A DNA stretch of 64,000 bases from Sporomusa sphaeroides DSM 2875 (GTDB lineage Bacteria; Bacillota; Negativicutes; Sporomusales; Sporomusaceae). Location of the stretch: positions 2,696,501-2,760,500 of the forward strand of contig NZ_CP146991.1 of assembly GCF_001941975.2 (NCBI RefSeq). The letters are read 5' to 3'. Positions 1-64,000 of this stretch are shown in pieces (the first letter of the stretch is position 1; the number at the start of each line of letters is the position of its first letter). The notes beneath the pieces were generated by a model. That model saw only the letters and a list, made by a program, of their open reading frames with translations, searched no databases and was not told the origin of the DNA. A program made the translations under genes and the position numbers.

Positions 1-351
1 GCCGCTGATCATTGCCATAGCCTTATGCTGAACAATGCCCGGGGAATAGCCGGCTTGCAGCCACACATTATCAAGATAGGTAAACATATGCTGGATTGCT
101 CCCGGAGGAGTCCCCGCCTCCCTGAGCAGTTTTTCCATTCCCACCAGAGTATTCTTTGTGGCAATGGATGTCACGTTGATGTTTTCGGCATTGTGGGCCA
201 GATGGTAGATTCCCCTGTTTTGCATGAGTGTCGACATTATCGCTATGCCAAAAGAACCGGCCAGCTGACGAACGGTATTGCTAAGAGAACTTGCCCGGCT
301 GATCTTGGCCAAGGGCACTGAGTTCATGCCCAGCACCGTCACCGTCATTAT
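1..351 (-). pseudogene. 3' fragment of an EmrB/QacA-type (DHA2) MFS efflux transporter
   Basis: Translating the minus strand from about 351 down to 1 gives an open frame with the typical late part of DHA2-family drug exporters: a helix with LAKISRASSLSNTVRQLAGS, then a loop with the conserved TNTL-like segment (residues ATKNTLVGM) and an LQAGYSP region. The frame runs off the window edge, so the C-terminus is not seen. The N-terminal half of the transporter is missing: immediately upstream the DNA belongs to a HlyD/EmrA adaptor gene in another frame. The emrA-emrB gene order is normal for this pair, so this is best read as one deletion that removed the end of emrA and the first part of emrB. 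Without its N-terminal helices it cannot be a working pump. Confidence 0.75.
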
Positions 352-820
352 CCCGCTGGGAGGCGCTGATCGCCCCGTCAGCGTATAACCTGTCCATCCG
401 CTCATAATTAACTGTCGCATTGTCCAGATTGGCCTTGGCTTGATCGGCGAACGCCCGGGCCTGCTGGATTTCCTGCGGACGGGTACCGTTCACAAGCTGC
501 TCATAGTTGGCTTTCGCCACCGCGAGCGCCGCCTCGGCCTGGGCCTTCTGCGCCAGAATGTCTTGCGGGTCGATGCGGGCCACTGTCTGTCCGGCCTTTA
601 CCATATCCCCCTCCGCTACCATTAATTGGGCGACCTTGCCGGTGACCTTGCTGCTAACAGTTACAATCGTACCGCTTACACGCGCATCGTCAGTGCCGAC
701 ATACCGGGTCGTATAATACCAGTAGCCTCCTCCCGCGAGAATGCCTATCACCACAAATACAACCAACAGACCAATTGTCAGCCTGCGTTTTTTTTCAGTA
801 CCAGTTCCATTCTCGCTCAT
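281..820 (-). pseudogene. Truncated HlyD/EmrA-type membrane fusion protein
   Basis: The product starts with a short cytoplasmic stretch and one membrane helix (about residues 15-35, IGLLVVFVVIGILAGG), followed by the first half of a HlyD adaptor: a biotinyl-lipoyl-like segment (VGTDDARVSGTIVTVSSKVTG, about 41-62) and the start of the coiled-coil hairpin (about 88-155). Such proteins bridge an inner-membrane exporter to the outside and are normally about 220-380 residues. Homology stops at residue ~158 (position ~347), after which 21 unrelated residues come from reading the downstream emrB DNA out of frame. An AGGAGG ribosome site lies 8-10 bases before the ATG, so the stub may still be translated. 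The second half of the coiled coil and the barrel are lost. Confidence 0.8.
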
Positions 821-921
821 TCCTAGTCCTCCTCATTACTAGTCAGTTAAAACAGGTATTGTCGGTAGTCAGGCACTTCGGAGAAAAAGTTCCTTCCTAA
901 TTTAATTCACGAATTTCATAA

Positions 922-1437
922 TCATCGCTTTTTAGAACCGGTTGTAGTTCGAATTGCGGCAGTTACATCTGCTAAAAACCTGCTGGCAAATTCTAGTTCA
1001 TCTTGACTATATGTACTAAAAATTTGCTTAAAAACTTCTTCCGCCTCCTTGTGCGAGATTTCATGAAGTTCAAAAACTTTTCTTCCCAGCGGCTTTAAGC
1101 GGTAGTAAATTTCTTTTTGGTTATCTGCCAGGCGATACGCTTCAATCATGTTCTTCTTTATCAGTTTAGCTGCTATCTTGGAAATACCGCCTTTGGTTAT
1201 ATTTAGTTTTTTGGCAATAGCCGTTGTATTGAACATTTCATTGCGTTCAATACAGTCAATGACATGACATTCTGCCAGAGAAACACTTACATTACGCAGT
1301 TCTTCATGTCCCTGTTCCAGCAGGTTATTTTCTAAAACTTGCTTCTTATATTCTTCCACATCATTAAAATGATACAGTAAGACTTCGAATTGTTTAATTA
1401 GTTTCTGAACTCTCTGTTCTTTATTTTGCATACTCAA
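922..1437 (-). CDS. MarR-family transcriptional regulator
   Basis: A 171-residue protein with a central winged helix-turn-helix (about residues 55-120: helix pair NMFNTTAIAKKLNITKGGISKIA, wing LADNQKEIYYRLKPLG) flanked by long helices, the MarR layout and length. The start shown is a TTG; an ATG two codons in (1431) is equally possible, and no strong ribosome site distinguishes them. It is divergently transcribed from the cyclase-family gene at 1610, and the shared intergenic DNA holds GTTTCC/GGAAAC inverted repeats, one between the -35 and -10 boxes of the cyclase promoter. The natural reading is that this protein represses that promoter and perhaps its own. The ligand is unknown. It may also once have controlled the damaged efflux pair downstream of it at 1-820. 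Confidence 0.85.
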   Translation of the reverse strand: MSMQNKEQRVQKLIKQFEVLLYHFNDVEEYKKQVLENNLLEQGHEELRNVSVSLAECHVIDCIERNEMFNTTAIAKKLNITKGGISKIAAKLIKKNMIEAYRLADNQKEIYYRLKPLGRKVFELHEISHKEAEEVFKQIFSTYSQDELEFASRFLADVTAAIRTTTGSKKR

Positions 1438-1533
1438 CCCAACTTTTCAGATGTCAATCTTAATTTAATTTTTATTATACAGTATGTAAATATCCAAAGC
1501 CAGCATAATTGTTTCCATGTCAATAAAATTTGG

Positions 1534-1562
1534 TTGACTCGGAAACAATATCGTTTTATAAT
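1534..1562 (+). promoter_or_regulatory. Sigma-70-type promoter of the cyclase-family gene
   Basis: TTGACT (1534-1539), a 17-base spacer and TATAAT (1557-1562) form a near-consensus promoter 48 bases upstream of the ATG at 1610; AAGGAG at 1595-1600 is the ribosome site. GGAAAC at 1541-1546 lies inside the spacer and pairs with GTTTCC at 1511-1516. Confidence 0.85.
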
Positions 1563-1568
1563 AAAATT

Positions 1569-1582
1569 GTTTCCAAGGAAAC
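1569..1582. promoter_or_regulatory. Probable MarR operator (inverted repeat GTTTCC-AA-GGAAAC)
   Basis: A perfect 6+6 inverted repeat with a 2-base centre sits at the expected transcription start just downstream of the -10 box. The same half sites recur at 1511-1516 and 1541-1546. Placement over the start site and next to a divergent MarR gene suggests repressor binding; the assignment to that protein is inference. Confidence 0.6.
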
Positions 1583-1609
1583 CAACATTGTTACAAGGAG
1601 CGATGCATA

Positions 1610-2191
1610 ATGAAAATTGATCTGTCAGTTACTGTTACCGAAGAAATTCTACAATTAATGTCAAGTATGACTGCTACTGGTCAAATACCCCCTGTTGTTC
1701 AATTCGGACATATCGGCACCCACTTCGACGTGATGAACAAAAAATTTCCGCTGGAGAATACCGAACGAAGAGGAATACTCTTTGATGTCAGCCACGTAAA
1801 AGAAAGAGAAATTGAAGCAAGCGATATCAATCTGGACAAAATCACTGAACACGATTTTATTATGTTTTATACCGGCTGCTTACAAGAAAACAAATTCGGA
1901 ACTGCTGAATATCTCAAAACCCGGCTCGAATTATCTGATGCGCTAATAACCGATCTTGTAAACAAAAAGGTAAGCATGATTGGCATTGATTTCCCAGGTA
2001 TTCGTAAGCCTGCCGAACATTTCCGGGCCGACCAGTATTGCGCCGATAACGGAGTCTTTGTTATTGAAAATCTGGCAAATCTGGAAATATTGCTGGCAGC
2101 AGCCAAAGGCCAGCCATTTTTAGTGCATACTTATCCGGTCAATTATGAAGGACTGACAGGGCTCCCCTGCCGGGTCGTTGCCGAAGTGTAA
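1610..2191 (+). CDS. Cyclase family protein (kynurenine-formamidase-like metal hydrolase)
   Basis: A 193-residue protein of the cyclase family (PF04199), the fold of bacterial kynurenine formamidase, usually about 200 residues and Mn/Zn dependent. The signature metal-binding HxGTHxD motif is present as HIGTHFD (about residues 34-40), and a later conserved region reads IGIDFPGIRKPAEH (about 122-135), matching the family pattern of a central D and a following H. The N-terminus starts directly with the DLSV strand common to the family, and SD and promoter agree with the ATG at 1610. Substrate cannot be told; members hydrolyse formamides, isatin, or other cyclic amides. Control by the divergent MarR suggests a role in handling a toxic small molecule. 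Confidence 0.8.
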   Translation: MKIDLSVTVTEEILQLMSSMTATGQIPPVVQFGHIGTHFDVMNKKFPLENTERRGILFDVSHVKEREIEASDINLDKITEHDFIMFYTGCLQENKFGTAEYLKTRLELSDALITDLVNKKVSMIGIDFPGIRKPAEHFRADQYCADNGVFVIENLANLEILLAAAKGQPFLVHTYPVNYEGLTGLPCRVVAEV

Positions 2192-2250
2192 GACCTCGAT
2201 GTTAAATATATAACTGAGTTTATCCTGACATTAAAACGCTGTCATTAAAA

Positions 2251-2271
2251 AACCCGCGAATTTCGCGGGTT
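2251..2271. terminator. Hairpin between cyclase gene and minus-strand genes
   Basis: AACCCGCGAA-T-TTCGCGGGTT forms a strong GC-rich stem. An A-run precedes it on the plus strand, so the U-tract is on the minus-strand transcript; it would mainly terminate leftward transcription, with weaker action on the cyclase mRNA. Confidence 0.65.
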
Positions 2272-2310
2272 GACACCGTATTATCCTATTGCATTTTTTA
2301 AGGTTTTAAC

Positions 2311-2431
2311 CTGATGTTTTCTTCCTATGTCTGCGGGAACATCTACCCCATTCCCCACAGCCCATGATCCCAGGCACTGCCTGACTTCACAGGCTGTGTT
2401 CTCTTTTCAGCCCAATGCAACACTCCACGTG
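2311..2431 (+). repeat. Dispersed terminator-like element, copy 1
   Basis: One of six related elements in the window (others near 15991, 18584, 26190, 44350, 53545). Plan on the plus strand: a stem ATGTTTTC/GGGAACAT around the loop TTCCTATGTCTGC, a linker, then a larger stem starting CACAGCC and ending GGCTGTG with an inner CCAGG/CCTG helix, then a T-rich tail TTCTCTTTTC. Copies 1 and 3 also share a CAACACTCCACGTG tail after the T-run. Stems are kept with compensating or G-U changes while loop bases are conserved, which argues for RNA structure. The downstream stem with its U-tail would act as an intrinsic terminator. Confidence 0.6.
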
Positions 2432-2505
2432 CACTGAGGTTTCATAAGGCAGGCCACAGCCGCAGCCCAAATAACTGCCAAGATTCCTAAGTTCTTCTCT
2501 TGCAC
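2407..2505 (-). CDS. Possible small membrane peptide (32 aa)
   Basis: A GTG at 2505 is preceded by a perfect AGGAGG nine bases upstream and opens a 32-codon frame with a hydrophobic stretch (LGILAVIWAAAVACLM) and a C-terminal tail. Its 3' end runs into repeat element copy 1. Another frame over the same DNA resembles the peptide encoded next to copy 3, so the coding frame is not secure. No family recognised. Confidence 0.25.
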   Translation of the reverse strand: MQEKNLGILAVIWAAAVACLMKPQCTWSVALG

Positions 2506-2622
2506 TTAAAGTCCCCTCCTGTCCGAAGTACATCTAAACCATAACCAACAGAGCGACCTTGCATGCTTGGTATATAGGTCTACAGGGTGCCAATAGTCAT
2601 GCCGCAATTTGATAAATCTCAT

Positions 2623-2775
2623 TTACAACAGGCATATTGATGTATTGAACCCTCCTGAAACCAACACTTCTGATACCATTAGATATTGTTTTCCGGTTTC
2701 TGTATCCTCTAAGATTCTGATCGTATAAACCCGCTCATCTTGCGAGTAGATAACCTTAAACCGTCGGTTTTTCAT
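2623..2775 (-). CDS. Short DUF6440-like protein, C-terminally truncated
   Basis: A 50-codon frame with GAGGTG six bases before the ATG. The sequence RFKVIY...YTIRILEDTETGKQYLMVSE resembles the small beta-rich DUF6440 family, whose members continue with a G-rich tail (about GLTPLLDxxGKPV). Here the frame ends in unrelated residues, so the gene may have lost its last codons. It lies between the MgtC-like stub and repeat copy 1. Function of the family is unknown. Confidence 0.4.
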   Translation of the reverse strand: MKNRRFKVIYSQDERVYTIRILEDTETGKQYLMVSEVLVSGGFNTSICLL

Positions 2776-2823
2776 TCGGATCACCTCACTATTGAATTTA
2801 CTCCCATTTAGCAGAAAAACTGA

Positions 2824-2889
2824 CTAATTGGTAATGAACCCAAACACAAGTGCAACACCCAAGCGTACTGCAAAATCATAGATAGCCAT
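2824..2889 (-). pseudogene. MgtC-like N-terminal stub (21 codons)
   Basis: A purine-rich ribosome site (GGAGGG) precedes ATG at 2889. The encoded start, MAIYDFAVRLGVALVFGF, resembles the first helix of MgtC/SapB-family membrane proteins, which continue with the signature GLER; here the frame stops after ITN. MgtC genes often neighbour mgtA, which fits this position downstream of mgtA1. It is either a deletion remnant or a short hydrophobic peptide in its own right. Confidence 0.4.
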
Positions 2890-2958
2890 ACGCCCCCCTT
2901 CCCTCCAAAAATTACCTCTTAGCACGGTTTTTGAACAAGTGGCTGTTGTAGCGTTATG

Positions 2959-3147
2959 TCAGCGTTCTTTTTCTCGCTTGTCTACTACCGCCTCAACGGG
3001 TTTTTCTTTGGGTTTCATTCTCCAAAATACAACATTCATCACAATCACAATAATCACGCATACAACCATAGAAGCCCAAAAGCCCATATCAATGCCATAC
3101 CACTGTGTTGTACCAAAAAGATCCATCCAAATATTATTTAAATCCAT
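2959..3147 (-). CDS. Small single-helix membrane protein downstream of mgtA
   Basis: A 62-residue protein with a short amphipathic start, one strong membrane helix (about residues 22-43, FWASMVVCVIIVIVMNVVFW) and a lysine/glutamate-rich cytoplasmic tail. AAGGAG lies before the ATG, and the gene starts 17 bases after the mgtA1 stop, so both are probably on one mRNA. Short membrane proteins that bind and modulate P-type ATPases are known (for example MgtR/MgtS for MgtA in enterobacteria); a similar job is a reasonable guess but there is no sequence similarity I can claim. Confidence 0.6.
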   Translation of the reverse strand: MDLNNIWMDLFGTTQWYGIDMGFWASMVVCVIIVIVMNVVFWRMKPKEKPVEAVVDKREKER

Positions 3148-3164
3148 TGTTAAGCTCCTTTCTT

Positions 3165-5924
3165 TTAGAGAAGATCACCGTAGTGCCGGACATATGCCTT
3201 CTTTATGCTTGTGGCCAGCGCCATATACAATATGATGCAGGGAATCAAGTAAGCAAAGTATGCGGCCGGCAGCGGCAGAAATCCGAGCGTTGTTCCAAAC
3301 GAAGTAAACGGAATGACTGTTACGACTCCAACGCCAATTAAGGTGAGCATTGTAAGCGTGGCGGAAGCGCGGCTCTGGATGAACGGGAGCTTCGGTGTCC
3401 GGATCATGTGAATAACCAAGGTTTGGCTCCACATGGATTCAACAAACCATCCGGCTTGGAACAGCGCTACATAATTCGCTTGCATCTGTAGTAACTCTGC
3501 GCCGGTAAAGTAACTTGCCAGGTCGTTATATAGAATACCGTTGGACACAAACAGCGGGCAGAAAATAAAGCACATAAATGCATAAGTGGTCCAGTCAAAT
3601 ATGGAACTTGTGGGGCCAAGCCACAGCATGAAACTGCCAACAGAAGACGCATCCCACTTCCGGGGTTCCTTCAGAAACTCCTCGTCTACGTTGTCCCAGG
3701 GAATAGACGTGCAGGACAAATCGTAGATCAGGTTGAGAAAGATCAATTGCACGCTCATCATCGGCAGAAACGGAAGCAGGGCGGAGGCTGCCAGTACCGA
3801 AAACATATTGCCAAAGTTGGAGGACGCCGTCATCTTGATGTATTTATTCATATTGGCATAGGTCCTGCGGCCCTCAATGATGCCTTCCTCCAACACCATG
3901 AGATTCTTTTCCAAAAGGATAATGTCTGCGGATTCCTTCGCAATATCTACCGCAGTATCCACAGAAATGCCAACATCAGCGGACTTCATTGCGGCAGCGT
4001 CATTGATACCGTCACCTAGGAAGCCAACGGTGTGCCCGTTATTGCGAAGGACGGTCACGATACGAGCCTTCTGGTCCGGGGAAAGCTTTGCAAACACCTC
4101 GGTGTGCTCGGCTGCTTTTGCCAGCTCGTCATCATCCATTTTGTCAATATCGGAACCAAGCAGCAGGTTATTGACTCTCAAGCCAACCTGTTTGCAAATA
4201 AAGCGGGTTACCTTGTCATTATCTCCGGTCAGAATTTTGGTTCTAACACCATAGTCTTTAAGAGCTTTGATTGCCGCAGAAACGGAATCTTTCGGCGGAT
4301 CAAGGAAGGCTAGGTATCCGATCAACACCATGTCGTACTCATCTCTTACACCAAATGCCCGAATGGGAGAAGGATTATTTTTTTGGGCAACGGCAATGAC
4401 CCGCATCCCATCTTCATTAAAACCATCTACCGTTCGCAGGATTTTTTCTTTTAATGCGTCTGTAAGCGGCTCGACTTCACCCTGATATTCTACAAAGGAG
4501 CAGATCGAGAGCATTTCCTCCACGGCGCCTTTGGTGACCATCTGTGTTTTACCGCTTTTATCACTGACTACTATGGATAAACGGCGACGGGTAAAATCAA
4601 AGGGAATCTCATCAACTTTTGTATAAGCTTCAGACAAATCGATGAGCCTGGGATCGGAAGCCTCCTCCTCCTCTGTTTTGTGGATGATGGCCAAATCCAT
4701 CAGATTTTTGTAGCCTGTCTGAAAATAACTGTTCAGGTAGGCGTGGCGAAGTACACGGGTATCTTTATTGCCCATCACGTCCATGTGATACTCCAGTACC
4801 ACACGCTCCTGTGTCAATGTGCCGGTTTTGTCCGTGCAAAGAATATCAATGGCACCAAAATTCTGGATGGAATTCAGGTTCTTCACGATGGTCTTCTTTT
4901 GCGACATGGTTACAGCGCCTTTTGCCAGGCAAGTAGTGACAATCATCGGCAACATTTCAGGGGTCAGTCCTACTGCAATGGAAATACCAAACAGGAACGC
5001 TTCCAGCCAGTCACCTTTGGTAAGCCCGTTAATAACAAACACAATAGGCACCATAACGAACATAAACCGGATGAGTACCCAGGATACGGCATTTACCCCC
5101 TTGGTAAAGCTGGTTTCAACGGCTTCACTTGCAACTGAAGAAGCCATAGAGCCAAACAGGGTATCGTCACCCACAGAAATAATCACTGCGGTGGCGCTGC
5201 CGCTGATCACATTAGTCCCCATGAGCACAATATTGGCATACTTAGTAACGGTATCAACTTGATCCTCACAGACGGTATCCACTTTTTCCACAGGTTCGCT
5301 TTCGCCGGTCAGGGCTGATTGGCTGATGAACAAATCTTTTGCCTGGATAATTCTTGCATCCGCAGGAATCATATCACCGGCAGAAAGATGAATGATATCA
5401 CCAACCACCGCATCGACAAGGGGAAGCTCCTGCCTTTTACCGTCCTGGCGATCAACGGTGAAAGTCGTGGTAATCATGCCCAGGAGTTTTTCAGCAGCAT
5501 TGCCGGATCTTGACTCTTGGACAAAGCGTAAAGTCCCGGAAATAATAACCATAGTCATGATAATGACGACCGTGCGCAGGCTAACATCCTCCGATGCGTT
5601 TTGCATAATCGGCAGGGCAATATCCGTGATAGCAGATACAATAGCAAGACAAAATAGGATTGCCGTAAAGGGGTTGATGAACGCACCTGCCAACTTTTGC
5701 GACAGTGTTTTTTTCCTTCCGTGGGTCACCTTATTGTTGCCATAGGACATGCGGCTGGCAACGACCTCATTTTCCGAAAGACCGTCCAGAGAGGTATTGA
5801 ATTTCCGAAAAACATCTTTTAGCTTATTTGTTGCGGCGAAAACTATTGTTTCGTTGGTCCTATCCCTGCGAGCAAGACTATCTGCGATGTTTCCAACCGC
5901 CGCTCTGTTTGGATTCTTGTTCAT
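3165..5924 (-). CDS. mgtA: Magnesium-translocating P-type ATPase (copy 1)
   Basis: A 919-residue P-type ATPase of the MgtA/MgtB (P3B) group, which imports Mg2+ across the inner membrane at the cost of ATP. Visible in order: cytoplasmic N-tail, helices M1-M2 (about 80-135), actuator domain with TGES (about 206-209), M3-M4 with the GLTPEMLPM loop (about 319), phosphorylation site DKTGTLT (Asp about 365), the KGAVEE nucleotide site, [18 protein letters not shown] hinge, and C-terminal helices including the NLIYD...IPWDNVDEE segment typical of MgtA. All catalytic motifs are intact. AGGAGG stands 8 bases before the ATG. Transcription probably begins near 6335 and passes a 41-codon ORF and an attenuator-like hairpin before the gene. 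Confidence 0.95.
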
Positions 5925-5980
5925 GAGTCTATACCTCCTAATTTGATTACGTAGTTCCCTGGAACAGCCAAAAAGGGCAT

Positions 5981-6088
5981 AAAAAAACCATCGCTATTAT
6001 GCTTCTCCAGCGCATAACCCGTAAGTTGTTTTGCAAAGTTTCTTCGCATTACGGAAATGCAGCTTATAGAGGAATACATAAACGATGG
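5981..6088 (-). promoter_or_regulatory. Attenuator-like hairpin in the mgtA1 leader
   Basis: On the minus strand, CCATCG at 6088-6083 pairs with CGATGG at 5993-5988, extended by an imperfect helix (TTATG, TTC, CTC), and is followed at once by seven Us; this is terminator-shaped and ends 57 bases before the mgtA1 ATG. Inside, GCATT/AATGC and CCGTAA/TTACGG helices are mutually exclusive, so two folds are possible. It does not match the M-box (ykoK) consensus that I know. A conditional terminator sensing Mg2+, or coupled to translation of the upstream ORF, is the likely role. Confidence 0.5.
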
Positions 6089-6151
6089 ACAAATTTTTTA
6101 TGGATGAATGGCGATTTTTCTACTATTCCAATAGTCGAATCGCAGCTTCAG

Positions 6152-6277
6152 TTATAACGAACCTGTTATAACTTCCACACATATTAATTTGCCTGACCGT
6201 TTTGGTTTGTCCCCTACAACTGTAACTGTCCACGAACTCTCATCTCCTTCTATTTCTTGGGCAATATAGCGACTCAA
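6152..6277 (-). CDS. Possible 41-codon leader ORF upstream of mgtA1
   Basis: A frame starting with TTG (AGGA nine bases upstream) encodes a 41-residue, soluble, beta-rich looking peptide (motifs YIAQEIEGDESSW, TVTVVGDKP, KLICVEVITGSL). It lies between the probable promoter at about 6341 and the terminator-like hairpin at 5981-6088, the usual place of a regulatory leader gene such as mgtL. The peptide is longer and less biased than typical leader peptides and could be a genuine small protein. No family recognised. Confidence 0.35.
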   Translation of the reverse strand: MSRYIAQEIEGDESSWTVTVVGDKPKRSGKLICVEVITGSL

Positions 6278-6380
6278 AGGTGCTTTATCCTGTAACTACC
6301 TTCAGCTGGGATTCCCCCCACCTGAAACCAAGTTTGCTTTATCAGTATAAATAGAATCAGTACTAAATCCCATGGCTAAA

Positions 6381-6398
6381 CTCTTGCGATTCTCTTGC
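6381..6398 (-). promoter_or_regulatory. Direct-repeat box and promoter upstream of mgtA1
   Basis: On the minus strand GCAAGAGAATC-GCAAGAG is a tandem repeat at 11-base spacing, the arrangement bound by OmpR/PhoB-type winged-helix proteins. A TATACT -10-like box follows about 30 bases downstream (near 6345). The same box precedes the seven-gene operon (12477-12494), and a 10-base-spaced version precedes mgtA2 (15937-15954). Confidence 0.55.
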
Positions 6399-6458
6399 CA
6401 AATAGCAAGAAAAAACGGATTGATTCAGCTGTGCCACAGCAAAAGTCAATCCGTTTTC

Positions 6459-6524
6459 CTATTCTCTGGCAGTAAACTTATAACCAAATTCTCCAATAGT
6501 AAGGATGTATTCCGGCCCATCCGG
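6459..6524 (-). pseudogene. C-terminal fragment of an OmpR-type DNA-binding protein
   Basis: The minus strand encodes PDGPEYILTIGEFGYKF-TARE and a stop, matching the end of the regulator at 12567-13070 (PDAPEYILTIWGIGYKF-TERE). Nothing upstream belongs to the regulator; the stop of the SMR gene lies 17 bases away. It is the coding part of the left direct repeat. Confidence 0.8.
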
Positions 6525-6541
6525 TTGGGGTAAAAATTAAT

Positions 6542-6940
6542 CTACTCTCCGCTCTTTAGGTCATCCCCCGCAGCTCCCTGCCCTTTCGCCAAACAGACTA
6601 CACCCAGTAGGATTAAGACGCCGCCCAATACCTTATTGGTTGTCAATGGCTCGTTAAATAGCCAGACGGATAACAGCGTTACACTGGCTATTTCCAAATG
6701 CGAAGCGGCAAAAGCAGGGCCCACCGGCGCATATTTAAGCAAAGTCATCCAGGTTACGAAAGAGCCGAGATAACCGCCCAAGGCCAGATAAACCCAAACA
6801 GTCTCTAATACTCTAAGAAGCCAGACCGTGTCAAGCTCTACAGGCAGAGCTTGCTCGCCGGCATATTTCATACAGATTTGCGTCAGCGTATCAAAGCAAA
6901 GCAATACAAAAAAACCTATAAAGTAAAACCGTTTGCTCAT
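6542..6940 (-). CDS. Small multidrug-resistance-like/EamA membrane protein, subunit 2
   Basis: About 132 residues with four membrane helices, the size and layout of SMR proteins and of the ArnE/ArnF-type half-flippases. The ATG at 6940 overlaps the stop of the preceding SMR gene as ATGA, so the two are translationally coupled and probably form a heterodimer. An in-frame upstream start (7003) exists but would overlap the first subunit by 60 bases and adds a non-membrane tail. Helix 1 carries DTLTQICMKYAGEQ, and the last two helices VTLLSVWLFNEPLTTNKVLG and LGVVCLAKG, the pattern of EamA-type proteins. It closes the operon; the likely job is export or flipping of the pathway product. Confidence 0.75.
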   Translation of the reverse strand: MSKRFYFIGFFVLLCFDTLTQICMKYAGEQALPVELDTVWLLRVLETVWVYLALGGYLGSFVTWMTLLKYAPVGPAFAASHLEIASVTLLSVWLFNEPLTTNKVLGGVLILLGVVCLAKGQGAAGDDLKSGE

Positions 6941-7302
6941 TGTCCCCCCAGCCCCACAACGGCTACGCCCACCGAGATCAGTGTCATGCCGGCCAACCGC
7001 CACCCGGTAAGCTGTTCACTAAAAAATATCCGGCCAGCTACCATAATAACGACAATATTAATAGAAGCCAACATGACGCCCACCGACAGCGGGACAAGCG
7101 ATAAAAAAGCTACCCAGCAAACAAACTCGACAATGTAAAACAAGATACCTACCCAGAGCCAGGGCCCCTTAGCCATGTCTTTCCAATGGCTAAGGCCGCT
7201 GTGCTCAGCGCTTTTGACCGCCGCCGCCTTGAAGGACAATTGTCCGATCGTATCGCAGGTAATGTTGGCCAGCCAGACCAAAAGGGCCAATACGCTCATC
7301 AT
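6937..7302 (-). CDS. Small multidrug-resistance-like/EamA membrane protein, subunit 1
   Basis: A 121-residue four-helix membrane protein. The ATG at 7302 sits 8 bases after GGAGG and overlaps the stop of the hydrolase gene (ATGA); a TTG two codons earlier is less likely. Helix 1 contains NITCDTIGQLSFKAA, similar to the first helix of ArnE-like and SMR proteins, and the third helix pair GVMLASINIVVIMVAGRIFF with FSEQLTGWRL is typical of EamA half-domains. Pairing with a second, different SMR gene resembles EbrAB/YkkCD or ArnEF, which act as heterodimers in the inner membrane. Substrate unknown; the operon context suggests an amine-bearing metabolite. Confidence 0.75.
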   Translation of the reverse strand: MMSVLALLVWLANITCDTIGQLSFKAAAVKSAEHSGLSHWKDMAKGPWLWVGILFYIVEFVCWVAFLSLVPLSVGVMLASINIVVIMVAGRIFFSEQLTGWRLAGMTLISVGVAVVGLGGQ

Positions 7303-8255
7303 AGCCAATTCCTCCGTTTGCTGAGTCCCTGTAGCAACTCCTGGGGCGGGCGCTCCCGGTATTCAGCAGCTTCAAGCAAGGTTTGAAGCTGGCCGGGCTT
7401 GCGTTCATGCTGCGCCAATTTTTCTTTTTCCTGCCTGCTGAGTTGTTCGACAAAATAGCGGGCGGTTTCCATGCCAACCTGGCGTCTCTCCTGGTCAATG
7501 GTAATCATATGGTAGCTGTCCTCCAGCGCGATCAGACGACTGGGACCGCTGATATGCTCTTTGATATAGATTGCGTTACGGATGCTGGCAATATCATCAT
7601 CGCGGGCATGGACCAGCAGGGTGGGAATCTTAATTTGGGGAAGATTTACCTTAACCAGGTCCACTAACCGCCACAGCTCGCGCAGCGACCGGCCCGGCGT
7701 CCCGGCAAAACCGGCAGCCGCAGGGTCACCGCTTATCATTTGGGCGTGGACTCGCTCGCGCAGCCGCTTGTTTTTGATGCCATAAGGCCAGGCTTCTTCA
7801 AAACGGTAACGCTTACCAATGTAAGGGAGCCTTAGGACAAGCGGCAGTAAAAAGCTTAGTCTTGGTATGCTCCAGCCATCCCACCATAAGGTAGTAGAAT
7901 ACAGGCTCAAGGCACGAATACGTCCGGGAAAAGTCTGGGCCAGACGCAGGCTGAGCACAGCTCCGGCCGAGATGCCGCCGGCAAAAATGACGTCAGCGTG
8001 CTCAGAAAAAGCGAAGAATGCTTCCTCGACACTTTTTGACCAATCCGCCCAGGTTGTCTGTAAAAGCTCAGCTTCCGCGACACAATGTCCGGCCAGGAGC
8101 GGGCAAAAAACGGTAAAGCCATAGGCGTTTAAATCTTTAGCTATGCCTGACAACTCCGTGGGGGTGCCTGTCAGACCATGGACAAGAATAACGCCGACAG
8201 GCCCCCCCGGCCACAATAACCCCATTGTTTTTAGTTGGTCTATTGATATAGTCAT
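7299..8255 (-). CDS. Alpha/beta hydrolase (carboxylesterase/monoacylglycerol-lipase type)
   Basis: A 318-residue alpha/beta hydrolase of the Est30/monoglyceride lipase type. The oxyanion region is VHGLTGTP (about 25-32), the nucleophile elbow GGISAGA (Ser about 96), the acid lies in HARDDDIAS (about 219) and the histidine in DSYHMIT (about 248), so the triad is complete. The lid region (about 125-190) is rich in aromatic and basic residues. The C-terminal 50 residues are polar and may be an extension (usual length is about 250). The gene begins 22 bases after the aminotransferase stop. In this operon it may cleave an acyl or ester group from an intermediate or from the exported product. Confidence 0.85.
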   Translation of the reverse strand: MTISIDQLKTMGLLWPGGPVGVILVHGLTGTPTELSGIAKDLNAYGFTVFCPLLAGHCVAEAELLQTTWADWSKSVEEAFFAFSEHADVIFAGGISAGAVLSLRLAQTFPGRIRALSLYSTTLWWDGWSIPRLSFLLPLVLRLPYIGKRYRFEEAWPYGIKNKRLRERVHAQMISGDPAAAGFAGTPGRSLRELWRLVDLVKVNLPQIKIPTLLVHARDDDIASIRNAIYIKEHISGPSRLIALEDSYHMITIDQERRQVGMETARYFVEQLSRQEKEKLAQHERKPGQLQTLLEAAEYRERPPQELLQGLSKRRNWL

Positions 8256-8277
8256 TGAATAACTTCACCCGCACCAA

Positions 8278-9663
8278 TCATTTCTTCGTTACCCGGTGCA
8301 GTACTTGGTCGAGCAAACGGAAAGCCAGATCGATTTCATTCCGGGAAATGTCTAATGACGGTGCGAACGTGATGACGTTTTTATAATAGCCGCCAATGTC
8401 GAGAACGAGGCCATATTGACGGCCATCTACTTCCAGGTCGCCCTTCATGGCTTCATCAACAATGCGATCCATCATCGCCTTATCAGGGGTAAAGCCGTCT
8501 TCAGCGCAGATTTCGGCCCTAAGGGCCAGGCCTAAGCCATCGACATCGCCAATAATAGCATAACGGGACTTAAGCTCCCTGAGTCCCTCCAGGAAATAAC
8601 GGCCGCTATCGTTAACGCGGGTTTCATAATCAATTTCTTCCAGCATCCGCACGGTTTCCAAAGCAACAGCCGTACCCAAGGGGTTACTGGCAAACGTGGA
8701 ATGCGTAGAGCCACAAGGGAAAACATCCGGTGTGATCATTGCTTCTTTAGCCCACAGGCCGGACAGGGGATTTAAACCATTGGTCATCGCTTTGCCGAAC
8801 ACCAGGACATCCGGCGTGACGCCAAAGTTTTCCAGACCCCAGTATTTACCTGTCCGGTAAAAGCCCATCTGAATTTCATCGTCGACCATGAGAATATTAT
8901 GCTGGTCTAAAATACGCTTTAGCGCCGGGAAGTAGCCATCTGGCGGAATAACGTAGCCGCCTGTTCCCTGAATGCACTCTACATAAAAGGCCGCGTATTC
9001 GGCCTCGTGGGCTTTGGGGTCCCATAATCCGTAGTATTCGGTCTCAAAGAGCCTCTCAAGCTGTTGTATACAAAACATATCGCAGCTCTCGCGGCTCAGC
9101 TTATAAGGACAGCGGAAACAGTAAGGGAAAGGCACAAATAGCGCCCGCTCGCCGAAATGCCCGTACCGGCGTCGATAACGGTACGACGAGGTAATGCTTG
9201 TGGCTCCGAGCGTACGACCATGATAGCCCCCTTCAAAAGCAAGCATGAGACTTTTCCCATGGCAGAAGTTGCGGACTAACTTCAGCGAGTCTTCAACAGC
9301 CTGCGAACCGCCGACATTGAAATGGACCCGGCCTTTGACCCGGTGCTTGTTTTCCATATACCGGCACAGTGCCGTTGCCAGCTCTACTTTTTCGCGGTGC
9401 AAATATTGTGATGCCAATTGCGGCAATGTGTCGAGCTGTCTTTTCAAAGCATTGTTTAGGCGCTCATTGCCGTAGCCAAAATTGACTGCCGAATACCACA
9501 TTTGCAGATCGAGGTAAGGCCGGTCGCGGTCGTCGTATACAAAGGAACCCTGACTGTGGACGAAGAGCTTAGGCGGGTCGATGTAGTGGACGGTATCGCC
9601 GTAGGAGCAATATGCGGCCTCAGCGGCCAATAAACTATTCTGATTTTTGTTGTCGTTTTTCAT
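8278..9663 (-). CDS. Class III PLP-dependent aminotransferase
   Basis: A 461-residue fold-type I aminotransferase of class III (acetylornithine/GABA/putrescine transaminase group; typical 400-460). Seen: the phosphate-binding NVGGSQAVEDSLKLVR (about 115-130), GGYHGRTLGAT (about 145-155), the PLP-ring aspartate in MVDDEIQMGFYRTG (about 260-273) and the Schiff-base lysine in VFGKAMTNG (about 289-297). A cysteine-rich insert (CFRCPYKLSRESCDMFC, about 178-194) is not usual for the family core. AGGAGG in the end of the HAD gene serves the ATG. Class III enzymes move amino groups to omega-amines or aldehydes, so a terminal amine is the probable product. Substrate not predictable. Confidence 0.9.
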   Translation of the reverse strand: MKNDNKNQNSLLAAEAAYCSYGDTVHYIDPPKLFVHSQGSFVYDDRDRPYLDLQMWYSAVNFGYGNERLNNALKRQLDTLPQLASQYLHREKVELATALCRYMENKHRVKGRVHFNVGGSQAVEDSLKLVRNFCHGKSLMLAFEGGYHGRTLGATSITSSYRYRRRYGHFGERALFVPFPYCFRCPYKLSRESCDMFCIQQLERLFETEYYGLWDPKAHEAEYAAFYVECIQGTGGYVIPPDGYFPALKRILDQHNILMVDDEIQMGFYRTGKYWGLENFGVTPDVLVFGKAMTNGLNPLSGLWAKEAMITPDVFPCGSTHSTFASNPLGTAVALETVRMLEEIDYETRVNDSGRYFLEGLRELKSRYAIIGDVDGLGLALRAEICAEDGFTPDKAMMDRIVDEAMKGDLEVDGRQYGLVLDIGGYYKNVITFAPSLDISRNEIDLAFRLLDQVLHRVTKK

Positions 9664-9665
9664 TA

Positions 9666-10409
9666 TTAACCTCCTGATTGGGCAAGCTTAGTCTCTGACT
9701 CAGAGCTCAAGCGCCGTAGTATTTCGTTGTAGTGAAAAGACTGGCTGTGCTGCAGGCAGTCCAAAATGCGGATAATTTTATAAAAATCGTCGTAAGGCAA
9801 ATAGTTGAGGCTGTTCTCGCGGCAATAAGCTTCCAGCGACAAGCCCCTTTTCGCTAAAACTAAAGCGGCGCGGGAAGCAAGACAAAAATCTGAACGGCCA
9901 TCGCCGATTAAAATAACGGGACTTTGGCTGGCGGCGGCTGCACATTTACAGACGCCCGACCCGCAGTTTTCACGACTGTGCGGAAAAGCCAGTTCATACC
10001 CGGACTCTATGATCCGCAGCTGATTGGCTATTATCGGAATATCCTGTAGCCCGTGGCGGGCTAAGACATGGCGGATGACATAATCAAGTCCATCGCTGAC
10101 AACGGTCAGGTCTATTTTTTGCCTGCGGACAAAAGCGATAAATTCTTTGAAGCCTTTGGCCAGCGAAATTTTATCTAAAAAATTATGTAAGTCAGCCAGG
10201 TTGAGGTCGAGCATCCCAATTTGTTGGGCCATACATTCGCGGGCCGTTATGTGCCCGGCTACCCATTGCCGCTCTATCTCCTCCCATTCCGGCGAAGCGA
10301 AGCGGCTAAGCAGGGCATCGGTTGTATCCATAGACGTAATGGTATTGTCAAAGTCACAGATGATAGAGAATGATCCGGAATTTTTCCAGCTTAAAGAGAG
10401 GTTTCTCAT
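9666..10409 (-). CDS. HAD-superfamily (subfamily IB, MtnX/SerB-like) phosphatase
   Basis: A 247-residue HAD phosphatase. Motif I is CDFDNTITSMDTTD (about 18-31; the catalytic pair D-x-D is intact), motif II the Ser in TVVSDGLDYV (about 102-111), and motifs III/IV IGDGRSDFCLA (about 173-183). The cap between motifs I and II is the helical type of phosphoserine-phosphatase and MtnX-like enzymes. A CxxGVCKCAAA cluster near 150 could bind metal but is unusual. SD AAAGGA precedes ATG at 10409, and the stop leaves one base before the aminotransferase ATG. It should remove a phosphate from a pathway intermediate, plausibly before or after the transamination step. Confidence 0.85.
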   Translation of the reverse strand: MRNLSLSWKNSGSFSIICDFDNTITSMDTTDALLSRFASPEWEEIERQWVAGHITARECMAQQIGMLDLNLADLHNFLDKISLAKGFKEFIAFVRRQKIDLTVVSDGLDYVIRHVLARHGLQDIPIIANQLRIIESGYELAFPHSRENCGSGVCKCAAAASQSPVILIGDGRSDFCLASRAALVLAKRGLSLEAYCRENSLNYLPYDDFYKIIRILDCLQHSQSFHYNEILRRLSSESETKLAQSGG

Positions 10410-10449
10410 ATGTTTTTATCCTTTTCCTGTGGTTTGCGGTTTTTGCCTG

Positions 10450-11328
10450 TCAATACCCGGCTTGTTTTAGCAATTCCAGGATCTCCAGGTTAAAAAGGTG
10501 TTGCTGGCTCTGCCATGCCGGTAGTCGGGAAATATCCAATTCCACCTGTGTGTCCAGCCTTGTCAATAGTTTTTTAAAAATACCTTTATACTCATAGTGG
10601 GAGATTTCACCGGTGATATCAACACCGGTCAGTTTACCGGCGCAGGCTTGTATCAACTGCGCAAGATGGCGTTTTTCAAACACGCCCTGGTCCCAGTTCG
10701 TCCTGATCAGATCCTGACGGAAAACATCCTTATCAATGGATAAATATATCCTGCGGGCTGTGGCCAGACGGTCGGCAAAAGCGGCTAACAGTTCATCGGC
10801 GGTCTCCGACCGGCGGCAATATTGCCGCCGGCCGAGCCACCCCAGCCAAGGCGCGTCCGGCCCGATACTCCAATAAGTCAGGCGCCTGGCAAGAAAGGGG
10901 GTAAGATAATTCTCCCAGGCATGAGACCAAGTAATATCGGCGGAAGTGATGCCGATGACATGCACATGGCTTACCGCTGGCAGCCGGCAGGCCCAGTATA
11001 TCCAGGAACCGCAGTGAATGCCAAACGGGTAACGCATATTATCCGGGTGATTGTCACAAACCACTATTTCAAACGCTTCACCACTCGCGGATAGCCTTTT
11101 TAAGGGAATCAGCGAAAGATGATGGTAGTCGCCGCTTCCCAGAAACAAACAACCATGCTCTGGCGGCAGGGTCAGGTGCTTTTCCAACCGGCCCAGCTCT
11201 CTTAATGAGCAGCCGTACCGGACAGATTCCTGCCAGTCCTGAAGCGGCCGCCGGACCTCACTGTCGGCAACACGTCGTACAGAATTGTCAAGATCAAGTA
11301 CTAACGCTGGTAATGAGTTCCAACTCAT
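10450..11328 (-). CDS. Arginase/agmatinase-fold (ureohydrolase-like) metallohydrolase
   Basis: About 292 residues with the metal-binding skeleton of ureohydrolases: GSGDYHHLSL in place of the usual GGDHS, CDNHPDNMRYP in place of DAHxDxR, and YLSIDKDVFRQD in place of SxDxDxxDP, followed by a TGVDITGE strand where the family has a terminal acidic residue. The di-manganese ligands (H, D-H-D, D-D) are therefore kept while residues that contact guanidino groups differ, which suggests a changed substrate. The ATG at 11328 overlaps the upstream stop (ATGA); a start 28 codons earlier would lie inside the acyltransferase gene. Family members hydrolyse arginine, agmatine, formiminoglutamate or deacetylate-like substrates. 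Confidence 0.8.
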   Translation of the reverse strand: MSWNSLPALVLDLDNSVRRVADSEVRRPLQDWQESVRYGCSLRELGRLEKHLTLPPEHGCLFLGSGDYHHLSLIPLKRLSASGEAFEIVVCDNHPDNMRYPFGIHCGSWIYWACRLPAVSHVHVIGITSADITWSHAWENYLTPFLARRLTYWSIGPDAPWLGWLGRRQYCRRSETADELLAAFADRLATARRIYLSIDKDVFRQDLIRTNWDQGVFEKRHLAQLIQACAGKLTGVDITGEISHYEYKGIFKKLLTRLDTQVELDISRLPAWQSQQHLFNLEILELLKQAGY

Positions 11329-12386
11329 AAGGACGCCAATGCCTTGCGGTCGTTTTCGAACAGGTGGCGCAAGGGGTAGAGCAAACGCCTGAGCAGCGGG
11401 TTTTCTATCCATACAAGGTGGCGTGTGAACGTGAACTTAGCCCCTAAGGAAGCTTTGACCTCCGGGTCTGTCCATCCGGCAATGTAACACGTGCACCCCT
11501 GTTTTAGGGCCAGTTCAAGGTTATAAAGCCAGCTGATGAAATAGAGGTTAAGCTGGCGCGCCAGCGGATATTTGAAGCCAATATATTTGTCGATTAAGGC
11601 GCCGTTATGAACCAGACAAATGTTATAGCCCGCTAAAATGCCATTATGGCGATAGGTGATTACCAGGCCATTAAGCTTTTTATTGTTCAGTATAGCCTTA
11701 AAGAAATCACGGCTTAACAGGTCGAATTGAACATGGCTTTGCTGAAATACTTCGAGGTACATAGCATAAAATTCATCTAAAACAGTCTCGCGCACAAAAA
11801 CCGGATCACCAGTAGGCAGGATGTCGGTTGATAGCGAACCGGCAGCTTTTAGCTTGCGTCGTAAATCCTTCCGTCGCCCTGAGGAAAGACGGCTAAGGTA
11901 ATCGTCAAGGCTGGAAAAATCAATCGGCACATACGCCAGGGCTTGTCCCTCAAGCTCGAAAAAGCCGCGCCTTATACTTTCCTCCACCAAGCGCTGCGAG
12001 TATTCGTTTTCTGCCGCGCTTAACAAGGGCGAATCAACCGGCAGGTCTTTTAAGATAGTGAGCGTCTGCCTGCCTGTAAGCTGACTGGCTAGGGTGTCGA
12101 ACAGACGGTTAGGAGCAATACCTGACGGCAGCGGCGCGTATTCGGTAATGGTGGTGCCGATAAAGCAGGCAGACCAGTTCAGCCAATCGGACCAATAGCG
12201 AAACAACGGCAATTTCTCAACCTTAGCTCGAACATCGTTTTCTAATGTCGTCAGAAGACCAAATCTGGTTTTAAAATAAAACAGACTGTCAGCCGCATAA
12301 CCGGCTGTAAAACCACGAGGCGGATGATAAAGAAAAAGATCAGGGTAAAAGTCCGGTTCAACTAAGTTGAAATACGAATTATTCAT
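11325..12386 (-). CDS. FemAB/GNAT-fold acyl- or aminoacyltransferase
   Basis: About 353 residues. The middle has the pattern of the BioF2-like/FemAB GNAT domain (PF13480): IDFSSLDDYLSRLSSGRRKDLRRKLKAAG (about 165-192 in part), DEFYAMYLEVFQQSH, and a C-terminal GYNICLVHNGALIDKYIGF core with a final TDPEVKASLGAKF. These enzymes transfer acyl, amino acid or similar groups to an amine and act in the cytoplasm. The ATG at 12386 is not preceded by its own SD; AAGGAG instead serves a nine-codon frame (12379-12408) that overlaps the start, so translation may be coupled. First gene of the operon whose promoter lies in the right direct repeat. Confidence 0.8.
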   Translation of the reverse strand: MNNSYFNLVEPDFYPDLFLYHPPRGFTAGYAADSLFYFKTRFGLLTTLENDVRAKVEKLPLFRYWSDWLNWSACFIGTTITEYAPLPSGIAPNRLFDTLASQLTGRQTLTILKDLPVDSPLLSAAENEYSQRLVEESIRRGFFELEGQALAYVPIDFSSLDDYLSRLSSGRRKDLRRKLKAAGSLSTDILPTGDPVFVRETVLDEFYAMYLEVFQQSHVQFDLLSRDFFKAILNNKKLNGLVITYRHNGILAGYNICLVHNGALIDKYIGFKYPLARQLNLYFISWLYNLELALKQGCTCYIAGWTDPEVKASLGAKFTFTRHLVWIENPLLRRLLYPLRHLFENDRKALASL

Positions 12387-12408
12387 AAAAGGCAATCGTT
12401 ATACTCAT
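12379..12408 (-). CDS. Nine-codon minicistron (MSITIAFYE) overlapping the acyltransferase start
   Basis: AAGGAG and an 8-base spacer precede ATG at 12408; the frame encodes MSITIAFYE and stops at a TAA that overlaps the next gene's first codons. It may be a coupling device for the operon, or the true N-terminus of the acyltransferase displaced by a frameshift. Confidence 0.35.
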   Translation of the reverse strand: MSITIAFYE

Positions 12409-12476
12409 ACTTTTTCTCCTTGATCAACGATACTGTATCAGTATAAATAGAATCAATACTAAATCCTATGGCTAAA

Positions 12477-12494
12477 TTCTTGCGATTCTCTTGC
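12477..12494 (-). promoter_or_regulatory. Direct-repeat box upstream of the seven-gene operon
   Basis: GCAAGAGAATC-GCAAGAA on the minus strand is a tandem repeat with an 11-base period, followed 30-40 bases downstream by TATACT (near 12441) and by the operon's first SD. It is the proposed site of the OmpR-type regulator at 12567-13070. Confidence 0.55.
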
Positions 12495-12518
12495 AATTTT
12501 ATTGCCAAATAGCAAAAA

Positions 12519-12565
12519 AAAACGGATTGCTTTCAGCTGTTCCACAGTGAAAGTCAATCCGTTTT
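12519..12565 (-). terminator. Intrinsic terminator of mgtA2-regulator transcript
   Basis: AAAACGGATTG...CAATCCGTTTT with an inner TTTC/GAAA helix, followed on the minus strand by a run of nine Us. It begins one base after the regulator's stop codon. The same structure occurs in the left repeat at about 6411-6457. Confidence 0.85.
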
Positions 12566-12566
12566 C

Positions 12567-13070
12567 CTATTCGCGTTCAGTAAACTTATAACCGATTCCC
12601 CAAATGGTAAGGATGTATTCCGGCGCATCCGGGTTTGGCTCAATCTTTTTGCGGAGCTTGCGGATAAAGGCCATAATATTACTATCTGCCATGAGATAAT
12701 CTTCCGCCCAAACCGCCTGGTAAATTTGCTCCTTGGTGAAAACCTCCCCCTTGTTTTTCGCAAGAAAATAGAGAATGTCAAATTCCTTGGGTGTCAAACT
12801 GACCTCTATCCCGCTATGCAGCACTTTACGGCTCTTGGGGTGAATTTCCAGGGCCCCGGCATAAATGCCATCATCTACGACATTGACGAAATGTTCTCCC
12901 TGACCGGTCATTCCCAGCATGAGGGTAGCCACTTCACCCTCCATCAAATCCGCTAATCCCTGGAGCAGTTCATTGGCATACCTGGATTTGGGATGTAAAT
13001 CTTGCAGGGTATTATACAGGTATTTAGCAAGGGAGGAATCCATCAGGATAAAGCTTGCATTTTTCTTCAA
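12567..13070 (-). CDS. OmpR/PhoB-type winged-helix DNA-binding protein without receiver domain
   Basis: A 167-residue protein. The C-terminal ~95 residues are a Trans_reg_C winged helix (about 70-165: SLTPKEFDILYFLAKNKGEVFT, IYQAVWAEDYLMADSN, FIRKLRKKIE, YILTIWGIGYKF). The first ~70 residues are not a CheY-like receiver and carry no phospho-acceptor pattern, so this is not a standard response regulator and no kinase gene is adjacent. A TTG start is placed 7 bases after AGGAGG directly following the mgtA2 stop, making an mgtA2-regulator operon. Its probable targets are the GCAAGA tandem repeats at 6381, 12477 and 15937. What it senses is unknown; Mg2+ status is the obvious guess. Confidence 0.8.
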   Translation of the reverse strand: MKKNASFILMDSSLAKYLYNTLQDLHPKSRYANELLQGLADLMEGEVATLMLGMTGQGEHFVNVVDDGIYAGALEIHPKSRKVLHSGIEVSLTPKEFDILYFLAKNKGEVFTKEQIYQAVWAEDYLMADSNIMAFIRKLRKKIEPNPDAPEYILTIWGIGYKFTERE

Positions 13071-13085
13071 TGTGATTCCTCCTTT

Positions 13086-15749
13086 CTAAATGAGCTCACC
13101 ATATTTCGCAACGTAGCTTCGTTTCCATACGGTCGTTAACAACATATAACTGGCAACAACAACAAGCAGGAACCCAAAATACCATAGAGGGAGAACCGTT
13201 AAGCCCAGGATATTGACTATAGGGGTAAAGGTAAGCCCCGTGAATAGCAGGATGCCGATAATCGTAATCAGCATAACCGGGGTCGATGGTCTGCTTTGCA
13301 GGAAGGGTATTTTTTGCGTTCGCAGCATGTGGATAATCAACACCTGTGTCCACATGGATTCCAGAAACCATCCGGTCTGGAAGAGTGCAATATATTGAAA
13401 CTGCATGGCCGGATCGGTTAACTGTGTATAGAGCAGCCCGCCGGTAAGCGCAGGACAAAGGACAAAGTATAAAAACAGGAAGGTGATTCCATCAAAGATA
13501 GAGCTGATGGGACCAAAAAACCGCATAAAACGTCCCAGCGTTTTACCGGACCATTCCCTGGGAGAGGAAAATACCTCCTGATCAACATGATCCCAAGGCA
13601 GCACAATACAAAGGATATCATAAAGCAGGTTCAGAAGCAGAATTTGAATAGCCGCCATCGGTAAAAAGGGCAGGAAGGCGCTGGCGCAAACAATGGAAAG
13701 AATATTGCCAAAGTTGGAGCTTGCGGTTATTTTGATATATTTGGACATGTTCGCAAAGGTTTTTCGGCCCTCTAAAATACCTTCCTCAAGTACATTTAAA
13801 TCTTTCTGCAGCAAAATGACATCGGCTACGTCCTTTGCCGCATCAACGGCGGTATCTACGGAGATGCCTACGTCCGCTTCACAGATCGCAGGAATATCAT
13901 TCAAGCCATCACCGAGAAAGCCTACAGTATGTCCATTCTCCCGCAAGGCCGTTACAATACGTACTTTTTGGCTGGGGCTTAATTCGGCAAAAACACTCGT
14001 TTTTTCTACGGCGTACCGCAGTTCCAAATCGGATAAGCGGTTTACGTCTGCTCCGGTCAGCATATTTTCAGAGGCGATGCCAATTCTGCTGCAAATAGAG
14101 ATGGCAATTTGCTGATGATCACCTGTCAAGATTTTCGTTTCGACTTGCAGATTCTTGAGCTTGGCAATGGACTGAGCCGCCGATTTTTTCGGCGCATCAA
14201 AGAAGGCAAGATACCCCAGCAAAACCATGTTGGCTTCGTCTGTCAGAGATACTGTATTTTGATTGCCTAAGTCTTTTCTCGCTACAGCAATCACCTTCAT
14301 GCCATCTTCCAGCATTTCATCCACCACCGCGGCGACGCTGCTTCTTCCATCTTCTAAAATAGGGTGGACGGTTCCTTGATACTCAACAAACGTGCAGCGG
14401 GAAAAAACCGCCTCCACATCGCCCTTCATAATGAGCTGATGACTTCCGTTATCGTCGGCGATGAGTGTACTGACATATTTGCGGGTATAGTCAAAGGGGA
14501 TTTCATCCACTTTGGTGTATTGCTTGGCTAAAGTCTCATAGTATTCACTTTTTTGAGGCATATTGCGACATTCCAAAATTGCTTTATCGATGGGATTTTT
14601 CACACCCGAGTGGTATAAGCTGTTCAGATAGGCAAAACGAAGCACTTCCTTGCTTTCATTGCCAAGGATGTCCATATAATATTCCAATAATATGTTTACA
14701 TTGGTCAGCGTTCCCGTTTTGTCCATACATAGAATATCCATGCTTCCAAAAACCTGCATGGCATTGATATCTTTAATGATCGTTTGTTTTTTGAACATGG
14801 CAGTACTGCCCTTTGCTAGACAGGCCGTGATTACCATAGGAAGCATTTCCGGGGTCAGTCCGACCGCTACCGATAATGCGAAAAGAAAGGCTTCCGTCCA
14901 ATTGCCTTGTGTAATGCCCGAAATAATAAAGACGATGGGAACCAAAACAATCATAAACCGGAGCAAAACCCAAGCAATTGAGTTGGCGCCTTTTTCAAAG
15001 CTGTTGGAAGTAAGCGCATTTGGCTGAATAAAATTTCCGTACAGTGTTTCTTTGCCAACGGCTAATACGATACCTTCGCCTTTTCCGCTGATCACACCCG
15101 TTCCCATAAAGACAAGGTTTTCGTACTGTAAAAAGGCCATTTGCTCCATATAGTCATGCTTTCTGCTGGTTTTTTCCAGGATGCCGCTTTCACCCGTGAT
15201 GGCGGATTGCGAAACAAACAGATCCATGGTATTTATCAAGCGCATGTCCGCTGGTACGCGATCACCTGCGGCTAAATAGACACGATCACCCACCACCAGG
15301 TTTTCGGCAGGTATTTTGATAATGACCCCATCTCTTTTTACATTGATATGGGTATGTACCAGCCGATCTAATTGATCGTAGGCATGTTTAGACCGAATTT
15401 CCTGGATAAAACGAACCACACCGCTGATAAGAATAATCACGCTGATAATGATCACCGTTGTGGCATTCTTATTTAAACTGTTTGTATGCCATACATCTGT
15501 TATGAAGGATACAATGGCCAGCACGAACAAAATAATGGTGAACGGGTTAATAAAGGCCCGGCGAATTCGAAACCATATGGTGTCCGCTTTTCTGGCAAAA
15601 ATATTGTTATCCCCATATTTTTTCTTCATGGCCTCAACCTGTTCCAACCGAAGTCCGTTGCGTGTGATACCCAAATCGTTATATAGAGCGGCCGTATCAC
15701 TATGAGCATATTTTTTCATACGATCGTTTAAGAGGGATGCTTTATTCAA
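13086..15749 (-). CDS. mgtA: MgtA-type P-type ATPase (copy 2, diverged)
   Basis: An 887-residue P-type ATPase clearly paralogous to the 3165-5924 product. TGES (actuator), DKTGTLT (phosphorylation, preceded by CM rather than CT), TGD and GDGLND are intact, so it should hydrolyse ATP. Differences from the standard MgtA pattern include KGDVEAVFS in place of KGAVEE at the nucleotide site, GDGLNDIPAICEADVGIS in the hinge, and LPWDHVDQE in place of IPWDNVDEE in the transmembrane ion region. Transport of Mg2+ is likely but another divalent cation is possible. TTG start with AGGAGG 7 bases upstream. It shares an operon with the receiver-less regulator, and its leader contains the tandem GCAAGAAA box. 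Confidence 0.9.
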   Translation of the reverse strand: MNKASLLNDRMKKYAHSDTAALYNDLGITRNGLRLEQVEAMKKKYGDNNIFARKADTIWFRIRRAFINPFTIILFVLAIVSFITDVWHTNSLNKNATTVIIISVIILISGVVRFIQEIRSKHAYDQLDRLVHTHINVKRDGVIIKIPAENLVVGDRVYLAAGDRVPADMRLINTMDLFVSQSAITGESGILEKTSRKHDYMEQMAFLQYENLVFMGTGVISGKGEGIVLAVGKETLYGNFIQPNALTSNSFEKGANSIAWVLLRFMIVLVPIVFIISGITQGNWTEAFLFALSVAVGLTPEMLPMVITACLAKGSTAMFKKQTIIKDINAMQVFGSMDILCMDKTGTLTNVNILLEYYMDILGNESKEVLRFAYLNSLYHSGVKNPIDKAILECRNMPQKSEYYETLAKQYTKVDEIPFDYTRKYVSTLIADDNGSHQLIMKGDVEAVFSRCTFVEYQGTVHPILEDGRSSVAAVVDEMLEDGMKVIAVARKDLGNQNTVSLTDEANMVLLGYLAFFDAPKKSAAQSIAKLKNLQVETKILTGDHQQIAISICSRIGIASENMLTGADVNRLSDLELRYAVEKTSVFAELSPSQKVRIVTALRENGHTVGFLGDGLNDIPAICEADVGISVDTAVDAAKDVADVILLQKDLNVLEEGILEGRKTFANMSKYIKITASSNFGNILSIVCASAFLPFLPMAAIQILLLNLLYDILCIVLPWDHVDQEVFSSPREWSGKTLGRFMRFFGPISSIFDGITFLFLYFVLCPALTGGLLYTQLTDPAMQFQYIALFQTGWFLESMWTQVLIIHMLRTQKIPFLQSRPSTPVMLITIIGILLFTGLTFTPIVNILGLTVLPLWYFGFLLVVVASYMLLTTVWKRSYVAKYGELI

Positions 15750-15936
15750 AGTGATACCTCCTTCCCACTTTCATTTCATTGTTTTTTAGTATACCATTAC
15801 TTTCAGAAATAGTTCATCTATGGGACGAATTGTTTTAAACCTGGCGAGAGATACAGGTGGTGTTATATGCTATTAAGAAAGCCATGTTTCCAAATTAATC
15901 AATGTATTTTTATTTTAACATACTGTCTTGAGAAAA

Positions 15937-15954
15937 TTTCTTGCATTTTCTTGC
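15937..15954 (-). promoter_or_regulatory. Tandem GCAAGAAA box upstream of mgtA2
   Basis: On the minus strand GCAAGAAAAT-GCAAGAAA repeats with a 10-base period. A TAAAAT -10-like box lies ~25 bases downstream (near 15911). Nearly the same half-site occurs in the boxes at 6381 and 12477. About 160 bases of leader follow before the mgtA2 start; I see no clear riboswitch in it. Confidence 0.5.
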
Positions 15955-15990
15955 GATTTAAAACAACAAAAAACACCAGGCACAAACCGG

Positions 15991-16100
15991 CCTGATGTTT
16001 TCTTCCTTTGTCTGTGAGAACCTACACCATATTTCCCCTACAGCCACTAAACCCAGTAACTACCTGACTTCACGGGCTGTGTTTTCTTTTCTATCGCTTC
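15991..16100 (+). repeat. Dispersed terminator-like element, copy 2
   Basis: Preceded by an extra hairpin (CACCAGGC/GCCTGATG). The GTTTTC arm pairs with GAGAAC, a change from copies 1 and 3 that keeps pairing, around the conserved loop TTCCTTTGTCTG. The second stem is weaker here (CAGCC/GGCTG with inner CCAG/CTG) and is followed by TGTTTTCTTTTC. Lies between mgtA2 and the membrane-protein cluster. Confidence 0.55.
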
Positions 16101-16231
16101 AAATACTATACCGATTGCTTCGCGGAAGTCCTGTTCATCTTCCAATGGAACTCCTTGGAAATACAGCATTTTGCAAGATGCATGCCCCTTTCCATCGGCC
16201 AAAAAGTTTGTATGCAAACACCGGAACGAGT

Positions 16232-17029
16232 TTAATGATGATACTTATCTATTGCGGGCATGGGAAACTTAGGATTTTGATAGTTATCAATAAGGAACCG
16301 GCTCTGTTCCTGGTCAAATAGTATATTATACTGAACCGTATTAACATACGCATCATAGGCGGAAAACGGGTAAATGGCCACCAGATACAAGAACCATTCC
16401 GGCCTAATCGCGGCAATGGCCTGAGGAAAGTTGCCCAAAAGTGTCTGATGGACGGCCGGAAGGAGATGGGCCAGGTATGCCATGCCGAGCCACCAGCTTA
16501 GCAAATAAAAGCTGGTAGGGATTCGGTGGCTATAAAGATGACCCAGGCCAGGCATGAGCAAGGACCAAGCTGCCGCCACCCAGGGATTTCGTTTTTCGAT
16601 GAATCCGATGTCCCAGGTGCCGATTTTAAAGGGAATAATGCCTGAATCCTCTCGTGCGGCAAGGAGTGCATATTTGTTTAAATCAACAGTGAGCTGGTAG
16701 CTGCTCCAAGTAGCAAAAAGTTGCAAAGGAACATAAAAAAGCAACCACCTGGTATCGAGAACCTGTTTAACCAACGCAGCTTGACCGGTAAACCCATAGA
16801 TAATTGCCTGGTTAATATGTCCCATGGAGTTTGCGATGGTCGCCGCGATAATCAACAGAAACCCCTTTATATAACTCCCCATAATGAGGAATCCTAGGCC
16901 CGGAAACATTGCTGACCAGAAGGCCGTTATCCAAGGGTTTTTTAGGTGCAGCAGATTAATTGTGAGTTCACTTACAATTCCTTTAGGACGGCGTTGATTT
17001 CTTATGGACTCAGATTGCTTCTTTTCCAT
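16232..17029 (-). CDS. Multi-spanning membrane protein, paralog of the 17565-18383 product
   Basis: A 265-residue membrane protein built from two similar halves: each has an NPW...W(S)xxxPGLGxLxxxxYxxSF-like entry (about 31-55: NPWITAFWSAMFPGLGFLIMGSY; about 147-175: NPWVAAAWSLLMPGLGHLYSHR) followed by helices. The basic N-terminus (RNQRRPKG) probably lies in the cytoplasm. The PGLG(H)xY signature resembles TM2/DUF-type helical hairpins. It overlaps the upstream 17010-17546 gene by 20 bases. Function unknown; it forms a three-gene cluster with its paralog and a glycine-rich membrane protein. Confidence 0.7.
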   Translation of the reverse strand: MEKKQSESIRNQRRPKGIVSELTINLLHLKNPWITAFWSAMFPGLGFLIMGSYIKGFLLIIAATIANSMGHINQAIIYGFTGQAALVKQVLDTRWLLFYVPLQLFATWSSYQLTVDLNKYALLAAREDSGIIPFKIGTWDIGFIEKRNPWVAAAWSLLMPGLGHLYSHRIPTSFYLLSWWLGMAYLAHLLPAVHQTLLGNFPQAIAAIRPEWFLYLVAIYPFSAYDAYVNTVQYNILFDQEQSRFLIDNYQNPKFPMPAIDKYHH

Positions 17030-17546
17030 CGCTTACCGCCCCATTTCCTATCGTATTACGCAGTCGGTCTAACTTGCCTACCCCAAAGGCCATATTGTCC
17101 CAAAGCACTTTCTCTACCATTTCGTATTGACTGTTGTCGCAACAAACTGTAAGTATTACTTCTGTATTATTGCACTCCCCGGCTTTGACCCGGTTACGAG
17201 CTGATTTTGTCTTCTTGTGCCCAAATATCCTTCCATAAAAGTAATCAAGCAGGAAGCCGATAATGGCTCCGCTCAGTAGCCCTATCAAGCCCCAGATAAC
17301 TGGCCCCCACTCTAAGACAAAGCCATATATAACGCCTAACTCCATACATATTGCTCCCAGAACCATGGCCCCGTCAAATAAGCTCATTCCATCTGCCCGA
17401 TGAATGGTATCCAGGACCATTCTTTCCTCAACCCTTTTGTCCAAAGGCACTGCCAAGATATGCTCTCTGGCGATCCCGCGCTTCTCCAGATCGGTTATGG
17501 CCAATTCAAGAAAGGCCGAATAGTCAAAAGACGCGTAAACGTACAA
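17010..17546 (-). CDS. Membrane protein with glycine-zipper segment and flanking alpha/beta domains
   Basis: 178 residues. An N-terminal ferredoxin-like or stress-protein-like stretch (about 1-50: FLELAITDLEKRGIAREHILAVPL) precedes a glycine-rich membrane hairpin (about 60-105: GAMVLGAICMELGVIYG, WGLIGLLSGAIIGFLLD) and a C-terminal soluble part (VILTVCCDNSQYEMVEKVLW). The layout recalls general-stress DUF1269/YflT-like proteins that carry a glycine zipper, but I cannot assign a family. It sits between two paralogous membrane proteins and overlaps the next gene, so the three are probably one operon. Confidence 0.6.
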   Translation of the reverse strand: MYVYASFDYSAFLELAITDLEKRGIAREHILAVPLDKRVEERMVLDTIHRADGMSLFDGAMVLGAICMELGVIYGFVLEWGPVIWGLIGLLSGAIIGFLLDYFYGRIFGHKKTKSARNRVKAGECNNTEVILTVCCDNSQYEMVEKVLWDNMAFGVGKLDRLRNTIGNGAVSDGKEAI

Positions 17547-17564
17547 TTAGAACCCACCTTATAT

Positions 17565-18383
17565 TTATTCTGGTACTGGGAAATTTGCACTTTGATAGTT
17601 GTCAATTAAGAATCGCTTCTGTTCTTGCTCGAACAATCTGTTATACTCTATCGTGTTTACATAGGCATCATAAATTGCAAATACGTAAATGGAGGGCAGA
17701 AAGAGCAGCCATAAAGGATCAGCTACCGTAGTGGCGCCAGCAAAGTCGCCCATTGCAGTGAGGTACACACAGGGAAAAAGGTTTCCCTTGTAAGCGATTA
17801 AACTCCACCACACCAGCGTATAGAAACTGGTAGGAACTCTGTGGGTGTATAAATGACCCAGTCCAGGGAATAAAAGGGATAATGCTATCGCCATCCAAGG
17901 CTTTCGCTTATCTAAAAAGGCGACTTCCCAATTGCTGATCTTAAAGGGTATCATGCTGGAATTTTCCCTATCAGCCAAAATGGAATATTTGTTTAGGTCT
18001 ACAGCAAGCCCGTACCCGTCCCAAATGCAAAAGATGTATATCGGTACATAAAAGAGCAACCAATTGATATCTACTACCTGTTTGGCCATCTCAAAGTGTC
18101 CTGTAAAGCTATAAAATATCCCCAAATTTAATTTGGCATTGACATTTATAAAAGCTTCCAGGAATATTAAGATAAAGCCTTTGACATAACTTCCCAGGCT
18201 CATGTAAGCATAGCCAAGGTAAGAAGCAGACCACCAGGTTATTACCCACGGCGTTCTAAGGTGGATGAAATTTACAGAAATCGGCTTCACGATTCCTTTT
18301 GGGCGACGTCGGTTTCTAATGGATTTGTGCTGTTTTTTTTCAGTCATTCTATACTCTTTCATATTTGCTAGGACTGCTGCCAA
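17565..18383 (-). CDS. Multi-spanning membrane protein, paralog of the 16232-17029 product
   Basis: 272 residues as drawn; the real start is probably the Met at MTEKKQHKS (about 18347), since the paralog begins there and the extra 12 residues have no counterpart. It has the same two-half layout (TPWVITWWSASYLGYAYMSLGSY, KPWMAIALSLLFPGLGHLYTHR) and the same C-terminal block ending FLIDNYQSANFPVPE. The first half has lost the PGLG motif. Overall likeness to the paralog is high through the whole length, so the pair arose by duplication. Function unknown. Confidence 0.7.
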   Translation of the reverse strand: MAAVLANMKEYRMTEKKQHKSIRNRRRPKGIVKPISVNFIHLRTPWVITWWSASYLGYAYMSLGSYVKGFILIFLEAFINVNAKLNLGIFYSFTGHFEMAKQVVDINWLLFYVPIYIFCIWDGYGLAVDLNKYSILADRENSSMIPFKISNWEVAFLDKRKPWMAIALSLLFPGLGHLYTHRVPTSFYTLVWWSLIAYKGNLFPCVYLTAMGDFAGATTVADPLWLLFLPSIYVFAIYDAYVNTIEYNRLFEQEQKRFLIDNYQSANFPVPE

Positions 18384-18583
18384 ACGCCTCGTTATTCGAG
18401 GGTTAATGTAATATATTATAAAAACCGATTAAGAATAGGCTGGGTTCATCAGGTCGGCGCCAATAAATTATTCTTAATTTTTCCATTAAAGGAAATTTTT
18501 ATGCAAACTAACTGACTAGCCGGTGAATTTAAACCGAAGATAAAAAAGACGCAAAGGCTATATACCATTTTAAAACAACAAAA

Positions 18584-18722
18584 ACATCAGGCCCAAAAGC
18601 CTGATGTTTTCTTCCTTTGTCTGCGGAAACATAAACCATATTTCTCCGCAGCCCTTAAGCCCAGTCCCCGCCTGGTTTTAAGGGCTGTGTTTTCTTTTCA
18701 GCCCAACGCAACACTCCACGTG
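18584..18722 (+). repeat. Dispersed terminator-like element, copy 3
   Basis: The most complete copy. Hairpin 0: CATCAGGC/GCCTGATG with TTTTC tail. The GATGTTTTC arm can instead pair with GGAAACAT around the loop TTCCTTTGTCTGC (hairpin 1), so the two folds compete. Hairpin 2: CAGCCCTTAA/TTAAGGGCTG with inner CC/GG pairs and a TGTTTTCTTTTC tail. After the tail it shares CAACGCAACACTCCACGTG-like bases with copy 1. It lies about 190 bases upstream of arsR, on the same strand. Confidence 0.65.
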
Positions 18723-18853
18723 ACTCGTCTGCACAAACATATCCATCGCGGCGTTTACTAATTCCCTTACGGAAAGTAGGAACGCCGTTTTTCCTGCCCG
18801 GTTCTGTGTTATAAGCAGAAAAATCCTGTATTGGGAAAATACGCTAAAACATA

Positions 18854-18905
18854 TTGACATTCATCTATATAACAGCATACAATAACACATAGATAAACAT
18901 CTATG
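18854..18905 (+). promoter_or_regulatory. ars promoter and ArsR operator
   Basis: TTGACA (18854-18859), an 18-base spacer and TACAAT (18878-18883) make the promoter. CATAGAT-AAAC-ATCTATG (18888-18905) is a perfect 7+7 inverted repeat right over the start of transcription, and ATCTATAT within the spacer is a further half site. This matches the ATCTAT-type dyads of ArsR/SmtB repressors. Confidence 0.8.
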
Positions 18906-18917
18906 CGAGGTGATTCT

Positions 18918-19241
18918 ATGGAAGATATCTATGTTTGCAATGTCGGGCTTTTCAAAGCACTAGCAGATACTAACCGTTTGATGATTGTTGATATGCTTTC
19001 CTGCGGGGAGTTATGTGCCTGTAAAATTTTAGAAAAGTTCAACATCACGCAGCCGACTTTATCCCATCATATGAAAATCCTTTGTGACTCTGGCTTGGTA
19101 AAAGGGCGCAAAGAGGGAAAATGGACTTACTATTCGTTAGATGAAAAAGTAGTTGAGGATTTCAAAGCATTTTTAAGCAACATCACCAGTAGCAAGGCAG
19201 ATTGTATCTGTAACCGTGAGGGAGTCTGTAACTGGAAATGA
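18918..19241 (+). CDS. arsR: Arsenical-resistance operon repressor ArsR
   Basis: 107 residues from the ATG at 18918 (AGGTG upstream; an in-frame ATG at 18903 lies in the operator). ArsR/SmtB winged helix: LFKALADTNRLMIVDML, the As(III)/Sb(III)-binding ELCACKIL (Cys-x-Cys at the start of the recognition region), recognition helix TQPTLSHHMKIL, and wing KGRKEGKWTYY. The C-terminus carries extra cysteines (CICNREGVC) that might add metal ligands. It represses its own operon through the dyad at 18888-18905 and releases on arsenite binding. arsD and arsA follow. Confidence 0.93.
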   Translation: MEDIYVCNVGLFKALADTNRLMIVDMLSCGELCACKILEKFNITQPTLSHHMKILCDSGLVKGRKEGKWTYYSLDEKVVEDFKAFLSNITSSKADCICNREGVCNWK

Positions 19242-19260
19242 ACTCAAGGAGAGATGTGTT

Positions 19261-19635
19261 ATGAAAAAAATGGCTATCTATGAACCTGCTATGTGTTGTG
19301 AAACCGGTATTTGCGGTGTTAGTATCGATCCTGAGCTAATCCGTATATCAACCGTATTGAATGCTCTTAAAAAGAATGGTGTGGAAGTAAAACGGCATAA
19401 CCTGAGCAATGCACCTATGGAGTTTGTCAATAACAAAGTAATCAATCAATATATCAATGAAAAAGGCCCGGAGGGATTACCGGCAGTCCTACTTGATAAC
19501 GAAATTATCATAACAGGCCGCTACCCTGCCAATGATGAATTCATTAAACTACTTGGCATCCCTGAAAGCTATTTGAGTGAGCCGAAAACTGCCAATAAGG
19601 GTGGTTGCTGCTGCTCTGACGGGAAATGCTGTTAA
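19261..19635 (+). CDS. arsD: Arsenite metallochaperone ArsD
   Basis: 124 residues starting at MKKMAIYEPAMCC, with AAGGAG upstream. ArsD carries As(III) to the ArsA ATPase. The essential Cys12-Cys13-Cys18 pattern is present (MCCETGICG), and the C-terminus has a vicinal cysteine cluster (GGCCCSDGKCC) like that of other ArsDs. The thioredoxin-like core is complete (LPAVLLDNEIIITGRYP). It lies between arsR and arsA in the usual order. Confidence 0.93.
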   Translation: MKKMAIYEPAMCCETGICGVSIDPELIRISTVLNALKKNGVEVKRHNLSNAPMEFVNNKVINQYINEKGPEGLPAVLLDNEIIITGRYPANDEFIKLLGIPESYLSEPKTANKGGCCCSDGKCC

Positions 19636-19670
19636 GAAGTAAAAACCTGAAACCATTAGGGGGCAAGAGT

Positions 19671-21407
19671 ATGCAAGCATTTAATCCGCGTGAGATAGCA
19701 TTAACAAAATATTTGTTTTACACCGGTAAAGGTGGTGTTGGCAAAACTTCTGTCGCTTGTGCTACAGCAGTAACACTTGCCGATAGCGGTAAAAAGGTCT
19801 TACTAATCAGCACCGACCCAGCCTCCAACTTGCAGGATGTATTTGCAACAGAGCTTGACAGTAAGGGTAAACCAATTAAGGAAGTGCCCAACCTGTTTGT
19901 CGCAAATCTTGACCCCATCCAAGCAGCGGCAGAATACCGCGAAAGTGTTGTCGCGCCTTATCGCGGCAAACTGCCGGATTCGGTTATCGCCAATATGGAA
20001 GAACAATTATCCGGCTCCTGTACGGTGGAGATTGCCGCTTTCAATGAATTTTCTAATTTCATCACAAGCGGAACTACGGAAAAGGAATACGACTATATTA
20101 TATTTGATACCGCTCCCACCGGGCATACCCTGAGAATGCTGCAACTACCCTCTGCCTGGAGTAATTTCATCAGTGAAAGTACACATGGAGCATCCTGTTT
20201 AGGGCAGCTTGCCGGTTTGGAAGACAAAAAGGATATGTATAAAAAAGCAGTGGAAACACTGGCTGACGGCAGCAAAACCACCTTGCTGCTTGTATCCCGC
20301 CCCGAAGTCACACCGCTGAAAGAAGCAGAGCGGGCATCCAACGAATTGGCGCAGTTAGGTGTTAATAATCAAGTCTTAATTATTAACGGTGAGCTTAGAG
20401 AGCATGATGACACCATTTCCGAAAAGCTATATCAGAAGCAGCAAGCCGCACTAGCGGGGTTGCCTGACGGTCTTAAAACCATCACAGGGTATTCCATACC
20501 ACTGCGCGCTTACAATATTACAGGTATAGAAAATATCCGCGCCTTTCTGACACAAGACCATGCTGTTGTTAAAAGTGAGAGTGTGAATGCACAATCTATC
20601 CCCCGCTTGCAAGCTGTTGTTGATGAATTGGCAGCAACAGGCAAAAAGGTGATTTTCACAATGGGCAAGGGCGGCGTAGGCAAAACAACGGTTGCCGCAG
20701 CCATTGCCTTAGGCTTATCTGCCAAGGGGAAAAAAATACATCTTACTACCACAGACCCTGCGGCCCACCTTAAATTTGTGCTTGATGAAAATAGTGGTGT
20801 CACTATGAGCTATATTGATGAACAGGAAGAGCTTCGGAAATATCAGCAAGAAGTGTTAGATAAGGCTCGGGAAACCATGTCTGAAGATGATGTTGCCTAT
20901 GTAGAGGAAGATTTACGTTCTCCCTGCACCCAGGAAATAGCAGTTTTCCGGGCGTTTGCGCAAATTGTTGAAAAGTCCGAAGAACAGGTTGTCGTCATTG
21001 ATACCGCCCCGACAGGCCATACGCTGCTACTCTTGGACGCAACGCAAAGCTATCACAAGGAAGTAAAACGGACACAGGGAGAAATCCCCGAATCAGTGAA
21101 AAACCTGCTGCCCCGCCTGAGGAACGCAGCAGAAACTGAGGTTATTATTACTGCCCTTGCCGAAGCAACCCCTGTATATGAGGCCATGCGGCTGGAAGAA
21201 GATTTGAAACGTGCCGGTATTCACAGCAAATGGTGGGTTATTAATGCATCGCTGTATCATTCAGGTACCACCAATGCCTTGCTGAGAGCCAAGGCCAGTA
21301 ATGAAATCGAGTGGATCAACAAGGTTGACAGTCATACAAACGGCAGCTTTGCCCTAATTGGCTGGAGTGCGGATGAATTGCAAGGCGAAAAGCTGCACGC
21401 TTTGTAG
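19671..21407 (+). CDS. arsA: Arsenite-activated ATPase ArsA
   Basis: 578 residues from MQAFNPREIA (GGGGG-rich SD). Two homologous halves, each with a deviant Walker A (GKGGVGKTS near residue 20; GKGGVGKTT near 333) and the signature DTAPTGHTL (near 143 and 448). Cysteines in the A1 and A2 halves (SGSCTVEIAAF, RSPCTQEIAVF, and HGASCLGQL) match the metalloid-binding sites. ArsA normally energises an ArsB or Acr3 membrane pump; the only pump gene nearby (22703-22978) is a deletion stub, so here ArsA has no evident local partner. Confidence 0.93.
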   Translation: MQAFNPREIALTKYLFYTGKGGVGKTSVACATAVTLADSGKKVLLISTDPASNLQDVFATELDSKGKPIKEVPNLFVANLDPIQAAAEYRESVVAPYRGKLPDSVIANMEEQLSGSCTVEIAAFNEFSNFITSGTTEKEYDYIIFDTAPTGHTLRMLQLPSAWSNFISESTHGASCLGQLAGLEDKKDMYKKAVETLADGSKTTLLLVSRPEVTPLKEAERASNELAQLGVNNQVLIINGELREHDDTISEKLYQKQQAALAGLPDGLKTITGYSIPLRAYNITGIENIRAFLTQDHAVVKSESVNAQSIPRLQAVVDELAATGKKVIFTMGKGGVGKTTVAAAIALGLSAKGKKIHLTTTDPAAHLKFVLDENSGVTMSYIDEQEELRKYQQEVLDKARETMSEDDVAYVEEDLRSPCTQEIAVFRAFAQIVEKSEEQVVVIDTAPTGHTLLLLDATQSYHKEVKRTQGEIPESVKNLLPRLRNAAETEVIITALAEATPVYEAMRLEEDLKRAGIHSKWWVINASLYHSGTTNALLRAKASNEIEWINKVDSHTNGSFALIGWSADELQGEKLHAL

Positions 21408-21450
21408 ATGGTAAACAGGTGAATTCTTGCAAGCTATGGGGGGAATAGGA

Positions 21451-22650
21451 ATGAAGCGGCCAGACATGGTAAGCGGTATTAGGCAGACGAAGGAGAGGGT
21501 ACACGCATGGATTAGCCAAGATGGCCATATTCAATTACCAATATCGCTGGCCGCGGAACAAGCGGCTCTGGTAGTCAGAACTGCCGATGGCTATAGGATT
21601 AGTTTATTGCGTCCAGATGTAAAAAAAGTGTATTTGGAGGTTACAACCAAATGCAACTTTTCCTGTATTACTTGTATCCGCAGTTCCTGGCAGGATGAAC
21701 TGACCCATATGAGCTGGGAAACCTTCAAAAACATAGTAAATAGCTTAAAAGAGTTGCCGGAGCTGACTACGGTTCACTTTGGTGGTTTTGGTGAGCCGTT
21801 AATGCATCCGCAGATTTTTGATATGCTGCAGGCAGTAAAAGAACTTGGCCTAAAGGTCGAGATGATCACAAACGGTTCGTATTTGCGGGAAGAAATTCTC
21901 CAGCAGCTTATCGAACTAAAGCTGGATATTCTGTACACTTCATTAGACAGCTCTGACGAGGAAGAATATAACGAAATCCGGCCGGGAGCCAATTTTAAGA
22001 GTGTTTATCACAATATCGTCAGATTGCAGGAGCTAAAAAAAGAACAAAAGCTTACTAAACCGGAATTGGGTATTGAGTTTGTGGCAATGAAAAAGAATTT
22101 TGCCAGATTGCCGAATTTGATCCGGCTAGCTTGGGAACTGGATGCCCGCCAGGTTATAGTCACCAATTTATTGCCTTATCATGAATCCATGAAAGATGAA
22201 ATTATTTACGATATTGATGATACCGGGTGCCTGTTCGGTCATAACTCGTTGTTGATGTCGGTTAAAGCACAGATGGCAAATATGAAATTACGGACAGAAC
22301 GGGACTGCAAGTTTATTCAGGACAAAGCCTTATGCATCAACCATCAAGGATTTATTAGTCCCTGCTATGCTTTAATGCACACCTATCATTGTTATATCTA
22401 TGGACGAAAAAAACAAATGTATCCGTATTACCTGGGGAATGTAAATAAAAAAAGCCTGGCTGCTGTATGGATGGAGCCAGACTATGTCCAGTTTAGGCAG
22501 AAGGTCTGCGATTACGATTTTCCGTCCTGTACAGATTGCAGATTGCTTGATGGCTGCAATTATACGGAAAGCAATGAAATGGATTGCTGGGGCAATCACC
22601 TTTCATGTGCTGAGTGCCTCTGGTCCCGACAAATAATTGCTTGTCCTTGA
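21451..22650 (+). CDS. Radical SAM/SPASM protein, tungsten-cofactor-oxidoreductase maturase type
   Basis: About 399 residues; the ATG at 21451 follows a GGGGGG-rich SD (an in-frame TTG at 21427 is less likely). The radical SAM core has CNFSCITC (CxxxCxxC, Cys about 65-72), the GGE-like [11 protein letters not shown], and an R/N-rich barrel. The C-terminal SPASM-type region is cysteine rich ([23 protein letters not shown], then [14 protein letters not shown]), the pattern I know from the maturases of tungsten aldehyde oxidoreductases (TIGR04317-like). No AOR gene is in the window. A ~45-residue N-terminal domain precedes the barrel. It directly follows arsA and may share its transcript. Confidence 0.75.
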
Positions 22651-22702
22651 CTTAATACTACATTCATTTTATAGAGGCTATCGTTGCGTTGAGAGACAGA
22701 CA

Positions 22703-22978
22703 ATGATAAGTAAGGTTGTATTGCTGTCATTGGTGCAAAACTGGATAATCGGTCCGGTTTTGATGTTTGCAACTACATTATCGTTTACTGCTGCCAGTAA
22801 TAAATTTGAACTGTCAATTGCAGTAGCCGTAGCCATTTTCGGTATAAATTCCGGTCAGGCGTTTGCCGCAGTTATTGGGCCGCTGATTGAAGTGCCGGTA
22901 ATGATTGGTTTAGTTAATGTTGCTCTTCGTTTCCGGAAATATTTTTCAGGCAATAATCAACTAATAAATAACAGATAA
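22703..22978 (+). pseudogene. Acr3 arsenite efflux pump, internally deleted stub
   Basis: The ~91-residue frame joins two separate parts of Acr3: an early helix ([22 protein letters not shown], like helix 3 of Acr3) and the late core ([40 protein letters not shown]), which holds the FTAxxNxFELAIAV and GPLxEVP signatures. In Acr3 (~350 residues) these are some 200 residues apart, so the middle, including the cysteine helix, is missing, as is the N-terminus. The reading frame stays open across the junction. It cannot be a complete pump. Confidence 0.75.
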
Positions 22979-23046
22979 AGCAGTGCCTATTTACTACAAG
23001 GGGCACAACATGTATGGCGAAACTGAAAATTCCAGCGGCTATTCTT

Positions 23047-23231
23047 CTATTCTCCCGTTTGCCCTTTAGTCTCTTTTTTGGATTCCATTTGAGAAACCAG
23101 GTAAATCAGAAATGCAGTTACTGCTAAGGTACTACAGTCTGCCAACGATACCGTGAGGCAAATGCCATAGCGAGAAGTTGTGTCTTATCCCCCATTTCTG
23201 CTAAGCCAATGTGTTTATAGTTTTTACCCAT
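23047..23231 (-). pseudogene. UPF0016/TMEM165-type Mn transporter, ends only
   Basis: From 23231 the minus strand encodes LAEMGDKTQLLAMAFASRYR, almost identical to the first signature of the intact UPF0016 protein at 46383-47057 (LAEMGDKTQLLGMAFATRYR), and stops after WQTVVP. In another frame the same DNA continues LAVTAFLIYLVSQMESKKE and a stop at 23047, which resembles the C-terminal end of such proteins. The middle ~170 residues are gone. The first codons overlap the end of the larA remnant. Confidence 0.65.
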
Positions 23232-23888
23232 TATTGATTAATGGAACGGTAAGACTCCCCATTGGCATAAGGATAATACCAGGCTGTGATGATCCAAGTT
23301 TAGTGAAAGCAATTTTTAACGCTTCCTCCAAATCCTTGGCTGGAGTGAAGAGTAACAGCTTGGCAAGCTCCGGCTCCATGGAAGAAACTAAAATAAATTC
23401 GGCTTTTTTCATCAGCCGGGTGACGGCATACGCTTTATGTGCTCCTATCTGGAAATCGGCTTTGACGGCAGTTGCTACCTGCTCTGGTGTTACATATTTC
23501 TGCATAGTTTTTTCGTATGCTGCTGATCCGGAACCCTCCGCACATTCACCAAGAATAATCACCACACCGCCCTCACGTACCGCACACCAGGCATTATCCA
23601 TAGTCTTCTGCAATTGATACACGTTGATATCTTTAGGGTAGCCGCCGCAGGAAGCGATTACCAGATCAGCTTCCTTCCTAACCGGAACTCCATACACTTC
23701 ATTCACAAACCGGCCCGCAACGGCCTTACCCCAATAGGATTACGGATTGCCGCTTTGACTGACTCCACAGGGTCAGGCAAACTCGGATACTCTTTAATAC
23801 AAAGTTCATCGATTATTAAATCTGCATCCAGGGTGAAGTGGACTTTCGTCTTACCATACTTATAAGCATATTCCCTGTGCATAATCAT
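23224..23888 (-). pseudogene. Lactate-racemase-like LarA, internal deletion and frame change
   Basis: LarA proteins are about 420 residues. From 23888 the first ~58 residues are recognisable (YGKTKVHFTLDADLIIDEL, IRNPIGVRPL); then, in another frame, the C-terminal part runs from FVNEVYGVPVRKEADLVIAS to the stop at 23224, including CGGYPKDINVYQLQKT and EGGVVIILGECAEGSG. About 200 central residues, with the His residues that hold the Ni-pincer cofactor, are absent, and the junction near 23715 shifts the frame. AGGAGG precedes the start. Non-functional as a racemase. Confidence 0.75.
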
Positions 23889-24056
23889 TGCCCTCCTGTT
23901 TTCATAATTGGTGCCCTGTTCAACTTACCGCCCATTTTTAAAAATATAAATATTAACAAACCCGTTTTCAGACCACTAGGCCGGAAAGCGGGTTTTTATC
24001 TGCCTTTTACTGTCTGGGAGAGGTTAAGGAACAGGGTTTAGACGTATTAAAATAAT

Positions 24057-24383
24057 TTAATGAACAGGTCCTCTTAAGTTGAGCATTACTACCCCGATGA
24101 CAATTAACAAGATACCTATACCGCTGTATAGATCGATGGATTCTTGCCAAATCAAGATAGCCACTAATGCAGTCAAAACCGTTCCTAATCCAGCCCAGAT
24201 TGCATAGACGATATTTAACGGAATAACAGTCATAGCTTGAGCAACTGCATAAAATGAAGCACTCATTCCTACTATAAAAGCAAGACTAGGATAGAGCTTA
24301 GTAAAACCTTCCGAATATTTAAGCATAGATGTTGAAAACACTTCTAGTGCAATAGCTATGCCTAAGAAAACATACCCGTTCAT
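24057..24383 (-). CDS. Small multidrug resistance (SMR) efflux protein
   Basis: 108 residues, four helices, the classic EmrE/QacE size. The essential membrane glutamate is present (IALEVFSTSMLKYSEGF, Glu about 14), as are the family loop IPLNIVYAIWAGLGTV (about 56-71) and the last-helix ILLIVIGVVMLNL. A proton-coupled exporter of quaternary ammonium or similar cations. It stands alone on the minus strand, ~100 bases downstream of an ATGTAAT/ATTACAT palindrome that may be an operator. Confidence 0.9.
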   Translation of the reverse strand: MNGYVFLGIAIALEVFSTSMLKYSEGFTKLYPSLAFIVGMSASFYAVAQAMTVIPLNIVYAIWAGLGTVLTALVAILIWQESIDLYSGIGILLIVIGVVMLNLRGPVH

Positions 24384-24480
24384 TTTATCTCTCCTTAAGT
24401 CAAAAAATTAAATGTTTGCGCCTATCTGTTAGAGAAATTGCTGTTTAAAGGCAAGTTTATGGTTTTATCGCTAAATCATT

Positions 24481-24500
24481 ATGTAATCATATAATTACAT
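24481..24500. promoter_or_regulatory. Inverted repeat ATGTAAT-N6-ATTACAT upstream of the SMR gene
   Basis: A perfect 7+7 dyad in AT-rich DNA between the SMR gene and the RNA-like region. It could bind a dimeric repressor such as a TetR or MarR protein; none is encoded next to it. Confidence 0.4.
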
Positions 24501-24586
24501 ATTATTATAACATACTCCTTTTTTATGGGCAGATGGTTTCCAGTTACTGCTTGCATATATTCTCCTGTATGTGATATGATCAAATA

Positions 24587-24748
24587 GGATTAGAGACATG
24601 GTAGCATCCATATGGAGTTACACATTCTAGTCTATTGACGGCTAAAACTGCATAGCCTTTGGAGCTCTGCTTGGATTCAAACGAACCGGGACGGAGGGTT
24701 CAGAAAGCTCATGATAATGTCGGTAATTGACCGTCCTTATTTTGTTTT
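24587..24748 (+). ncRNA. Candidate structured RNA upstream of panC
   Basis: A good promoter (TTGCAT 24551-24556, 18-base spacer, TATGAT 24575-24580) starts a ~150-base non-coding segment that ends with GGACGG (24689-24694) pairing with CCGTCC (24731-24736) and a U-rich tail. Internal pairings include GGCT/AGCC, GAACC/GGGTTC and GAGCT/AGCTC, and GACGG near 24640 can compete for CCGTC. No open frame with an SD is convincing. It could be a free small RNA or a riboswitch-like leader for panCD. I do not recognise the family. Confidence 0.35.
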
Positions 24749-24752
24749 CTAT

Positions 24753-24782
24753 GCCTTTCGGCTTCGGCCGAAAGGCTTTTAA
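24753..24782 (+). terminator. Strong intrinsic terminator before panC
   Basis: GCCTTTCGGC-TTCG-GCCGAAAGGC followed by TTTTAATTTTT: a 10-bp stem with a UUCG tetraloop. It separates the candidate RNA from the pan genes, which therefore need another promoter or antitermination. Confidence 0.9.
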
Positions 24783-24895
24783 TTTTTATAAGGAAACTGT
24801 ATGGAGGGAAAACTAATTGGTTCCTTCCATGAAAGCTATGGCAGCAGTAAAAAACTTTATCAATAAATAATTATATAAGAAAGGAATTGTTACAT

Positions 24896-25756
24896 ATGCA
24901 ACTTTTTGAAACAAGAGCTGAACTTCGCGCATTTCTGAAAGAGGTACGCCAGCGTCAACAAACGGTTGGGCTTGTACCTACTATGGGAGCCTTACACGAA
25001 GGTCACCTTTCCTTAATGCGTACGGCCGCAGCAGAAAATGATAATGTGGTGGCCACTATTTTTGTGAATCCAACGCAATTTGGCCCCAATGAAGATTTTT
25101 CCAAATATCCCCGTAGCTTGGAGGAAGATGCCCGATTAGCGGCGGCGGCAGGGGTAACTGCCCTATTCCATCCACCGCTAGAAGAGATTTATCACACAGG
25201 CAATGCTACCTGGGTAGAGGTTGTTGGAGGGTTAACAGAAAATCTGTGTGGGCGAACGCGCCCCGGACATTTTCGCGGTGTTACGACAGTGGTCAGCCGC
25301 TTGTTTAATATAGTTCAGCCGGACAGGGCCTACTTTGGACAAAAAGATGCTCAACAAGTACAAGTTCTCAAACGAATGACAGAAGACCTTTGCTTTGATA
25401 TCCAAATTAGAGTATTACCCATCATTCGCGAGAGCGACGGACTGGCTCTGAGTTCACGTAATGCATACTTGTCCGTGGATGAACGACAGGCAGCGTTGGT
25501 TTTATCCCGCAGTCTCGAACAAGCCAGACATCTTATTGAGGCCGGTGAGCGCGACACTAAAACTATTGTTGAAACTGTTACTGCTTTTATTCAGCAAGAA
25601 CCGTTGGCTGTTATCGACTATGTTGAGTTAGTCCATCCCGATGATCTCAGGCCCCGTGAGCGGTTAGAAAAAGCAGGGCTTCTGGCATTGGCAGTTCGCA
25701 TTGGACAAACCCGCCTGATTGACAATGCTATGCTGGAGGTGGCGACATGTTCTTAA
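24896..25756 (+). CDS. panC: Pantothenate synthetase (pantoate-beta-alanine ligase)
   Basis: 286 residues from the ATG at 24896. Joins pantoate and beta-alanine with ATP to give pantothenate, in the cytoplasm. Motifs: [14 protein letters not shown] (HIGH-like ATP site, about 28-41), [17 protein letters not shown] (about 56-72), [12 protein letters not shown] (about 121-132), YFGQKDAQQ (about 146-154), and the KMSKS-like ALSSRNAYL (about 182-190). Complete and of normal length. Its stop overlaps the start of panD, so the two enzymes for beta-alanine supply and ligation are coupled; panB is not here. Confidence 0.96.
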
Positions 25757-26130
25757 CCATGTTTAAATCCAAGATACATCGCGCAACAGTGACAGAAGCT
25801 AACCTAAACTATATGGGCAGTATCACTATCGATGAAAATTTATTAGAAGCTGCCGATATTTTGCCAGGCGAAAAAGTACAAGTCGTGAACAATAATAATG
25901 GCAACCGTCTGGAAACCTATGTTATTGCCGGCAAAGCGGGGAGCGGCATCATCTGCTTGAATGGGGCTGCCGCCCGGCTGGTACAGCCGGGCGATACTGT
26001 CATCATTATCGCTTATGCCATGATGACGAGGGAAATGGCCCTCACCTACCAGCCGCGTGTCGTCATGGTAGACGATAAAAACCGCATCATTAGACTCCGT
26101 GGAACGGAGCAGCATGGGGAAACTGCCTAA
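25747..26130 (+). CDS. panD: Aspartate 1-decarboxylase (pyruvoyl enzyme) precursor
   Basis: 127 residues. Makes beta-alanine from aspartate and self-cleaves between Gly24 and Ser25 to form the pyruvoyl group; YMGSITID is at that position when the ATG at 25747 is used, which also has GGAGG 7 bases upstream within panC. Other conserved parts: [14 protein letters not shown], the active-site [28 protein letters not shown], and [11 protein letters not shown]. Overlaps panC by 10 bases. Confidence 0.96.
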
Positions 26131-26189
26131 ACTGATGTTTCGGTTTGGCAGCGGAAAATGCTCCCCCTTCCAATGATTCCATAATCCTC

Positions 26190-26242
26190 CACCGCCCGTG
26201 AACCCAGGCACCACCTGGCTTTACGGGCGGTGTTTTCTTTTG
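26190..26242 (+). terminator. panCD terminator; dispersed terminator-like element, copy 5
   Basis: CACCGCCCGT/ACGGGCGGTG with an inner CCAGG-CACCA-CCTGG helix, followed by TTTTCTTTT. The upstream part (GATGTTTCGG...GCGGAAAATGC, 26133-26160) resembles hairpin 1 of the other copies. It lies 60 bases after panD, so it serves as its terminator. Confidence 0.75.
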
Positions 26243-26387
26243 ATGCGTTTGGACAAAGGTTTACAGCACTGACCAGCCCCGCAAGTGAACGCAGAATCGC
26301 AACATACAGAACGCACCGGAGGGATTTTGCAAAACATTGCAGAATATAAAAGCAAGAAAATGGAATATCACACTAGGGGGGCCTCTA

Positions 26388-29111
26388 ATGAATTCCCAAA
26401 AAATTTCGAGAATACCAAAAATAGGGTTAACTGTCGAAGAAATCCTGGAGAGCACCACCGACGCCTTTTATGCGGTAGATGCCGACTGGCGCTTGGCGTA
26501 TATCAACCACAGGATGGAAAAATGGTGGCAACGTCCTCGGGAAGAGCTTCTGGGAACCGTGCTCTGGGACCTTTTTCCGGAGCCTGAGACCGTAGGCTGG
26601 AAAATGCATCACCGAGCTGCCTGCGAACGCATTGCGGTCCATTGGAAAGCATACTCTCCCAACCTGAAAGTTTGGGTTGACGCCCACGCTTATCCCACAT
26701 CAGACGGCGGCATCGCCGTCTTTTTCCAGGATATCACCGAACGCACGCAGGCGGAAGCAGAGCGGGATCAGTTGCTCTCTCAAATTGCGGAGGAGAAGGA
26801 TTGGTTAAGAGCTATCCTGGGCAGTATTGACGACGAGGTGTGGATTGCCGATACGGCAGGTAAAGTGACATTTTTGAACCCAACTGCCCAAAAGGCGCTT
26901 GGTCTGCAGTCCGACGGCATGCCGATAGTAGAGATTGTGAATGTACTGGAGATTTTAGAGCCTGACGGAACACCCCGTCTGCGGGTAAACACGCCTTTGC
27001 TCCGGGCGCTCAAAGGCGAGACCATCAACGGCGAGGAAATCATACGGCATTTGAATTCAGGCGAACTGAGGTACCGCAGGTTTAACTGTGCGCCTATAAA
27101 GGATCGCCTCGGCAATATCACCGGGGCTGTCGCAATATGCAGGGACATCACCGAAGAAAAGCGAACCGGGCAAAAGCTGAAGGACTGCGACGAACGGCAG
27201 ATATTCCTTTTAAAATTGAGTGACGCACTGCGTCCATTATCTGCTCCGATTGAAATCCATGGCGCCGTTACCCGCACAGCCATGGACTACTTTGGCGCAG
27301 ACAGATGCTACTACTGTGAGATCGAGGATGATAACGCAGTCATCCGGCAGGATGCTGCCTGCGGTACTTTGCCGTCGGTTGCCGGTGTATATTCCCTTAG
27401 CAACCTCCCTATCCATAAAGCCCTTATAGCTGCCGGCCAGCCTTTTACTGTCCGTGACGTGCATACATCAGAGCTAGTGGATGAGAGTCTCAGGCAGCTC
27501 TGTATTCAATTGAAAGTAAATTCCTATCTTAATGTACCGGTGGTAAAGGGCGGGAAGCCTGTTGGAATTCTTTATGTTACACAATGCAGCCCTCGTACCT
27601 GGACAAACCCGGAAGTGGAATTGGCTATGGAAATCGCCGAGCGCGCCTGGGCAGCGGTCGAAAGAGTGAGGGCTGAGGAGGCGCTGCGGGATAGCGAAAG
27701 AAAATACCGCGATCTTTTTGACTCAATCGATGAAGGGTTCTGCATCATTGAGGTCTTGTTTGACGATAATGATCGCCCGCTTGATTACCGCTTCCTTGAG
27801 GTAAACCAGGCTTTCGAACGGCAAACAGGGCTTTTAGACGCTGCAGGTCGTTGCATGCGGGATATGGTTCCAGACAATGAGCAATACTGGTTCGACATTT
27901 ATGGGCGCATTGCCCTCACCGGTGAATCTACCCGTTTTCAGGAGTCGTCTGTAGCCCTTGGCCGTTTCTACGACATCTACGCCTTCCGGGTCGGGAAGCC
28001 TGAACAGCGGCAAGTGGCTATCCTGTTCAACGACATCACCGTGCGCAAACAGATGGAAGAACTTCTGCTACGTCAGTCTGAAGACCGCTTTCAGCAGATA
28101 TTCCAGAAAAGCCCTGATATAATTACTATTGTCCGTATAAAGGATGGCCAATATATTGATGTCAATCAGGCGTTTGTCGATATTCTTGGATACAGCCGCG
28201 AAGAGGTCGTTGGCCGGACACCTGCAGAATTAAATATTGTGGCAGATGATAAGAATTGTATTGCCAACGTAGATGAACCTTCCTGCCAAAAGAGCAAGCT
28301 GCAAAACTTCCCGGTGAATTACCGGGCAAAATCCGGTGCAGTCATCAACATGTTATGCTCAACAGATCTCATCAAGCTCGGCGTCGAAGAATGCAGACTA
28401 ATGATACTAAAGGATATTACCAAAGACAAACAATTGGAAGCCGAGCTACACCGCCTTGACCGGCTGAACACCGTCGGCGAGATGGCTGCCGCCATCGGTC
28501 ACGAGGTGAGAAACCCCATGACCACGGTGCGCGGCTACCTGCAAATGATGCTCAAGAAAGAATACGCCACATACCGCGAGCAATTAACTACCATGATAGA
28601 AGAACTCGACCGGGCCAATACCATTATCAGCGATTTCCTGTCCCTGGCTAAGAACAAGACTGCCAAGATGAAAAAACACAATCTAAATGCTGTCATTAGC
28701 GCGTTGGTGCCGCTGCTGCAGGCGGAAGCCCTTCATACCGGCCACCAGCTTACTATCAATGCGGGTAACGTTCCGGATTTTGTCATGGATGCGAAGGAAA
28801 TCCGGCAACTGCTTCTCAACCTAACCCGCAACGCCTTCGAAGCCATGAAGCCCGGCTGTGAGCTGACCATTACAACCAGCTTTGCGAACGGAAAAGTGGT
28901 GCTCTCGGTCCGCGACAGAGGCAAAGGCATACCACAATCAGTGCTGGACAAGCTGGGTACCCCCTTCCTGACTACCAAGGATAACGGCACCGGTTTGGGG
29001 CTTGCGGTCTGCTACCGTATCGTCGAGCGGCACGGTGCGAAGATCGATGTGGAGACTTCGCCGGCAGGAACGACTTTTATCATCAGTTTTCCGACTGAAA
29101 ATTTCCAATAA
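26388..29111 (+). CDS. Multi-PAS/GAF sensor histidine kinase
   Basis: About 907 residues from the Met of MNSQKISRIPK, which follows a GGGGGG-type SD. No membrane helices: a cytoplasmic sensor. Domains in order: PAS (about 15-120), PAS (about 135-255), GAF (about 275-420), PAS (about 440-560), PAS (about 570-680), HisKA with phospho-His in AIGHEVRNPMTTVRGYLQMM (about 695-715), and HATPase_c with N box LLNLTRNAFEAM, G1 DRGKGIP and G2 TGLGLAVCYRIV. This resembles the KinA/KinE-type kinases of spore-forming Firmicutes. No response regulator is adjacent, so it is an orphan here; the signal is unknown. Confidence 0.9.
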   Translation: MNSQKISRIPKIGLTVEEILESTTDAFYAVDADWRLAYINHRMEKWWQRPREELLGTVLWDLFPEPETVGWKMHHRAACERIAVHWKAYSPNLKVWVDAHAYPTSDGGIAVFFQDITERTQAEAERDQLLSQIAEEKDWLRAILGSIDDEVWIADTAGKVTFLNPTAQKALGLQSDGMPIVEIVNVLEILEPDGTPRLRVNTPLLRALKGETINGEEIIRHLNSGELRYRRFNCAPIKDRLGNITGAVAICRDITEEKRTGQKLKDCDERQIFLLKLSDALRPLSAPIEIHGAVTRTAMDYFGADRCYYCEIEDDNAVIRQDAACGTLPSVAGVYSLSNLPIHKALIAAGQPFTVRDVHTSELVDESLRQLCIQLKVNSYLNVPVVKGGKPVGILYVTQCSPRTWTNPEVELAMEIAERAWAAVERVRAEEALRDSERKYRDLFDSIDEGFCIIEVLFDDNDRPLDYRFLEVNQAFERQTGLLDAAGRCMRDMVPDNEQYWFDIYGRIALTGESTRFQESSVALGRFYDIYAFRVGKPEQRQVAILFNDITVRKQMEELLLRQSEDRFQQIFQKSPDIITIVRIKDGQYIDVNQAFVDILGYSREEVVGRTPAELNIVADDKNCIANVDEPSCQKSKLQNFPVNYRAKSGAVINMLCSTDLIKLGVEECRLMILKDITKDKQLEAELHRLDRLNTVGEMAAAIGHEVRNPMTTVRGYLQMMLKKEYATYREQLTTMIEELDRANTIISDFLSLAKNKTAKMKKHNLNAVISALVPLLQAEALHTGHQLTINAGNVPDFVMDAKEIRQLLLNLTRNAFEAMKPGCELTITTSFANGKVVLSVRDRGKGIPQSVLDKLGTPFLTTKDNGTGLGLAVCYRIVERHGAKIDVETSPAGTTFIISFPTENFQ

Positions 29112-29116
29112 AGCAC

Positions 29117-31768
<2,652 letters not shown>

Positions 31769-31856
31769 TCAGGCAGCCGCATTTACCAGGCGATAAACGC
31801 TTGCAGTCTCTATGAGAGTTATTGTTGCAGACCTGCCAATTCTAGTTTCTGCGCCT

Positions 31857-32504
31857 TTAATTCACCAACAACTTTTTAACTGTAACAATATCATTACCGG
31901 AAACCAATAACGCAAGATTATTAAATATCTTTTGCTCATCCCAATTCCACCATTGAAGCTTTAACAACAGTTCAATCATTTCGTCGCTAAATCTCTTTTT
32001 TATCAATCGGGCCGGGTTGCCGCCGACGATCGCATAAGGTTCTACATTTTTTGTTACGGTCGCATTGGCGGCAATAATTGCGCCGTCACCAATCTTAACT
32101 CCCGGCATAATCGTAACCTTCTGCCCAATCCATACATCATTGCCGACCACTGTATCCCCTTTAAACGGCAGCTGCTCCACGGCAGGTGCCGCCTTCTCCC
32201 AGCCGCCGCCGAAGATATTGAACGGATAGGTTGTAATACCGTCCATACGATGGTTCGCTCCATTCATAATAAAGGTTACACCTTCAGCAACAGCACAGAA
32301 TTTCCCAATGATTAGTTTATCCCCAAGAAACTCATAATGATGCTGGATACATTCGTAGAAATTCTCGGGAGGGTTTTTGTTGTCACTGTAATACGTATAA
32401 TCGCCAATCTCCACATTTGGCTTAGCTGGCAGGTTCTTGATATAGCAAACTGTTTTAATATTTTCGTTGGGATATAGCTTGGTTTTATCTGGCGCTATCG
32501 GCAT
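31857..32504 (-). CDS. Vat-type xenobiotic/streptogramin O-acetyltransferase
   Basis: About 215 residues; ATG at 32504 follows AAAGGAAG. A left-handed beta-helix hexapeptide acetyltransferase: [27 protein letters not shown] (catalytic His in NHR), [29 protein letters not shown], and [11 protein letters not shown], all features of the Vat/XAT group that acetylate streptogramin A or chloramphenicol with acetyl-CoA. It shares strand and order with the rifampicin-phosphotransferase-like gene 125 bases downstream. A leader ORF and strong hairpins lie upstream, as is common for antibiotic-inducible genes. Confidence 0.85.
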
Positions 32505-32565
32505 ATTGGCACTTCCTTTCAATTCGTCTATCTCTTTACGCCATAAAGGGCACCCTGGTTATCCA

Positions 32566-32622
32566 TCAAGCAGTAAGCCCTTGAATAGAGGGCATGTCTT
32601 TTGCTTTAATCAGTAATACCAT
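32566..32622 (-). CDS. 18-codon leader peptide of the vat-like gene
   Basis: AGGAGG, 6 bases, then ATG: MVLLIKAKDMPSIQGLTA and stop. 61 bases later begins vat. Downstream of the peptide, AAGGGC (inside its codons for QG) can pair with GCCCTT about 30 bases on. Position, size and surrounding structures are those of ribosome-controlled attenuation leaders of antibiotic-resistance genes. Confidence 0.5.
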   Translation of the reverse strand: MVLLIKAKDMPSIQGLTA

Positions 32623-32628
32623 TATAAT

Positions 32629-32687
32629 CCTCCTGTTAAATCGCAGTTTTGTCGCTTACCGCAGGAATATCCTGCGATTTGAACAGG
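32629..32687 (-). promoter_or_regulatory. SD-sequestering hairpin in the vat leader
   Basis: On the minus strand CCTGTT-C-AAATCGCAG (32687-32672) pairs with CTGCGATTTAACAGG (32646-32632), a 15-bp helix with one bulge whose 3' arm runs into the AGGAGG (32634-32629) of the leader peptide. Within the loop CGCAGGA/TCCTGCG can form an alternative 7-bp hairpin, so two folds compete. Confidence 0.55.
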
Positions 32688-32793
32688 ATTATCAAAAGAT
32701 ATAGTATAGCCTGTTACCTCCTAGTATTCTTCATCTCATTCTTGTGTAATCATTTTCTTAATTATCATACACATGCTTATAGTTATCTAGGCA

Positions 32794-32840
32794 ATAAAAA
32801 ATGCAGGCCACAAGTCCGCAATGCGGGCTTTGGTCTGCAT
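32794..32840 (-). terminator. Terminator of the Y-polymerase transcript
   Basis: ATGCAG-CC/GG-CTGCAT with inner GCCCGC/GCGGAC pairs and a UUUUUU tail on the minus strand, 20 bases after the polymerase stop. Confidence 0.85.
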
Positions 32841-32860
32841 AATCAACGAGAAAAAGACGA

Positions 32861-34138
32861 TCATTCACTTTTTCCTTTATGTCCGCCCACATAATCTGCC
32901 CGTTCAAGGAAGGTTCCACCAGCCATCGACCCAGCATAAAAGATCGTTTTTTTGCCAAATCGCTGCCGCAGTTCATCTATTACTCTATCTATAGCATGGT
33001 TCTTTTCTGCTCCTGCAAAAAACAGTTCCAACTGCTCATGTCCTTGTGACACGATTTTCCCGGCAGTAATATTTACCGATCGTACCGGTTCACCCTGCCA
33101 CCGCTCACAAAACTCCTGGCGTGCCGCTTCACTAATGATATCTGTTGAGTGTTCCGGGCGAATCAGTTTAATTCGCGCAGTAAAACCTGACCTGAAATTC
33201 CGATCCGAATACCCTATTCCCAAATATATCTCCTGGCATTTTTCCTGGTGCTTACGCAGCCTGGCGCATACATCTCCCACCATTTCCTTGATGATCATTA
33301 GAATTTCTGCTTTTACATAATAATCCCGCATTAATATCTGGTTTTTACTATAGGATTTACTTTTCGGCCGTTCCTTCTGGCTAATGATGCTGGCATCCAA
33401 GCCCCATGCGTGGTAATATAACTGCAACCCCATTACGCCTAGAGTTTTCTGCAGCCACACCGGATCGGCGTGAGCCAGCCCCTCAATCGTATAAATGCCC
33501 ATTTGCTTAAGTTTCTTATCATATCCTCTGGATATGCCCCAAAACGCAGTCAGCGGCTGTATTTTCCATACTGTTTGCGGCACCATTTCATACGTCCATT
33601 TTGCCATCCACGGCGGACGCTTTTTAGCTTCATTATCCAGGGCCAGCTTTGCCAAAAGCGGATTATCGCCAATGCCTATCGTCACAATAAGACCTAATTC
33701 ATCCTTTACCGTCTTTAAGATGGCCTCCGCAATCGCTTCCGCCGGTCCAAACAAATTTAGCGATGCGGTAACATCCAATATAGACTCATCAATGCTATAA
33801 ACGTGCATATCTTCATCTGTTACAAAGCGGCGGAATATATTCTGTATCGCCTGGTTCACATTGATATACAGCGCCATATTTGGCTCTACTACCATTATCG
33901 GCGAATGCTTGGGAATTTCAAAGAGTCGATTTCCGGTCTTGATATTATATTCCAATTTAACCCTCGGACTGCTGGCCAGTACAATCGCACCGGCTCTCCT
34001 TACATCCGATACTACAGCAATATAGGCTTCCAGTGGGTCAAGCTTCCGTCGCACCGCCTCTACGGACGCAAAGAATGACTTTGCGTCAATGCACAATACG
34101 CTCCTGCGGGGAAAACGAGAAAAATCAACGAGCCCCAT
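32861..34138 (-). CDS. Y-family DNA polymerase (UvrX/DinB-UmuC type)
   Basis: 425 residues. Translesion polymerase: catalytic-site motifs LCIDAKSFFASVEA (first Asp of the palm) and HVYSIDESILDVTA (SIDE motif: second Asp and Glu), then VTIGIGDNPLLAKLALDNEAKK, the helix-hairpin-helix region and a little-finger domain ending near 400. The pattern of SRFPRRSVLCID and the ...AIVLASSPRVKLEYNIKTG region is that of plasmid/phage-type UvrX rather than DinB. It overlaps the YolD-like gene by 14 bases and both are under a LexA box, so it is part of the SOS response. Confidence 0.92.
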   Translation of the reverse strand: MGLVDFSRFPRRSVLCIDAKSFFASVEAVRRKLDPLEAYIAVVSDVRRAGAIVLASSPRVKLEYNIKTGNRLFEIPKHSPIMVVEPNMALYINVNQAIQNIFRRFVTDEDMHVYSIDESILDVTASLNLFGPAEAIAEAILKTVKDELGLIVTIGIGDNPLLAKLALDNEAKKRPPWMAKWTYEMVPQTVWKIQPLTAFWGISRGYDKKLKQMGIYTIEGLAHADPVWLQKTLGVMGLQLYYHAWGLDASIISQKERPKSKSYSKNQILMRDYYVKAEILMIIKEMVGDVCARLRKHQEKCQEIYLGIGYSDRNFRSGFTARIKLIRPEHSTDIISEAARQEFCERWQGEPVRSVNITAGKIVSQGHEQLELFFAGAEKNHAIDRVIDELRQRFGKKTIFYAGSMAGGTFLERADYVGGHKGKSE

Positions 34139-34286
34139 CGCTTTTGTCTTCTTTCTCTTTCATCTGCTCGTTGTGCTCAGACAGGAGCATTCCCGCCCAC
34201 TTCACCATACACCGGTCAACGTAAACTATCCGAGCCATCTGCCGGTAAATAGGGATACTCAGTAAATCGATAGTATGATCGCTCAT
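34125..34286 (-). CDS. YolD-like small protein
   Basis: 53 residues with GGAGG 8 bases before the ATG. The core YVDRCMVKWAGMLLSEHNEQMKE matches the YolD-like pattern (D-R-G-x-x-KW-x-x-x-LPEH). YolD-like proteins are regularly encoded directly upstream of Y-family polymerases in Firmicutes, possibly as UmuD analogues. Its 3' end overlaps the polymerase start, implying coupled translation. The first 20 residues are not conserved in the family. Confidence 0.7.
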   Translation of the reverse strand: MSDHTIDLLSIPIYRQMARIVYVDRCMVKWAGMLLSEHNEQMKEKEDKSDGAR

Positions 34287-34313
34287 CACAGCCACCTCCA
34301 TTTACATAATACC

Positions 34314-34327
34314 AGAACATATGTTCT
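34314..34327. promoter_or_regulatory. LexA (SOS) box
   Basis: AGAACATATGTTCT is a perfect palindrome fitting the Firmicutes LexA consensus GAACNNNNGTTC, 28 bases upstream of the YolD-like ATG. Confidence 0.9.
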
Positions 34328-34474
34328 GTGTAAATGTTGATGGAGTTGTTAATTTTTGCTAAATTGAATGGAAATAAAGCCAGTTAAGATGGTTTCAGCC
34401 CGGAAGCCATTGCCTCATAGAAAATACCAAAAGAGTAAATACTTAAAAGAAACGTCTTACACTAAGAGGGCACC

Positions 34475-35824
34475 TTGGACGATACCGCACTGATATTGGC
34501 AAGATTACAATTTGGCCTTACGCTGACATACCATTTCTGGTTTGTGGGGCTTACCCTCGGGTTATCCATCCTAGTAGCCTTGATGGAAACATTTTATGTT
34601 CGCCTGGGAGAGCAAAATTACAAGTTAATGGCAAAATTCTGGGGCAAGTTGTTTTTGGTCAACTATGCTGTCGGCATCGCAACCGGCCTTGTCAACGAGT
34701 TTCAGTTCGGTATGAACTGGTCAGAATACTCCCGGTTTGTCGGCAGCGTATTTGGGCCGCCTTTGGCGTTTGAAGCCTTAACCGCGTTCTTCGTGGAATC
34801 GGTGGCAATTGGAATATGGGTGTACGGCTGGAACAAAGTTTCCCGGCGTGTCCACCTTAGCCTCATCTGGGTGGTGGCGATAGCTGCCAACTATTCGGCG
34901 TTCTGGATTCTGTCAGCCAATTCCTTCATGCAGCATCCTGTGGGCTACGTATTTAACAACGGACGCCTGGAACTGAACGATCTGGCAGCGTTTATAACAA
35001 ATCCGTATCTCTTCTATCAATATTCCCACACCGTTCTATCCGGCCTAGTGCTGGCCGGATATTTTGTTATGGCTGTCAGCGCATACTACCTGCTGCGCAG
35101 GGAGCATCTGGACTTATTCCTGCGATCTTTTAAAATAGGTCTGGTATGCGCCATGATATCTACTGTTTCAGTTGTTGGTACCGGTCATTTTTATAATCAG
35201 TATCTTGCGCATACCCAGCCCATGAAAATGGCGGCCTCGGAGGCTCTGTGGGAAACCATCGAGCCAACCCCATTCATTTTTTTCGCACTGATCGATGAGA
35301 AGAATCGAAGAAATACTTATCAATTAGCGCTGCCGTCAGGACTCTCCGCCTTGGCCTATAATAGTTTAAACGCTCCCGTGACAGGGATGAATGACCTGCA
35401 GTCCGAGTTTGTAGAAAGGTACGGTCCAGGATACTATATACCGGCGGTGACGCTTTTATTCTGGAGTTTCCGGGGCATGGTCGCTATCGGCTTCTGGCTG
35501 GTTTTTCTTACCGCTCTCAATGCATGGTATTGCCGAAAGCAGCAGCTCGAATGCAGTCCGGTTTTGCTGAAAGCTACGATGTGGAGCCTACCCCTGCCGT
35601 ACCTGGCTAGCACCCTGGGCTGGATAATGGCTGAGATGGGCAGGCAGCCCTGGCTTGTCTACGGGTTGCAGTTGACGCAGCAAGGCGTCTCTAAGGTCGT
35701 GTCTTCGGCGAGTATATGGACCTCTTTACTAGCATACGCGGTAGTATACGCCGGCGTCGCTTTAGCAGCCCTTTATATTGCTCGTAAAATTATCCTTAAA
35801 GGCCCTGGCAACGCCCAGGAATAA
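34475..35824 (+). CDS. cydA: Cytochrome bd ubiquinol oxidase subunit I
   Basis: 449 residues from a TTG with AAGAGGG upstream. Subunit I of cytochrome bd, which reduces O2 to water with quinol. Visible: haem ligand His in LTYHFWFVGLTLG (about 18), His in QYSHTVLSG (about 186), the quinol-loop region (about 240-320) of the short type, Met/Arg region GRQPWLVYGLQLT (about 389-401), and nine helices. Shorter than the E. coli protein (522) and typical of short Q-loop oxidases. It implies the host meets oxygen at least at times. cydB follows 13 bases later. Confidence 0.93.
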   Translation: MDDTALILARLQFGLTLTYHFWFVGLTLGLSILVALMETFYVRLGEQNYKLMAKFWGKLFLVNYAVGIATGLVNEFQFGMNWSEYSRFVGSVFGPPLAFEALTAFFVESVAIGIWVYGWNKVSRRVHLSLIWVVAIAANYSAFWILSANSFMQHPVGYVFNNGRLELNDLAAFITNPYLFYQYSHTVLSGLVLAGYFVMAVSAYYLLRREHLDLFLRSFKIGLVCAMISTVSVVGTGHFYNQYLAHTQPMKMAASEALWETIEPTPFIFFALIDEKNRRNTYQLALPSGLSALAYNSLNAPVTGMNDLQSEFVERYGPGYYIPAVTLLFWSFRGMVAIGFWLVFLTALNAWYCRKQQLECSPVLLKATMWSLPLPYLASTLGWIMAEMGRQPWLVYGLQLTQQGVSKVVSSASIWTSLLAYAVVYAGVALAALYIARKIILKGPGNAQE

Positions 35825-35837
35825 CACAGGTGAATCA

Positions 35838-37082
35838 ATGGATTTAAACACGGTATGTTTTATCATGTTCAGTTTTTTGCTTTTGGGTTATCTGTTATTG
35901 GAGGGCTTTGATTACGGCGTTGGCATGCTTCACCCTTTCCTTGGCAAGTCGGAAAGTGAGAAACGAGCAATACTCCAAACCATAGCTCCCGTATGGGAAG
36001 GAAATGAAGTCTGGCTAATTGCCGCCGGCGCAGTACTGTTCGCCGGCTTTCCTGACGTTTATGCCACTTTATTCTCCGGGTTATATCTTGCGTTGCTGCT
36101 CATCCTCGTGACGTTGATTCTGCGAGGCGTAGCCTTTGAATTTCGTAATCAGGATAACAACCCGGCGTGGCGGAAGTTTTGGGATTGGAGCATATTTCTC
36201 GGCAGTATAATACCCGCCTTGCTCTGGGGAATCGCCCTTGCCAACCTGCTGTACGGATTACCCATAGACGGTGAAAAGCAGTATGTGGGTACTTTCGGCG
36301 ATTTACTAAGCATATATTCACTGACCGGTGGCCTATTTTTCACCCTCCTGTTCCTGCTCCATGGAACAGTTTTCCTCACCCTGCGATTGGATCATCGCTT
36401 TACGCCGCAGGTCAGAAAAATCGGTCTCACTACCAGTAAGTACGCAATACTTTTGTCTGCAGGATTCATCCTCCTGTCATTTCTGCGTACCGACCTGACA
36501 GCAAAACTTGTTCCTGCCGTGGCCTTGGCCGCACTATTCTTAGCGTTACTTTTTTGCTGCCGGTACTTAAAGGATCACCAATATGTACTCAGTTTTATTT
36601 TTAGTACCACTGCAATTATTTCCACTGTTGCTGCCATCTTCACCGGCTTGTTTCCCAGGTTGATTGTGTCCAGCCTGAACCCTGATTGGAGCCTCACTGT
36701 TTATAACTCGGCTTCTAACCCTTTAACCTTAAAAATCATGGCTGTCACAATGGCAATCGTGTTACCGGCTGTGCTTGCATTCGAGATTTGGAAATATCAC
36801 ATTTTCAGAGAAAGGGTAAATATCAACAACGCTACTATTGAGTCACATAAGCTATTATGGGAACAATTGCATTGGCAATTACAGCAATTAATAACGCATT
36901 CACGTAATCTTATTACTATTATCAAGAAAGGAAAGAAAACCTTAGGTAGTAGTGTGAATAGCCTTGACAAAGTTCCGGAAACAGCAACAGCAAATGAGCT
37001 GCAGAAATTCCGGGAGTTAATACGCTACGGTCGTCAAGTGGCACAGCTAGTTGCCAAGATGATAAATAGATTGAGAAACTAA
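35838..37082 (+). CDS. cydB: Cytochrome bd ubiquinol oxidase subunit II with C-terminal extension
   Basis: 414 residues from the ATG at 35838 (AGGTG upstream). The first ~335 residues are CydB: LLLEGFDYGVGMLHPFLGKSE, the conserved APVWEGNEVWLIAAGAVLFAGFPDVYATLFSG in two stretches (about 52-84), and TLRGVAFEFRNQ. About 75 further residues (after KYHIFRERVN, about 338) form a polar, helical, probably cytoplasmic tail with two amphipathic segments; CydB usually ends soon after its last helix. The extension has no recognised domain. Operon with cydA; no cydC/D or cydX seen nearby. Confidence 0.92.
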   Translation: MDLNTVCFIMFSFLLLGYLLLEGFDYGVGMLHPFLGKSESEKRAILQTIAPVWEGNEVWLIAAGAVLFAGFPDVYATLFSGLYLALLLILVTLILRGVAFEFRNQDNNPAWRKFWDWSIFLGSIIPALLWGIALANLLYGLPIDGEKQYVGTFGDLLSIYSLTGGLFFTLLFLLHGTVFLTLRLDHRFTPQVRKIGLTTSKYAILLSAGFILLSFLRTDLTAKLVPAVALAALFLALLFCCRYLKDHQYVLSFIFSTTAIISTVAAIFTGLFPRLIVSSLNPDWSLTVYNSASNPLTLKIMAVTMAIVLPAVLAFEIWKYHIFRERVNINNATIESHKLLWEQLHWQLQQLITHSRNLITIIKKGKKTLGSSVNSLDKVPETATANELQKFRELIRYGRQVAQLVAKMINRLRN

Positions 37083-37110
37083 GGGATACTTACTCTTGGC
37101 CGCAGTTTCA

Positions 37111-37947
37111 TTAAACCTCTCGAACCAGTTTTTCTACATCATCGATTAATTTTTTCAGGCATGTACATGCCTGTTCTTCTTCGTGTCCAGCTAACGAGAA
37201 TAAATTTTCTATCCTCCGCCCATACTCAGGCGGTTTGACCTGAAATCCGTCAATCATGCGGACAGCTTTTTTCTCATTGATACAGTACTCACCGTTGAGT
37301 GCGAACAGTACCTGGTTAAGACAGGAAACCGAACGGACCAGATGCGCTGCTACATAATACGCATCATGCTTATTTTTGTTCTTATCAGCAAACATATGAG
37401 AAAATCCGGCTTCAAACATAAAAAAGCGAATTATTGCCTCCCTCATGTTCTGTGGGTAAGGCTGGGTTTTATTCTGCATCTCCTGTAGTTTCCCATCGCG
37501 ATCAAAGAGTATTCTGCAAATGGCTAGTTCCCCCATGTACATGGCATTTAGGTAAGCATGAGGATGCCCGGTTTGATAGTGGGCAGTAATCCTGCCTTCC
37601 CGACAATCCTCAATAGCCTGCTCCACTCGCAGAATATCCCGCAGAATGAAATCTACATGGCAGCCGTTAATCATAAGCCAGCCACCGCCATTAACCCAGT
37701 TTCCCCACGCCCCGGGAGGTGCGATCAAACCGGTCCCGTGTTCACTGTCCAACACCGTAGCTGCCTTGTCCAGAACGGTTAAATCAAGGGTATCGCTATG
37801 ATAATAGATTCCAATATCAATGTCGGATTCAAGAGTATGAGTTCCTCTTGCTCTTGAACCGCCCAACACAACACCCGCTATCCCCATAATAGGGGTCAGA
37901 GTATTGCGAACCGATTGTAATATAGTTTCTATTTGATCCATTTTCAT
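37111..37947 (-). CDS. Pol-beta-type nucleotidyltransferase (DUF4037-like)
   Basis: 278 residues. N-terminal nucleotidyltransferase fold with GGSRARGTHTLESDIDIGIYY (about 29-49; GS-x-A-x-G...SDxD) and a third acidic residue in HVDFILRD (about 99). The C-terminal half is helical (FFMFEAGFSHMFADKNKNKHDAYYVAAHLVRSV in two helices), as in aminoglycoside nucleotidyltransferase-like and DUF4037 proteins. May modify a small molecule or a protein; substrate unknown. Stands alone, convergent with cydB. Confidence 0.75.
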   Translation of the reverse strand: MKMDQIETILQSVRNTLTPIMGIAGVVLGGSRARGTHTLESDIDIGIYYHSDTLDLTVLDKAATVLDSEHGTGLIAPPGAWGNWVNGGGWLMINGCHVDFILRDILRVEQAIEDCREGRITAHYQTGHPHAYLNAMYMGELAICRILFDRDGKLQEMQNKTQPYPQNMREAIIRFFMFEAGFSHMFADKNKNKHDAYYVAAHLVRSVSCLNQVLFALNGEYCINEKKAVRMIDGFQVKPPEYGRRIENLFSLAGHEEEQACTCLKKLIDDVEKLVREV

Positions 37948-38038
37948 TTACCTCCCAAACAAGCTTCTCAAAGCCTTAAGGACTATGAGAAGCTTGCCAA
38001 TTACTGTTTAACGGCTATTATATAATTTAAAATTGAAC

Positions 38039-39328
38039 CTACACCGCCAGATAGCGAATATATACATAAACAGTCGCTATAAGTACAGATAGTAACATTA
38101 TCGGAAAACCTATGAAAAAAAATCGCATAAACGAAATATGGACTCCCTCTTGTGCAGCTAATCCTACCACGATTAGGTTTGCGCTAGCACCAATTAAACT
38201 GCCGTTTCCACCAAAACAAGCCCCTAATGCTAAACTCCACCACAAAGGTTCTAAGTTCGCAATTCCCATTAACCCCATGTCCTGAATCATTGGTATCATT
38301 GTAGCAACAAATGGGATATTATCCACAAATGCGGAGGCAATTGCACTTAACCACAAAATCAAGATAGCCGTAACCTTAATATCCCCACCGGTAAACGCGA
38401 TGGCACTTCGAGCCAAACTACTGATAATCCCTGTTTCGATAAGACCAGAGACTACTACAAAAAGACCTACAAAAAAGAAAATTGTACTCCATTCTACCCG
38501 GCTAAAAGCATGCTCAAGGTCATGATCGGTTTTACTTGTAAGCAATAACAAGATAAAGGCTCCCCCCAGTGCTACTGTTGCCGACTCCAAATGAAGAAGC
38601 TGGTGTAGAAAGAAGCCGAGGATAGTTAGGCTTAAAACTATTAAACTCTGCTTTAGAAGAACTTTGTCTTTTAATTCCTTTTTTTCATCCAAACTCATGA
38701 GTCCTGATTTTAACTCCTCTGTAGTCTTAAGCTGCTTACGATATATTAAGAGTAAAATAATCAGGGTTATAATTAAGGTTACCGCTGAAATGAACGCCAA
38801 ATTATTAATAAACGCCATAAATGAAAGCTCCTTTACCGCACTGCCGATCATAATGTTCGGAGGATCTCCAATTAGAGTAGCCGTACCACCTATATTAGAT
38901 GCGATAATCTCGGTAATGAGATAAGGTTCAGGATTGACTTTTAACTGCCTAGTGATGCTAAAGGTTACTGGAACCATCAGCAATACAGTTGTGACATTAT
39001 CAAGAAATGCAGAAGATACAGCGGTAATGATAGCCAATAAAAAAAGAATTTTTAAGGGGTCTCCCTTTGCTTTTTTTGCAGCTACGATAGCTATATATTT
39101 GAATAATCCCGTTTCACCTGTTATGGCAACAATAATCATCATACCAGTCAATAAGCCTAATGTATTAAAATCGATATGATGAAGTGCAGTTTCCTGACTA
39201 ACAACCCCCAAGGCCAACATGATTATGCCACCGATCATTGCTACAATAGTGCGGTGTACCTTCTCAGAAATAATAAATGCATAAGTCAATAAAAATACAC
39301 TAATTGCCAAGATTGCTTGTTTTTCCAT
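38039..39328 (-). CDS. ArsB/NhaD (ion transporter superfamily) permease
   Basis: 429 residues, about 11-12 helices, with the duplicated signatures of the IT superfamily: helix-hairpin SSAFLDNVTTVLLMVPVTF, ASNIGGTATLIGDPPNIMI, and in the second half SAFVDNIPFVATMIPMI and ACFGGNGSLIGASANLIV. Such permeases move arsenite, Na+/H+ or organic anions. SD AGGAGG precedes ATG. A terminator-like hairpin (39374-39397) stands in its leader, preceded by a 49-codon membrane gene; both may be under the MarR-type regulator at 40988. It might replace the lost Acr3 pump, but that is speculation. Confidence 0.85.
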   Translation of the reverse strand: MEKQAILAISVFLLTYAFIISEKVHRTIVAMIGGIIMLALGVVSQETALHHIDFNTLGLLTGMMIIVAITGETGLFKYIAIVAAKKAKGDPLKILFLLAIITAVSSAFLDNVTTVLLMVPVTFSITRQLKVNPEPYLITEIIASNIGGTATLIGDPPNIMIGSAVKELSFMAFINNLAFISAVTLIITLIILLLIYRKQLKTTEELKSGLMSLDEKKELKDKVLLKQSLIVLSLTILGFFLHQLLHLESATVALGGAFILLLLTSKTDHDLEHAFSRVEWSTIFFFVGLFVVVSGLIETGIISSLARSAIAFTGGDIKVTAILILWLSAIASAFVDNIPFVATMIPMIQDMGLMGIANLEPLWWSLALGACFGGNGSLIGASANLIVVGLAAQEGVHISFMRFFFIGFPIMLLSVLIATVYVYIRYLAV

Positions 39329-39373
39329 AATTCATCCTCCTGTCTCATTGTTATCATCCCCCAAAAACAAAAA

Positions 39374-39397
39374 GGAACCCCATTGTGAACAGGCTCC
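39374..39397 (-). promoter_or_regulatory. Attenuator-like hairpin in the permease leader
   Basis: Minus strand: GGAGCCTGTT-CAC-AATGGGGTTCC, imperfect, followed by TTTTTGTTTTT, 46 bases before the permease ATG. Its 5' arm starts in GGAGGAG. The hairpin at 39672-39697 has a very similar sequence and position upstream of the 49-codon gene. Confidence 0.5.
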
Positions 39398-39479
39398 TCC
39401 AAAAATCCAAAAGATATTTAATTTTCTAATATATACTATATCATAATGTATAATGAATAGCACATCAAAGGCAATTTAA

Positions 39480-39629
39480 TCATGGATGATTCTTCCTCTC
39501 AAACCACATAAAGGCTCCTCCAAGCACTCCTACCAATGCCATCAATAGCGCTCCCCGAAAGCCGAGAACGTAAACTCCTATACCAATACCAATAGCAGTA
39601 ATTAATGCCCACCATAAAAATTCTAGCAT
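39480..39629 (-). CDS. Small membrane protein (49 aa)
   Basis: GAGGTG and an 8-base spacer precede ATG at 39629. The product has two hydrophobic segments (WWALITAIGIGIGVYVLGF and ALLMALVGVLGGAFMWF) and a basic-acidic tail (ERKNHP). No known family. It sits 150 bases upstream of the permease and each has its own hairpin leader of similar sequence, suggesting co-regulation and perhaps a joint role. Confidence 0.6.
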   Translation of the reverse strand: MLEFLWWALITAIGIGIGVYVLGFRGALLMALVGVLGGAFMWFERKNHP

Positions 39630-39671
39630 AGCCGCTCACCTCTGTTATTATTTTCCAGAAAAAAAATAATA

Positions 39672-39697
39672 AGGAGCCTGTTGTTGAACAGACTCCT
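39672..39697 (-). promoter_or_regulatory. Attenuator-like hairpin before the 49-aa membrane gene
   Basis: Minus strand: AGGAGTCTGTT-CAAC-AACAGGCTCCT followed by TATTATTTTTTTT: a clear terminator shape, ending 43 bases before the ATG at 39629. Shares the AAATAT...GGAGGAG(T/C)CTGTT arm with the permease leader. Confidence 0.6.
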
Positions 39698-39867
39698 CCT
39701 AGAACCCCAATCAATATTTACTTTTAGATAATTATATCATATCTCACAATAGAAACGCAAGCCTCTTTGCCGGCGTCATGACCTACAAGCTACTACACCC
39801 TTGTTCCGGCTCACGATAGCCAAGCAAGGCTGTATAATAAATCACTTAGATAACAACCCTCATAATA

Positions 39868-39909
39868 CTCTTACAACTGTAGTTGTCACAACAACCACAG
39901 TTGTAAGAG
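39868..39909. promoter_or_regulatory. Probable MarR operator 3 (upstream of 49-aa gene/permease)
   Basis: CTCTTACAACTGTAGTTGT and its complement, with one mismatch and a 4-base centre, form a 19+19 inverted repeat containing the GTTGT-CAC-ACAAC core also found at 40944-40981 and 41431-41445. Confidence 0.55.
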
Positions 39910-40016
39910 TAACCTATTTTATACTACCATATACGAGGCAGCCCGTTAGCTTGATAATCATAATCTTTAGCCTGCAACAAGCGAACTGTTTTGCAATGAT
40001 AATATTCCAGCAGGTA

Positions 40017-40748
40017 CTAGAGACGCTTGGCGACTTTATTCCAAGCTTCTTTATCGAGAAAACTACCATGAGCATTGCTTTCCATCTCTTTAAATAGACT
40101 TAAAGGCATACTAAAAGAGAGCAAATCGGCATCAATAACAGGACGAGCGGAAATATCAATCATTCCTACTATTGCATTAGGTTTCTCTTGGGCCGCTTCA
40201 CTCCAAGGTAATAAGCAGGTTGAGTGGCAGCCTGCCGCAAACGGAATTTTGACGCTACTTTCTGATCGGCCATAATTAGCCAAGACCACCATGGCAGATA
40301 ACTGATCGGGATTCACATAAAATACAATAACCTCTGGTTTTTCCTTATCTTCGTCTACTTCTGCCAGCGGCTTAAATACCACATACTGTTCAGGTATATC
40401 AGTTATCGGCAGGTGATCTACAAAGCTTTGAGCCATTGCCGGTGTCTTTTTATAGGCCTCGCCAGGCGGGTATCCCTCCCCACTTCCTGTAGAAAGAAAA
40501 TTAGTAATACCGCCTGGAAAGCCACTGTAAAGATTCCCCAACCCTAGTCCAACTCCACCACCTAGACATCCAAAAGTTTTACGGCTAAATACAACTGTCC
40601 TGCCTTTAGTCGCTGCTGTAAGCATTGCCGCTACACAACCCCATTTTTGCTCGGCAAATTCGAGTGCTTTCTCAGGCTTTTCATTGGTAAATAAAACAGC
40701 TACAGGCGAATAACGAAGCTTTAGCCTACTTGCCAGTTCACTTTTCAT
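40017..40748 (-). CDS. DUF169 family protein
   Basis: About 243 residues from the ATG at 40748 (GGAGG upstream; an in-frame ATG lies 7 codons earlier). DUF169 hallmarks: N-terminal LRYSPVAVLFTNEKPEKA, CVAAMLTAATKGRTVVF, FGCLGGGVGLGL, and the late PFAAGCHSTCLLPWSEA with conserved cysteines. Function unknown; proteins of the family occur in anaerobes and may bind a metal or cofactor through these cysteines. It is followed on the same strand by the 49-aa gene and permease, and a 38-bp perfect palindrome stands upstream of its promoter. Confidence 0.85.
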   Translation of the reverse strand: MKSELASRLKLRYSPVAVLFTNEKPEKALEFAEQKWGCVAAMLTAATKGRTVVFSRKTFGCLGGGVGLGLGNLYSGFPGGITNFLSTGSGEGYPPGEAYKKTPAMAQSFVDHLPITDIPEQYVVFKPLAEVDEDKEKPEVIVFYVNPDQLSAMVVLANYGRSESSVKIPFAAGCHSTCLLPWSEAAQEKPNAIVGMIDISARPVIDADLLSFSMPLSLFKEMESNAHGSFLDKEAWNKVAKRL

Positions 40749-40943
40749 AGTCTGTTTTCCTCCTAACATTATGCATACTCTTTCGCAGGGCTGTCCTGAC
40801 CTTCTAAGAATTATTTCTCCCTTCCTCCCTTTTTATTCGAACCGTTTTGCACAGTGCATCCTATCATCCCCTTTCTATTTAGCTGCAACTTCAAATAACA
40901 CAAAATAGCATATTAAAATTCATACATTATAATGAATATACTA

Positions 40944-40981
40944 TTTGCAGTTATAGTTGTCATGACAACTATAACTGCAAA
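40944..40981. promoter_or_regulatory. 38-bp perfect palindrome, probable MarR operator 2
   Basis: TTTGCAGTTATAGTTGTCA and its exact complement meet at TCATGA. It lies between the marR stop and the DUF169 gene, just upstream of a TATAAT-like box for DUF169 (minus strand, near 40930). The inner TAGTTGTCATGACAACTA matches the other two operators; as RNA it is also a strong hairpin that could end marR transcripts. Confidence 0.65.
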
Positions 40982-40987
40982 AAAAAC

Positions 40988-41413
40988 CTATTTAATATTA
41001 TAGTAAATTTGATTTAACATATTTTTCAATTCTGTCACTTTATGTTCATCGATTCCTGTTGTTGCTTTATCTAATAGTTCTTTAGCCCTGGGAATTAATT
41101 GTTCCCTCACTGCCCACCCTTTGTCAGTCAGAAATATTTGAAAAGCCCTTTTATCTACAGGATGAGGTTTTCGGACAATCAATTCTTTCATTTGTAATTT
41201 CTCTAAAATGCGATTTGTATTGGGTTTATCTTTGTCGATTCTGTCTGACAACTCTTTAGGGGTAACACCTTCTTGTTCCCATAAACAATTAAGTATGGCC
41301 CATTGCTCTGGTGTAACATCATATTCTTTGAGTCGTTGCAGCAATTCATTTTTGAGTTTTGCATTCGTCTTATTTAAGATAAACCCCAAGGAGTCATTCA
41401 ATTTAAATTCCAT
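40988..41413 (-). CDS. MarR-family regulator of the DUF169/permease group
   Basis: 141 residues, complete MarR fold: dimer helix LGFILNKTNAKLKNELLQRL, winged helix (about 35-100) with EGVTPKELSDRIDKDKPNTNRIL and the wing VRKPHPVDKRAFQIFLT, whose D-x-R is conserved. Its promoter on the minus strand is TTGACT (41475-41470), 17 bases, TATAAT (41452-41447), and the operator TAGTTGTCACAACAA directly follows the -10, so it should repress itself. The same core recurs before DUF169 and before the 49-aa gene. Confidence 0.9.
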   Translation of the reverse strand: MEFKLNDSLGFILNKTNAKLKNELLQRLKEYDVTPEQWAILNCLWEQEGVTPKELSDRIDKDKPNTNRILEKLQMKELIVRKPHPVDKRAFQIFLTDKGWAVREQLIPRAKELLDKATTGIDEHKVTELKNMLNQIYYNIK

Positions 41414-41430
41414 TTATACCACCATTATGA

Positions 41431-41475
41431 TTGTTGTGACAACTATATTATACTTATTTAACAATTTTTAGTCAA
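41431..41475 (-). promoter_or_regulatory. marR promoter with operator 1
   Basis: TTGACT/17/TATAAT promoter and, immediately downstream, TAGTTGTCACAACAA (41445-41431), an inverted repeat with GTTGT/ACAAC arms. Classical autoregulation layout. Confidence 0.75.
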
Positions 41476-41581
41476 CATGTACCTAATTTCCAGCTATGAG
41501 AGCTGATGATGCGCTACAGCTTGTCCGCGCTATACTGCCGCACCGGCACGCCTTGGACACGTTGTTGTTGACATGCCGCTT

Positions 41582-42181
41582 TTATTCTTCCTTATCGGTA
41601 AAAAAGGTATCAATCATTTTCTCTGCCAGACGTTTCGAAGCATTGGCCTGAGCAACCAGCATCAAGATGATTAAAAGAAGCTCAGCCGCATTCCGGTTAG
41701 TTGTTTCTATAGCAGCTGTTTTGCTCTCTATATATTTGACTTTTTCCTCAAAAGTATCGTAGAATTCTGCGAACTGTTCCTTTCTTAACTCCAGGAAGGT
41801 TATGTATATCTCTTGGAGAGGAATAACATCATCATCAGGGGTATTAATATCGTTCAAAATAGGGGCAAAGATTTTTTTGATATCACTAATTGAAAGAATG
41901 CTTTTTAATTGGGAAATCAATATTAGAAGCATAATATGCTGTCTTCCATATTTTCGATTTTGAGGCGGTATCAACAGTTGATCTTTGGTATAATTGTTGA
42001 TCATGGTTTTTGTTAGACCCTTGTCAGCTGACTCTCTTTTTAGCCAATAAAGCCTATTGTTAAGAAACTCTAATAGCTGGTCCATATAAAGATTTATATC
42101 AGGGATATCGTCCACCTGAATATCTTCGGTCAGGCCAAGACTTTCGATGATCGTTTGTATGGTTTCCTTGTTATATTCCAT
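41582..42181 (-). CDS. DUF1836 family protein
   Basis: About 199 residues from MEYNKETIQ (AAAGGA upstream). The first ~120 residues match DUF1836, which has a MerR-like helix-turn-helix: KGLTKTMINNYTKDQLLIPP, NRKYGRQHIMLLILISQLK, and SISDIKKIFAPI. Probably DNA binding. The C-terminal half is helical, with a hydrophobic stretch near 175. Alone on the minus strand; no neighbour suggests a role. Confidence 0.8.
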   Translation of the reverse strand: MEYNKETIQTIIESLGLTEDIQVDDIPDINLYMDQLLEFLNNRLYWLKRESADKGLTKTMINNYTKDQLLIPPQNRKYGRQHIMLLILISQLKSILSISDIKKIFAPILNDINTPDDDVIPLQEIYITFLELRKEQFAEFYDTFEEKVKYIESKTAAIETTNRNAAELLLIILMLVAQANASKRLAEKMIDTFFTDKEE

Positions 42182-42353
42182 GATTATATCCATTCCTTTC
42201 GCTCCGTTCCAGGCACAAAACAGAATAAAATCCCTATTTGTTTTGGGGAACCAGTCTGTAGATACACACCGGGTGTTAGACGGCCCCTAATTAAAAATAT
42301 ATTCCATATAACCTTCTCTATGACACGAATAAAGCGATTAACTGCTATTATGC

Positions 42354-42403
42354 AAAATGATATGCAGTAGTTTCTTGTTTTAGAAACTACTGCATATCAT
42401 TTT
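42354..42403. repeat. 22-bp perfect inverted repeat in a 460-bp non-coding stretch
   Basis: AAAATGATATGCAGTAGTTTCT and its exact complement around TGTTTT, with T-rich flanks on both strands. Terminator-shaped in both directions although no gene ends close by on either strand. The rest of 42182-42654 is AT-rich and shows no convincing gene. Confidence 0.6.
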
Positions 42404-42654
42404 GTTTACTATGTTACCCGGTATGTCGCACGTTGGTTTTGTATATACAATGTTTCGTGTTTTATTATCCATTATATATATATTAGTTAAACAAAAAAAC
42501 GAAACGAAAAAGAGAGTAATTTAAAGATAACATGTGTTTTTGGCGAAATACAGTCACTTTGGCTAGTTACTGTGAATACTATATCACGACAGAACGAATT
42601 ATCAATGCTAGCGCAAACTTAGCGGAAATTTAAATTGAAAGGGAGAGAACATCT

Positions 42655-42996
42655 TTGGTTAAAGTGGGATTTATCATTTGTCCGCACTGTAGCGACATGA
42701 CTTGGGAAACAAAAGAGTTTGCAGCAGTAAAAACAGGAGCGGGTGCATTTAGAAATTTAGGCCCGGCTGCAGTAGTTGGCTGTATTGCCTGCGCTGGGTG
42801 TCCAGGCAAGCAAGTAGTAAATAGAGCTAAATTATTGATAAAATGTGGCGCCGATATAATTGCGATGTCCTCTTGCATGAGCAGTACCACCGCGGATAAA
42901 AATGCCTGTCCTTATTATGAGCATATCCTGGAAGAACTGTCTAAAAAGTTAAGAACGACGATTGTTATTGACTGCCGTAATGGCGCTGGCGCTTAA
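42655..42996 (+). CDS. CGGC-domain (putative metal-binding) protein
   Basis: 113 residues from a TTG with GGGAGAG upstream. CGGC domain (PF08821): ICPHCSDMT (CxxC-like), VGCIACAGCPGKQVV (C-x-x-C-x-x-C-P-G-K), and a later SSCMSS...ACPYYEHI. The cysteine pattern suggests zinc or iron-sulfur binding. Usually 110-130 residues, so complete. A small membrane protein gene follows 42 bases downstream. Confidence 0.8.
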   Translation: MVKVGFIICPHCSDMTWETKEFAAVKTGAGAFRNLGPAAVVGCIACAGCPGKQVVNRAKLLIKCGADIIAMSSCMSSTTADKNACPYYEHILEELSKKLRTTIVIDCRNGAGA

Positions 42997-43038
42997 CCTG
43001 TCAGTAAACACACAGATTTCATAAATGGAGGTATCTAC

Positions 43039-43176
43039 GTGAGTATAGAGGAAATAGTCTTATTAATTGCCGTAACTGCCGGTTTGATAGGGGCAACGAT
43101 TTATCGCAGCAACAAAATGCTTGGGAAACTAAAAATCACGAATACGGATAGCAAGAAAAAAGATTCGAACCGCTGA
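43039..43176 (+). CDS. Small single-helix membrane protein (45 aa)
   Basis: GTG start with GGAGG 7 bases upstream, following the CGGC gene. The product has one N-terminal helix (EEIVLLIAVTAGLIGATIY) and a lysine-rich tail (SKKKDSNR). Small membrane proteins of this build accompany FeoB and other metal systems, but no family can be assigned. Confidence 0.55.
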   Translation: MSIEEIVLLIAVTAGLIGATIYRSNKMLGKLKITNTDSKKKDSNR

Positions 43177-43199
43177 AGTGATCCTAACTAAAAAGTTAA

Positions 43200-43310
43200 A
43201 CAAAGTCTTTATCGGTTTGGCAAAATACATGGCGAATAAATCACCCGGCGTCCAGAGTGCCAAATCCCCAACCGTGTAACCGGTCTGCACATCCCATTCT
43301 TTCTTATTCT
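43200..43310 (-). pseudogene. Remnant resembling a cyclophilin-like-fold protein
   Basis: The minus strand encodes EWDVQTGYTVGDLALWTPGD and LFAMYFAKPIKTL in one frame without a start codon or full domain. The GD(L/I)xxW-x-PG pattern is that of cyclophilin-like (PF18050-type) proteins. It lies just downstream of the cupin gene. Short and incomplete. Confidence 0.35.
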
Positions 43311-43315
43311 GTCTC

Positions 43316-43726
43316 CTATTTCAAGTGACTATATTCTTCATCACTGACCGCTTCCAGCCATTCATTGGCGGTCTCATCTCCCGGCACTTCCACTGCAAGA
43401 TGGGCAAACCAGCTATCTTTGGCCGCGCCATGCCAGTGTTTGACACTGACACGGATGTTTACTACATCTCCGGGCCCTAGTTCCTGCGCCGGCTTCCCCC
43501 ACTCCTGATACCAGCCTCTGCCGGCAGTGCAAAGCAAAATCTGTCCGCCGCCTTTTGCAGCCCGATGAATATGCCAGTTGTTGCGACAGCCCGGCTCAAA
43601 GGTCACATTGCCGATCACAACATCGCTTGTGGACAGCATATTCAAATAACTCTGTCCAACAAAATACCGGGCATACGCTTCATTCTTTTCCCCCATAGGA
43701 AATACGCTCAACTCTGCTGGTTTCAT
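43316..43726 (-). CDS. Cupin-domain protein
   Basis: About 136 residues from MKPAELSVF (GGAGGAG about 11 bases upstream). Single cupin: motif 1 GCRNNWHIHRAAKGGGQILLC (G-x5-H-x-H...E-like region) and motif 2 PGDVVNIRVSVKHWHGA (PGD...H). Two His of motif 1 and one of motif 2 can hold a metal. Proteins of this size are often fused to or paired with carboxymuconolactone decarboxylases; here it stands alone. Confidence 0.8.
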   Translation of the reverse strand: MKPAELSVFPMGEKNEAYARYFVGQSYLNMLSTSDVVIGNVTFEPGCRNNWHIHRAAKGGGQILLCTAGRGWYQEWGKPAQELGPGDVVNIRVSVKHWHGAAKDSWFAHLAVEVPGDETANEWLEAVSDEEYSHLK

Positions 43727-43886
43727 CTTATTGGGTTCTCCTCCTGCTCTTGCGTGTTCTGTACTATAATCGGCATGTGGTTTCACCGCCTTATGGTGAT
43801 AGGATAGCACTTGGAGTTAGCACCAAGTCAAGCATTTTATAGAAATTTTACCGTAAAATGAAAAGGTAACTTCGTGATGGGCCCTA

Positions 43887-44324
43887 TTGGTAGGCGTTGT
43901 ATGGCTCGGGGGAAAATGGCGCTGGAACCATCTGGCAGGGCTTTTAGTAGCAGGCATCGGGATGGCAATTATCGCTTCTCAACAGGGCGGTGAGATGACG
44001 ACAGCCGGATTTTGGCTGGTTACAGCCGCCGCTGCTTGCTGGGGTGTGGGCAATGTCATCATGCGCCGGGCTACTCAAGGTGTACCGGCTTTTCCTATGC
44101 TGTCGCTGATTGTTTGGATGGGTTTTTTAGCTATTCTTCCGTTAGCGGTATTGTCGTTGCTGCTGGAAGGCTACGATTCCTGGCTGTCAGCCTGGCAGGC
44201 ACCTACCTGGACAGGCATTGGCTCGCTTATTTATTTGGCTTTGGTGGCTAATCTGGTTGGATATGGACTATGGGGAAAACTGCTTTCCTGGAATATAGGC
44301 AAAAAGTCTGAAACCTCCTGTTGA
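43887..44324 (+). pseudogene. EamA/RhaT-type exporter fragment
   Basis: About 135 recognisable residues correspond to the middle of a ten-helix EamA transporter such as an O-acetylserine/cysteine exporter: VGVVWLGGKWRWNHLAGLLV, FWLVTAAAACWGVGNVIMRR, and VANLVGYGLWGKLLS. The N-terminal ~90 and C-terminal ~50 residues are missing; the frame ends in unrelated residues (NIGKKSETSC). TTG is the only start and has no SD. Not a functional transporter. Confidence 0.7.
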
Positions 44325-44349
44325 TGCCGATGCCAGTTCCTCATTGTTC

Positions 44350-44389
44350 AAAGCCTATGAAGTTAGGTGCCACCTGCTTCATAGGCTTT
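44350..44389 (+). terminator. Terminator-like hairpin, dispersed element copy 6 (diverged)
   Basis: AAAGCCTATGAAG/CTTCATAGGCTTT with an inner AGGT-GCC-ACCT helix: the same two-tier plan as hairpin 2 of the other copies, with different outer bases. A weak T-rich tail (ATTCCCCTCTT) follows. Ends 25 bases after the EamA fragment. Confidence 0.6.
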
Positions 44390-44426
44390 ATTCCCCTCTT
44401 ACCTGGCCGCATTACGAGCAGTTTGG

Positions 44427-45145
44427 TTATGTCAGTGAATAAATGCCTCCATGATAGCAATAATAGGTCTTGGCTTTCATTGCAAGTAATTTCTCCATTG
44501 ATTCTGCGGCCTGTTCAATATCCAATGTAAATTGAGGGTTTGCGATAACAGGCAAGCCATTCTCTAAAGCAATGGCATCACCGGTTATAACAATCGAAGC
44601 TTCTTCCATGAACAGCGAAATATGTCCGGGCGTATGCCCTGGGGTTGCAATAACTTGGCAACCTCCGCACCAATTCAAGTACTCCCCATCATGTAACATT
44701 CTGTCTACATGAACCGGCTCAACCCTGCGAAGCATCTTACAAAATGCCTTTCCAAACGCCTGCTGGTCGGGTGGAAGGGTCATTTGCATTTCTTCTGCCT
44801 GACACAACCGCAGCGGTTTTTCCTGTGCGGAAATAAAGAGTGCTTCCTCCGCTGAACTGTATATTTGCAGTTTGGATTCACTCTTTTCAATGCGGCAGCC
44901 GCTCCTATATGGTCGTGGTCATGATGGGTCAGGACAAGTCCTGTCAGTTGCTGTAGCGAAATTCCATGTAACAGCAATTCCTGATCAAGCATGGGGCACG
45001 AACCAATGAATCCGCCATCAACCAATATAATATTCTGCTGATCCCACAGCAGAGTGGGGTGTATCGTGTTTTGAGTATCGCCAAATGGCATAGTTATGGT
45101 CAGCGGCAGAATTTTGTATCGCATTTTACGGATTTTCTTTGCCAT
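44427..45145 (-). pseudogene. Metallo-beta-lactamase-fold hydrolase, frameshifted
   Basis: The N-terminal part (from about 45145) has the MBL start ILVDGGFIGS and the metal motif THHDHDHIG; the C-terminal part (to 44427) has VIATPGHTPGHISLF, VITGDAIAL and the final CYHGG. They lie in different frames. Near 44865 the minus strand reads AAATATACAGT; removing TA restores ...NCKYSSAEEALFISAQ and one 230-residue protein. It is thus a near-intact glyoxalase-II-like gene with a 2-base insertion, either a recent mutation or a sequencing error. Confidence 0.8.
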
Positions 45146-45386
45146 AAATAGTCTCAATCTCCTTTCGATTAACGCCACAACCTTACTGAAAGGCCTTCAT
45201 CCGTCTTATCGTCAGCATGTGCTGCGATTTTGTACGTATAAGTATTTGTGCTCCGTTTTGTTTCCATTCAGATGAATCCATCCAGCAGACTGCCGCCACT
45301 CAAGGTAATAATGGAAATCAAAGTTATTTTCCCCCTGACAAAGTGTAGATGACAAAAAAGGAGCGTCCCCTATTGTCTCTATTGTC

Positions 45387-45435
45387 TATAACGAACAGGC
45401 ACGCAGGACAAATTCCTGCGTGCCTGTTCGTTATA
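45387..45435. terminator. Long perfect hairpin after the PK-domain gene
   Basis: A 22-bp uninterrupted stem (TATAACGAACAGGCACGCAGGA and complement) with loop CAAAT, 8 bases beyond the stop at 45444. There is no U-run on the minus strand, so it is not a textbook intrinsic terminator; it may protect mRNA 3' ends. Confidence 0.6.
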
Positions 45436-45443
45436 GTTACTGC

Positions 45444-45980
45444 TTACGGCTTGCAAATAATTTCGGCGATATAGGTATCAAAGATATTGGCGGCATGGGC
45501 CGGACGTATGACCACCGCTGCATCAGCGCCTCGTCCGGTACCGCCAATGGCAATGATATCTTCACCATAGGGGATCAGTCCGGCATCCAGCGCCATAACA
45601 GCAATCTCTACAGTAACTTTAACTCCCTGCCCAAACATTCTCAGCGTATTGGCCATAATTTCCACTGGATATGCCCCGCCGAACTTCCGGCTAATACCCC
45701 GTTCCGCCCCGGACAGTACATGGGTGGTTGTTAGTACTTTTACATTTTTACTCACTAATAGTTCACGCTGCTCGGCAGACAATTCATTAACACCCGGCTC
45801 CTTAAAGCCATTGGCATGGGTAACGCAGACCACGTTTTCAACTTTTCCTGCCAGCAATTGAGCGGTTTTGCCGGTGTTGGAGGCTACAACAACGGACTTG
45901 ATGCCATACTCTTTTGCTTTACTCAAGGCCAATTCCACCGTTTTCTCAGTATGGGCGTCACCTGCAGATTTCCAATACAT
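45444..45980 (-). CDS. Pyruvate-kinase alpha/beta-domain-like protein
   Basis: About 178 residues from MYWKSAGDAHTEKT (GGAG upstream, overlapping the previous stop). A free-standing version of the C-terminal domain of pyruvate kinase (PF02887/COG1751): TVELALSKAKEYGIKSVVVASNTGKTA (T-G in the phosphate loop), NVVCVTHANGF, and EDIIAIGGTGRGADAAVVIRPA. Function unknown; may bind an effector or a phosphosugar. Forms a pair with the TIGR04076 gene. Confidence 0.8.
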   Translation of the reverse strand: MYWKSAGDAHTEKTVELALSKAKEYGIKSVVVASNTGKTAQLLAGKVENVVCVTHANGFKEPGVNELSAEQRELLVSKNVKVLTTTHVLSGAERGISRKFGGAYPVEIMANTLRMFGQGVKVTVEIAVMALDAGLIPYGEDIIAIGGTGRGADAAVVIRPAHAANIFDTYIAEIICKP

Positions 45981-45985
45981 GCTCA

Positions 45986-46315
45986 TCACTCCTCTACATC
46001 AATACGTTCAATTTTAAAAATGACGGGACGAGTGCCGTCGTTACAACAGGCAATCATCATCTTTTCGTCATTTGTCCAGCCTTTCATAATCGACCCGCCC
46101 TGCAATGCTGCATATACATAACGGCTGATGGCATCCCATGCCTCTGAGCAGAATTTTCCATGCAGCATCCGGAAGAAATCATTGCCTTCCAGCAGAAACT
46201 CTTGACCTTCTTCAAAAAAAGGACATTTTCCCGACCGGGGATCAGCCAAATACTGTTCCTGCAAATCTTGATAGCATTCCTTGCGCAGTACGGTTATCTT
46301 ACATTTGTGTTCCAT
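45986..46315 (-). CDS. TIGR04076 family protein
   Basis: About 109 residues from MEHKCKITVLRKE (AGGAG nine bases upstream; a Met two codons earlier is possible). Features of the TIGR04076 family: CKITVLRKECYQDLQEQY, CPFFEEGQEFLL, FCSEAWDAISRYVYAALQGG, and CCNDGTRPVIFKIERI near the end. Small cytoplasmic protein with conserved cysteines; function unknown. Its stop overlaps the SD and start of the PK-domain gene, so both are co-translated. Confidence 0.75.
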   Translation of the reverse strand: MEHKCKITVLRKECYQDLQEQYLADPRSGKCPFFEEGQEFLLEGNDFFRMLHGKFCSEAWDAISRYVYAALQGGSIMKGWTNDEKMMIACCNDGTRPVIFKIERIDVEE

Positions 46316-46382
46316 GCTCATGCTCTCCTGACGTTTATTGCCGAACAGTTGCGCCCGGCTATGTACCACATAGGAAACGCTA

Positions 46383-47057
46383 TTACTCAGCTTCCGGAGT
46401 AGGCTTAGAGGATTGATTGCCCCATTTCGCAACAAAATAAATTAGGGCTATGAGTACAGCAATAAATAAGCTAACCCGCGTAACACTTAAATATTCTCTC
46501 GGCAGGGCATCATAAAGCCCGAGTATCCCAAAGAAAATAAAAATTAACGAAGCTCCCCATTTTACTATGCGCTCAGGAATTTGTTTGCCAAGTACAACGC
46601 CGATGAGAATACCTATTGCATTTGCAATCATCATCCCAATTGTTGTTCCCATCCATACCGGAACTATCTCATTGGGGAATTTAGCCGCCAACGCAATAGT
46701 TGCCAGTTGTGTCTTATCTCCCATCTCTGCGATAAAGAAGGCTACGGTAACCGTCCAAAACGGACTCATTGAACGTTCCCGGTCTTCTCCTTCAAGTTGA
46801 TCTCCCCTGATTGTCCAAAGCCCAAACACAATAAATGATAGTGAGGCGATAATTTGGACAGTGCTCATCGGAACGTAGTTGGTAATATAGCTTCCTACTA
46901 CTACAGCAAATAAATGGTTCAATACTGTCGCAACAAAAACACCACACAATACCGTCTGCCAGCGGTATCTTGTCGCAAAGGCCATCCCCAGTAATTGTGT
47001 TTTATCGCCCATTTCCGCCAGTACAACAAAGAGCGATGCTGTGATAAAAGCCTCCAT
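46383..47057 (-). CDS. UPF0016/TMEM165-GDT1-family manganese transporter
   Basis: 224 residues, six to seven helices with the two signature EMGDKTQL motifs: LAEMGDKTQLLGMAFATRYR (about 13-32) and IAEMGDKTQLATIALAAKF (about 108-126). The family exports or exchanges Mn2+ (and Ca2+). AGGAGG precedes ATG. A yybP-ykoY riboswitch and two terminator hairpins stand in its leader, so high manganese should switch it on. The C-terminal tail is short and acidic. Confidence 0.92.
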   Translation of the reverse strand: MEAFITASLFVVLAEMGDKTQLLGMAFATRYRWQTVLCGVFVATVLNHLFAVVVGSYITNYVPMSTVQIIASLSFIVFGLWTIRGDQLEGEDRERSMSPFWTVTVAFFIAEMGDKTQLATIALAAKFPNEIVPVWMGTTIGMMIANAIGILIGVVLGKQIPERIVKWGASLIFIFFGILGLYDALPREYLSVTRVSLFIAVLIALIYFVAKWGNQSSKPTPEAE

Positions 47058-47080
47058 GCTTATCCTCCTTTTTTACATAC

Positions 47081-47108
47081 AAAAAACTTCGATACAACTA
47101 TACCGAAG
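47081..47108 (-). terminator. Second terminator in the UPF0016 leader
   Basis: CTTCGGTA-TAGTTG-TATCGAAG followed by TTTTTT on the minus strand, between the riboswitch terminator and the ATG at 47057. Both hairpins must be read through or avoided for expression. Confidence 0.6.
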
Positions 47109-47122
47109 GTCTTCATAGAAAT

Positions 47123-47249
47123 AAAAAAGGAGACACTTCTAGTATAGTTGCAAACTATACTAAAGGTCTCGCTAATTGGCTTGTACCAACAATAAGGCCA
47201 GGCTATTGCCAGTGTGTTGACCCTATCTCGCTAGCTACTCCCCTTTAGG
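47123..47249 (-). promoter_or_regulatory. yybP-ykoY manganese riboswitch with terminator platform
   Basis: Aptamer (minus strand 47249 to 47161): begins CTAAAGGGGAGTAGC, has the two conserved internal-loop strands (ATAGGGTCAACA and GGTACAAGCCA) and closes with GCGAGACCTTTAG pairing with the 5' end. The closing GAGAC (47170-47166) can instead pair with GTCTC (47134-47130) in a long stem with AGTATAGTT/AACTATACT, followed by TTTTTT. Mn2+ binding should hold the aptamer closed and prevent the terminator. Confidence 0.9.
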
Positions 47250-47464
47250 AATGTTAAATTATTCTAATAATAGCATATCCAGTTATACTTGTCAAATCGC
47301 CAAACCTTCAATTACACTCAACAAGACTATTGGTTCCAAGCAATTAATGGTATACTTAACTTGTAAACTTTGACAAGCCAACAATCCATCTTATCCGGTC
47401 TGCCTGCTGCGGCAAGTGGCGGCAACCGCTATAAAAACTACCGAAAGGAGCTAGTTTTATTGAT

Positions 47465-48595
47465 ATGATGAACCGTAATCCGATGCTTGCCGGAATGGAC
47501 GCCTGCCCTCCGTCAATCCGGGTGATGGAAAAACTGCTCAAGGTTGTACAGCAGCTCTCCGCCACACACGATTTGCAATCTGTTATGGATATTGTCCGTC
47601 ATTCGGTACGCCAACTTACCGGCTCCGACGGAGCGACTTTCGTTTTGCGCGACGGCAATTTTTGTTATTACGCGGAGGAAGACGCGATCAGTCCGCTGTG
47701 GAAGGGCCTACGCTTTCCAATGGAAATCTGCATCAGCGGCTGGGTTATGCAAAACCGTCAGCCCGCTATTATTGAGGATATTTTTGAAGACAAACGCATA
47801 CCTATCGGCGTATACCAAAAAACGTTCGTGCGCAGCCTGGCCATGGTTCCGATTAAGTCCAATGATCCTGTCGGGGCTATCGGCTGCTATTGGTCGGAAT
47901 CCCGCACTCCTACGCTGGAGGAAGTCGAAGTGCTGCAGGTGCTGGCCGACACAGCAGCCATTGCCATTGATAACATCGGCTATCGTGAAAATATCGCCAG
48001 TCAGGCCCGGCAATTGGAAGAAGCCATTGACGGAACACTGCTTGCCGTAGCTAGTATGGTGGAACTGAAAGATCCCTATACGTCCGGCCATCAGCGGCGT
48101 GTAGGCATTATTGCCTTTGACATCGCCCGCGAGATGGGCTGGGACATCAAACGTTGTGAAGCCTTGCGCCGTGCAGCCATTGTCCACGATATCGGCAAAA
48201 TCGGCATTCCCGGCGAACTGCTTGCCAAACCGGCCAAATTGACCGCACCGGAATTTGCCTTGATCCAAACGCATGCTCAAATGAGCTATGATATATTGAA
48301 GGAAATTAAGCTTCTGCTGCCGATAGCAGAAATTATCTGCCAACATCACGAGCGCCTGGACGGCAGCGGCTATCCGCACGGCCTGACCGCGGAGCATATC
48401 CTGCCAGAGGCCAGGATCGTGACTGTCGCTGATGTGTTTGAGGCAATGACTTCTCACCGGCCCTACCGTCCGTCACTGGGTCTGGAGGCTGCTCTCGATG
48501 AGCTTACCCGCCATAGCGGCACGCTGTACGATGCCGCTGCTGTCGCCGCCCTGGTACGGCTGATCAAGGAGAAAAACTACCAACCCCCGCAGTAG
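47465..48595 (+). CDS. GAF-HD-GYP protein (c-di-GMP phosphodiesterase type)
   Basis: 376 residues. GAF domain (about 35-170: SVRQLTGSDGATFVLRDG, GLRFPMEICISGWVMQNRQP, SLAMVPIKSNDPVGAIGCYW), a short coiled coil (ENIASQARQLEEAI), then an HD-GYP domain (about 190-370) with HDIGKIG, HHERLDGSGYPHGL (GSGYP in place of GYP) and the final FEAMTSHRPYRPS. Metal-binding His/Asp residues are present. Probably hydrolyses cyclic di-GMP or a related dinucleotide in response to a GAF ligand. SD AAGGAG lies upstream. Single-gene unit. Confidence 0.88.
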   Translation: MMNRNPMLAGMDACPPSIRVMEKLLKVVQQLSATHDLQSVMDIVRHSVRQLTGSDGATFVLRDGNFCYYAEEDAISPLWKGLRFPMEICISGWVMQNRQPAIIEDIFEDKRIPIGVYQKTFVRSLAMVPIKSNDPVGAIGCYWSESRTPTLEEVEVLQVLADTAAIAIDNIGYRENIASQARQLEEAIDGTLLAVASMVELKDPYTSGHQRRVGIIAFDIAREMGWDIKRCEALRRAAIVHDIGKIGIPGELLAKPAKLTAPEFALIQTHAQMSYDILKEIKLLLPIAEIICQHHERLDGSGYPHGLTAEHILPEARIVTVADVFEAMTSHRPYRPSLGLEAALDELTRHSGTLYDAAAVAALVRLIKEKNYQPPQ

Positions 48596-48677
48596 CGTTC
48601 ACTGCGAGACGGGTTACGGATAATCCAATGTGTCAAAAATACTTAGTATAATGAATTAAGCATTGGAGGTGTTTTAA

Positions 48678-49685
48678 ATGAAAGCAATGATAATTCGTAA
48701 GTATGGCGGTCCGGAAGTATTTGAAGTCGCAGAGGTGGACAAGCCTGAACCAATCCCGGGGCATGTAGTATTGAAGGTAGCTGCTAGTAGTATTAACCCG
48801 CTAGAAACGAAAATTCGCTCAGGTTTGGCTGCTGCTATCGGACCTCAATTACCCGCTATTCTTAATGCGGATGTTTCAGGTGAGATTGTAGCTGTTGGCG
48901 AAGCAGCAGGTCAATGGAAAGTTGGTGATCAAGTATTCGGCTGTACTGGTGGAGTTGGGAATTTACAAGGAGCATTGGCTGAATTTATGCTAGCAGATGC
49001 TAATTTAATTGCGAAAAAGCCTACTTGCATTGATCACTACACGGCAGCATTATTTCCGTTAGTCACTATAACTGCCTGGGAAGGAATTATGGAAAAATCC
49101 TTGGCGAAACCAGGAGAAAAATTATTGATACATGGTGCTGCCGGAGGAGTTGGACATATAGCTGTACAATTAGCAAAGCAACAAGGTGCAATTGTTTATG
49201 GTACGGTTTTAAATCAAGAGCAAGCCGATGTAGCGAAAGCCTTTGGTGCGGACCATGTTATTTTTTCTAATACTGAGTCTGTTGAAAACTATGTAGAGAA
49301 ATATACAGACGGTAGAGGATTTGATGCGATATTCGATCCAGTAGGGGGAAATAATTTAACTAACAGTTTCAAAGCAGCAAAATTAAAGGGTGTAATCTGC
49401 ACTACTAACGCCAGAGCCACTCTGGATATTGGACCGATGCATGCGAAAGCCCTGACTTTACATGCTCTATTGATGACCGTACCTATGCTTTTCAATATTG
49501 AGCGTGAGCGACATGGCAGGATACTGGACCATATAAGTAATTTAATCGAACAGGGAAAATTGCGTATCAAGAGAGATAAACAACAGTTTACTTTTGAAGA
49601 GATTACTAAGGCTCATGAGTATTTGGAAGCCGGTAAGGCTATCGGAAAAATATCATTGGTAAACTCGTTTAATCCTCTCTCTTAA
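48678..49685 (+). CDS. Quinone-oxidoreductase-type MDR dehydrogenase
   Basis: 335 residues of the medium-chain dehydrogenase/reductase family, zinc-independent quinone reductase branch. GroES-like N-domain (MKAMIIRKYGGPEVFEVAEV, SSINPLETKIRSGL, ADVSGEIVAVGEA) and Rossmann domain with GAAGGVGHIAVQLAKQQGA (about 155-173) for NADPH. The C-terminal end KAIGKISLV is typical. Reduces quinones or enones. GGAGGTG before ATG. No operon partner. Confidence 0.9.
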   Translation: MKAMIIRKYGGPEVFEVAEVDKPEPIPGHVVLKVAASSINPLETKIRSGLAAAIGPQLPAILNADVSGEIVAVGEAAGQWKVGDQVFGCTGGVGNLQGALAEFMLADANLIAKKPTCIDHYTAALFPLVTITAWEGIMEKSLAKPGEKLLIHGAAGGVGHIAVQLAKQQGAIVYGTVLNQEQADVAKAFGADHVIFSNTESVENYVEKYTDGRGFDAIFDPVGGNNLTNSFKAAKLKGVICTTNARATLDIGPMHAKALTLHALLMTVPMLFNIERERHGRILDHISNLIEQGKLRIKRDKQQFTFEEITKAHEYLEAGKAIGKISLVNSFNPLS

Positions 49686-49822
49686 ATCAACGATAAAGCA
49701 AGTAATATTGCGGATGCTCTAAAGGTAGATGTCGCTGCATTTTTTAATCCCATCGATATAGCAATCCGGGGTAGAATTCTTTTCCCCCTCATTGATCCAA
49801 ATAGCCACCATTGGTGAAACAT

Positions 49823-49848
49823 CATAATATTATATATATAATATTATG
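49823..49848. promoter_or_regulatory. 26-bp AT-rich palindrome upstream of the L,D-transpeptidase gene
   Basis: CATAATATTATAT and its exact complement, ending 4 bases before the GAGGAGG ribosome site. Could be an operator or an mRNA 5' hairpin. Confidence 0.5.
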
Positions 49849-49864
49849 TTTGAGGAGGATAATG

Positions 49865-50206
49865 ATGAAAAAACAAATCATTGTAAATCTGACTGCCCAC
49901 CGGGCCGGCTATCTAGAAGACAACAAATTGATCAAAGAGTATTATATCGGCAGCGGCAGGCCGGAAACACCTACTCCGCCAGGCAGCTACGAAGTCATTG
50001 AAAAAATTCGTTATGAAAAGCAAGGCGAATTTGATTTTGGTTCTCGCAGGCTGGTTTTGTCAACGGATAAATCCTGTTTGCATGGGTCATGGAACGGACC
50101 GGTAGAGGGATATGTCTCCGGTGGCTGCATTAGAATGTATAATCAAGATATTGAGGAACTATTTGAAAAGGTGGAAATCGGTACACCGGTAATTATGATA
50201 CAGTAA
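49865..50206 (+). CDS. L,D-transpeptidase (YkuD-domain) protein
   Basis: About 113 residues; ATG at 49865 is 6 bases after GGAGG. YkuD catalytic domain: CLHGSWNG with the conserved His and VSGGCIRMYNQDIEELF with the catalytic Cys in SGGCIRM. The N-terminal strand pair (IIVNLTAHRAGYLEDNKLI) and PTPPGSYEVIEK follow the family. There is no signal peptide or LysM domain, so the protein is unusually short for an exported cell-wall cross-linking enzyme; it may leave by another route or act as a cytoplasmic peptidase. Confidence 0.85.
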   Translation: MKKQIIVNLTAHRAGYLEDNKLIKEYYIGSGRPETPTPPGSYEVIEKIRYEKQGEFDFGSRRLVLSTDKSCLHGSWNGPVEGYVSGGCIRMYNQDIEELFEKVEIGTPVIMIQ

Positions 50207-50268
50207 TGTCAAGCAACCAGCGGTAAGCGGCTGTTCCCAACGCCTAGCGTGAAACTTTCTTATACAAA

Positions 50269-50300
50269 GAGGCTACCGTCATCACGGCAGCCTCTTTATA
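50269..50300 (+). terminator. Terminator of the L,D-transpeptidase gene
   Basis: GAGGCT-A-CCGT-CATC-ACGG-C-AGCCTC followed by TTTATATTT, 63 bases after the stop. Confidence 0.85.
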
Positions 50301-50499
50301 TTTGTATAAGAGTGAGGCGACTGACTTCACTGTTGCCCTTCCAACTCTGATGCTCAGCAGCATACAACCTAGTACACTTCTATCCGCTACCATCGGCCCA
50401 CGCATGCTCCGTATCTCTCGGTACATTTTCGGTTTCGCTAGGCCCTACAAACTAAACATGCCACCTTTGCCAGACTCTGCTATAAGGTGAGAAAGTGAC

Positions 50500-50735
50500 A
50501 AGTCCTTTTCTCGTCCGGAATAAAAGTCCCTGTACCTTCACAACCTTAAAACGGGAGAATTATGACGACTATTTCCCGTAACACAGCAGAGGCATGAGGC
50601 ATACCGGCCATATGCCGTTTGACGACAACACAGGGTTACGGACAATAGACCGCTTGTATTCACCAGGATTAGAGTGCTTCAAGGAACCGGCTTTACCCGG
50701 AAGCCTAAGCGTCGTTGCCGACGCAGGAAGGGTGT
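50500..50735 (+). other. Non-coding, hairpin-rich stretch upstream of the CBO0543-type gene
   Basis: No convincing frame. Several hairpins occur: ACGGGA...TCCCGT, GGCATA-CCGGCCA-TATGCC, GGCTT-TACCCGG-AAGCC, CGTCG-TTGC-CGACG. The last stands just before the SD of the gene at 50739. It could be a structured leader or the decayed right end of an IS605-type element; I cannot tell. Confidence 0.3.
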
Positions 50736-50738
50736 ATC

Positions 50739-51260
50739 ATGAGCATTAGCGTAGAAATGTTTATTTCCCTGGCCGCAGCAGTGATCACTTTGTTGTTGCT
50801 GATCTTTGCGGTCGACTGGCGGTATTTCCGGGACTGGGTGGTGGTGTATCTGTTTAAAAGCCTGCTGGACTTTGTTGTCAGCAGTCCGACCGTGGAACTC
50901 CGTCTGCTCGAATATCCCGACCGGCTGCTGCCAAACTTGTACGATACCAGCCTGCTGTTTGAATTGTGGGTGTTTCCGGTGCTGTGCATCCTCTACAATC
51001 AAATAACACGGGATAAAGGGCTGAGCGTCATCCTGGGTTATGCCCTGCTATTCAGCGCCGGCATCACCGTAATCGAGTATTTTTTGGAGCTTCATACCAA
51101 CTTGATTCGCTATATTCAGTGGAGCTGGCTCACCACCTATGTCACGTTGTCCATTACTTTTTTACTTTCCCGGGGTTTTATCGCCTTTTATCGCCGGGGC
51201 TGTGACAAAGCAATGGGAGTTCTGGAAAATCGAGTAGGAGGCTACCCATTATTTGAGTAG
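50739..51260 (+). CDS. CBO0543-family membrane protein, 3' end altered by intron
   Basis: About 173 residues from MSISVEMFISL (AGGAAGG upstream). Five membrane helices in the CBO0543 pattern: FAVDWRYFRDWVVVYLFKS, LRLLEYPDRLLPNLYDTSLLFEL (in part), VLCILYNQITRDK, VIEYFLELHTNLIRYIQW, and SWLTTYVTLSITFLLSRGF. Known mostly from spore-forming Firmicutes; function unknown. The last residues (NRVGGYPLFE) are read from the 3' end of an antisense group II intron. Joining 51228 to 53141 instead gives ...GVLEKEKAP and a stop, which should be the original C-terminus. Confidence 0.75.
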   Translation: MSISVEMFISLAAAVITLLLLIFAVDWRYFRDWVVVYLFKSLLDFVVSSPTVELRLLEYPDRLLPNLYDTSLLFELWVFPVLCILYNQITRDKGLSVILGYALLFSAGITVIEYFLELHTNLIRYIQWSWLTTYVTLSITFLLSRGFIAFYRRGCDKAMGVLENRVGGYPLFE

Positions 51261-53140
51261 CCGACCTCTCACACCACCGTACGTACCGTTCGGTATACGG
51301 CGGTTCAACAGGATGAATGGGTTATCGAATACCTTTCGCTGACTGTTATAAAGCCAATCTTCCTTAGGCGCTCATTAGTAAGTATTCTTGTAAGAATAGG
51401 GCTGTTGGCTGTGTGCCAATAGCTCTTTCTCGTATTAGCATATTTCCGTGCTGTTCGCTCGTCCATGCCAAGTTTCACAAGATTATCACGCTTTGCGGAT
51501 ATTTTCTTCCACTGCTTCCAGTAGCACATCCGTATTCTTCTACGCAACCACTCATCCAATGCTTTGGCAGTGGCCTTCATGTCTGCCATGCCAAAGTAGT
51601 TCACCCAGCCAACGATGCACTGCCTGAGCTTTTCTCTGCGTTCTTCCACGCTCATGGCGTTGCTTCTCCCTGTTATTTCTTTCAGCTTTTGCTTGAATTT
51701 CTTCACAGGTTTTGGGTGTACTCGTATTCCCATTCCACCTTTCTTAGGGTAGAACGAGAATCCTAGAAATTTCAGCTTCCAGGGTCTGTTTACCGCACTC
51801 TTTTCTTTATTGACCTTGAGCTTTAGCTCTTCTTCAAGAAAGCGCGTGACACTTGCCATAACTCGCTTTGCCGCCTTTTCGCTTCTGACATAAATATTCG
51901 CATCATCGGCGTAACGGCAAAAGCTCAGCCCCCGTTTAGTGAGTTCAATATCCAGTTCGTTCAGCATAACATTGCTAAGCAGCGGCGAGAGGTTGCCGCC
52001 CTGCGGGACACCCGCCTCGGTTTCTGCTACCACGCCATTAACCATGATCCCAGATTGAAGATATTTACGAATTAACGATAGTACTCGGTTATCCTCAATT
52101 GTCACTGACAGCAGGCGCATGAGTTTATCGTGATTCACTGTATCGAAGTATTTTGCTAGATCAATATCAACCGCCCAGGTATACCCGGCTTCGATATATT
52201 CCTTGCATCTCCGAATCGCTTGTTTAGCGTCCCTTCCGGGTCTGAATCCATAGCTGTTCACTGAAAATTGCATCTCATAGATCGGGGTTAGTACTTGGGC
52301 GATGGCTTGTTGTATCACACGGTCGACTACAGTAGGTATCCCAAGCAGTCGCTTACCGCCATCGGGTTTTGGTATTTCTACTCGTCTGACGGGTTGGGGC
52401 GTATACGTCCCCTCCAGTATAGACTGTCGGAGTTGGGCGCCATTTTCCTTCAGAAATTGCAAAAGTTCATTTACTGTCATCCCGTCGATTCCATGGCTCC
52501 CTTTGTTGTCCTTCACTCGCTTATAGGCTAGATTAAGGTTGTCCCGGTGAAGGATATCCTCCAACAGTTCACTGGTGTATTCATCGCCATCGTTTCTTCC
52601 TTCTTCAGGCATAGAAGAGATGCTCGGCACTCCTGCAATACTTCCGGGTTCCACCCTTTCCTCCTGCAGGTAGTCTTCATTATGAAGTTGTCTGCTTTCT
52701 ACGCATTTCCTCGTACCTTGCAAAATTCAGAAACCTCCTATTGTTCGGCCCTTCCCAGGGTGTATATATCCATCCTGGTAGTATGGCCTCTGCTGACTTC
52801 TGACAGTTTAGCCATGCATCGCTGCAAGGCTTGCTGCTTTCAAGTTCATGTCCACTGCCTACTGTCAGATCTCCCCAGGTAAGAACGCTTACTTTCACTC
52901 CATCTATCTGCCACATTTACATCGTTCACTTCGGATAGTTTAGGGCTTTGTTTTGTCTTGCAAACTCGCCCAGCGAACATATGCCTTTTATGTGGTTCGT
53001 GTTCCTCAGACCGGAGCTTTGCCGCCGACTTCCTTCAGATTCCACCTCACGGTGGACACCCTTGTCTTAGGCTAGCGGTTGGCACTATCAACCCCCGCAT
53101 TGGACTTTCACCAACTAGTAAGCGCCCATGCTGGGCGCAC
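51229..53140 (-). mobile_element. Group II intron (class C-like) inserted at a terminator
   Basis: 5' end at 53140 with GTGCGCCCAGCATGGGCG, the standard GUGCG start; 3' end near 51229 after a domain V/VI region (51306-51231) with CCGCCGTA...TACGGTGG, and GGCTAC...GTAGCC followed by TCCTACTCGAT. Length ~1.91 kb with a reverse transcriptase in domain IV. The 5' exon on the minus strand is the hairpin AGCTCCCTG-CAAT-CAGGGAGCT plus TTTTTCTT, i.e. an intrinsic terminator, the preferred target of group IIC introns. Confidence 0.88.
51305..52654 (-). CDS. ltrA: Group II intron reverse transcriptase/maturase
   Basis: About 449 residues from a GTG at 52654 placed 4 bases after AGGAGG; other in-frame starts are 52723 (TTG) and 52612 (ATG). 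RT blocks: NKGSHGIDGMTVNE, RVEIPKPDGGKRLLGIPTV, FSVNSYGFRPGRDAKQA, VDIDLAKYFDTVNHDKLM, GVPQGGNLSPLLSNVML, catalytic CRYADDANIYV, and KFLGFSFY. A maturase (X) domain with GWVNYFGMAD follows; there is no HNH endonuclease domain, as in class C/D enzymes. It promotes splicing and retrohoming of its own intron. The catalytic site is intact. Confidence 0.93.
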   Translation of the reverse strand: MEPGSIAGVPSISSMPEEGRNDGDEYTSELLEDILHRDNLNLAYKRVKDNKGSHGIDGMTVNELLQFLKENGAQLRQSILEGTYTPQPVRRVEIPKPDGGKRLLGIPTVVDRVIQQAIAQVLTPIYEMQFSVNSYGFRPGRDAKQAIRRCKEYIEAGYTWAVDIDLAKYFDTVNHDKLMRLLSVTIEDNRVLSLIRKYLQSGIMVNGVVAETEAGVPQGGNLSPLLSNVMLNELDIELTKRGLSFCRYADDANIYVRSEKAAKRVMASVTRFLEEELKLKVNKEKSAVNRPWKLKFLGFSFYPKKGGMGIRVHPKPVKKFKQKLKEITGRSNAMSVEERREKLRQCIVGWVNYFGMADMKATAKALDEWLRRRIRMCYWKQWKKISAKRDNLVKLGMDERTARKYANTRKSYWHTANSPILTRILTNERLRKIGFITVSERYSITHSSC

Positions 53141-53172
53141 AAGAAAAAGCTCCCTGATTGCAGGGAGCTTCA
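53141..53172. terminator. Terminator of the CBO0543-type gene, now cut off by the intron
   Basis: AGCTCCCTG-ATTG-CAGGGAGCT; on the minus strand its T-run is split by the intron insertion (TTTTTCTT before, TTTCC after). Before insertion it directly overlapped the stop codon of the gene at 50739. Confidence 0.75.
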
Positions 53173-53367
53173 GGCTGTAATCGCCTAGTTTCGTTGCTCC
53201 TCAGAGCTCGTTTTTGAACAGCCTGGACTTTGTCTACAAGCTGAGGCACCGCAATTCGGTACCTTTTCTTCTTGCCATGTTTTTTGATTTAGATAGATTT
53301 TTCTACCTTGATAATGCTAGTTCCTTACGGTCTACCGCCTGAGGCGGCTTTTCCATCCATTCCTTCT

Positions 53368-53447
53368 CAAGGGACGGAATCAAGGGGACGGACATTTTGC
53401 TTCGCAAAAATACAATGCAACAAAGAAGCAAAAAGAGCGTCCCTGCG
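53368..53447. repeat. Short GGGGACG repeat, copy A
   Basis: About 80 bases beginning CAAGGGACGGAATCAAGGGGACGGA, passing a TTTTGC-TTC-GCAAAAA hairpin, and ending AAAGAAGCAAAAAGAGCGTCCC. The ends are GGGACG/CGTCCC inverted repeats. Copy B at 58551-58618 (continued at 60293) is about 80 percent identical. Size and terminal repeats fit a MITE or REP-like element. Confidence 0.65.
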
Positions 53448-53544
53448 CTTCTACACATGCTCCGTTGAATTCCAATATATCGCCATTTTTCAAGGTCACT
53501 TTAATCATATTAGTCTTCCTCCCAGGTTTGAATTGATTTCTATA

Positions 53545-53636
53545 GTTTTCCTCTTCCTTTGTCTGAGGAAACATATACACATTCTCCCACAGCCCTTGAG
53601 GCCAGGCCTGGTCTCAAGGGCTGTGTTTTCTTTTCT
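53545..53636 (+). repeat. Dispersed terminator-like element, copy 4
   Basis: GTTTTCCT/AGGAAAC around the loop CTTCCTTTGTCTG, then a near-perfect stem CACAGCCCTTGAG/CTCAAGGGCTGTG with central CCAGGCCTGG and the tail TTTTCTTTTC. Lies 120 bases upstream of the TetR-type gene. On the other strand, past the element, MIKVTLKNGDILEF looks like the start of a TGS domain (threonyl-tRNA-synthetase type) but is cut by repeat copy A. Confidence 0.65.
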
Positions 53637-53663
53637 GTTTCCATTTCAAACCACAAACGATTA

Positions 53664-53735
53664 TTGACAAAGAAAAAAAAGTGGAATAATATAACATTAT
53701 AAAACCAGCAGTACTAATTTTGTCAAATTAGTACT
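53664..53735 (+). promoter_or_regulatory. Promoter and operator of the TetR-type gene
   Basis: TTGACA (53664-53669), 17 bases, TAATAT (53687-53692). Downstream, AGTACTAATTT-TGTC-AAATTAGTACT (53710-53735) is an 11+11 perfect inverted repeat, 22 bases before the start codon: a typical TetR autoregulatory operator. Confidence 0.8.
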
Positions 53736-53757
53736 AAACAAAACCGAGGTGTTTTTT

Positions 53758-54321
53758 TTGCGTGACCGTATTTTGATGGCAGCTATTGAAGAAATAAATT
53801 ACCATGGCGTCCGGTTTACAATGAATGATCTTGCCAAACGGCTGAGTGTCAGTAAAACATCCATATATGAACACTTTTCTTCGAAAAGCGAGCTGATTCA
53901 CAGTATTTTAATATCAGTAACTCAAGATATTCAGCAGCAGGAACAAGCGATCTGTAATAACGCCACATTGACTTTTGCTGAAAAAATAGCAGCCATACTT
54001 AAAGTTGCGCCAACAATGTTGGGATCTATTAACAATTTTCGGCTGAAAGACGACCTCCAGCTCTATTATCCCAACGAATTTCAGATCACCCAAAAATTTA
54101 ATGAGGAACGCCAAGAGCGCTTTTTATCCCTGATTGTTCAGGGTATCGAAACCAAAGCGCTCCGGCCGATCAATACCAAAGTACTTCGCCAAATCATTGC
54201 CAGCACTCTCGATGATTTATTCTCTTACCGGTTTCTCTCTGAAAGCAATATGACCATCCCGGATGCCTTGACCGCCATGTCAGATATTCTAGTCAACGGA
54301 TTACTGCCCAAAAAAGAATAA
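53758..54321 (+). CDS. TetR/AcrR-family transcriptional regulator
   Basis: About 187 residues; TTG at 53758 follows GAGGTG (a GTG at 53749 is an alternative). N-terminal helix-turn-helix: RDRILMAAIEEINYHGVRFTMNDLAKRL with recognition helix VSKTSIYEHFSSKSELI. The C-terminal ligand domain has a TetR_C-type helix bundle with no close family visible. It probably represses itself through the 53710-53735 dyad. The lipase gene 190 bases downstream is a possible target. Confidence 0.88.
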   Translation: MRDRILMAAIEEINYHGVRFTMNDLAKRLSVSKTSIYEHFSSKSELIHSILISVTQDIQQQEQAICNNATLTFAEKIAAILKVAPTMLGSINNFRLKDDLQLYYPNEFQITQKFNEERQERFLSLIVQGIETKALRPINTKVLRQIIASTLDDLFSYRFLSESNMTIPDALTAMSDILVNGLLPKKE

Positions 54322-54509
54322 GTGGACTTCGTTAAAATCGCGGGCTCACACGCGATTTTAATATACCTCCTTCGACCGTCAGTACCCAGAAAGAAAATTC
54401 GGTACTAAATCCTTTATTCTCCAGCTTGAATTGATTAGCTGCCTTAAAGGTTCTTTAAAACATCCAGGTAACCATCCAGTCGCCCAAAACGAAAGCGGGG
54501 TGATATCTG

Positions 54510-55826
54510 TTGAAACGCTTCCTGCTGGTATGGCTGACCGCCGGGTTGCTGCTATGTATACCAATCATCAGCTTAGCCGGTCCCCAGGAAGACTACGAGG
54601 AGGCTTACAAGCTGTATCTGACCGCCGGCGCCAGCGCAGCCGCCTATAGCGGGCGCCTGGGCGAACTGGCCAACCGCTATCTGGAGCAGGACGGCTGGCA
54701 AATCGATCATTATCGGCAAGCTCAAGGCCGTACCGGCGCCCGCTACCTGGTGGCCCGGAAAGCCGGTGTTCCATTTTACCTTGTCGCCATTGTCGGCACA
54801 GAAAATAAACGGGACATAAAAACCGACTTGAAAGTCAGCAAAGTCTATTTCGCTGGCAGTAATCCCGCCGAATTCGCCGCCAATGCCGCCAAAAAGAATA
54901 TTCCCAACACTGAACCCAAGGTTCACCAGGGCTTCGACGAGTTTGTCCAGGCCGGTCCGTCGGCCGTCTTACGTAATCCCCGGCAGGTCAGTCTTTCCCT
55001 TCCCGATCTGCTCCACGCCGACCAAACCCGCAAGCTGCTCCTGACCGGCCACAGTCTCGGCGGTGCCGCTGCCACGTTGGCTGGGGCAAGACTGCTAAGC
55101 TCGGGAGTCAGCCCGGACCAGTTGGAAGTCATTACCTTCGGCGCTCCCGCCGTCGGCAATGCGGCTTTTGCCGCCAAATACGAACCCAGCCTGCCCCTCA
55201 CCCGGATTGTTCATACTGGCGACCCGATTACCGGCGTTCTGCAAACCCTGGTCGGCGGTTACCGGCAGTTTGGCCGGGAAATAAAATGGAAACCTGGCAC
55301 TACTGTGCGCGATGCCCACCAATTAACCGGTTATATCGATTCGGCCCTGAAAAATTATTATGATAAACGCCGCCTGGCTGTAGAAGCTGGCATACAGCTG
55401 CCTGCTCAGCCTGCAAAAAAGCAGACAGATCATAAGCAGCGCGTCTACATTCTGCCGCTGGCCAACCAGTTGCCGACAAATTTGACCGCTGAATTTTGGT
55501 ATATGCAGGAAGCATTACAGGATGTATACCAGAATACTCTTGCGGAGTATGTCGCTGCAAATACCCGGACGGAAGATTGGCAGCAGGCAGCCCTTGCCGC
55601 CGGCTGCCGCTGGGCCATTGTATCCGAAGTAAGTGCCAGCCTCGTTAAAGAACAAAAAAACACCTATTACATCACCGTGCATCAGACTATCTATGACACG
55701 CAAACCGGCGCTGTCGCCAGTACCGCCGTTTTTTCTACCGGCACTTACAGTCTGACTCCGTTGGAGGCCTTTGTTCATGCTTTCCGGGGAATTAGCGACC
55801 ATCTGAACAGTGTCATGACCCAATAA
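54510..55826 (+). CDS. Secreted class 3 lipase-like protein
   Basis: 438 residues from a TTG (GGGGTGATATCTG before it). A signal peptide (KRFLLVWLTAGLLLCIPIISLAG) precedes a lipase-3 alpha/beta-hydrolase domain: IVGTENKRDIKTDLKV, nucleophile elbow LTGHSLGGAAATL (Ser about 181), acid in VHTGDPITGVL (about 239) and a candidate His in VRDAHQLTGYI (about 268). The last ~130 residues (from QRVYILPLANQLP) are a separate beta-rich domain typical of outer-surface or periplasmic proteins, of unknown role. Probably exported to the periplasm. Confidence 0.82.
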   Translation: MKRFLLVWLTAGLLLCIPIISLAGPQEDYEEAYKLYLTAGASAAAYSGRLGELANRYLEQDGWQIDHYRQAQGRTGARYLVARKAGVPFYLVAIVGTENKRDIKTDLKVSKVYFAGSNPAEFAANAAKKNIPNTEPKVHQGFDEFVQAGPSAVLRNPRQVSLSLPDLLHADQTRKLLLTGHSLGGAAATLAGARLLSSGVSPDQLEVITFGAPAVGNAAFAAKYEPSLPLTRIVHTGDPITGVLQTLVGGYRQFGREIKWKPGTTVRDAHQLTGYIDSALKNYYDKRRLAVEAGIQLPAQPAKKQTDHKQRVYILPLANQLPTNLTAEFWYMQEALQDVYQNTLAEYVAANTRTEDWQQAALAAGCRWAIVSEVSASLVKEQKNTYYITVHQTIYDTQTGAVASTAVFSTGTYSLTPLEAFVHAFRGISDHLNSVMTQ

Positions 55827-55981
55827 CCCCCGAAGTGTTACCTGCTTACTCTTGCTGCTTAAAGCGCCATGAAGTCCGACCATAGCTGGCAGCGTTCGGT
55901 GGACGGCTATCGGCTGTCTACCGCCCGCCTGCAAGCATAGGGAGTAAAAGAATTTGAGCATTTCTAAGGGAGGCGAGATAA

Positions 55982-58378
55982 TTGTTAACCAAAGAACACT
56001 GCAAGACGGCCCTTCAGGAGCGGTTGCTGGCGCTGGCGGGCACAAGCCTGGATGAAGCCTCGGCCTCGGACAAATACGCCGCACTGGCCAGCCTGGTCCG
56101 CGACTACATCGGCCAGCGCTGGGTGGACACCACCCGCCGCTACGATGACCAACGGCAAAAGCAGGTGTACTATTTCTCCATGGAATTTTTACCGGGGCGC
56201 CTGCTGGACACTAATCTCTCGAATCTCGGCATCCGCGATGTCTGGCGGGAAGCCCTGGCCGAACTCGACATCGACTACACCGAGCTACTGAGCGCCGAAC
56301 ACGACGCCGGCCTTGGCAACGGCGGCCTGGGGCGGCTGGCCGCCTGCTTTCTCGATTCCCTGGCAGCCCTCGGCCTGCCCGGCCACGGCTGCGGCATCCG
56401 CTATACCTACGGCCTGTTTGAACAGGCTATTGTCGACGGCGTTCAGGTGGAAAAACCGGATTCCTGGCTGAAAGACCTCAATATCTGGGAGTACCGCAAA
56501 ACCGGCAAAGCCGTTTTGGTAGAGTTTGCCCCGCCCCTGGGGATTGTCAAAGCCGTCCCCTATGACATCCCCGTCATTGGCTTTGACAACCGGACCGTCA
56601 ATACCTTACGGTTATGGAGCGCCGAAGTGCGGGACGAATTCTGCGTCAATTATTCCAGCTTAGGCCCTGAGGATTACCGCAAACTGCTGGAATACAAGAA
56701 CGGGGTGGAAGCCATTTCGCAAATCCTCTATCCGGACGACCGCTATGAGGAAGGACGCCAGCTGCGCCTCGTCCAGGAGTATTTCCTGGTGTCGGCCGGA
56801 CTTAAAAGCATTATTCGCCATATCAAGCGCAAGCAGGGCTCGGATCTAAGGCGCCTGGCCGACCAGATCGCCGTGCACATCAATGACACCCATCCGGCTT
56901 TAGCCATCCCCGAATTGATGCGCATTCTCATGGATGAAGAAGGCCTGGGCTGGGACGAGGCCTGGGACATTACCATTCATACCATTTCCTATACCAATCA
57001 CACCGTCCTGCCGGAAGCTTTGGAAAAATGGCCGGTCGGCCAACTGCAAAGCCTGCTGCCCCGCATCTATGAAATCATCCACGAGATCAACGAACGGTTC
57101 TGCGCCGAGCTGTGGCAGCGCTACCCCGGCGACTGGGACCGCATTGCCGCCATGGCCGTCATCGCCGACGGCTTCGTCAAGATGGCCCACCTGGCTGTAG
57201 CTGGTAGCTACAGCGTCAACGGCGTGGCCGCACTGCACAGCGATATCCTCAAAAACGATCTATTGAACCTGTTTTATCAGCATGCGCCGCAAAAATTCAA
57301 TAACAAAACCAACGGCATTACCCACCGCCGCTGGCTGCTCACCGCCAATCCCGGCTTGGCCGGCTTAATCACCGGCACCATCGGTCCCACTTGGCTGCAC
57401 CGGCCGGATCACTTGACAGAGTTACTGCCTTTTGCGACAAGTACCACTTTCCAGCAAAAACTGGCAGCCGTGAAACAGGACCGGAAGGAGGCCCTGGCCA
57501 AATTTATCTTTGACAGGTATCACCTTGCCCTTGACACCCGTTCTCTTTTCGACATCCAGGTCAAACGCATTCATGCCTACAAGCGCCAGCTCCTCAACGC
57601 GCTCCGGATTATGGATCTCTACCGCTTGTTAAAGGATAACCCCCAACTTGACATCCTGCCCCGTACCTTTATCTTCGCCGGCAAAGCGGCGCCAGGCTAC
57701 TACCTGGCAAAAAAAGTAATTCAACTGATTGTCACCCTAGCCAAACAAATCAACAGCGATACCGCCATTCAGGATAAGCTTAAAGTTATATTTCTGGAAA
57801 ACTATAATGTGTCGCTGGCGGAACTGATTATTCCCGCCGCCGATATCAGCGAGCAGATTTCCACCGCCGGCAAGGAAGCCTCCGGCACCGGCAACATGAA
57901 ATTCATGATGAACGGCGCGGTTACCGTCGGCACTTTAGACGGCGCCAATGTGGAAATCCGCGAAGCCGTAGGTGATGAAAACATCGTCATCTTCGGCCTC
58001 ACCGCCGAGGAGGTGGCGGCCTGCTATCAAACGGGCCGGTGCAATCCCTTAACCGTCTATAACCAGAACGAACGGATACGGCATTGTGTGAATCAACTAA
58101 TCGACGGGAGTCTGCCTGTCATTGGCGATGAATTCAAACCGCTGTACGACTATTTACTGCATCCGGGCGGCGCTTTTCTGGAACTGCAGGATTTTGCCGC
58201 CTATCTGGAAGCCCAGGAACGGCTGGACCGCCTGTTCCGCAACGACCGCGCCCGCTGGCAGGTGGCAACCACAAATATCGCTCACTCCGGCCGGTTTTCT
58301 AGTGACCGCACTGTTACGGAATATGCTGATGCGATCTGGCACATCCGGCCGTCTGAGTCTCCTGCTAGCCTGATCTAA
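55982..58378 (+). CDS. glgP: Glycogen/starch phosphorylase
   Basis: 798 residues from a TTG with GGGAGGCG upstream. Releases glucose 1-phosphate from alpha-1,4-glucans with PLP. Family features: VYYFSMEFLPGRLLDTNLSN in part, HDAGLGNGGLGRLAACFLDS, VHINDTHPALAIPELMRI, NKTNGITHRRWLL, QVKRIHAYKRQLLN, and the PLP lysine site KEASGTGNMKFMMNGA. Complete; length is usual for bacteria. GC content appears higher than in neighbouring genes, as does that of the lipase gene, hinting that the pair may share a history. No other glg genes adjoin. Confidence 0.95.
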   Translation: MLTKEHCKTALQERLLALAGTSLDEASASDKYAALASLVRDYIGQRWVDTTRRYDDQRQKQVYYFSMEFLPGRLLDTNLSNLGIRDVWREALAELDIDYTELLSAEHDAGLGNGGLGRLAACFLDSLAALGLPGHGCGIRYTYGLFEQAIVDGVQVEKPDSWLKDLNIWEYRKTGKAVLVEFAPPLGIVKAVPYDIPVIGFDNRTVNTLRLWSAEVRDEFCVNYSSLGPEDYRKLLEYKNGVEAISQILYPDDRYEEGRQLRLVQEYFLVSAGLKSIIRHIKRKQGSDLRRLADQIAVHINDTHPALAIPELMRILMDEEGLGWDEAWDITIHTISYTNHTVLPEALEKWPVGQLQSLLPRIYEIIHEINERFCAELWQRYPGDWDRIAAMAVIADGFVKMAHLAVAGSYSVNGVAALHSDILKNDLLNLFYQHAPQKFNNKTNGITHRRWLLTANPGLAGLITGTIGPTWLHRPDHLTELLPFATSTTFQQKLAAVKQDRKEALAKFIFDRYHLALDTRSLFDIQVKRIHAYKRQLLNALRIMDLYRLLKDNPQLDILPRTFIFAGKAAPGYYLAKKVIQLIVTLAKQINSDTAIQDKLKVIFLENYNVSLAELIIPAADISEQISTAGKEASGTGNMKFMMNGAVTVGTLDGANVEIREAVGDENIVIFGLTAEEVAACYQTGRCNPLTVYNQNERIRHCVNQLIDGSLPVIGDEFKPLYDYLLHPGGAFLELQDFAAYLEAQERLDRLFRNDRARWQVATTNIAHSGRFSSDRTVTEYADAIWHIRPSESPASLI

Positions 58379-58483
58379 GCGATATTTCCCTGTTTAATCG
58401 GCAACCGTTCAGTTTCCCTCCCTGATGTATTCAGTTAACCACCATAATGATTGACATACCTTTTGATATAATGTAACCAAGCA

Positions 58484-58528
58484 AAAAGCGGAATGGTGCC
58501 AATACAGCACTATCCCGCTTTTCTTTCA
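58484..58528 (+). terminator. glgP terminator
   Basis: AAAAGCGG/CCGCTTTT with inner GTGC/GCAC pairing and a TTTTCTTTC tail, about 105 bases after the stop. Confidence 0.8.
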
Positions 58529-58550
58529 GTATTTTATGATTATCACCCAG

Positions 58551-58618
58551 ACGGAAGCAAGGGGACGCACTTTTTGCTTCGCAAAATACAATAAAACAAG
58601 GAAACAAAAATAATGTCC
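58551..58618. repeat. Short GGGGACG repeat, copy B (interrupted by the IS)
   Basis: ACGGAAGCAAGGGGACGCAC, a TTTTTGC-TTC-GCAAAA hairpin and AACAAGGAAACAAAAATAATGTCC; joined to 60293-60305 it aligns end to end with copy A at 53368-53447. The IS1182-type element inserted within its last ~15 bases. Confidence 0.65.
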
Positions 58619-60284
58619 GAAACCACTGATATATCCATGTTTTTTAGCTTATCTGCATAAATAGCGGAGTTAATCTGTGATATGCTATAAAATTGGCTAT
58701 TTGCTTCCAAAATACATGGTCACAAAAGGATAGTAGTGCTGCTATCCTTTTAAGATTCACGGCTAAGGCCGTTAATTTGGCTTGCATTGACATGCTTTTT
58801 AGACCGTACCCTCGGGCACGATCTAATCCGTGGAAACGCTTCATTTCCCCATTTTTCCACTCATGACTGGCTCGTTTTTTGTACTTAAGCTTGAACTGAG
58901 TAGTCTTAGTCATTTGACTATGTTCATAATATTGAGCATTATGTTCACCGACGCCTAGTACTTTTTTCTTAACGTTTTTGCCTGCACATTCGAGTAGTTT
59001 GGGGCATTGAATACACTGTGATTTATCAAAATGATATTTATAAATGTTACTTCTATTTTTATATTTTTGATACACCTTTTTATAGGTGTTATTACCCATC
59101 TCACAAAACCATTGATCACTGTCTTTATTGTAAGTAAATCTGCCCTCGTCTATTTTGTAGACGCAAGGATTTACTGGAATGATAGCTTTAACTGAATCGA
59201 TTTGTAGGGTATCTAAAATTGTTTTTCGAAAATAAGCTTTATCTCCATACACCTCTTGTATGGTCAATCCACATGCTTTACTTCGCTGATAGAGTTCATC
59301 AAATTTGCTACCATCTACATAGGCACCGTTATCAACTGTTACTGCGGTAATAATCCTCGCTTCTGGAATCATTGCAAATTCTACTTTATATCCGTAAAAA
59401 CTGTCTGTTTGCGATTTGTACCCCACACGAGCATCTTTATCTACAAGTGACCGGATTCCTTTTTGCGCGATAAATTTAGGATCTTGTAATACTTCCTTTG
59501 CTTCGTTAACAGCTTTTTGGCTGCTGGGCAGAATGGAGAGATCTACATGGTTTTCCGCTTTACTGATTATGGTTTCTAAATATGTCTTCATAATCTGCTT
59601 CGCTTCGTTGTGGTCCTCTATGAGCTTGTAGTTAGGAACTTCGCCAATTAGCTCAGATGGGATTTCTCCGTTTTCTTCCTCAATAGCCTTTATGATTTTT
59701 CTGGCTAGATGCTTCATGATTCTTTCTGGTACTTTTTTTATTGTATTGGCATGGGTGTGAGTAGCGTCCATGCTCAGTCCGGTCCCTTTTATAATGCCTT
59801 TTTCTATACACTGGCGGACTACTTCCTGAATAATATCATCCACACTTGTTTCTTTTAATCGTTGTCTCCTAAACTTGGTAAGTAGACTGGCTTCTGGCAA
59901 ATCATCTTCGGGATTTAGTCCCAAAAACCACATATAGGCTAAGTTTAGTTTAGCTTCTTCAATGACTCTAACATCGGATAAGTTATATAGATATTGCAAA
60001 ATAAGTAACTTTGCTAGCATTTCCGGCTCTTTAGCAGGCCGCCCCAGGTGCTTACAGTATGAATCTTTCAGTAAATCGTTAATGAAACTAAAATCAACAT
60101 GGGCTCCAATTGTCTTCAGAATATGGTCATTGGGAATTCTGTCATATAACACGCTATATATACTTAATTGGTGAGGCACATGTCTAAGCAAAGCAAATCC
60201 CTCTCCTTTCCGGCAAATATCTACAGTTATATTTTACCATAATAGAGGGATGTTGCTCTATTTATTGACTTTTTCAGTGGTTTC
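58619..60284 (-). mobile_element. IS1182-family insertion sequence
   Basis: 1666 bp bounded by 11-bp perfect terminal inverted repeats GAAACCACTGA (58619-58629) and TCAGTGGTTTC (60274-60284). The 8-bp direct repeat TAATGTCC flanks it (58611-58618 and 60285-60292) as target-site duplication. One intact transposase gene, suggesting a fairly recent insertion. Confidence 0.9.
58644..60191 (-). CDS. IS1182-family transposase
   Basis: 515 residues from a TTG; AAAGGAGAGGG lies upstream. N-terminal DUF772-type region (LLKDSYCKHLGRPAKEPEMLAKLLILQYLYNLSDVRVIEEA in two parts), then a DDE domain: GLSMDATHTHANT (first Asp), TAVTVDNGAYVDGSKF with VYGDKAYFRK (second Asp), and a late QFKLKYKKRASHEWKNGEMKRFHGLDRARGYG (Glu) region. 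A cysteine pair lies in QCIQCPKLLEC. No frameshift seen. Confidence 0.93.
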   Translation of the reverse strand: MLRHVPHQLSIYSVLYDRIPNDHILKTIGAHVDFSFINDLLKDSYCKHLGRPAKEPEMLAKLLILQYLYNLSDVRVIEEAKLNLAYMWFLGLNPEDDLPEASLLTKFRRQRLKETSVDDIIQEVVRQCIEKGIIKGTGLSMDATHTHANTIKKVPERIMKHLARKIIKAIEEENGEIPSELIGEVPNYKLIEDHNEAKQIMKTYLETIISKAENHVDLSILPSSQKAVNEAKEVLQDPKFIAQKGIRSLVDKDARVGYKSQTDSFYGYKVEFAMIPEARIITAVTVDNGAYVDGSKFDELYQRSKACGLTIQEVYGDKAYFRKTILDTLQIDSVKAIIPVNPCVYKIDEGRFTYNKDSDQWFCEMGNNTYKKVYQKYKNRSNIYKYHFDKSQCIQCPKLLECAGKNVKKKVLGVGEHNAQYYEHSQMTKTTQFKLKYKKRASHEWKNGEMKRFHGLDRARGYGLKSMSMQAKLTALAVNLKRIAALLSFCDHVFWKQIANFIAYHRLTPLFMQIS

Positions 60285-60327
60285 TAATGTCCCTATGCTT
60301 CCTACATTTTTTGAGCAGTCTCTTTTC

Positions 60328-60366
60328 AAAAATAAACGGCGGCTTGAATTATTTCAAACCGCCGTT
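60328..60366 (-). terminator. Terminator of the MoxR-vWA operon
   Basis: AACGGCGGTTTGAA-ATAA-TTCAAGCCGCCGTT followed by TATTTTTG on the minus strand, 29 bases after the stop at 60395. Confidence 0.85.
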
Positions 60367-60394
60367 AGGCTGATTGTTACCTGTCTTGCCAATA

Positions 60395-62428
60395 TCACAG
60401 GTATCTGGCGATAATTTGCACCAACCGGGCGGGAAGCAGTTTGAGATCAGTGATATCCAATGTGTTTTCTTTCCCGTAAATATCACTGATTACCTCTTTG
60501 TCCTGGCCGATAGCGGCAGCAAGAAAAAGGATACCCTTGCGGCGATATTCCTGCAAAGTCTGCTTCATATCGGCGACTGCCAGATCGCCTGTATAATCAG
60601 GCATGGCTTTGGGCTGTCCGTCGCTGATGCTGATAAACAGCTTGGTTTGCTGGGCTGCTTGCAGCAAGCGATCGGCGATGATCCGCAATGCCATGCCGTC
60701 ACGGTTATTACTCCTGCCTTGAATGCCCATCAAAGAATATTTTTCATCTGGGTCTTTACTGGCAAAATCCACGTAGGAGTAGAGCGACATCTGCTCGATA
60801 CGGGAGCGGTCGGCTGTATCGCCATAAATCAGCACAGGAATGCCGCAGCCGGTGCAAAATTCATACAAAGCAATTGCCGCCTGCCGTGCCGCTTCCAGCC
60901 GGCCAAATGCAGTCATGGAAGCCGACTCGTCAATCCGAAGCGCCACGGCAAGAGTCGGATTTTCTGCCGGCGGGCGCTTACGGGCAAAATAGCGAAAGTC
61001 CTGGGCCGCGACTCTATCGGCACAAAACGTTGTGCCATATAACTGTCCCCGGGCAAATTCACTGGTGGTTTCATGCTCCAGCAGGGGCATGGTTTTTTGC
61101 ACCAGTTCCCGGATGACAGGCATCAATACAGAAGCCTGCTGCAGGTATTCCGCCCTGTTTTCCCCGGTGGCTTCCGGACGGTGGACAATCAGCTTTACTT
61201 GTCGATGCAAACTGCCCTTGACACTTTCTCTGGCTTGTTGATTTAACTGTTTGCGGAATGCCTGCTTTTGCTGTTCCGTAGGGTTTTCCAGCGCCATTTC
61301 GTGATACATGGGAGCTCCATCGTCGCCGTTATCGCTGCTTTGCGTTTCGATCGCGCTGTCAGAGGCTTGATCTGAATGCCCCTCGCTGTCGGCGGATTTG
61401 CGTAAACGTACAGCATTTTGATCCCCAGGTCGCTCTTCACCCGCAAAGTATTTGCCGTCGTCGGCAAGGTGCAATTCCATCACAGCGGAATTTTGACTTT
61501 CGCACCTGTGTGTTTCTGCCTGTTCCAGCTGTTTCATAAGACCCTTCGCGGTAAGAGCTTGCTCTAAAATAGTGATCTCTTCCGGCTCGGTTGTGATTTT
61601 ATAAATCACCTTGTGATACATGGAAGCCCGGAGGGCAGCGCCGTTTGCAACCGCGTCCGCCCAGAACAAATAGGAACGCATACCGGCCACGCCCTTTATG
61701 GCGTTCGCTTTAGCTGTTGCATCCAGCGTGATAATAGTATCTGCCAGCAGGGACAGCACCGCTTCATCGCCATAGCCGGTTTTCGCGGCGGCTCGCTCCA
61801 TCATGACCGCCTTGGGCGGCAAATCCATTTTTTCGCTGTGCTGGACCCTGTCCCGCAGAGCCTCATTCAGCGGGCGCCAGCCATTGTATCCCCGGTTGGT
61901 GGTGATGACAACAATAAAGTCCGGGTGCCGATGGACAATGCGGGTAGGAAGGTTGATGCTGCCGTCCGGCTCCAGCGCAGAGTTCAGCGCCATCAGCACC
62001 GCGGCGTCACGAATAACGGTAGGCTCCTGTATTTCCAGCAGCCAGCCGTTTTCGTAAGCGCGGACAATTTCCGATGGATAGAACTGATAGCGTACTTCCT
62101 TTGCGTCATGGCCATCCTCTGATAAGACTGGCAGGATAGAGCCAAGCACATCCGATTTATCCATATCCGCAAAGCAAGTGATCTTGGTGTAGGGTAGGCC
62201 AAAGTCAGCCGAGAGCGCCTTTGCCAGCTGCGTCTTGCCTGATCCGGCATCCCCCTCCAATAAAATGTTGGTAATCCGCATTTCTCCCCGCTGCCAGTTC
62301 CGCTTCACTTCAGCGCAAATCCGGCGTTCTGCTTCACTCTCGATATGCGACGGCGTTTTTTTCCAGACAAGCATTTTCTCTGCCTCTGTCAACTGTCTGT
62401 GCGGAGACAGAAGCCATTGATTTTCCAT
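60395..62428 (-). CDS. MoxR-type AAA ATPase fused to a von Willebrand A domain
   Basis: 677 residues. N-terminal AAA+ module (about 25-300): Walker A EGDAGSGKTQLAKALS, Walker B-like GWLLEIQEP, sensor 1 VVITTNRGY, and an arginine in LNEALRDRVQH. A polar, acidic linker follows (about 310-400). The C-terminal vWA domain (about 480-670) has the MIDAS motif ALRIDESASMTAFGR (D-x-S-x-S) and later Thr/Asp residues (SDGQPKAMPD). MoxR ATPases normally work with separate vWA proteins as metal-insertion or protein-remodelling chaperones; here both are one chain. Follows the DUF6530 gene by 8 bases. Confidence 0.88.
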   Translation of the reverse strand: MENQWLLSPHRQLTEAEKMLVWKKTPSHIESEAERRICAEVKRNWQRGEMRITNILLEGDAGSGKTQLAKALSADFGLPYTKITCFADMDKSDVLGSILPVLSEDGHDAKEVRYQFYPSEIVRAYENGWLLEIQEPTVIRDAAVLMALNSALEPDGSINLPTRIVHRHPDFIVVITTNRGYNGWRPLNEALRDRVQHSEKMDLPPKAVMMERAAAKTGYGDEAVLSLLADTIITLDATAKANAIKGVAGMRSYLFWADAVANGAALRASMYHKVIYKITTEPEEITILEQALTAKGLMKQLEQAETHRCESQNSAVMELHLADDGKYFAGEERPGDQNAVRLRKSADSEGHSDQASDSAIETQSSDNGDDGAPMYHEMALENPTEQQKQAFRKQLNQQARESVKGSLHRQVKLIVHRPEATGENRAEYLQQASVLMPVIRELVQKTMPLLEHETTSEFARGQLYGTTFCADRVAAQDFRYFARKRPPAENPTLAVALRIDESASMTAFGRLEAARQAAIALYEFCTGCGIPVLIYGDTADRSRIEQMSLYSYVDFASKDPDEKYSLMGIQGRSNNRDGMALRIIADRLLQAAQQTKLFISISDGQPKAMPDYTGDLAVADMKQTLQEYRRKGILFLAAAIGQDKEVISDIYGKENTLDITDLKLLPARLVQIIARYL

Positions 62429-62436
62429 GTCTAATG

Positions 62437-62895
62437 CTACTCCATTTCCTGCAAAATCCGGGTGAGCACACGCAGGCGCTCACCGTTTATTTCGCCCAAA
62501 TCGTTAAGCGCCTGGGAAAAAGTCTGAATAGCCTCGTTAATATTCGGATTATCCGTACAGACAGCCACCGGCATAACGCCGCCCTGTACACCGATACGCT
62601 CTACCGTGGGCTTGTCCGGATCATATAACAGCGGCAGCCGGTAGGCTTCCCGGAAATACAATAAGGTACGGCTGAGAAAAATCATCAGATCAAGTATTTG
62701 ATGAATGGGTAATTCCATATGAATTTCCGGCTGGCCGTCAGCGTTTGCTTTCCAGATTTGCGCGGCAATCTGCATCTTTTTATTTTCTTCCAGCAGGGGC
62801 GCACCCAGAGTCAATCTTTTAATGTCAGACCGGTAGGCGTTTCTGCCGTCAATGCGGTCATAGCCGTCCACAGTCATGACAATGTTTTCATTCAT
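62437..62895 (-). CDS. DUF6530 family protein
   Basis: About 152 residues. ATG at 62895 overlaps the previous stop (ATGA). Matches what I know of DUF6530: VDGYDRIDGRNAYRSDIKRLTLGA, the hydrophobic IHQILDLMIFLSRTLLYFREAYRLP in two parts, IGVQGGVMPVAVCT and NINEAIQTFSQALNDLGEINGERLR near the end. Function unknown. Sandwiched between a GIY-YIG protein and the AAA-vWA protein, so it may be an adaptor or target of the ATPase. Confidence 0.75.
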   Translation of the reverse strand: MNENIVMTVDGYDRIDGRNAYRSDIKRLTLGAPLLEENKKMQIAAQIWKANADGQPEIHMELPIHQILDLMIFLSRTLLYFREAYRLPLLYDPDKPTVERIGVQGGVMPVAVCTDNPNINEAIQTFSQALNDLGEINGERLRVLTRILQEME

Positions 62896-63236
62896 CGCCA
62901 AATCCTCCTTGCTCCTTTATCTGCCGCCAGACACTGTTCGCATAATGCTTCCAGCTCGTCTGTATGATCCGCGGCGGGGTCTTCATATTTCAAAACCTTT
63001 AATACTGAAAATTCAAAACTTTTTTCACCGTATTGGTTCCAAAGCTCTTGCAGACGTTTATTCGGATGCCAGCTGGTCGCCAGTTTACAACGAGTGCTGT
63101 TGAAATCCGTCTTAGTATCTTTAGAAATGCCCAAGAAGGCTTCTCCAGTCATAATACAACGAACTGAAATTACACCCATTTCGGGTTTTCTGTTTTTATA
63201 CTCCTCAAGGAGTTGTTTCTTTCTTGCTGTATCCAT
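62892..63236 (-). CDS. GIY-YIG-like nuclease-family protein
   Basis: About 114 residues from MDTARKKQLLEEY (GAGGTG 7 bases upstream). A GIY-YIG-related domain: GVISVRCIMTGEAFLGISKD (the GIY/YIG positions are degenerate, as V-x-x-C and L-G-I), then TRCKLATSWHPNKRLQELWNQYGEKSFEFSVLKVL, and a final DELEALCEQCL. The same arrangement is seen in stand-alone GIY-YIG proteins of Firmicutes. Whether it cuts DNA is unclear because the catalytic Tyr positions are changed. First gene of the three-gene operon. Confidence 0.7.
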   Translation of the reverse strand: MDTARKKQLLEEYKNRKPEMGVISVRCIMTGEAFLGISKDTKTDFNSTRCKLATSWHPNKRLQELWNQYGEKSFEFSVLKVLKYEDPAADHTDELEALCEQCLAADKGARRIWR

Positions 63237-63490
63237 TTCATTCACCTCACTTTCTCATTGTAGGAGCAAACCATACTTTCCGCAATCCACGCTCCGTAGA
63301 CAGAAAGTGATTACGCTATTATTTTCAAAAGCACTCTCATCATTCATTGTTAACTCCGGACAAAAAAGAGCAAGAATCGTGATTTTATTATATACACTTA
63401 CCCAGTCAATTATGAAGACTTGTCAGGATTACCGTAAGCGTCAAAGCAGCCCCACTCGTTTGCCATAGGTCGCTGCCTCCTTTCCCGCCC

Positions 63491-63536
63491 ATAAAAAAAG
63501 AAGCAGAAAACGATTAACTTTTTTCTGCTTCTTTTT
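63491..63536. terminator. Bidirectional terminator overlapping the end of the last gene
   Basis: AAGAAGCAGAAAA/TTTTCTGCTTCTT with A-run and T-run on opposite sides. The stop and last codons of the minus-strand gene (63514) lie inside the stem. The gap 63237-63490 between it and the GIY-YIG gene holds nothing else I can identify. Confidence 0.8.
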
Positions 63537-63996
63537 GAATTGCCGCCACTAAAGTATCCACATTTACTTTTTCAGGTAATGTTGGGCTGTCTTTGTAGTA
63601 AATGTCAAACCGGTCCAGATTACTTAACACGCCGTTCATCAGGCCATATAAAGTGAGTTCTGTTATATGATTGAGATCACACACAATCGAATTGTATTTA
63701 GGCATCCAAATCCACTTATTTTCACCAACCGGACGAAAAAGCACCTGAAACGGCATCCCTGCCTTACCAATCTCCTGAATGGTATCTGTAGTTGCCGTCC
63801 TTATAGCATAGGAAATTTGATCTTCGGTTGGGGTATCAAAAGTAAAGGAACTACAGTTTTCATAGAATATATCGAAATGATCCATTGTCCAAATTAAATT
63901 ATGGGTTATCGCATTGCCGAGGAATTCAAACAGCAAATTCTTATCGCAGATAATATCTCCTTGGAACAACTTCTGCCATTTGAACACACCGCACAC
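63514..63996 (-). CDS. Hypothetical protein, may continue past the window edge
   Basis: At least 160 residues, opening near the window edge, so the true start may be outside. No family recognised. Two short related pieces occur, MDHFDIFYENCSSFTFDTP (about 38-56) and LDRFDIYYKDSPTLPEKV (about 127-144), hinting at an internal duplication. Soluble, no signal peptide or membrane helix in the visible part. It is upstream of, and on the same strand as, the GIY-YIG/DUF6530/AAA-vWA operon, but a terminator and ~270 bases separate them. Confidence 0.55.
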   Translation of the reverse strand: MCGVFKWQKLFQGDIICDKNLLFEFLGNAITHNLIWTMDHFDIFYENCSSFTFDTPTEDQISYAIRTATTDTIQEIGKAGMPFQVLFRPVGENKWIWMPKYNSIVCDLNHITELTLYGLMNGVLSNLDRFDIYYKDSPTLPEKVNVDTLVAAIQKEAEKS

Positions 63997-64000
63997 ATCC

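Follow-up and report, generated by a model that had tools for sequence, protein, structure and literature searches.

A seven-gene operon between two mgtA genes of Sporomusa sphaeroides as a possible cationic envelope lipid module

Two described systems lie closest to the locus analysed here. In MprF a synthase and a flippase are fused in one protein, and in MprF/LpiA with the AcvB/VirJ proteins of Agrobacterium the synthase goes together with a flippase part and an alpha/beta-hydrolase, lpiA and acvB forming an operon (PMC13197417). In enterobacteria, PhoPQ/PmrAB place a cationic envelope change (Arn, EptA) and Mg2+ import (mgtA) under joint control. The operon described here lies in a stretch of 64,000 nucleotides of Sporomusa sphaeroides DSM 2875 (the window) and may be a horizontally acquired cationic envelope lipid module controlled jointly with Mg2+ import, a reading that we hold with as much belief as doubt.

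The operon comprises seven minus-strand genes (6542-12386), overlapping by 1-4 nt or separated by gaps of 2-40 nt, and is flanked by two mgtA genes, a tightly packed arrangement that had been correctly described in the original prediction:

3165..5924, minus strand: mgtA2, Mg2+ P-type ATPase of 919 aa (TIGR01524, 1104 bits; NF011702, 1162 against a cut-off of 975)
6542..6940, minus strand: SMR2, EamA/SMR-type half-transporter of 132 aa
6937..7299, minus strand: SMR1, EamA/SMR-type half-transporter of 120 aa, 4-nt overlap with SMR2
7299..8255, minus strand: ABH, alpha/beta-hydrolase (Hydrolase_4, S33-like), 1-nt overlap with SMR1
8278..9663, minus strand: AT, class III (PLP) aminotransferase, 22-nt gap to ABH
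9666..10409, minus strand: HAD, MtnX-like HAD-IB phosphatase, 2-nt gap to AT
10450..11328, minus strand: ARG, arginase-fold metallohydrolase, 40-nt gap to HAD
11325..12386, minus strand: FEM, FemAB/GNAT-type transferase of 353 aa, 4-nt overlap with ARG
12379..12408, minus strand: leader ORF of nine codons (MSITIAFYE) with Shine-Dalgarno AAGGAG, overlapping the FEM start, read from the sequence
12567..13070, minus strand: OmpR-type winged-helix (wHTH) protein of 167 aa, candidate regulator (PF00486, 92.3 bits)
13086..15749, minus strand: mgtA1, Mg2+ P-type ATPase of 887 aa (TIGR01524, 956 bits)

Both flanking ATPases, which are 48.5% identical to each other, pass the Mg2+ P-type ATPase equivalog TIGR01524 (cut-off 610.75), and mgtA1 has an 88% identical gene in another genome (G042). 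The operon had been drawn from 6542 to 12408; it is indeed present there, but the start of FEM is best placed at ATG 12386, and ATG 12408 opens the leader ORF. The families are those first proposed, namely FemAB_like/Acetyltransf_6, Arginase, MtnX-like HAD-IB, class III aminotransferase, Hydrolase_4 and two EamA/SMR-size proteins. In close relatives within the same genus, the aminotransferase and arginase-like genes are absent.

The regulatory sequences of the locus include two related blocks and three operator-like repeats:

6337..6534, minus strand: left-hand block upstream of mgtA2, with a degraded regulator 3' end, terminator, operator and promoter (repeats D1-D3)
6382..6398, minus strand: operator-like direct repeat GCAAGAGAATCGCAAGA upstream of mgtA2
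12433..12643, minus strand: right-hand block (regulator 3' end, terminator, operator, promoter), now reading into the operon
12478..12494, minus strand: operator-like direct repeat GCAAGAGAATCGCAAGA upstream of the operon, with a third half-site GCAATA 11 nt upstream
15939..15954, minus strand: operator-like direct repeat GCAAGAAAATGCAAGA upstream of mgtA1

Each block, of about 200 nt, holds the last ~25 codons of the wHTH regulator followed by the terminator and the promoter region, and the local alignment of the two scores 279 against at most 36 for shuffles, which bears out the promoter box said to be common to the operon and mgtA. A shared -10-like TATACT is seen in the alignment, read by eye; a sigma-70 promoter scan gave no excess over shuffles (16 vs 14.8) and missed the shared promoter. 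The wiring to mgtA is further supported by a shared operator that is rare in the genome: GCAAGA-N4-5-GCAAGA occurs four times in 5 Mb (the reversed control pattern, 0), upstream of mgtA1, the operon and mgtA2 and once within a coding gene, and in the window three such direct repeats stand against 0.03 expected. In the candidate regulator, PF00486 matches at residues 89-163 only and there is no receiver domain; a search for it within the genus gave generic OmpR-type proteins only.

In a relative of another genus we find the empty site, where mgtA1, the regulator and mgtA2 are kept and the operon is missing; the wHTH orthologue adjoins mgtA and the operator is conserved with one mismatch. The left-hand and right-hand blocks map to one and the same stretch of this site, and the right-hand one is contiguous with the regulator, as it is there. 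To judge from these alignments, the operon is an insertion into mgtA1-regulator-mgtA2 that arrived with the copy of ~200 nt of regulator 3' end, terminator and promoter, and that thereby captured the mgtA2 promoter, two events not recognised in the original prediction. Lying behind a promoter common to the mgtA genes, the operon probably allows the cell to make the lipid when Mg2+ is short. The wHTH protein would bind the GCAAGA repeat, and the unit would be switched on under Mg2+ shortage or when cationic peptides displace Mg2+. An insertion behind an mgtA promoter could also be chance, and class III aminotransferases and PHOSPHO1/MtnX-like phosphatases are often catabolic. A unit for catabolism or detoxification of amines or phospho-amines, functionally untied to Mg2+, is nevertheless very improbable, given that a link to envelope-stress regulators is seen again, independently, in Rhizobiaceae and that a PMCA-type Ca2+ ATPase gene is coupled to FEM, by a 4-nt overlap, in Adiutrix (locus L047).

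The FEM protein belongs to the FemAB_like/Acetyltransf_6 families (PF04339, PF13480), and its AlphaFold model (pLDDT 89.4) has the tandem-GNAT aminoacyltransferase fold of the MprF C-terminal domain, which is also that of FemX. The closest structural matches are FemX, Sbb17/Sba18 and the MprF C-terminal synthase domain (Z 17-18 with FemX/Sba18 and 16-17 with MprF chains, ~255 residues), followed by tandem GNATs and N-myristoyltransferases at Z about 12-14.5. None of the 15 FEM members matches PF09924 (LPG_synthase_C, the MprF family model), and the FEM profile run against PDB sequences gave chance matches only, with no FemX or MprF sequence, so the link to both proteins is one of fold. FEM carries no membrane domain, the flippase candidates being the separate SMR pair, and a fusion of FEM and EamA exists in one relative only (L043). 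Elsewhere, the source genome encodes one stand-alone LPG_synthase_C protein of about 300 aa without a flippase domain, and it also gives sulfatase-family matches of ambiguous type.

The likeness to Sbb17/Sba18, tRNA-dependent synthases whose substrate is the antibiotic precursor streptothrisamine, would fit the view first taken of this operon, in which, at low Mg2+, a soluble cationic or metal-binding metabolite would be synthesised in the cytoplasm and leave the cell through the SMR pair; small amines also suit an aminotransferase, a hydrolase and SMR exporters. We regard such a metabolite as improbable, because the one FEM-EamA fusion points to the envelope, as do the recurring neighbours described below, and the set has no recurrent uptake or receptor gene beside it.

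In ARG the motifs are altered (GSGDYHH, DNHPD, SIDKD and TNWDQG), and the metal ligands H69/H70, D92, H94, D96, D199 and D201 are invariant in 13 sequences, following the binuclear pattern H, D-x-H-x-D, D-x-D. The model (pLDDT 92.4) adopts the arginase alpha/beta fold and aligns with arginase, agmatinase and guanidinase at Z about 19-20. At the sequence level, ARG scores 17.9 with PF00491, below the gathering score of 22, and phmmer with ARG alone gave nothing; all 13 members match PF00491 at E <=0.1 (best 1.1e-08), and the family profile retrieved agmatinases. Over Nitrospirota genomes this profile had matches in 9 of 198, several of them short and partial.

AT is matched by the class III aminotransferase model PF00202 with 238.9 bits, and among the NCBIfam matches listed it reaches the cut-off of no equivalog; its orthologues are 59-84% identical in 39 MAG loci and 66-70% on 34 plasmids. 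A HAD relative adjoins AT in 36 of these MAG loci, and an ABH relative is found in 20. HAD passes the superfamily model TIGR01489 (104.9 bits, cut-off 81.55) but stays below the MtnX equivalog TIGR03333 (101.6 vs 303.2). ABH (PF12146, 54.6 bits) has no evident signal peptide. The two half-transporters are 23% identical; SMR2 is matched by PF00892 (34.5 bits, cut-off 28.2), and the distribution of positive charges suggests that SMR1 has both ends outside, a topology hint limited to SMR1, the hydropathy script having coped poorly with SMR2. The predicted amine chemistry and half-transporter pair are supported.

ArnE and ArnF models give the best scores of the SMR halves, and DegT aminotransferases related to PseC/ArnB are joined to the set in several loci. 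These matches would suit an Arn-like set that adds an amine to an envelope polymer (for example LPS core/lipid A or a lipid-linked precursor) and does not make a free membrane lipid; moreover, the EptA and MipA found beside relatives work on or at the outer membrane. This decoration seems rather unlikely to us, as SMR2 does not reach the ArnE/ArnF cut-offs (NF011625, 25.7 vs 92; NF002816, 37.1 vs 99) and SMR1 scores below it, glycosyltransferases and nucleotide-sugar enzymes are not among the recurrent neighbours of the full set, and an acyl product is the better fit to the accompanying ketosynthase, ACP, desaturase and CFA synthase.

The AT/HAD pair recurs across several phyla, and the full seven-gene set is present in Nitrospirota, Omnitrophota and deltaproteobacterial MAGs and on Rhizobium, Agrobacterium and Xanthomonas plasmids, so that a set that never recurs elsewhere is excluded. 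All 12 plasmid loci read from Rhizobiaceae/Phyllobacterium have the order HAD-AT-ARG-EamA-ABH-GNAT-EamA with two-component genes beside it; MipA/OmpV adjoins the set in nine, and a fatty-acid desaturase (8/12) and a CFA synthase (6/12) lie within the set or at its end. In P. aeruginosa, MipA serves as a co-sensor of polymyxin (PMC10936184). Once only, in A. fabrum pAt2788a, the set is followed by EptA (590.8 bits, which passes the NF028537 cut-off) and DgkA, and ketosynthase, ACP and DegT genes accompany it in Nitrospirota and on one Xanthomonas plasmid. The neighbouring response regulator is QseB/PmrA-like (209.5/201.8 bits) and the kinase QseC/PmrB-like (167.9/152.8 bits); with PmrA and PmrB equivalog cut-offs at 330 and 314, these scores indicate a two-component system related to PmrAB and not a member of it. 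Neighbours of these kinds (lipid enzymes, MipA, PmrAB/QseBC-like proteins, EptA/DgkA) argue for a membrane lipid, or for some other change to the envelope, rather than for a diffusible chelator, and leave the small exported metal-binding metabolite less supported. The ketosynthase, ACP, desaturase and CFA synthase genes, which speak for a lipid, are missing from the window operon itself. In Acidobacteria and some Omnitrophota a PaaK-like ligase takes the place of ABH, FEM and SMR beside the HAD-AT core, whose product may therefore serve more than one pathway. XrtA/PEP-CTERM accessory clusters likewise contain FemAB, hydrolases and ACP; this assignment was rejected, no such NCBIfam model being among the matches listed. 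Literature searches for the gene combination gave nothing relevant and placed its homologs in no characterised pathway, in agreement with the original view of an undescribed gene set.

Altogether, a membrane lipid with a positive charge is probably synthesised and flipped by the seven-gene set, which is best read as an MprF-like module in split form, serving to build, flip and trim a cationic lipid of the envelope during stress from divalent cations or cationic peptides. HAD and AT would convert a phosphorylated carbonyl precursor into an amine building block. FEM, to judge from its fold, may transfer an acyl or aminoacyl group onto a lipid acceptor of the membrane. The fold and intact ligands of ARG suggest a two-metal ureohydrolase-like enzyme that might set the head-group charge by guanidino or amide hydrolysis. 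SMR1 and SMR2 would form a heterodimeric flippase, the counterpart of the MprF flippase domain, as the natural FEM-EamA fusion hints, and ABH may remove or recycle acyl or aminoacyl groups. More tentatively, and with doubt slightly prevailing, the set could represent a widespread mobile pathway that diderms would use in place of MprF and Arn to make cationic membrane lipid of a new class; HAD/AT would supply the amine, a stand-alone MprF/FemX-fold enzyme would load it, an arginase-fold enzyme would adjust the charge and an SMR heterodimer would flip the product. If true, many environmental, plant-associated and gut bacteria would possess an unrecognised envelope-charge system that moves on conjugative Rhizobium/Agrobacterium plasmids, and current catalogues would gain a lipid class as well as an intrinsic cationic-peptide response that they now lack. 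At one plasmid locus the set adjoins a lipid A phosphoethanolamine transferase gene, and in the window the pathway would have joined the Mg2+ regulon through promoter capture in a single insertion.

As for single enzymes of known systems, MtnX of methionine salvage has in common with HAD the HAD-IB type and the DKMTPPase superfamily, but the equivalog score is not reached and methionine-salvage genes are not found beside HAD. Ureohydrolases (arginase, agmatinase, guanidinase) share with ARG the fold and every metal ligand, whereas identity is about 8-17%, the motifs are altered, and ARG has an invariant Lys between two ligand Asp and the family-specific TNWDQG. The synthase domain of MprF/LpiA has the fold of FEM, and a flippase part and an alpha/beta-hydrolase accompany the synthase here as they do with AcvB/VirJ; the fusion of synthase and flippase in MprF is paralleled by the FEM-EamA relative. 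Unlike MprF, FEM is unmatched by PF09924 and an SMR/EamA pair would take the place of the MprF membrane domain as flippase; AcvB is periplasmic whereas ABH is cytoplasmic by appearance, and HAD, AT and ARG are extra enzymes of the window operon. Compared with PhoPQ/PmrAB, the Arn enzymes are missing and a receiver-less winged-helix protein with a GCAAGA repeat is found instead, but the likeness extends to an ArnE/F-like SMR pair, to PmrAB-like regulators and EptA beside relatives, and to the proposed joint control of a cationic envelope change and Mg2+ import.

The original prediction of a seven-gene operon lying between two genes for Mg2+ P-type ATPases, mgtA1 and mgtA2, holds, since both ATPases pass the Mg2+-ATPase equivalog and the tight packing was re-read (minus strand, 12386 to 6542), neighbouring genes overlapping by 1-4 nt or standing 2-40 nt apart. 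The promoter box proposed as common to operon and mgtA genes was also recovered, as the direct repeat GCAAGA-N4-5-GCAAGA.

Features of the operon region
15939-15954: GCAAGA direct repeat upstream of mgtA1
13086-15749: mgtA1, one flank of the operon
12567-13070: OmpR-type DNA-binding protein, 167 aa, without receiver domain, next after mgtA1
12478-12494: GCAAGA direct repeat upstream of the operon
Operon, minus strand: FEM, FemAB_like/GNAT
Operon, minus strand: ARG, arginase-like
Operon, minus strand: HAD, MtnX-like HAD-IB
Operon, minus strand: AT, class III aminotransferase
Operon, minus strand: ABH, alpha/beta-hydrolase
Operon, minus strand: SMR1 and SMR2, EamA/SMR half-transporters
6382-6398: GCAAGA direct repeat upstream of mgtA2
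3165-5924: mgtA2, other flank of the operon

Three copies of the repeat lie in the window, where 0.03 would be expected, and the whole 5.0-Mb genome has four, the fourth being inside a coding gene; its reversed control does not occur at all. The operon copy, which carries a third half-site, and the mgtA2 copy show a periodicity of 11 nt, the usual half-site spacing of the OmpR family, and we infer that the adjacent winged-helix protein binds them. Terminator-like hairpins with a T-run directly precede the three repeats (15968-16003, 12505-12565 and 6405-6460), a layout that could also serve control at the RNA level. Besides, a nine-codon ORF (MSITIAFYE, 12379-12408), which has a good Shine-Dalgarno sequence of its own, runs over the start codon of FEM and may act as a leader peptide or in translational coupling.

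A block of ~200 nt, comprising the end of the regulator gene, the terminator and the promoter region, is found at 12433-12643 and, degraded, at 6337-6534 (alignment score 279 versus at most 36 in shuffles). A relative in the family but outside the genus, whose genome is a single contig of 98% completeness, has mgtA1 (88% protein identity), regulator and mgtA2 as one block without the operon; window positions 12420-15764 match this block at 86%, the alignment continuing at 84% over 5943-6258. Since both copies align to one and the same stretch of this operon-free block, the operon is an insertion that duplicated its target; it is placed behind the original promoter, and mgtA2 retains a copy. 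Exactly this layout would result, for instance, if a DNA circle with regulator end, promoter and operon had integrated by a single crossover. At the empty site the element is retained, one mismatch aside, between regulator and mgtA2, and a conserved TATACT comes after it; a comparable element was not found upstream of mgtA1 there. That genome also holds, upstream of mgtA2, a 103-aa membrane-protein-like ORF absent from the window (L108:3611-3922). A putative horizontal transfer is supported by the higher G+C of the operon (0.506 versus 0.458 in the window), by an AT tree that groups the gene with those of Candidatus Adiutrix and further deltaproteobacterial MAGs as a single clade (support 100/100, best identity 84%), and by the finding of AT in none of the relatives of the same genus or family examined.

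The gene set is also found elsewhere. One contig scan with AT returned 39 orthologous loci (59-84% identity), all from MAGs of Proteobacteria, deltaproteobacterial groups, Acidobacteria, Omnitrophota, Nitrospirae, Actinobacteria and others, and HAD adjoins AT in 36, at least two of the remaining three being cut by contig ends. Two mutually exclusive contexts are observed: in the first, ABH (20 loci), SMR genes (17), FEM (15) and ARG (11) recur, several loci additionally having a FabF-type ketosynthase, an ACP, a DegT-type aminotransferase and a two-component system; in the second, a PaaK-like AMP-ligase accompanies AT in 14 loci of Acidobacteria and Omnitrophota. In the latter (L019-L027, L031, L033, L035, L042 and L044) the ligase follows the HAD-AT pair, never with ABH or FEM, and what the pair makes seems to enter two distinct pathways. 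ARG lies at a separate place in some genomes. In Candidatus Adiutrix (L047:13042-15762) a PMCA-type Ca2+ ATPase gene overlaps FEM by 4 nt, a second, separate tie of the set to divalent-cation transport.

In named organisms, AT orthologues (66-70% identity) were located on 34 plasmids of Rhizobium, Agrobacterium, Sinorhizobium, Phyllobacterium, Bartonella and Xanthomonas. Gene content was read at 14 of these loci, and all 12 from Rhizobiaceae/Phyllobacterium keep the order HAD-AT-ARG-EamA-(desaturase)-ABH-GNAT-EamA-(CFA synthase) with adjoining two-component genes, MipA/OmpV being present in nine. The Sinorhizobium regulator pair scores highest as QseBC with PmrAB a close second, both below cut-off, and MipA of P. 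aeruginosa is a polymyxin co-sensor for a two-component system (PMC10936184). On the conjugative plasmid pAt2788a of Agrobacterium fabrum 2788, EptA and DgkA come after MipA and the set (L097:17321-18973), EptA being of the phosphoethanolamine-lipid A transferase type, as confirmed by its model, and DgkA a diacylglycerol kinase. A Xanthomonas sacchari plasmid bears all seven genes plus ketosynthase, ACP and DegT, and Bartonella HY406 only AT, GNAT and unnamed genes. Three Rhizobium plasmids (L099, L100, L101) have genes of the TMEM165/GDT1-type divalent-cation transporter family near the set, and Rhizobium acidisoli FH23 carries the whole set twice, on two plasmids (L093, L100) with the same protein accessions for ARG and the first EamA.

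The predicted ARG model (pLDDT 92.4) matches ureohydrolases at Z 19-20, with metal ligands all invariant across 13 divergent sequences and family-specific motifs. FEM (pLDDT 89.4) comes closest to aminoacyl-tRNA-dependent enzymes: Z is 17-18 for Sba18/Sbb17 and FemX, and 16-17 for the synthase domain of MprF. Tandem GNATs that depend on CoA (about 13-14.5) and N-myristoyltransferases (about 12.5-13) score lower. This modelled likeness is one of fold, which by itself does not establish function, and no sequence profile searched connects FEM to MprF. MprF unites transferase and transporter in one protein, and the FEM protein of locus L043, which carries an EamA domain, is a natural fusion of the same kind.

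Taken together, the lipid-synthesis neighbours, the polymyxin-type sensing context, the MprF/FemX-like transferase, the flippase-like pair and the co-regulation with Mg2+ import suggest as the likeliest function that the set makes, flips and turns over a cationic lipid of the envelope under shortage or displacement of divalent cations, FEM using aminoacyl-tRNA or acyl-ACP as a would-be donor. Modification of an envelope polymer rather than synthesis of a free membrane lipid is less probable, and a soluble metabolite somewhat less probable still. None of the open-access papers searched describes the gene combination. Cationic envelope remodelling is known; its performance by this unrecognised enzyme set would be new. 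The nearest functional parallel is MprF with its hydrolases (PMC13197417, PMC8131360, PMC13135905).
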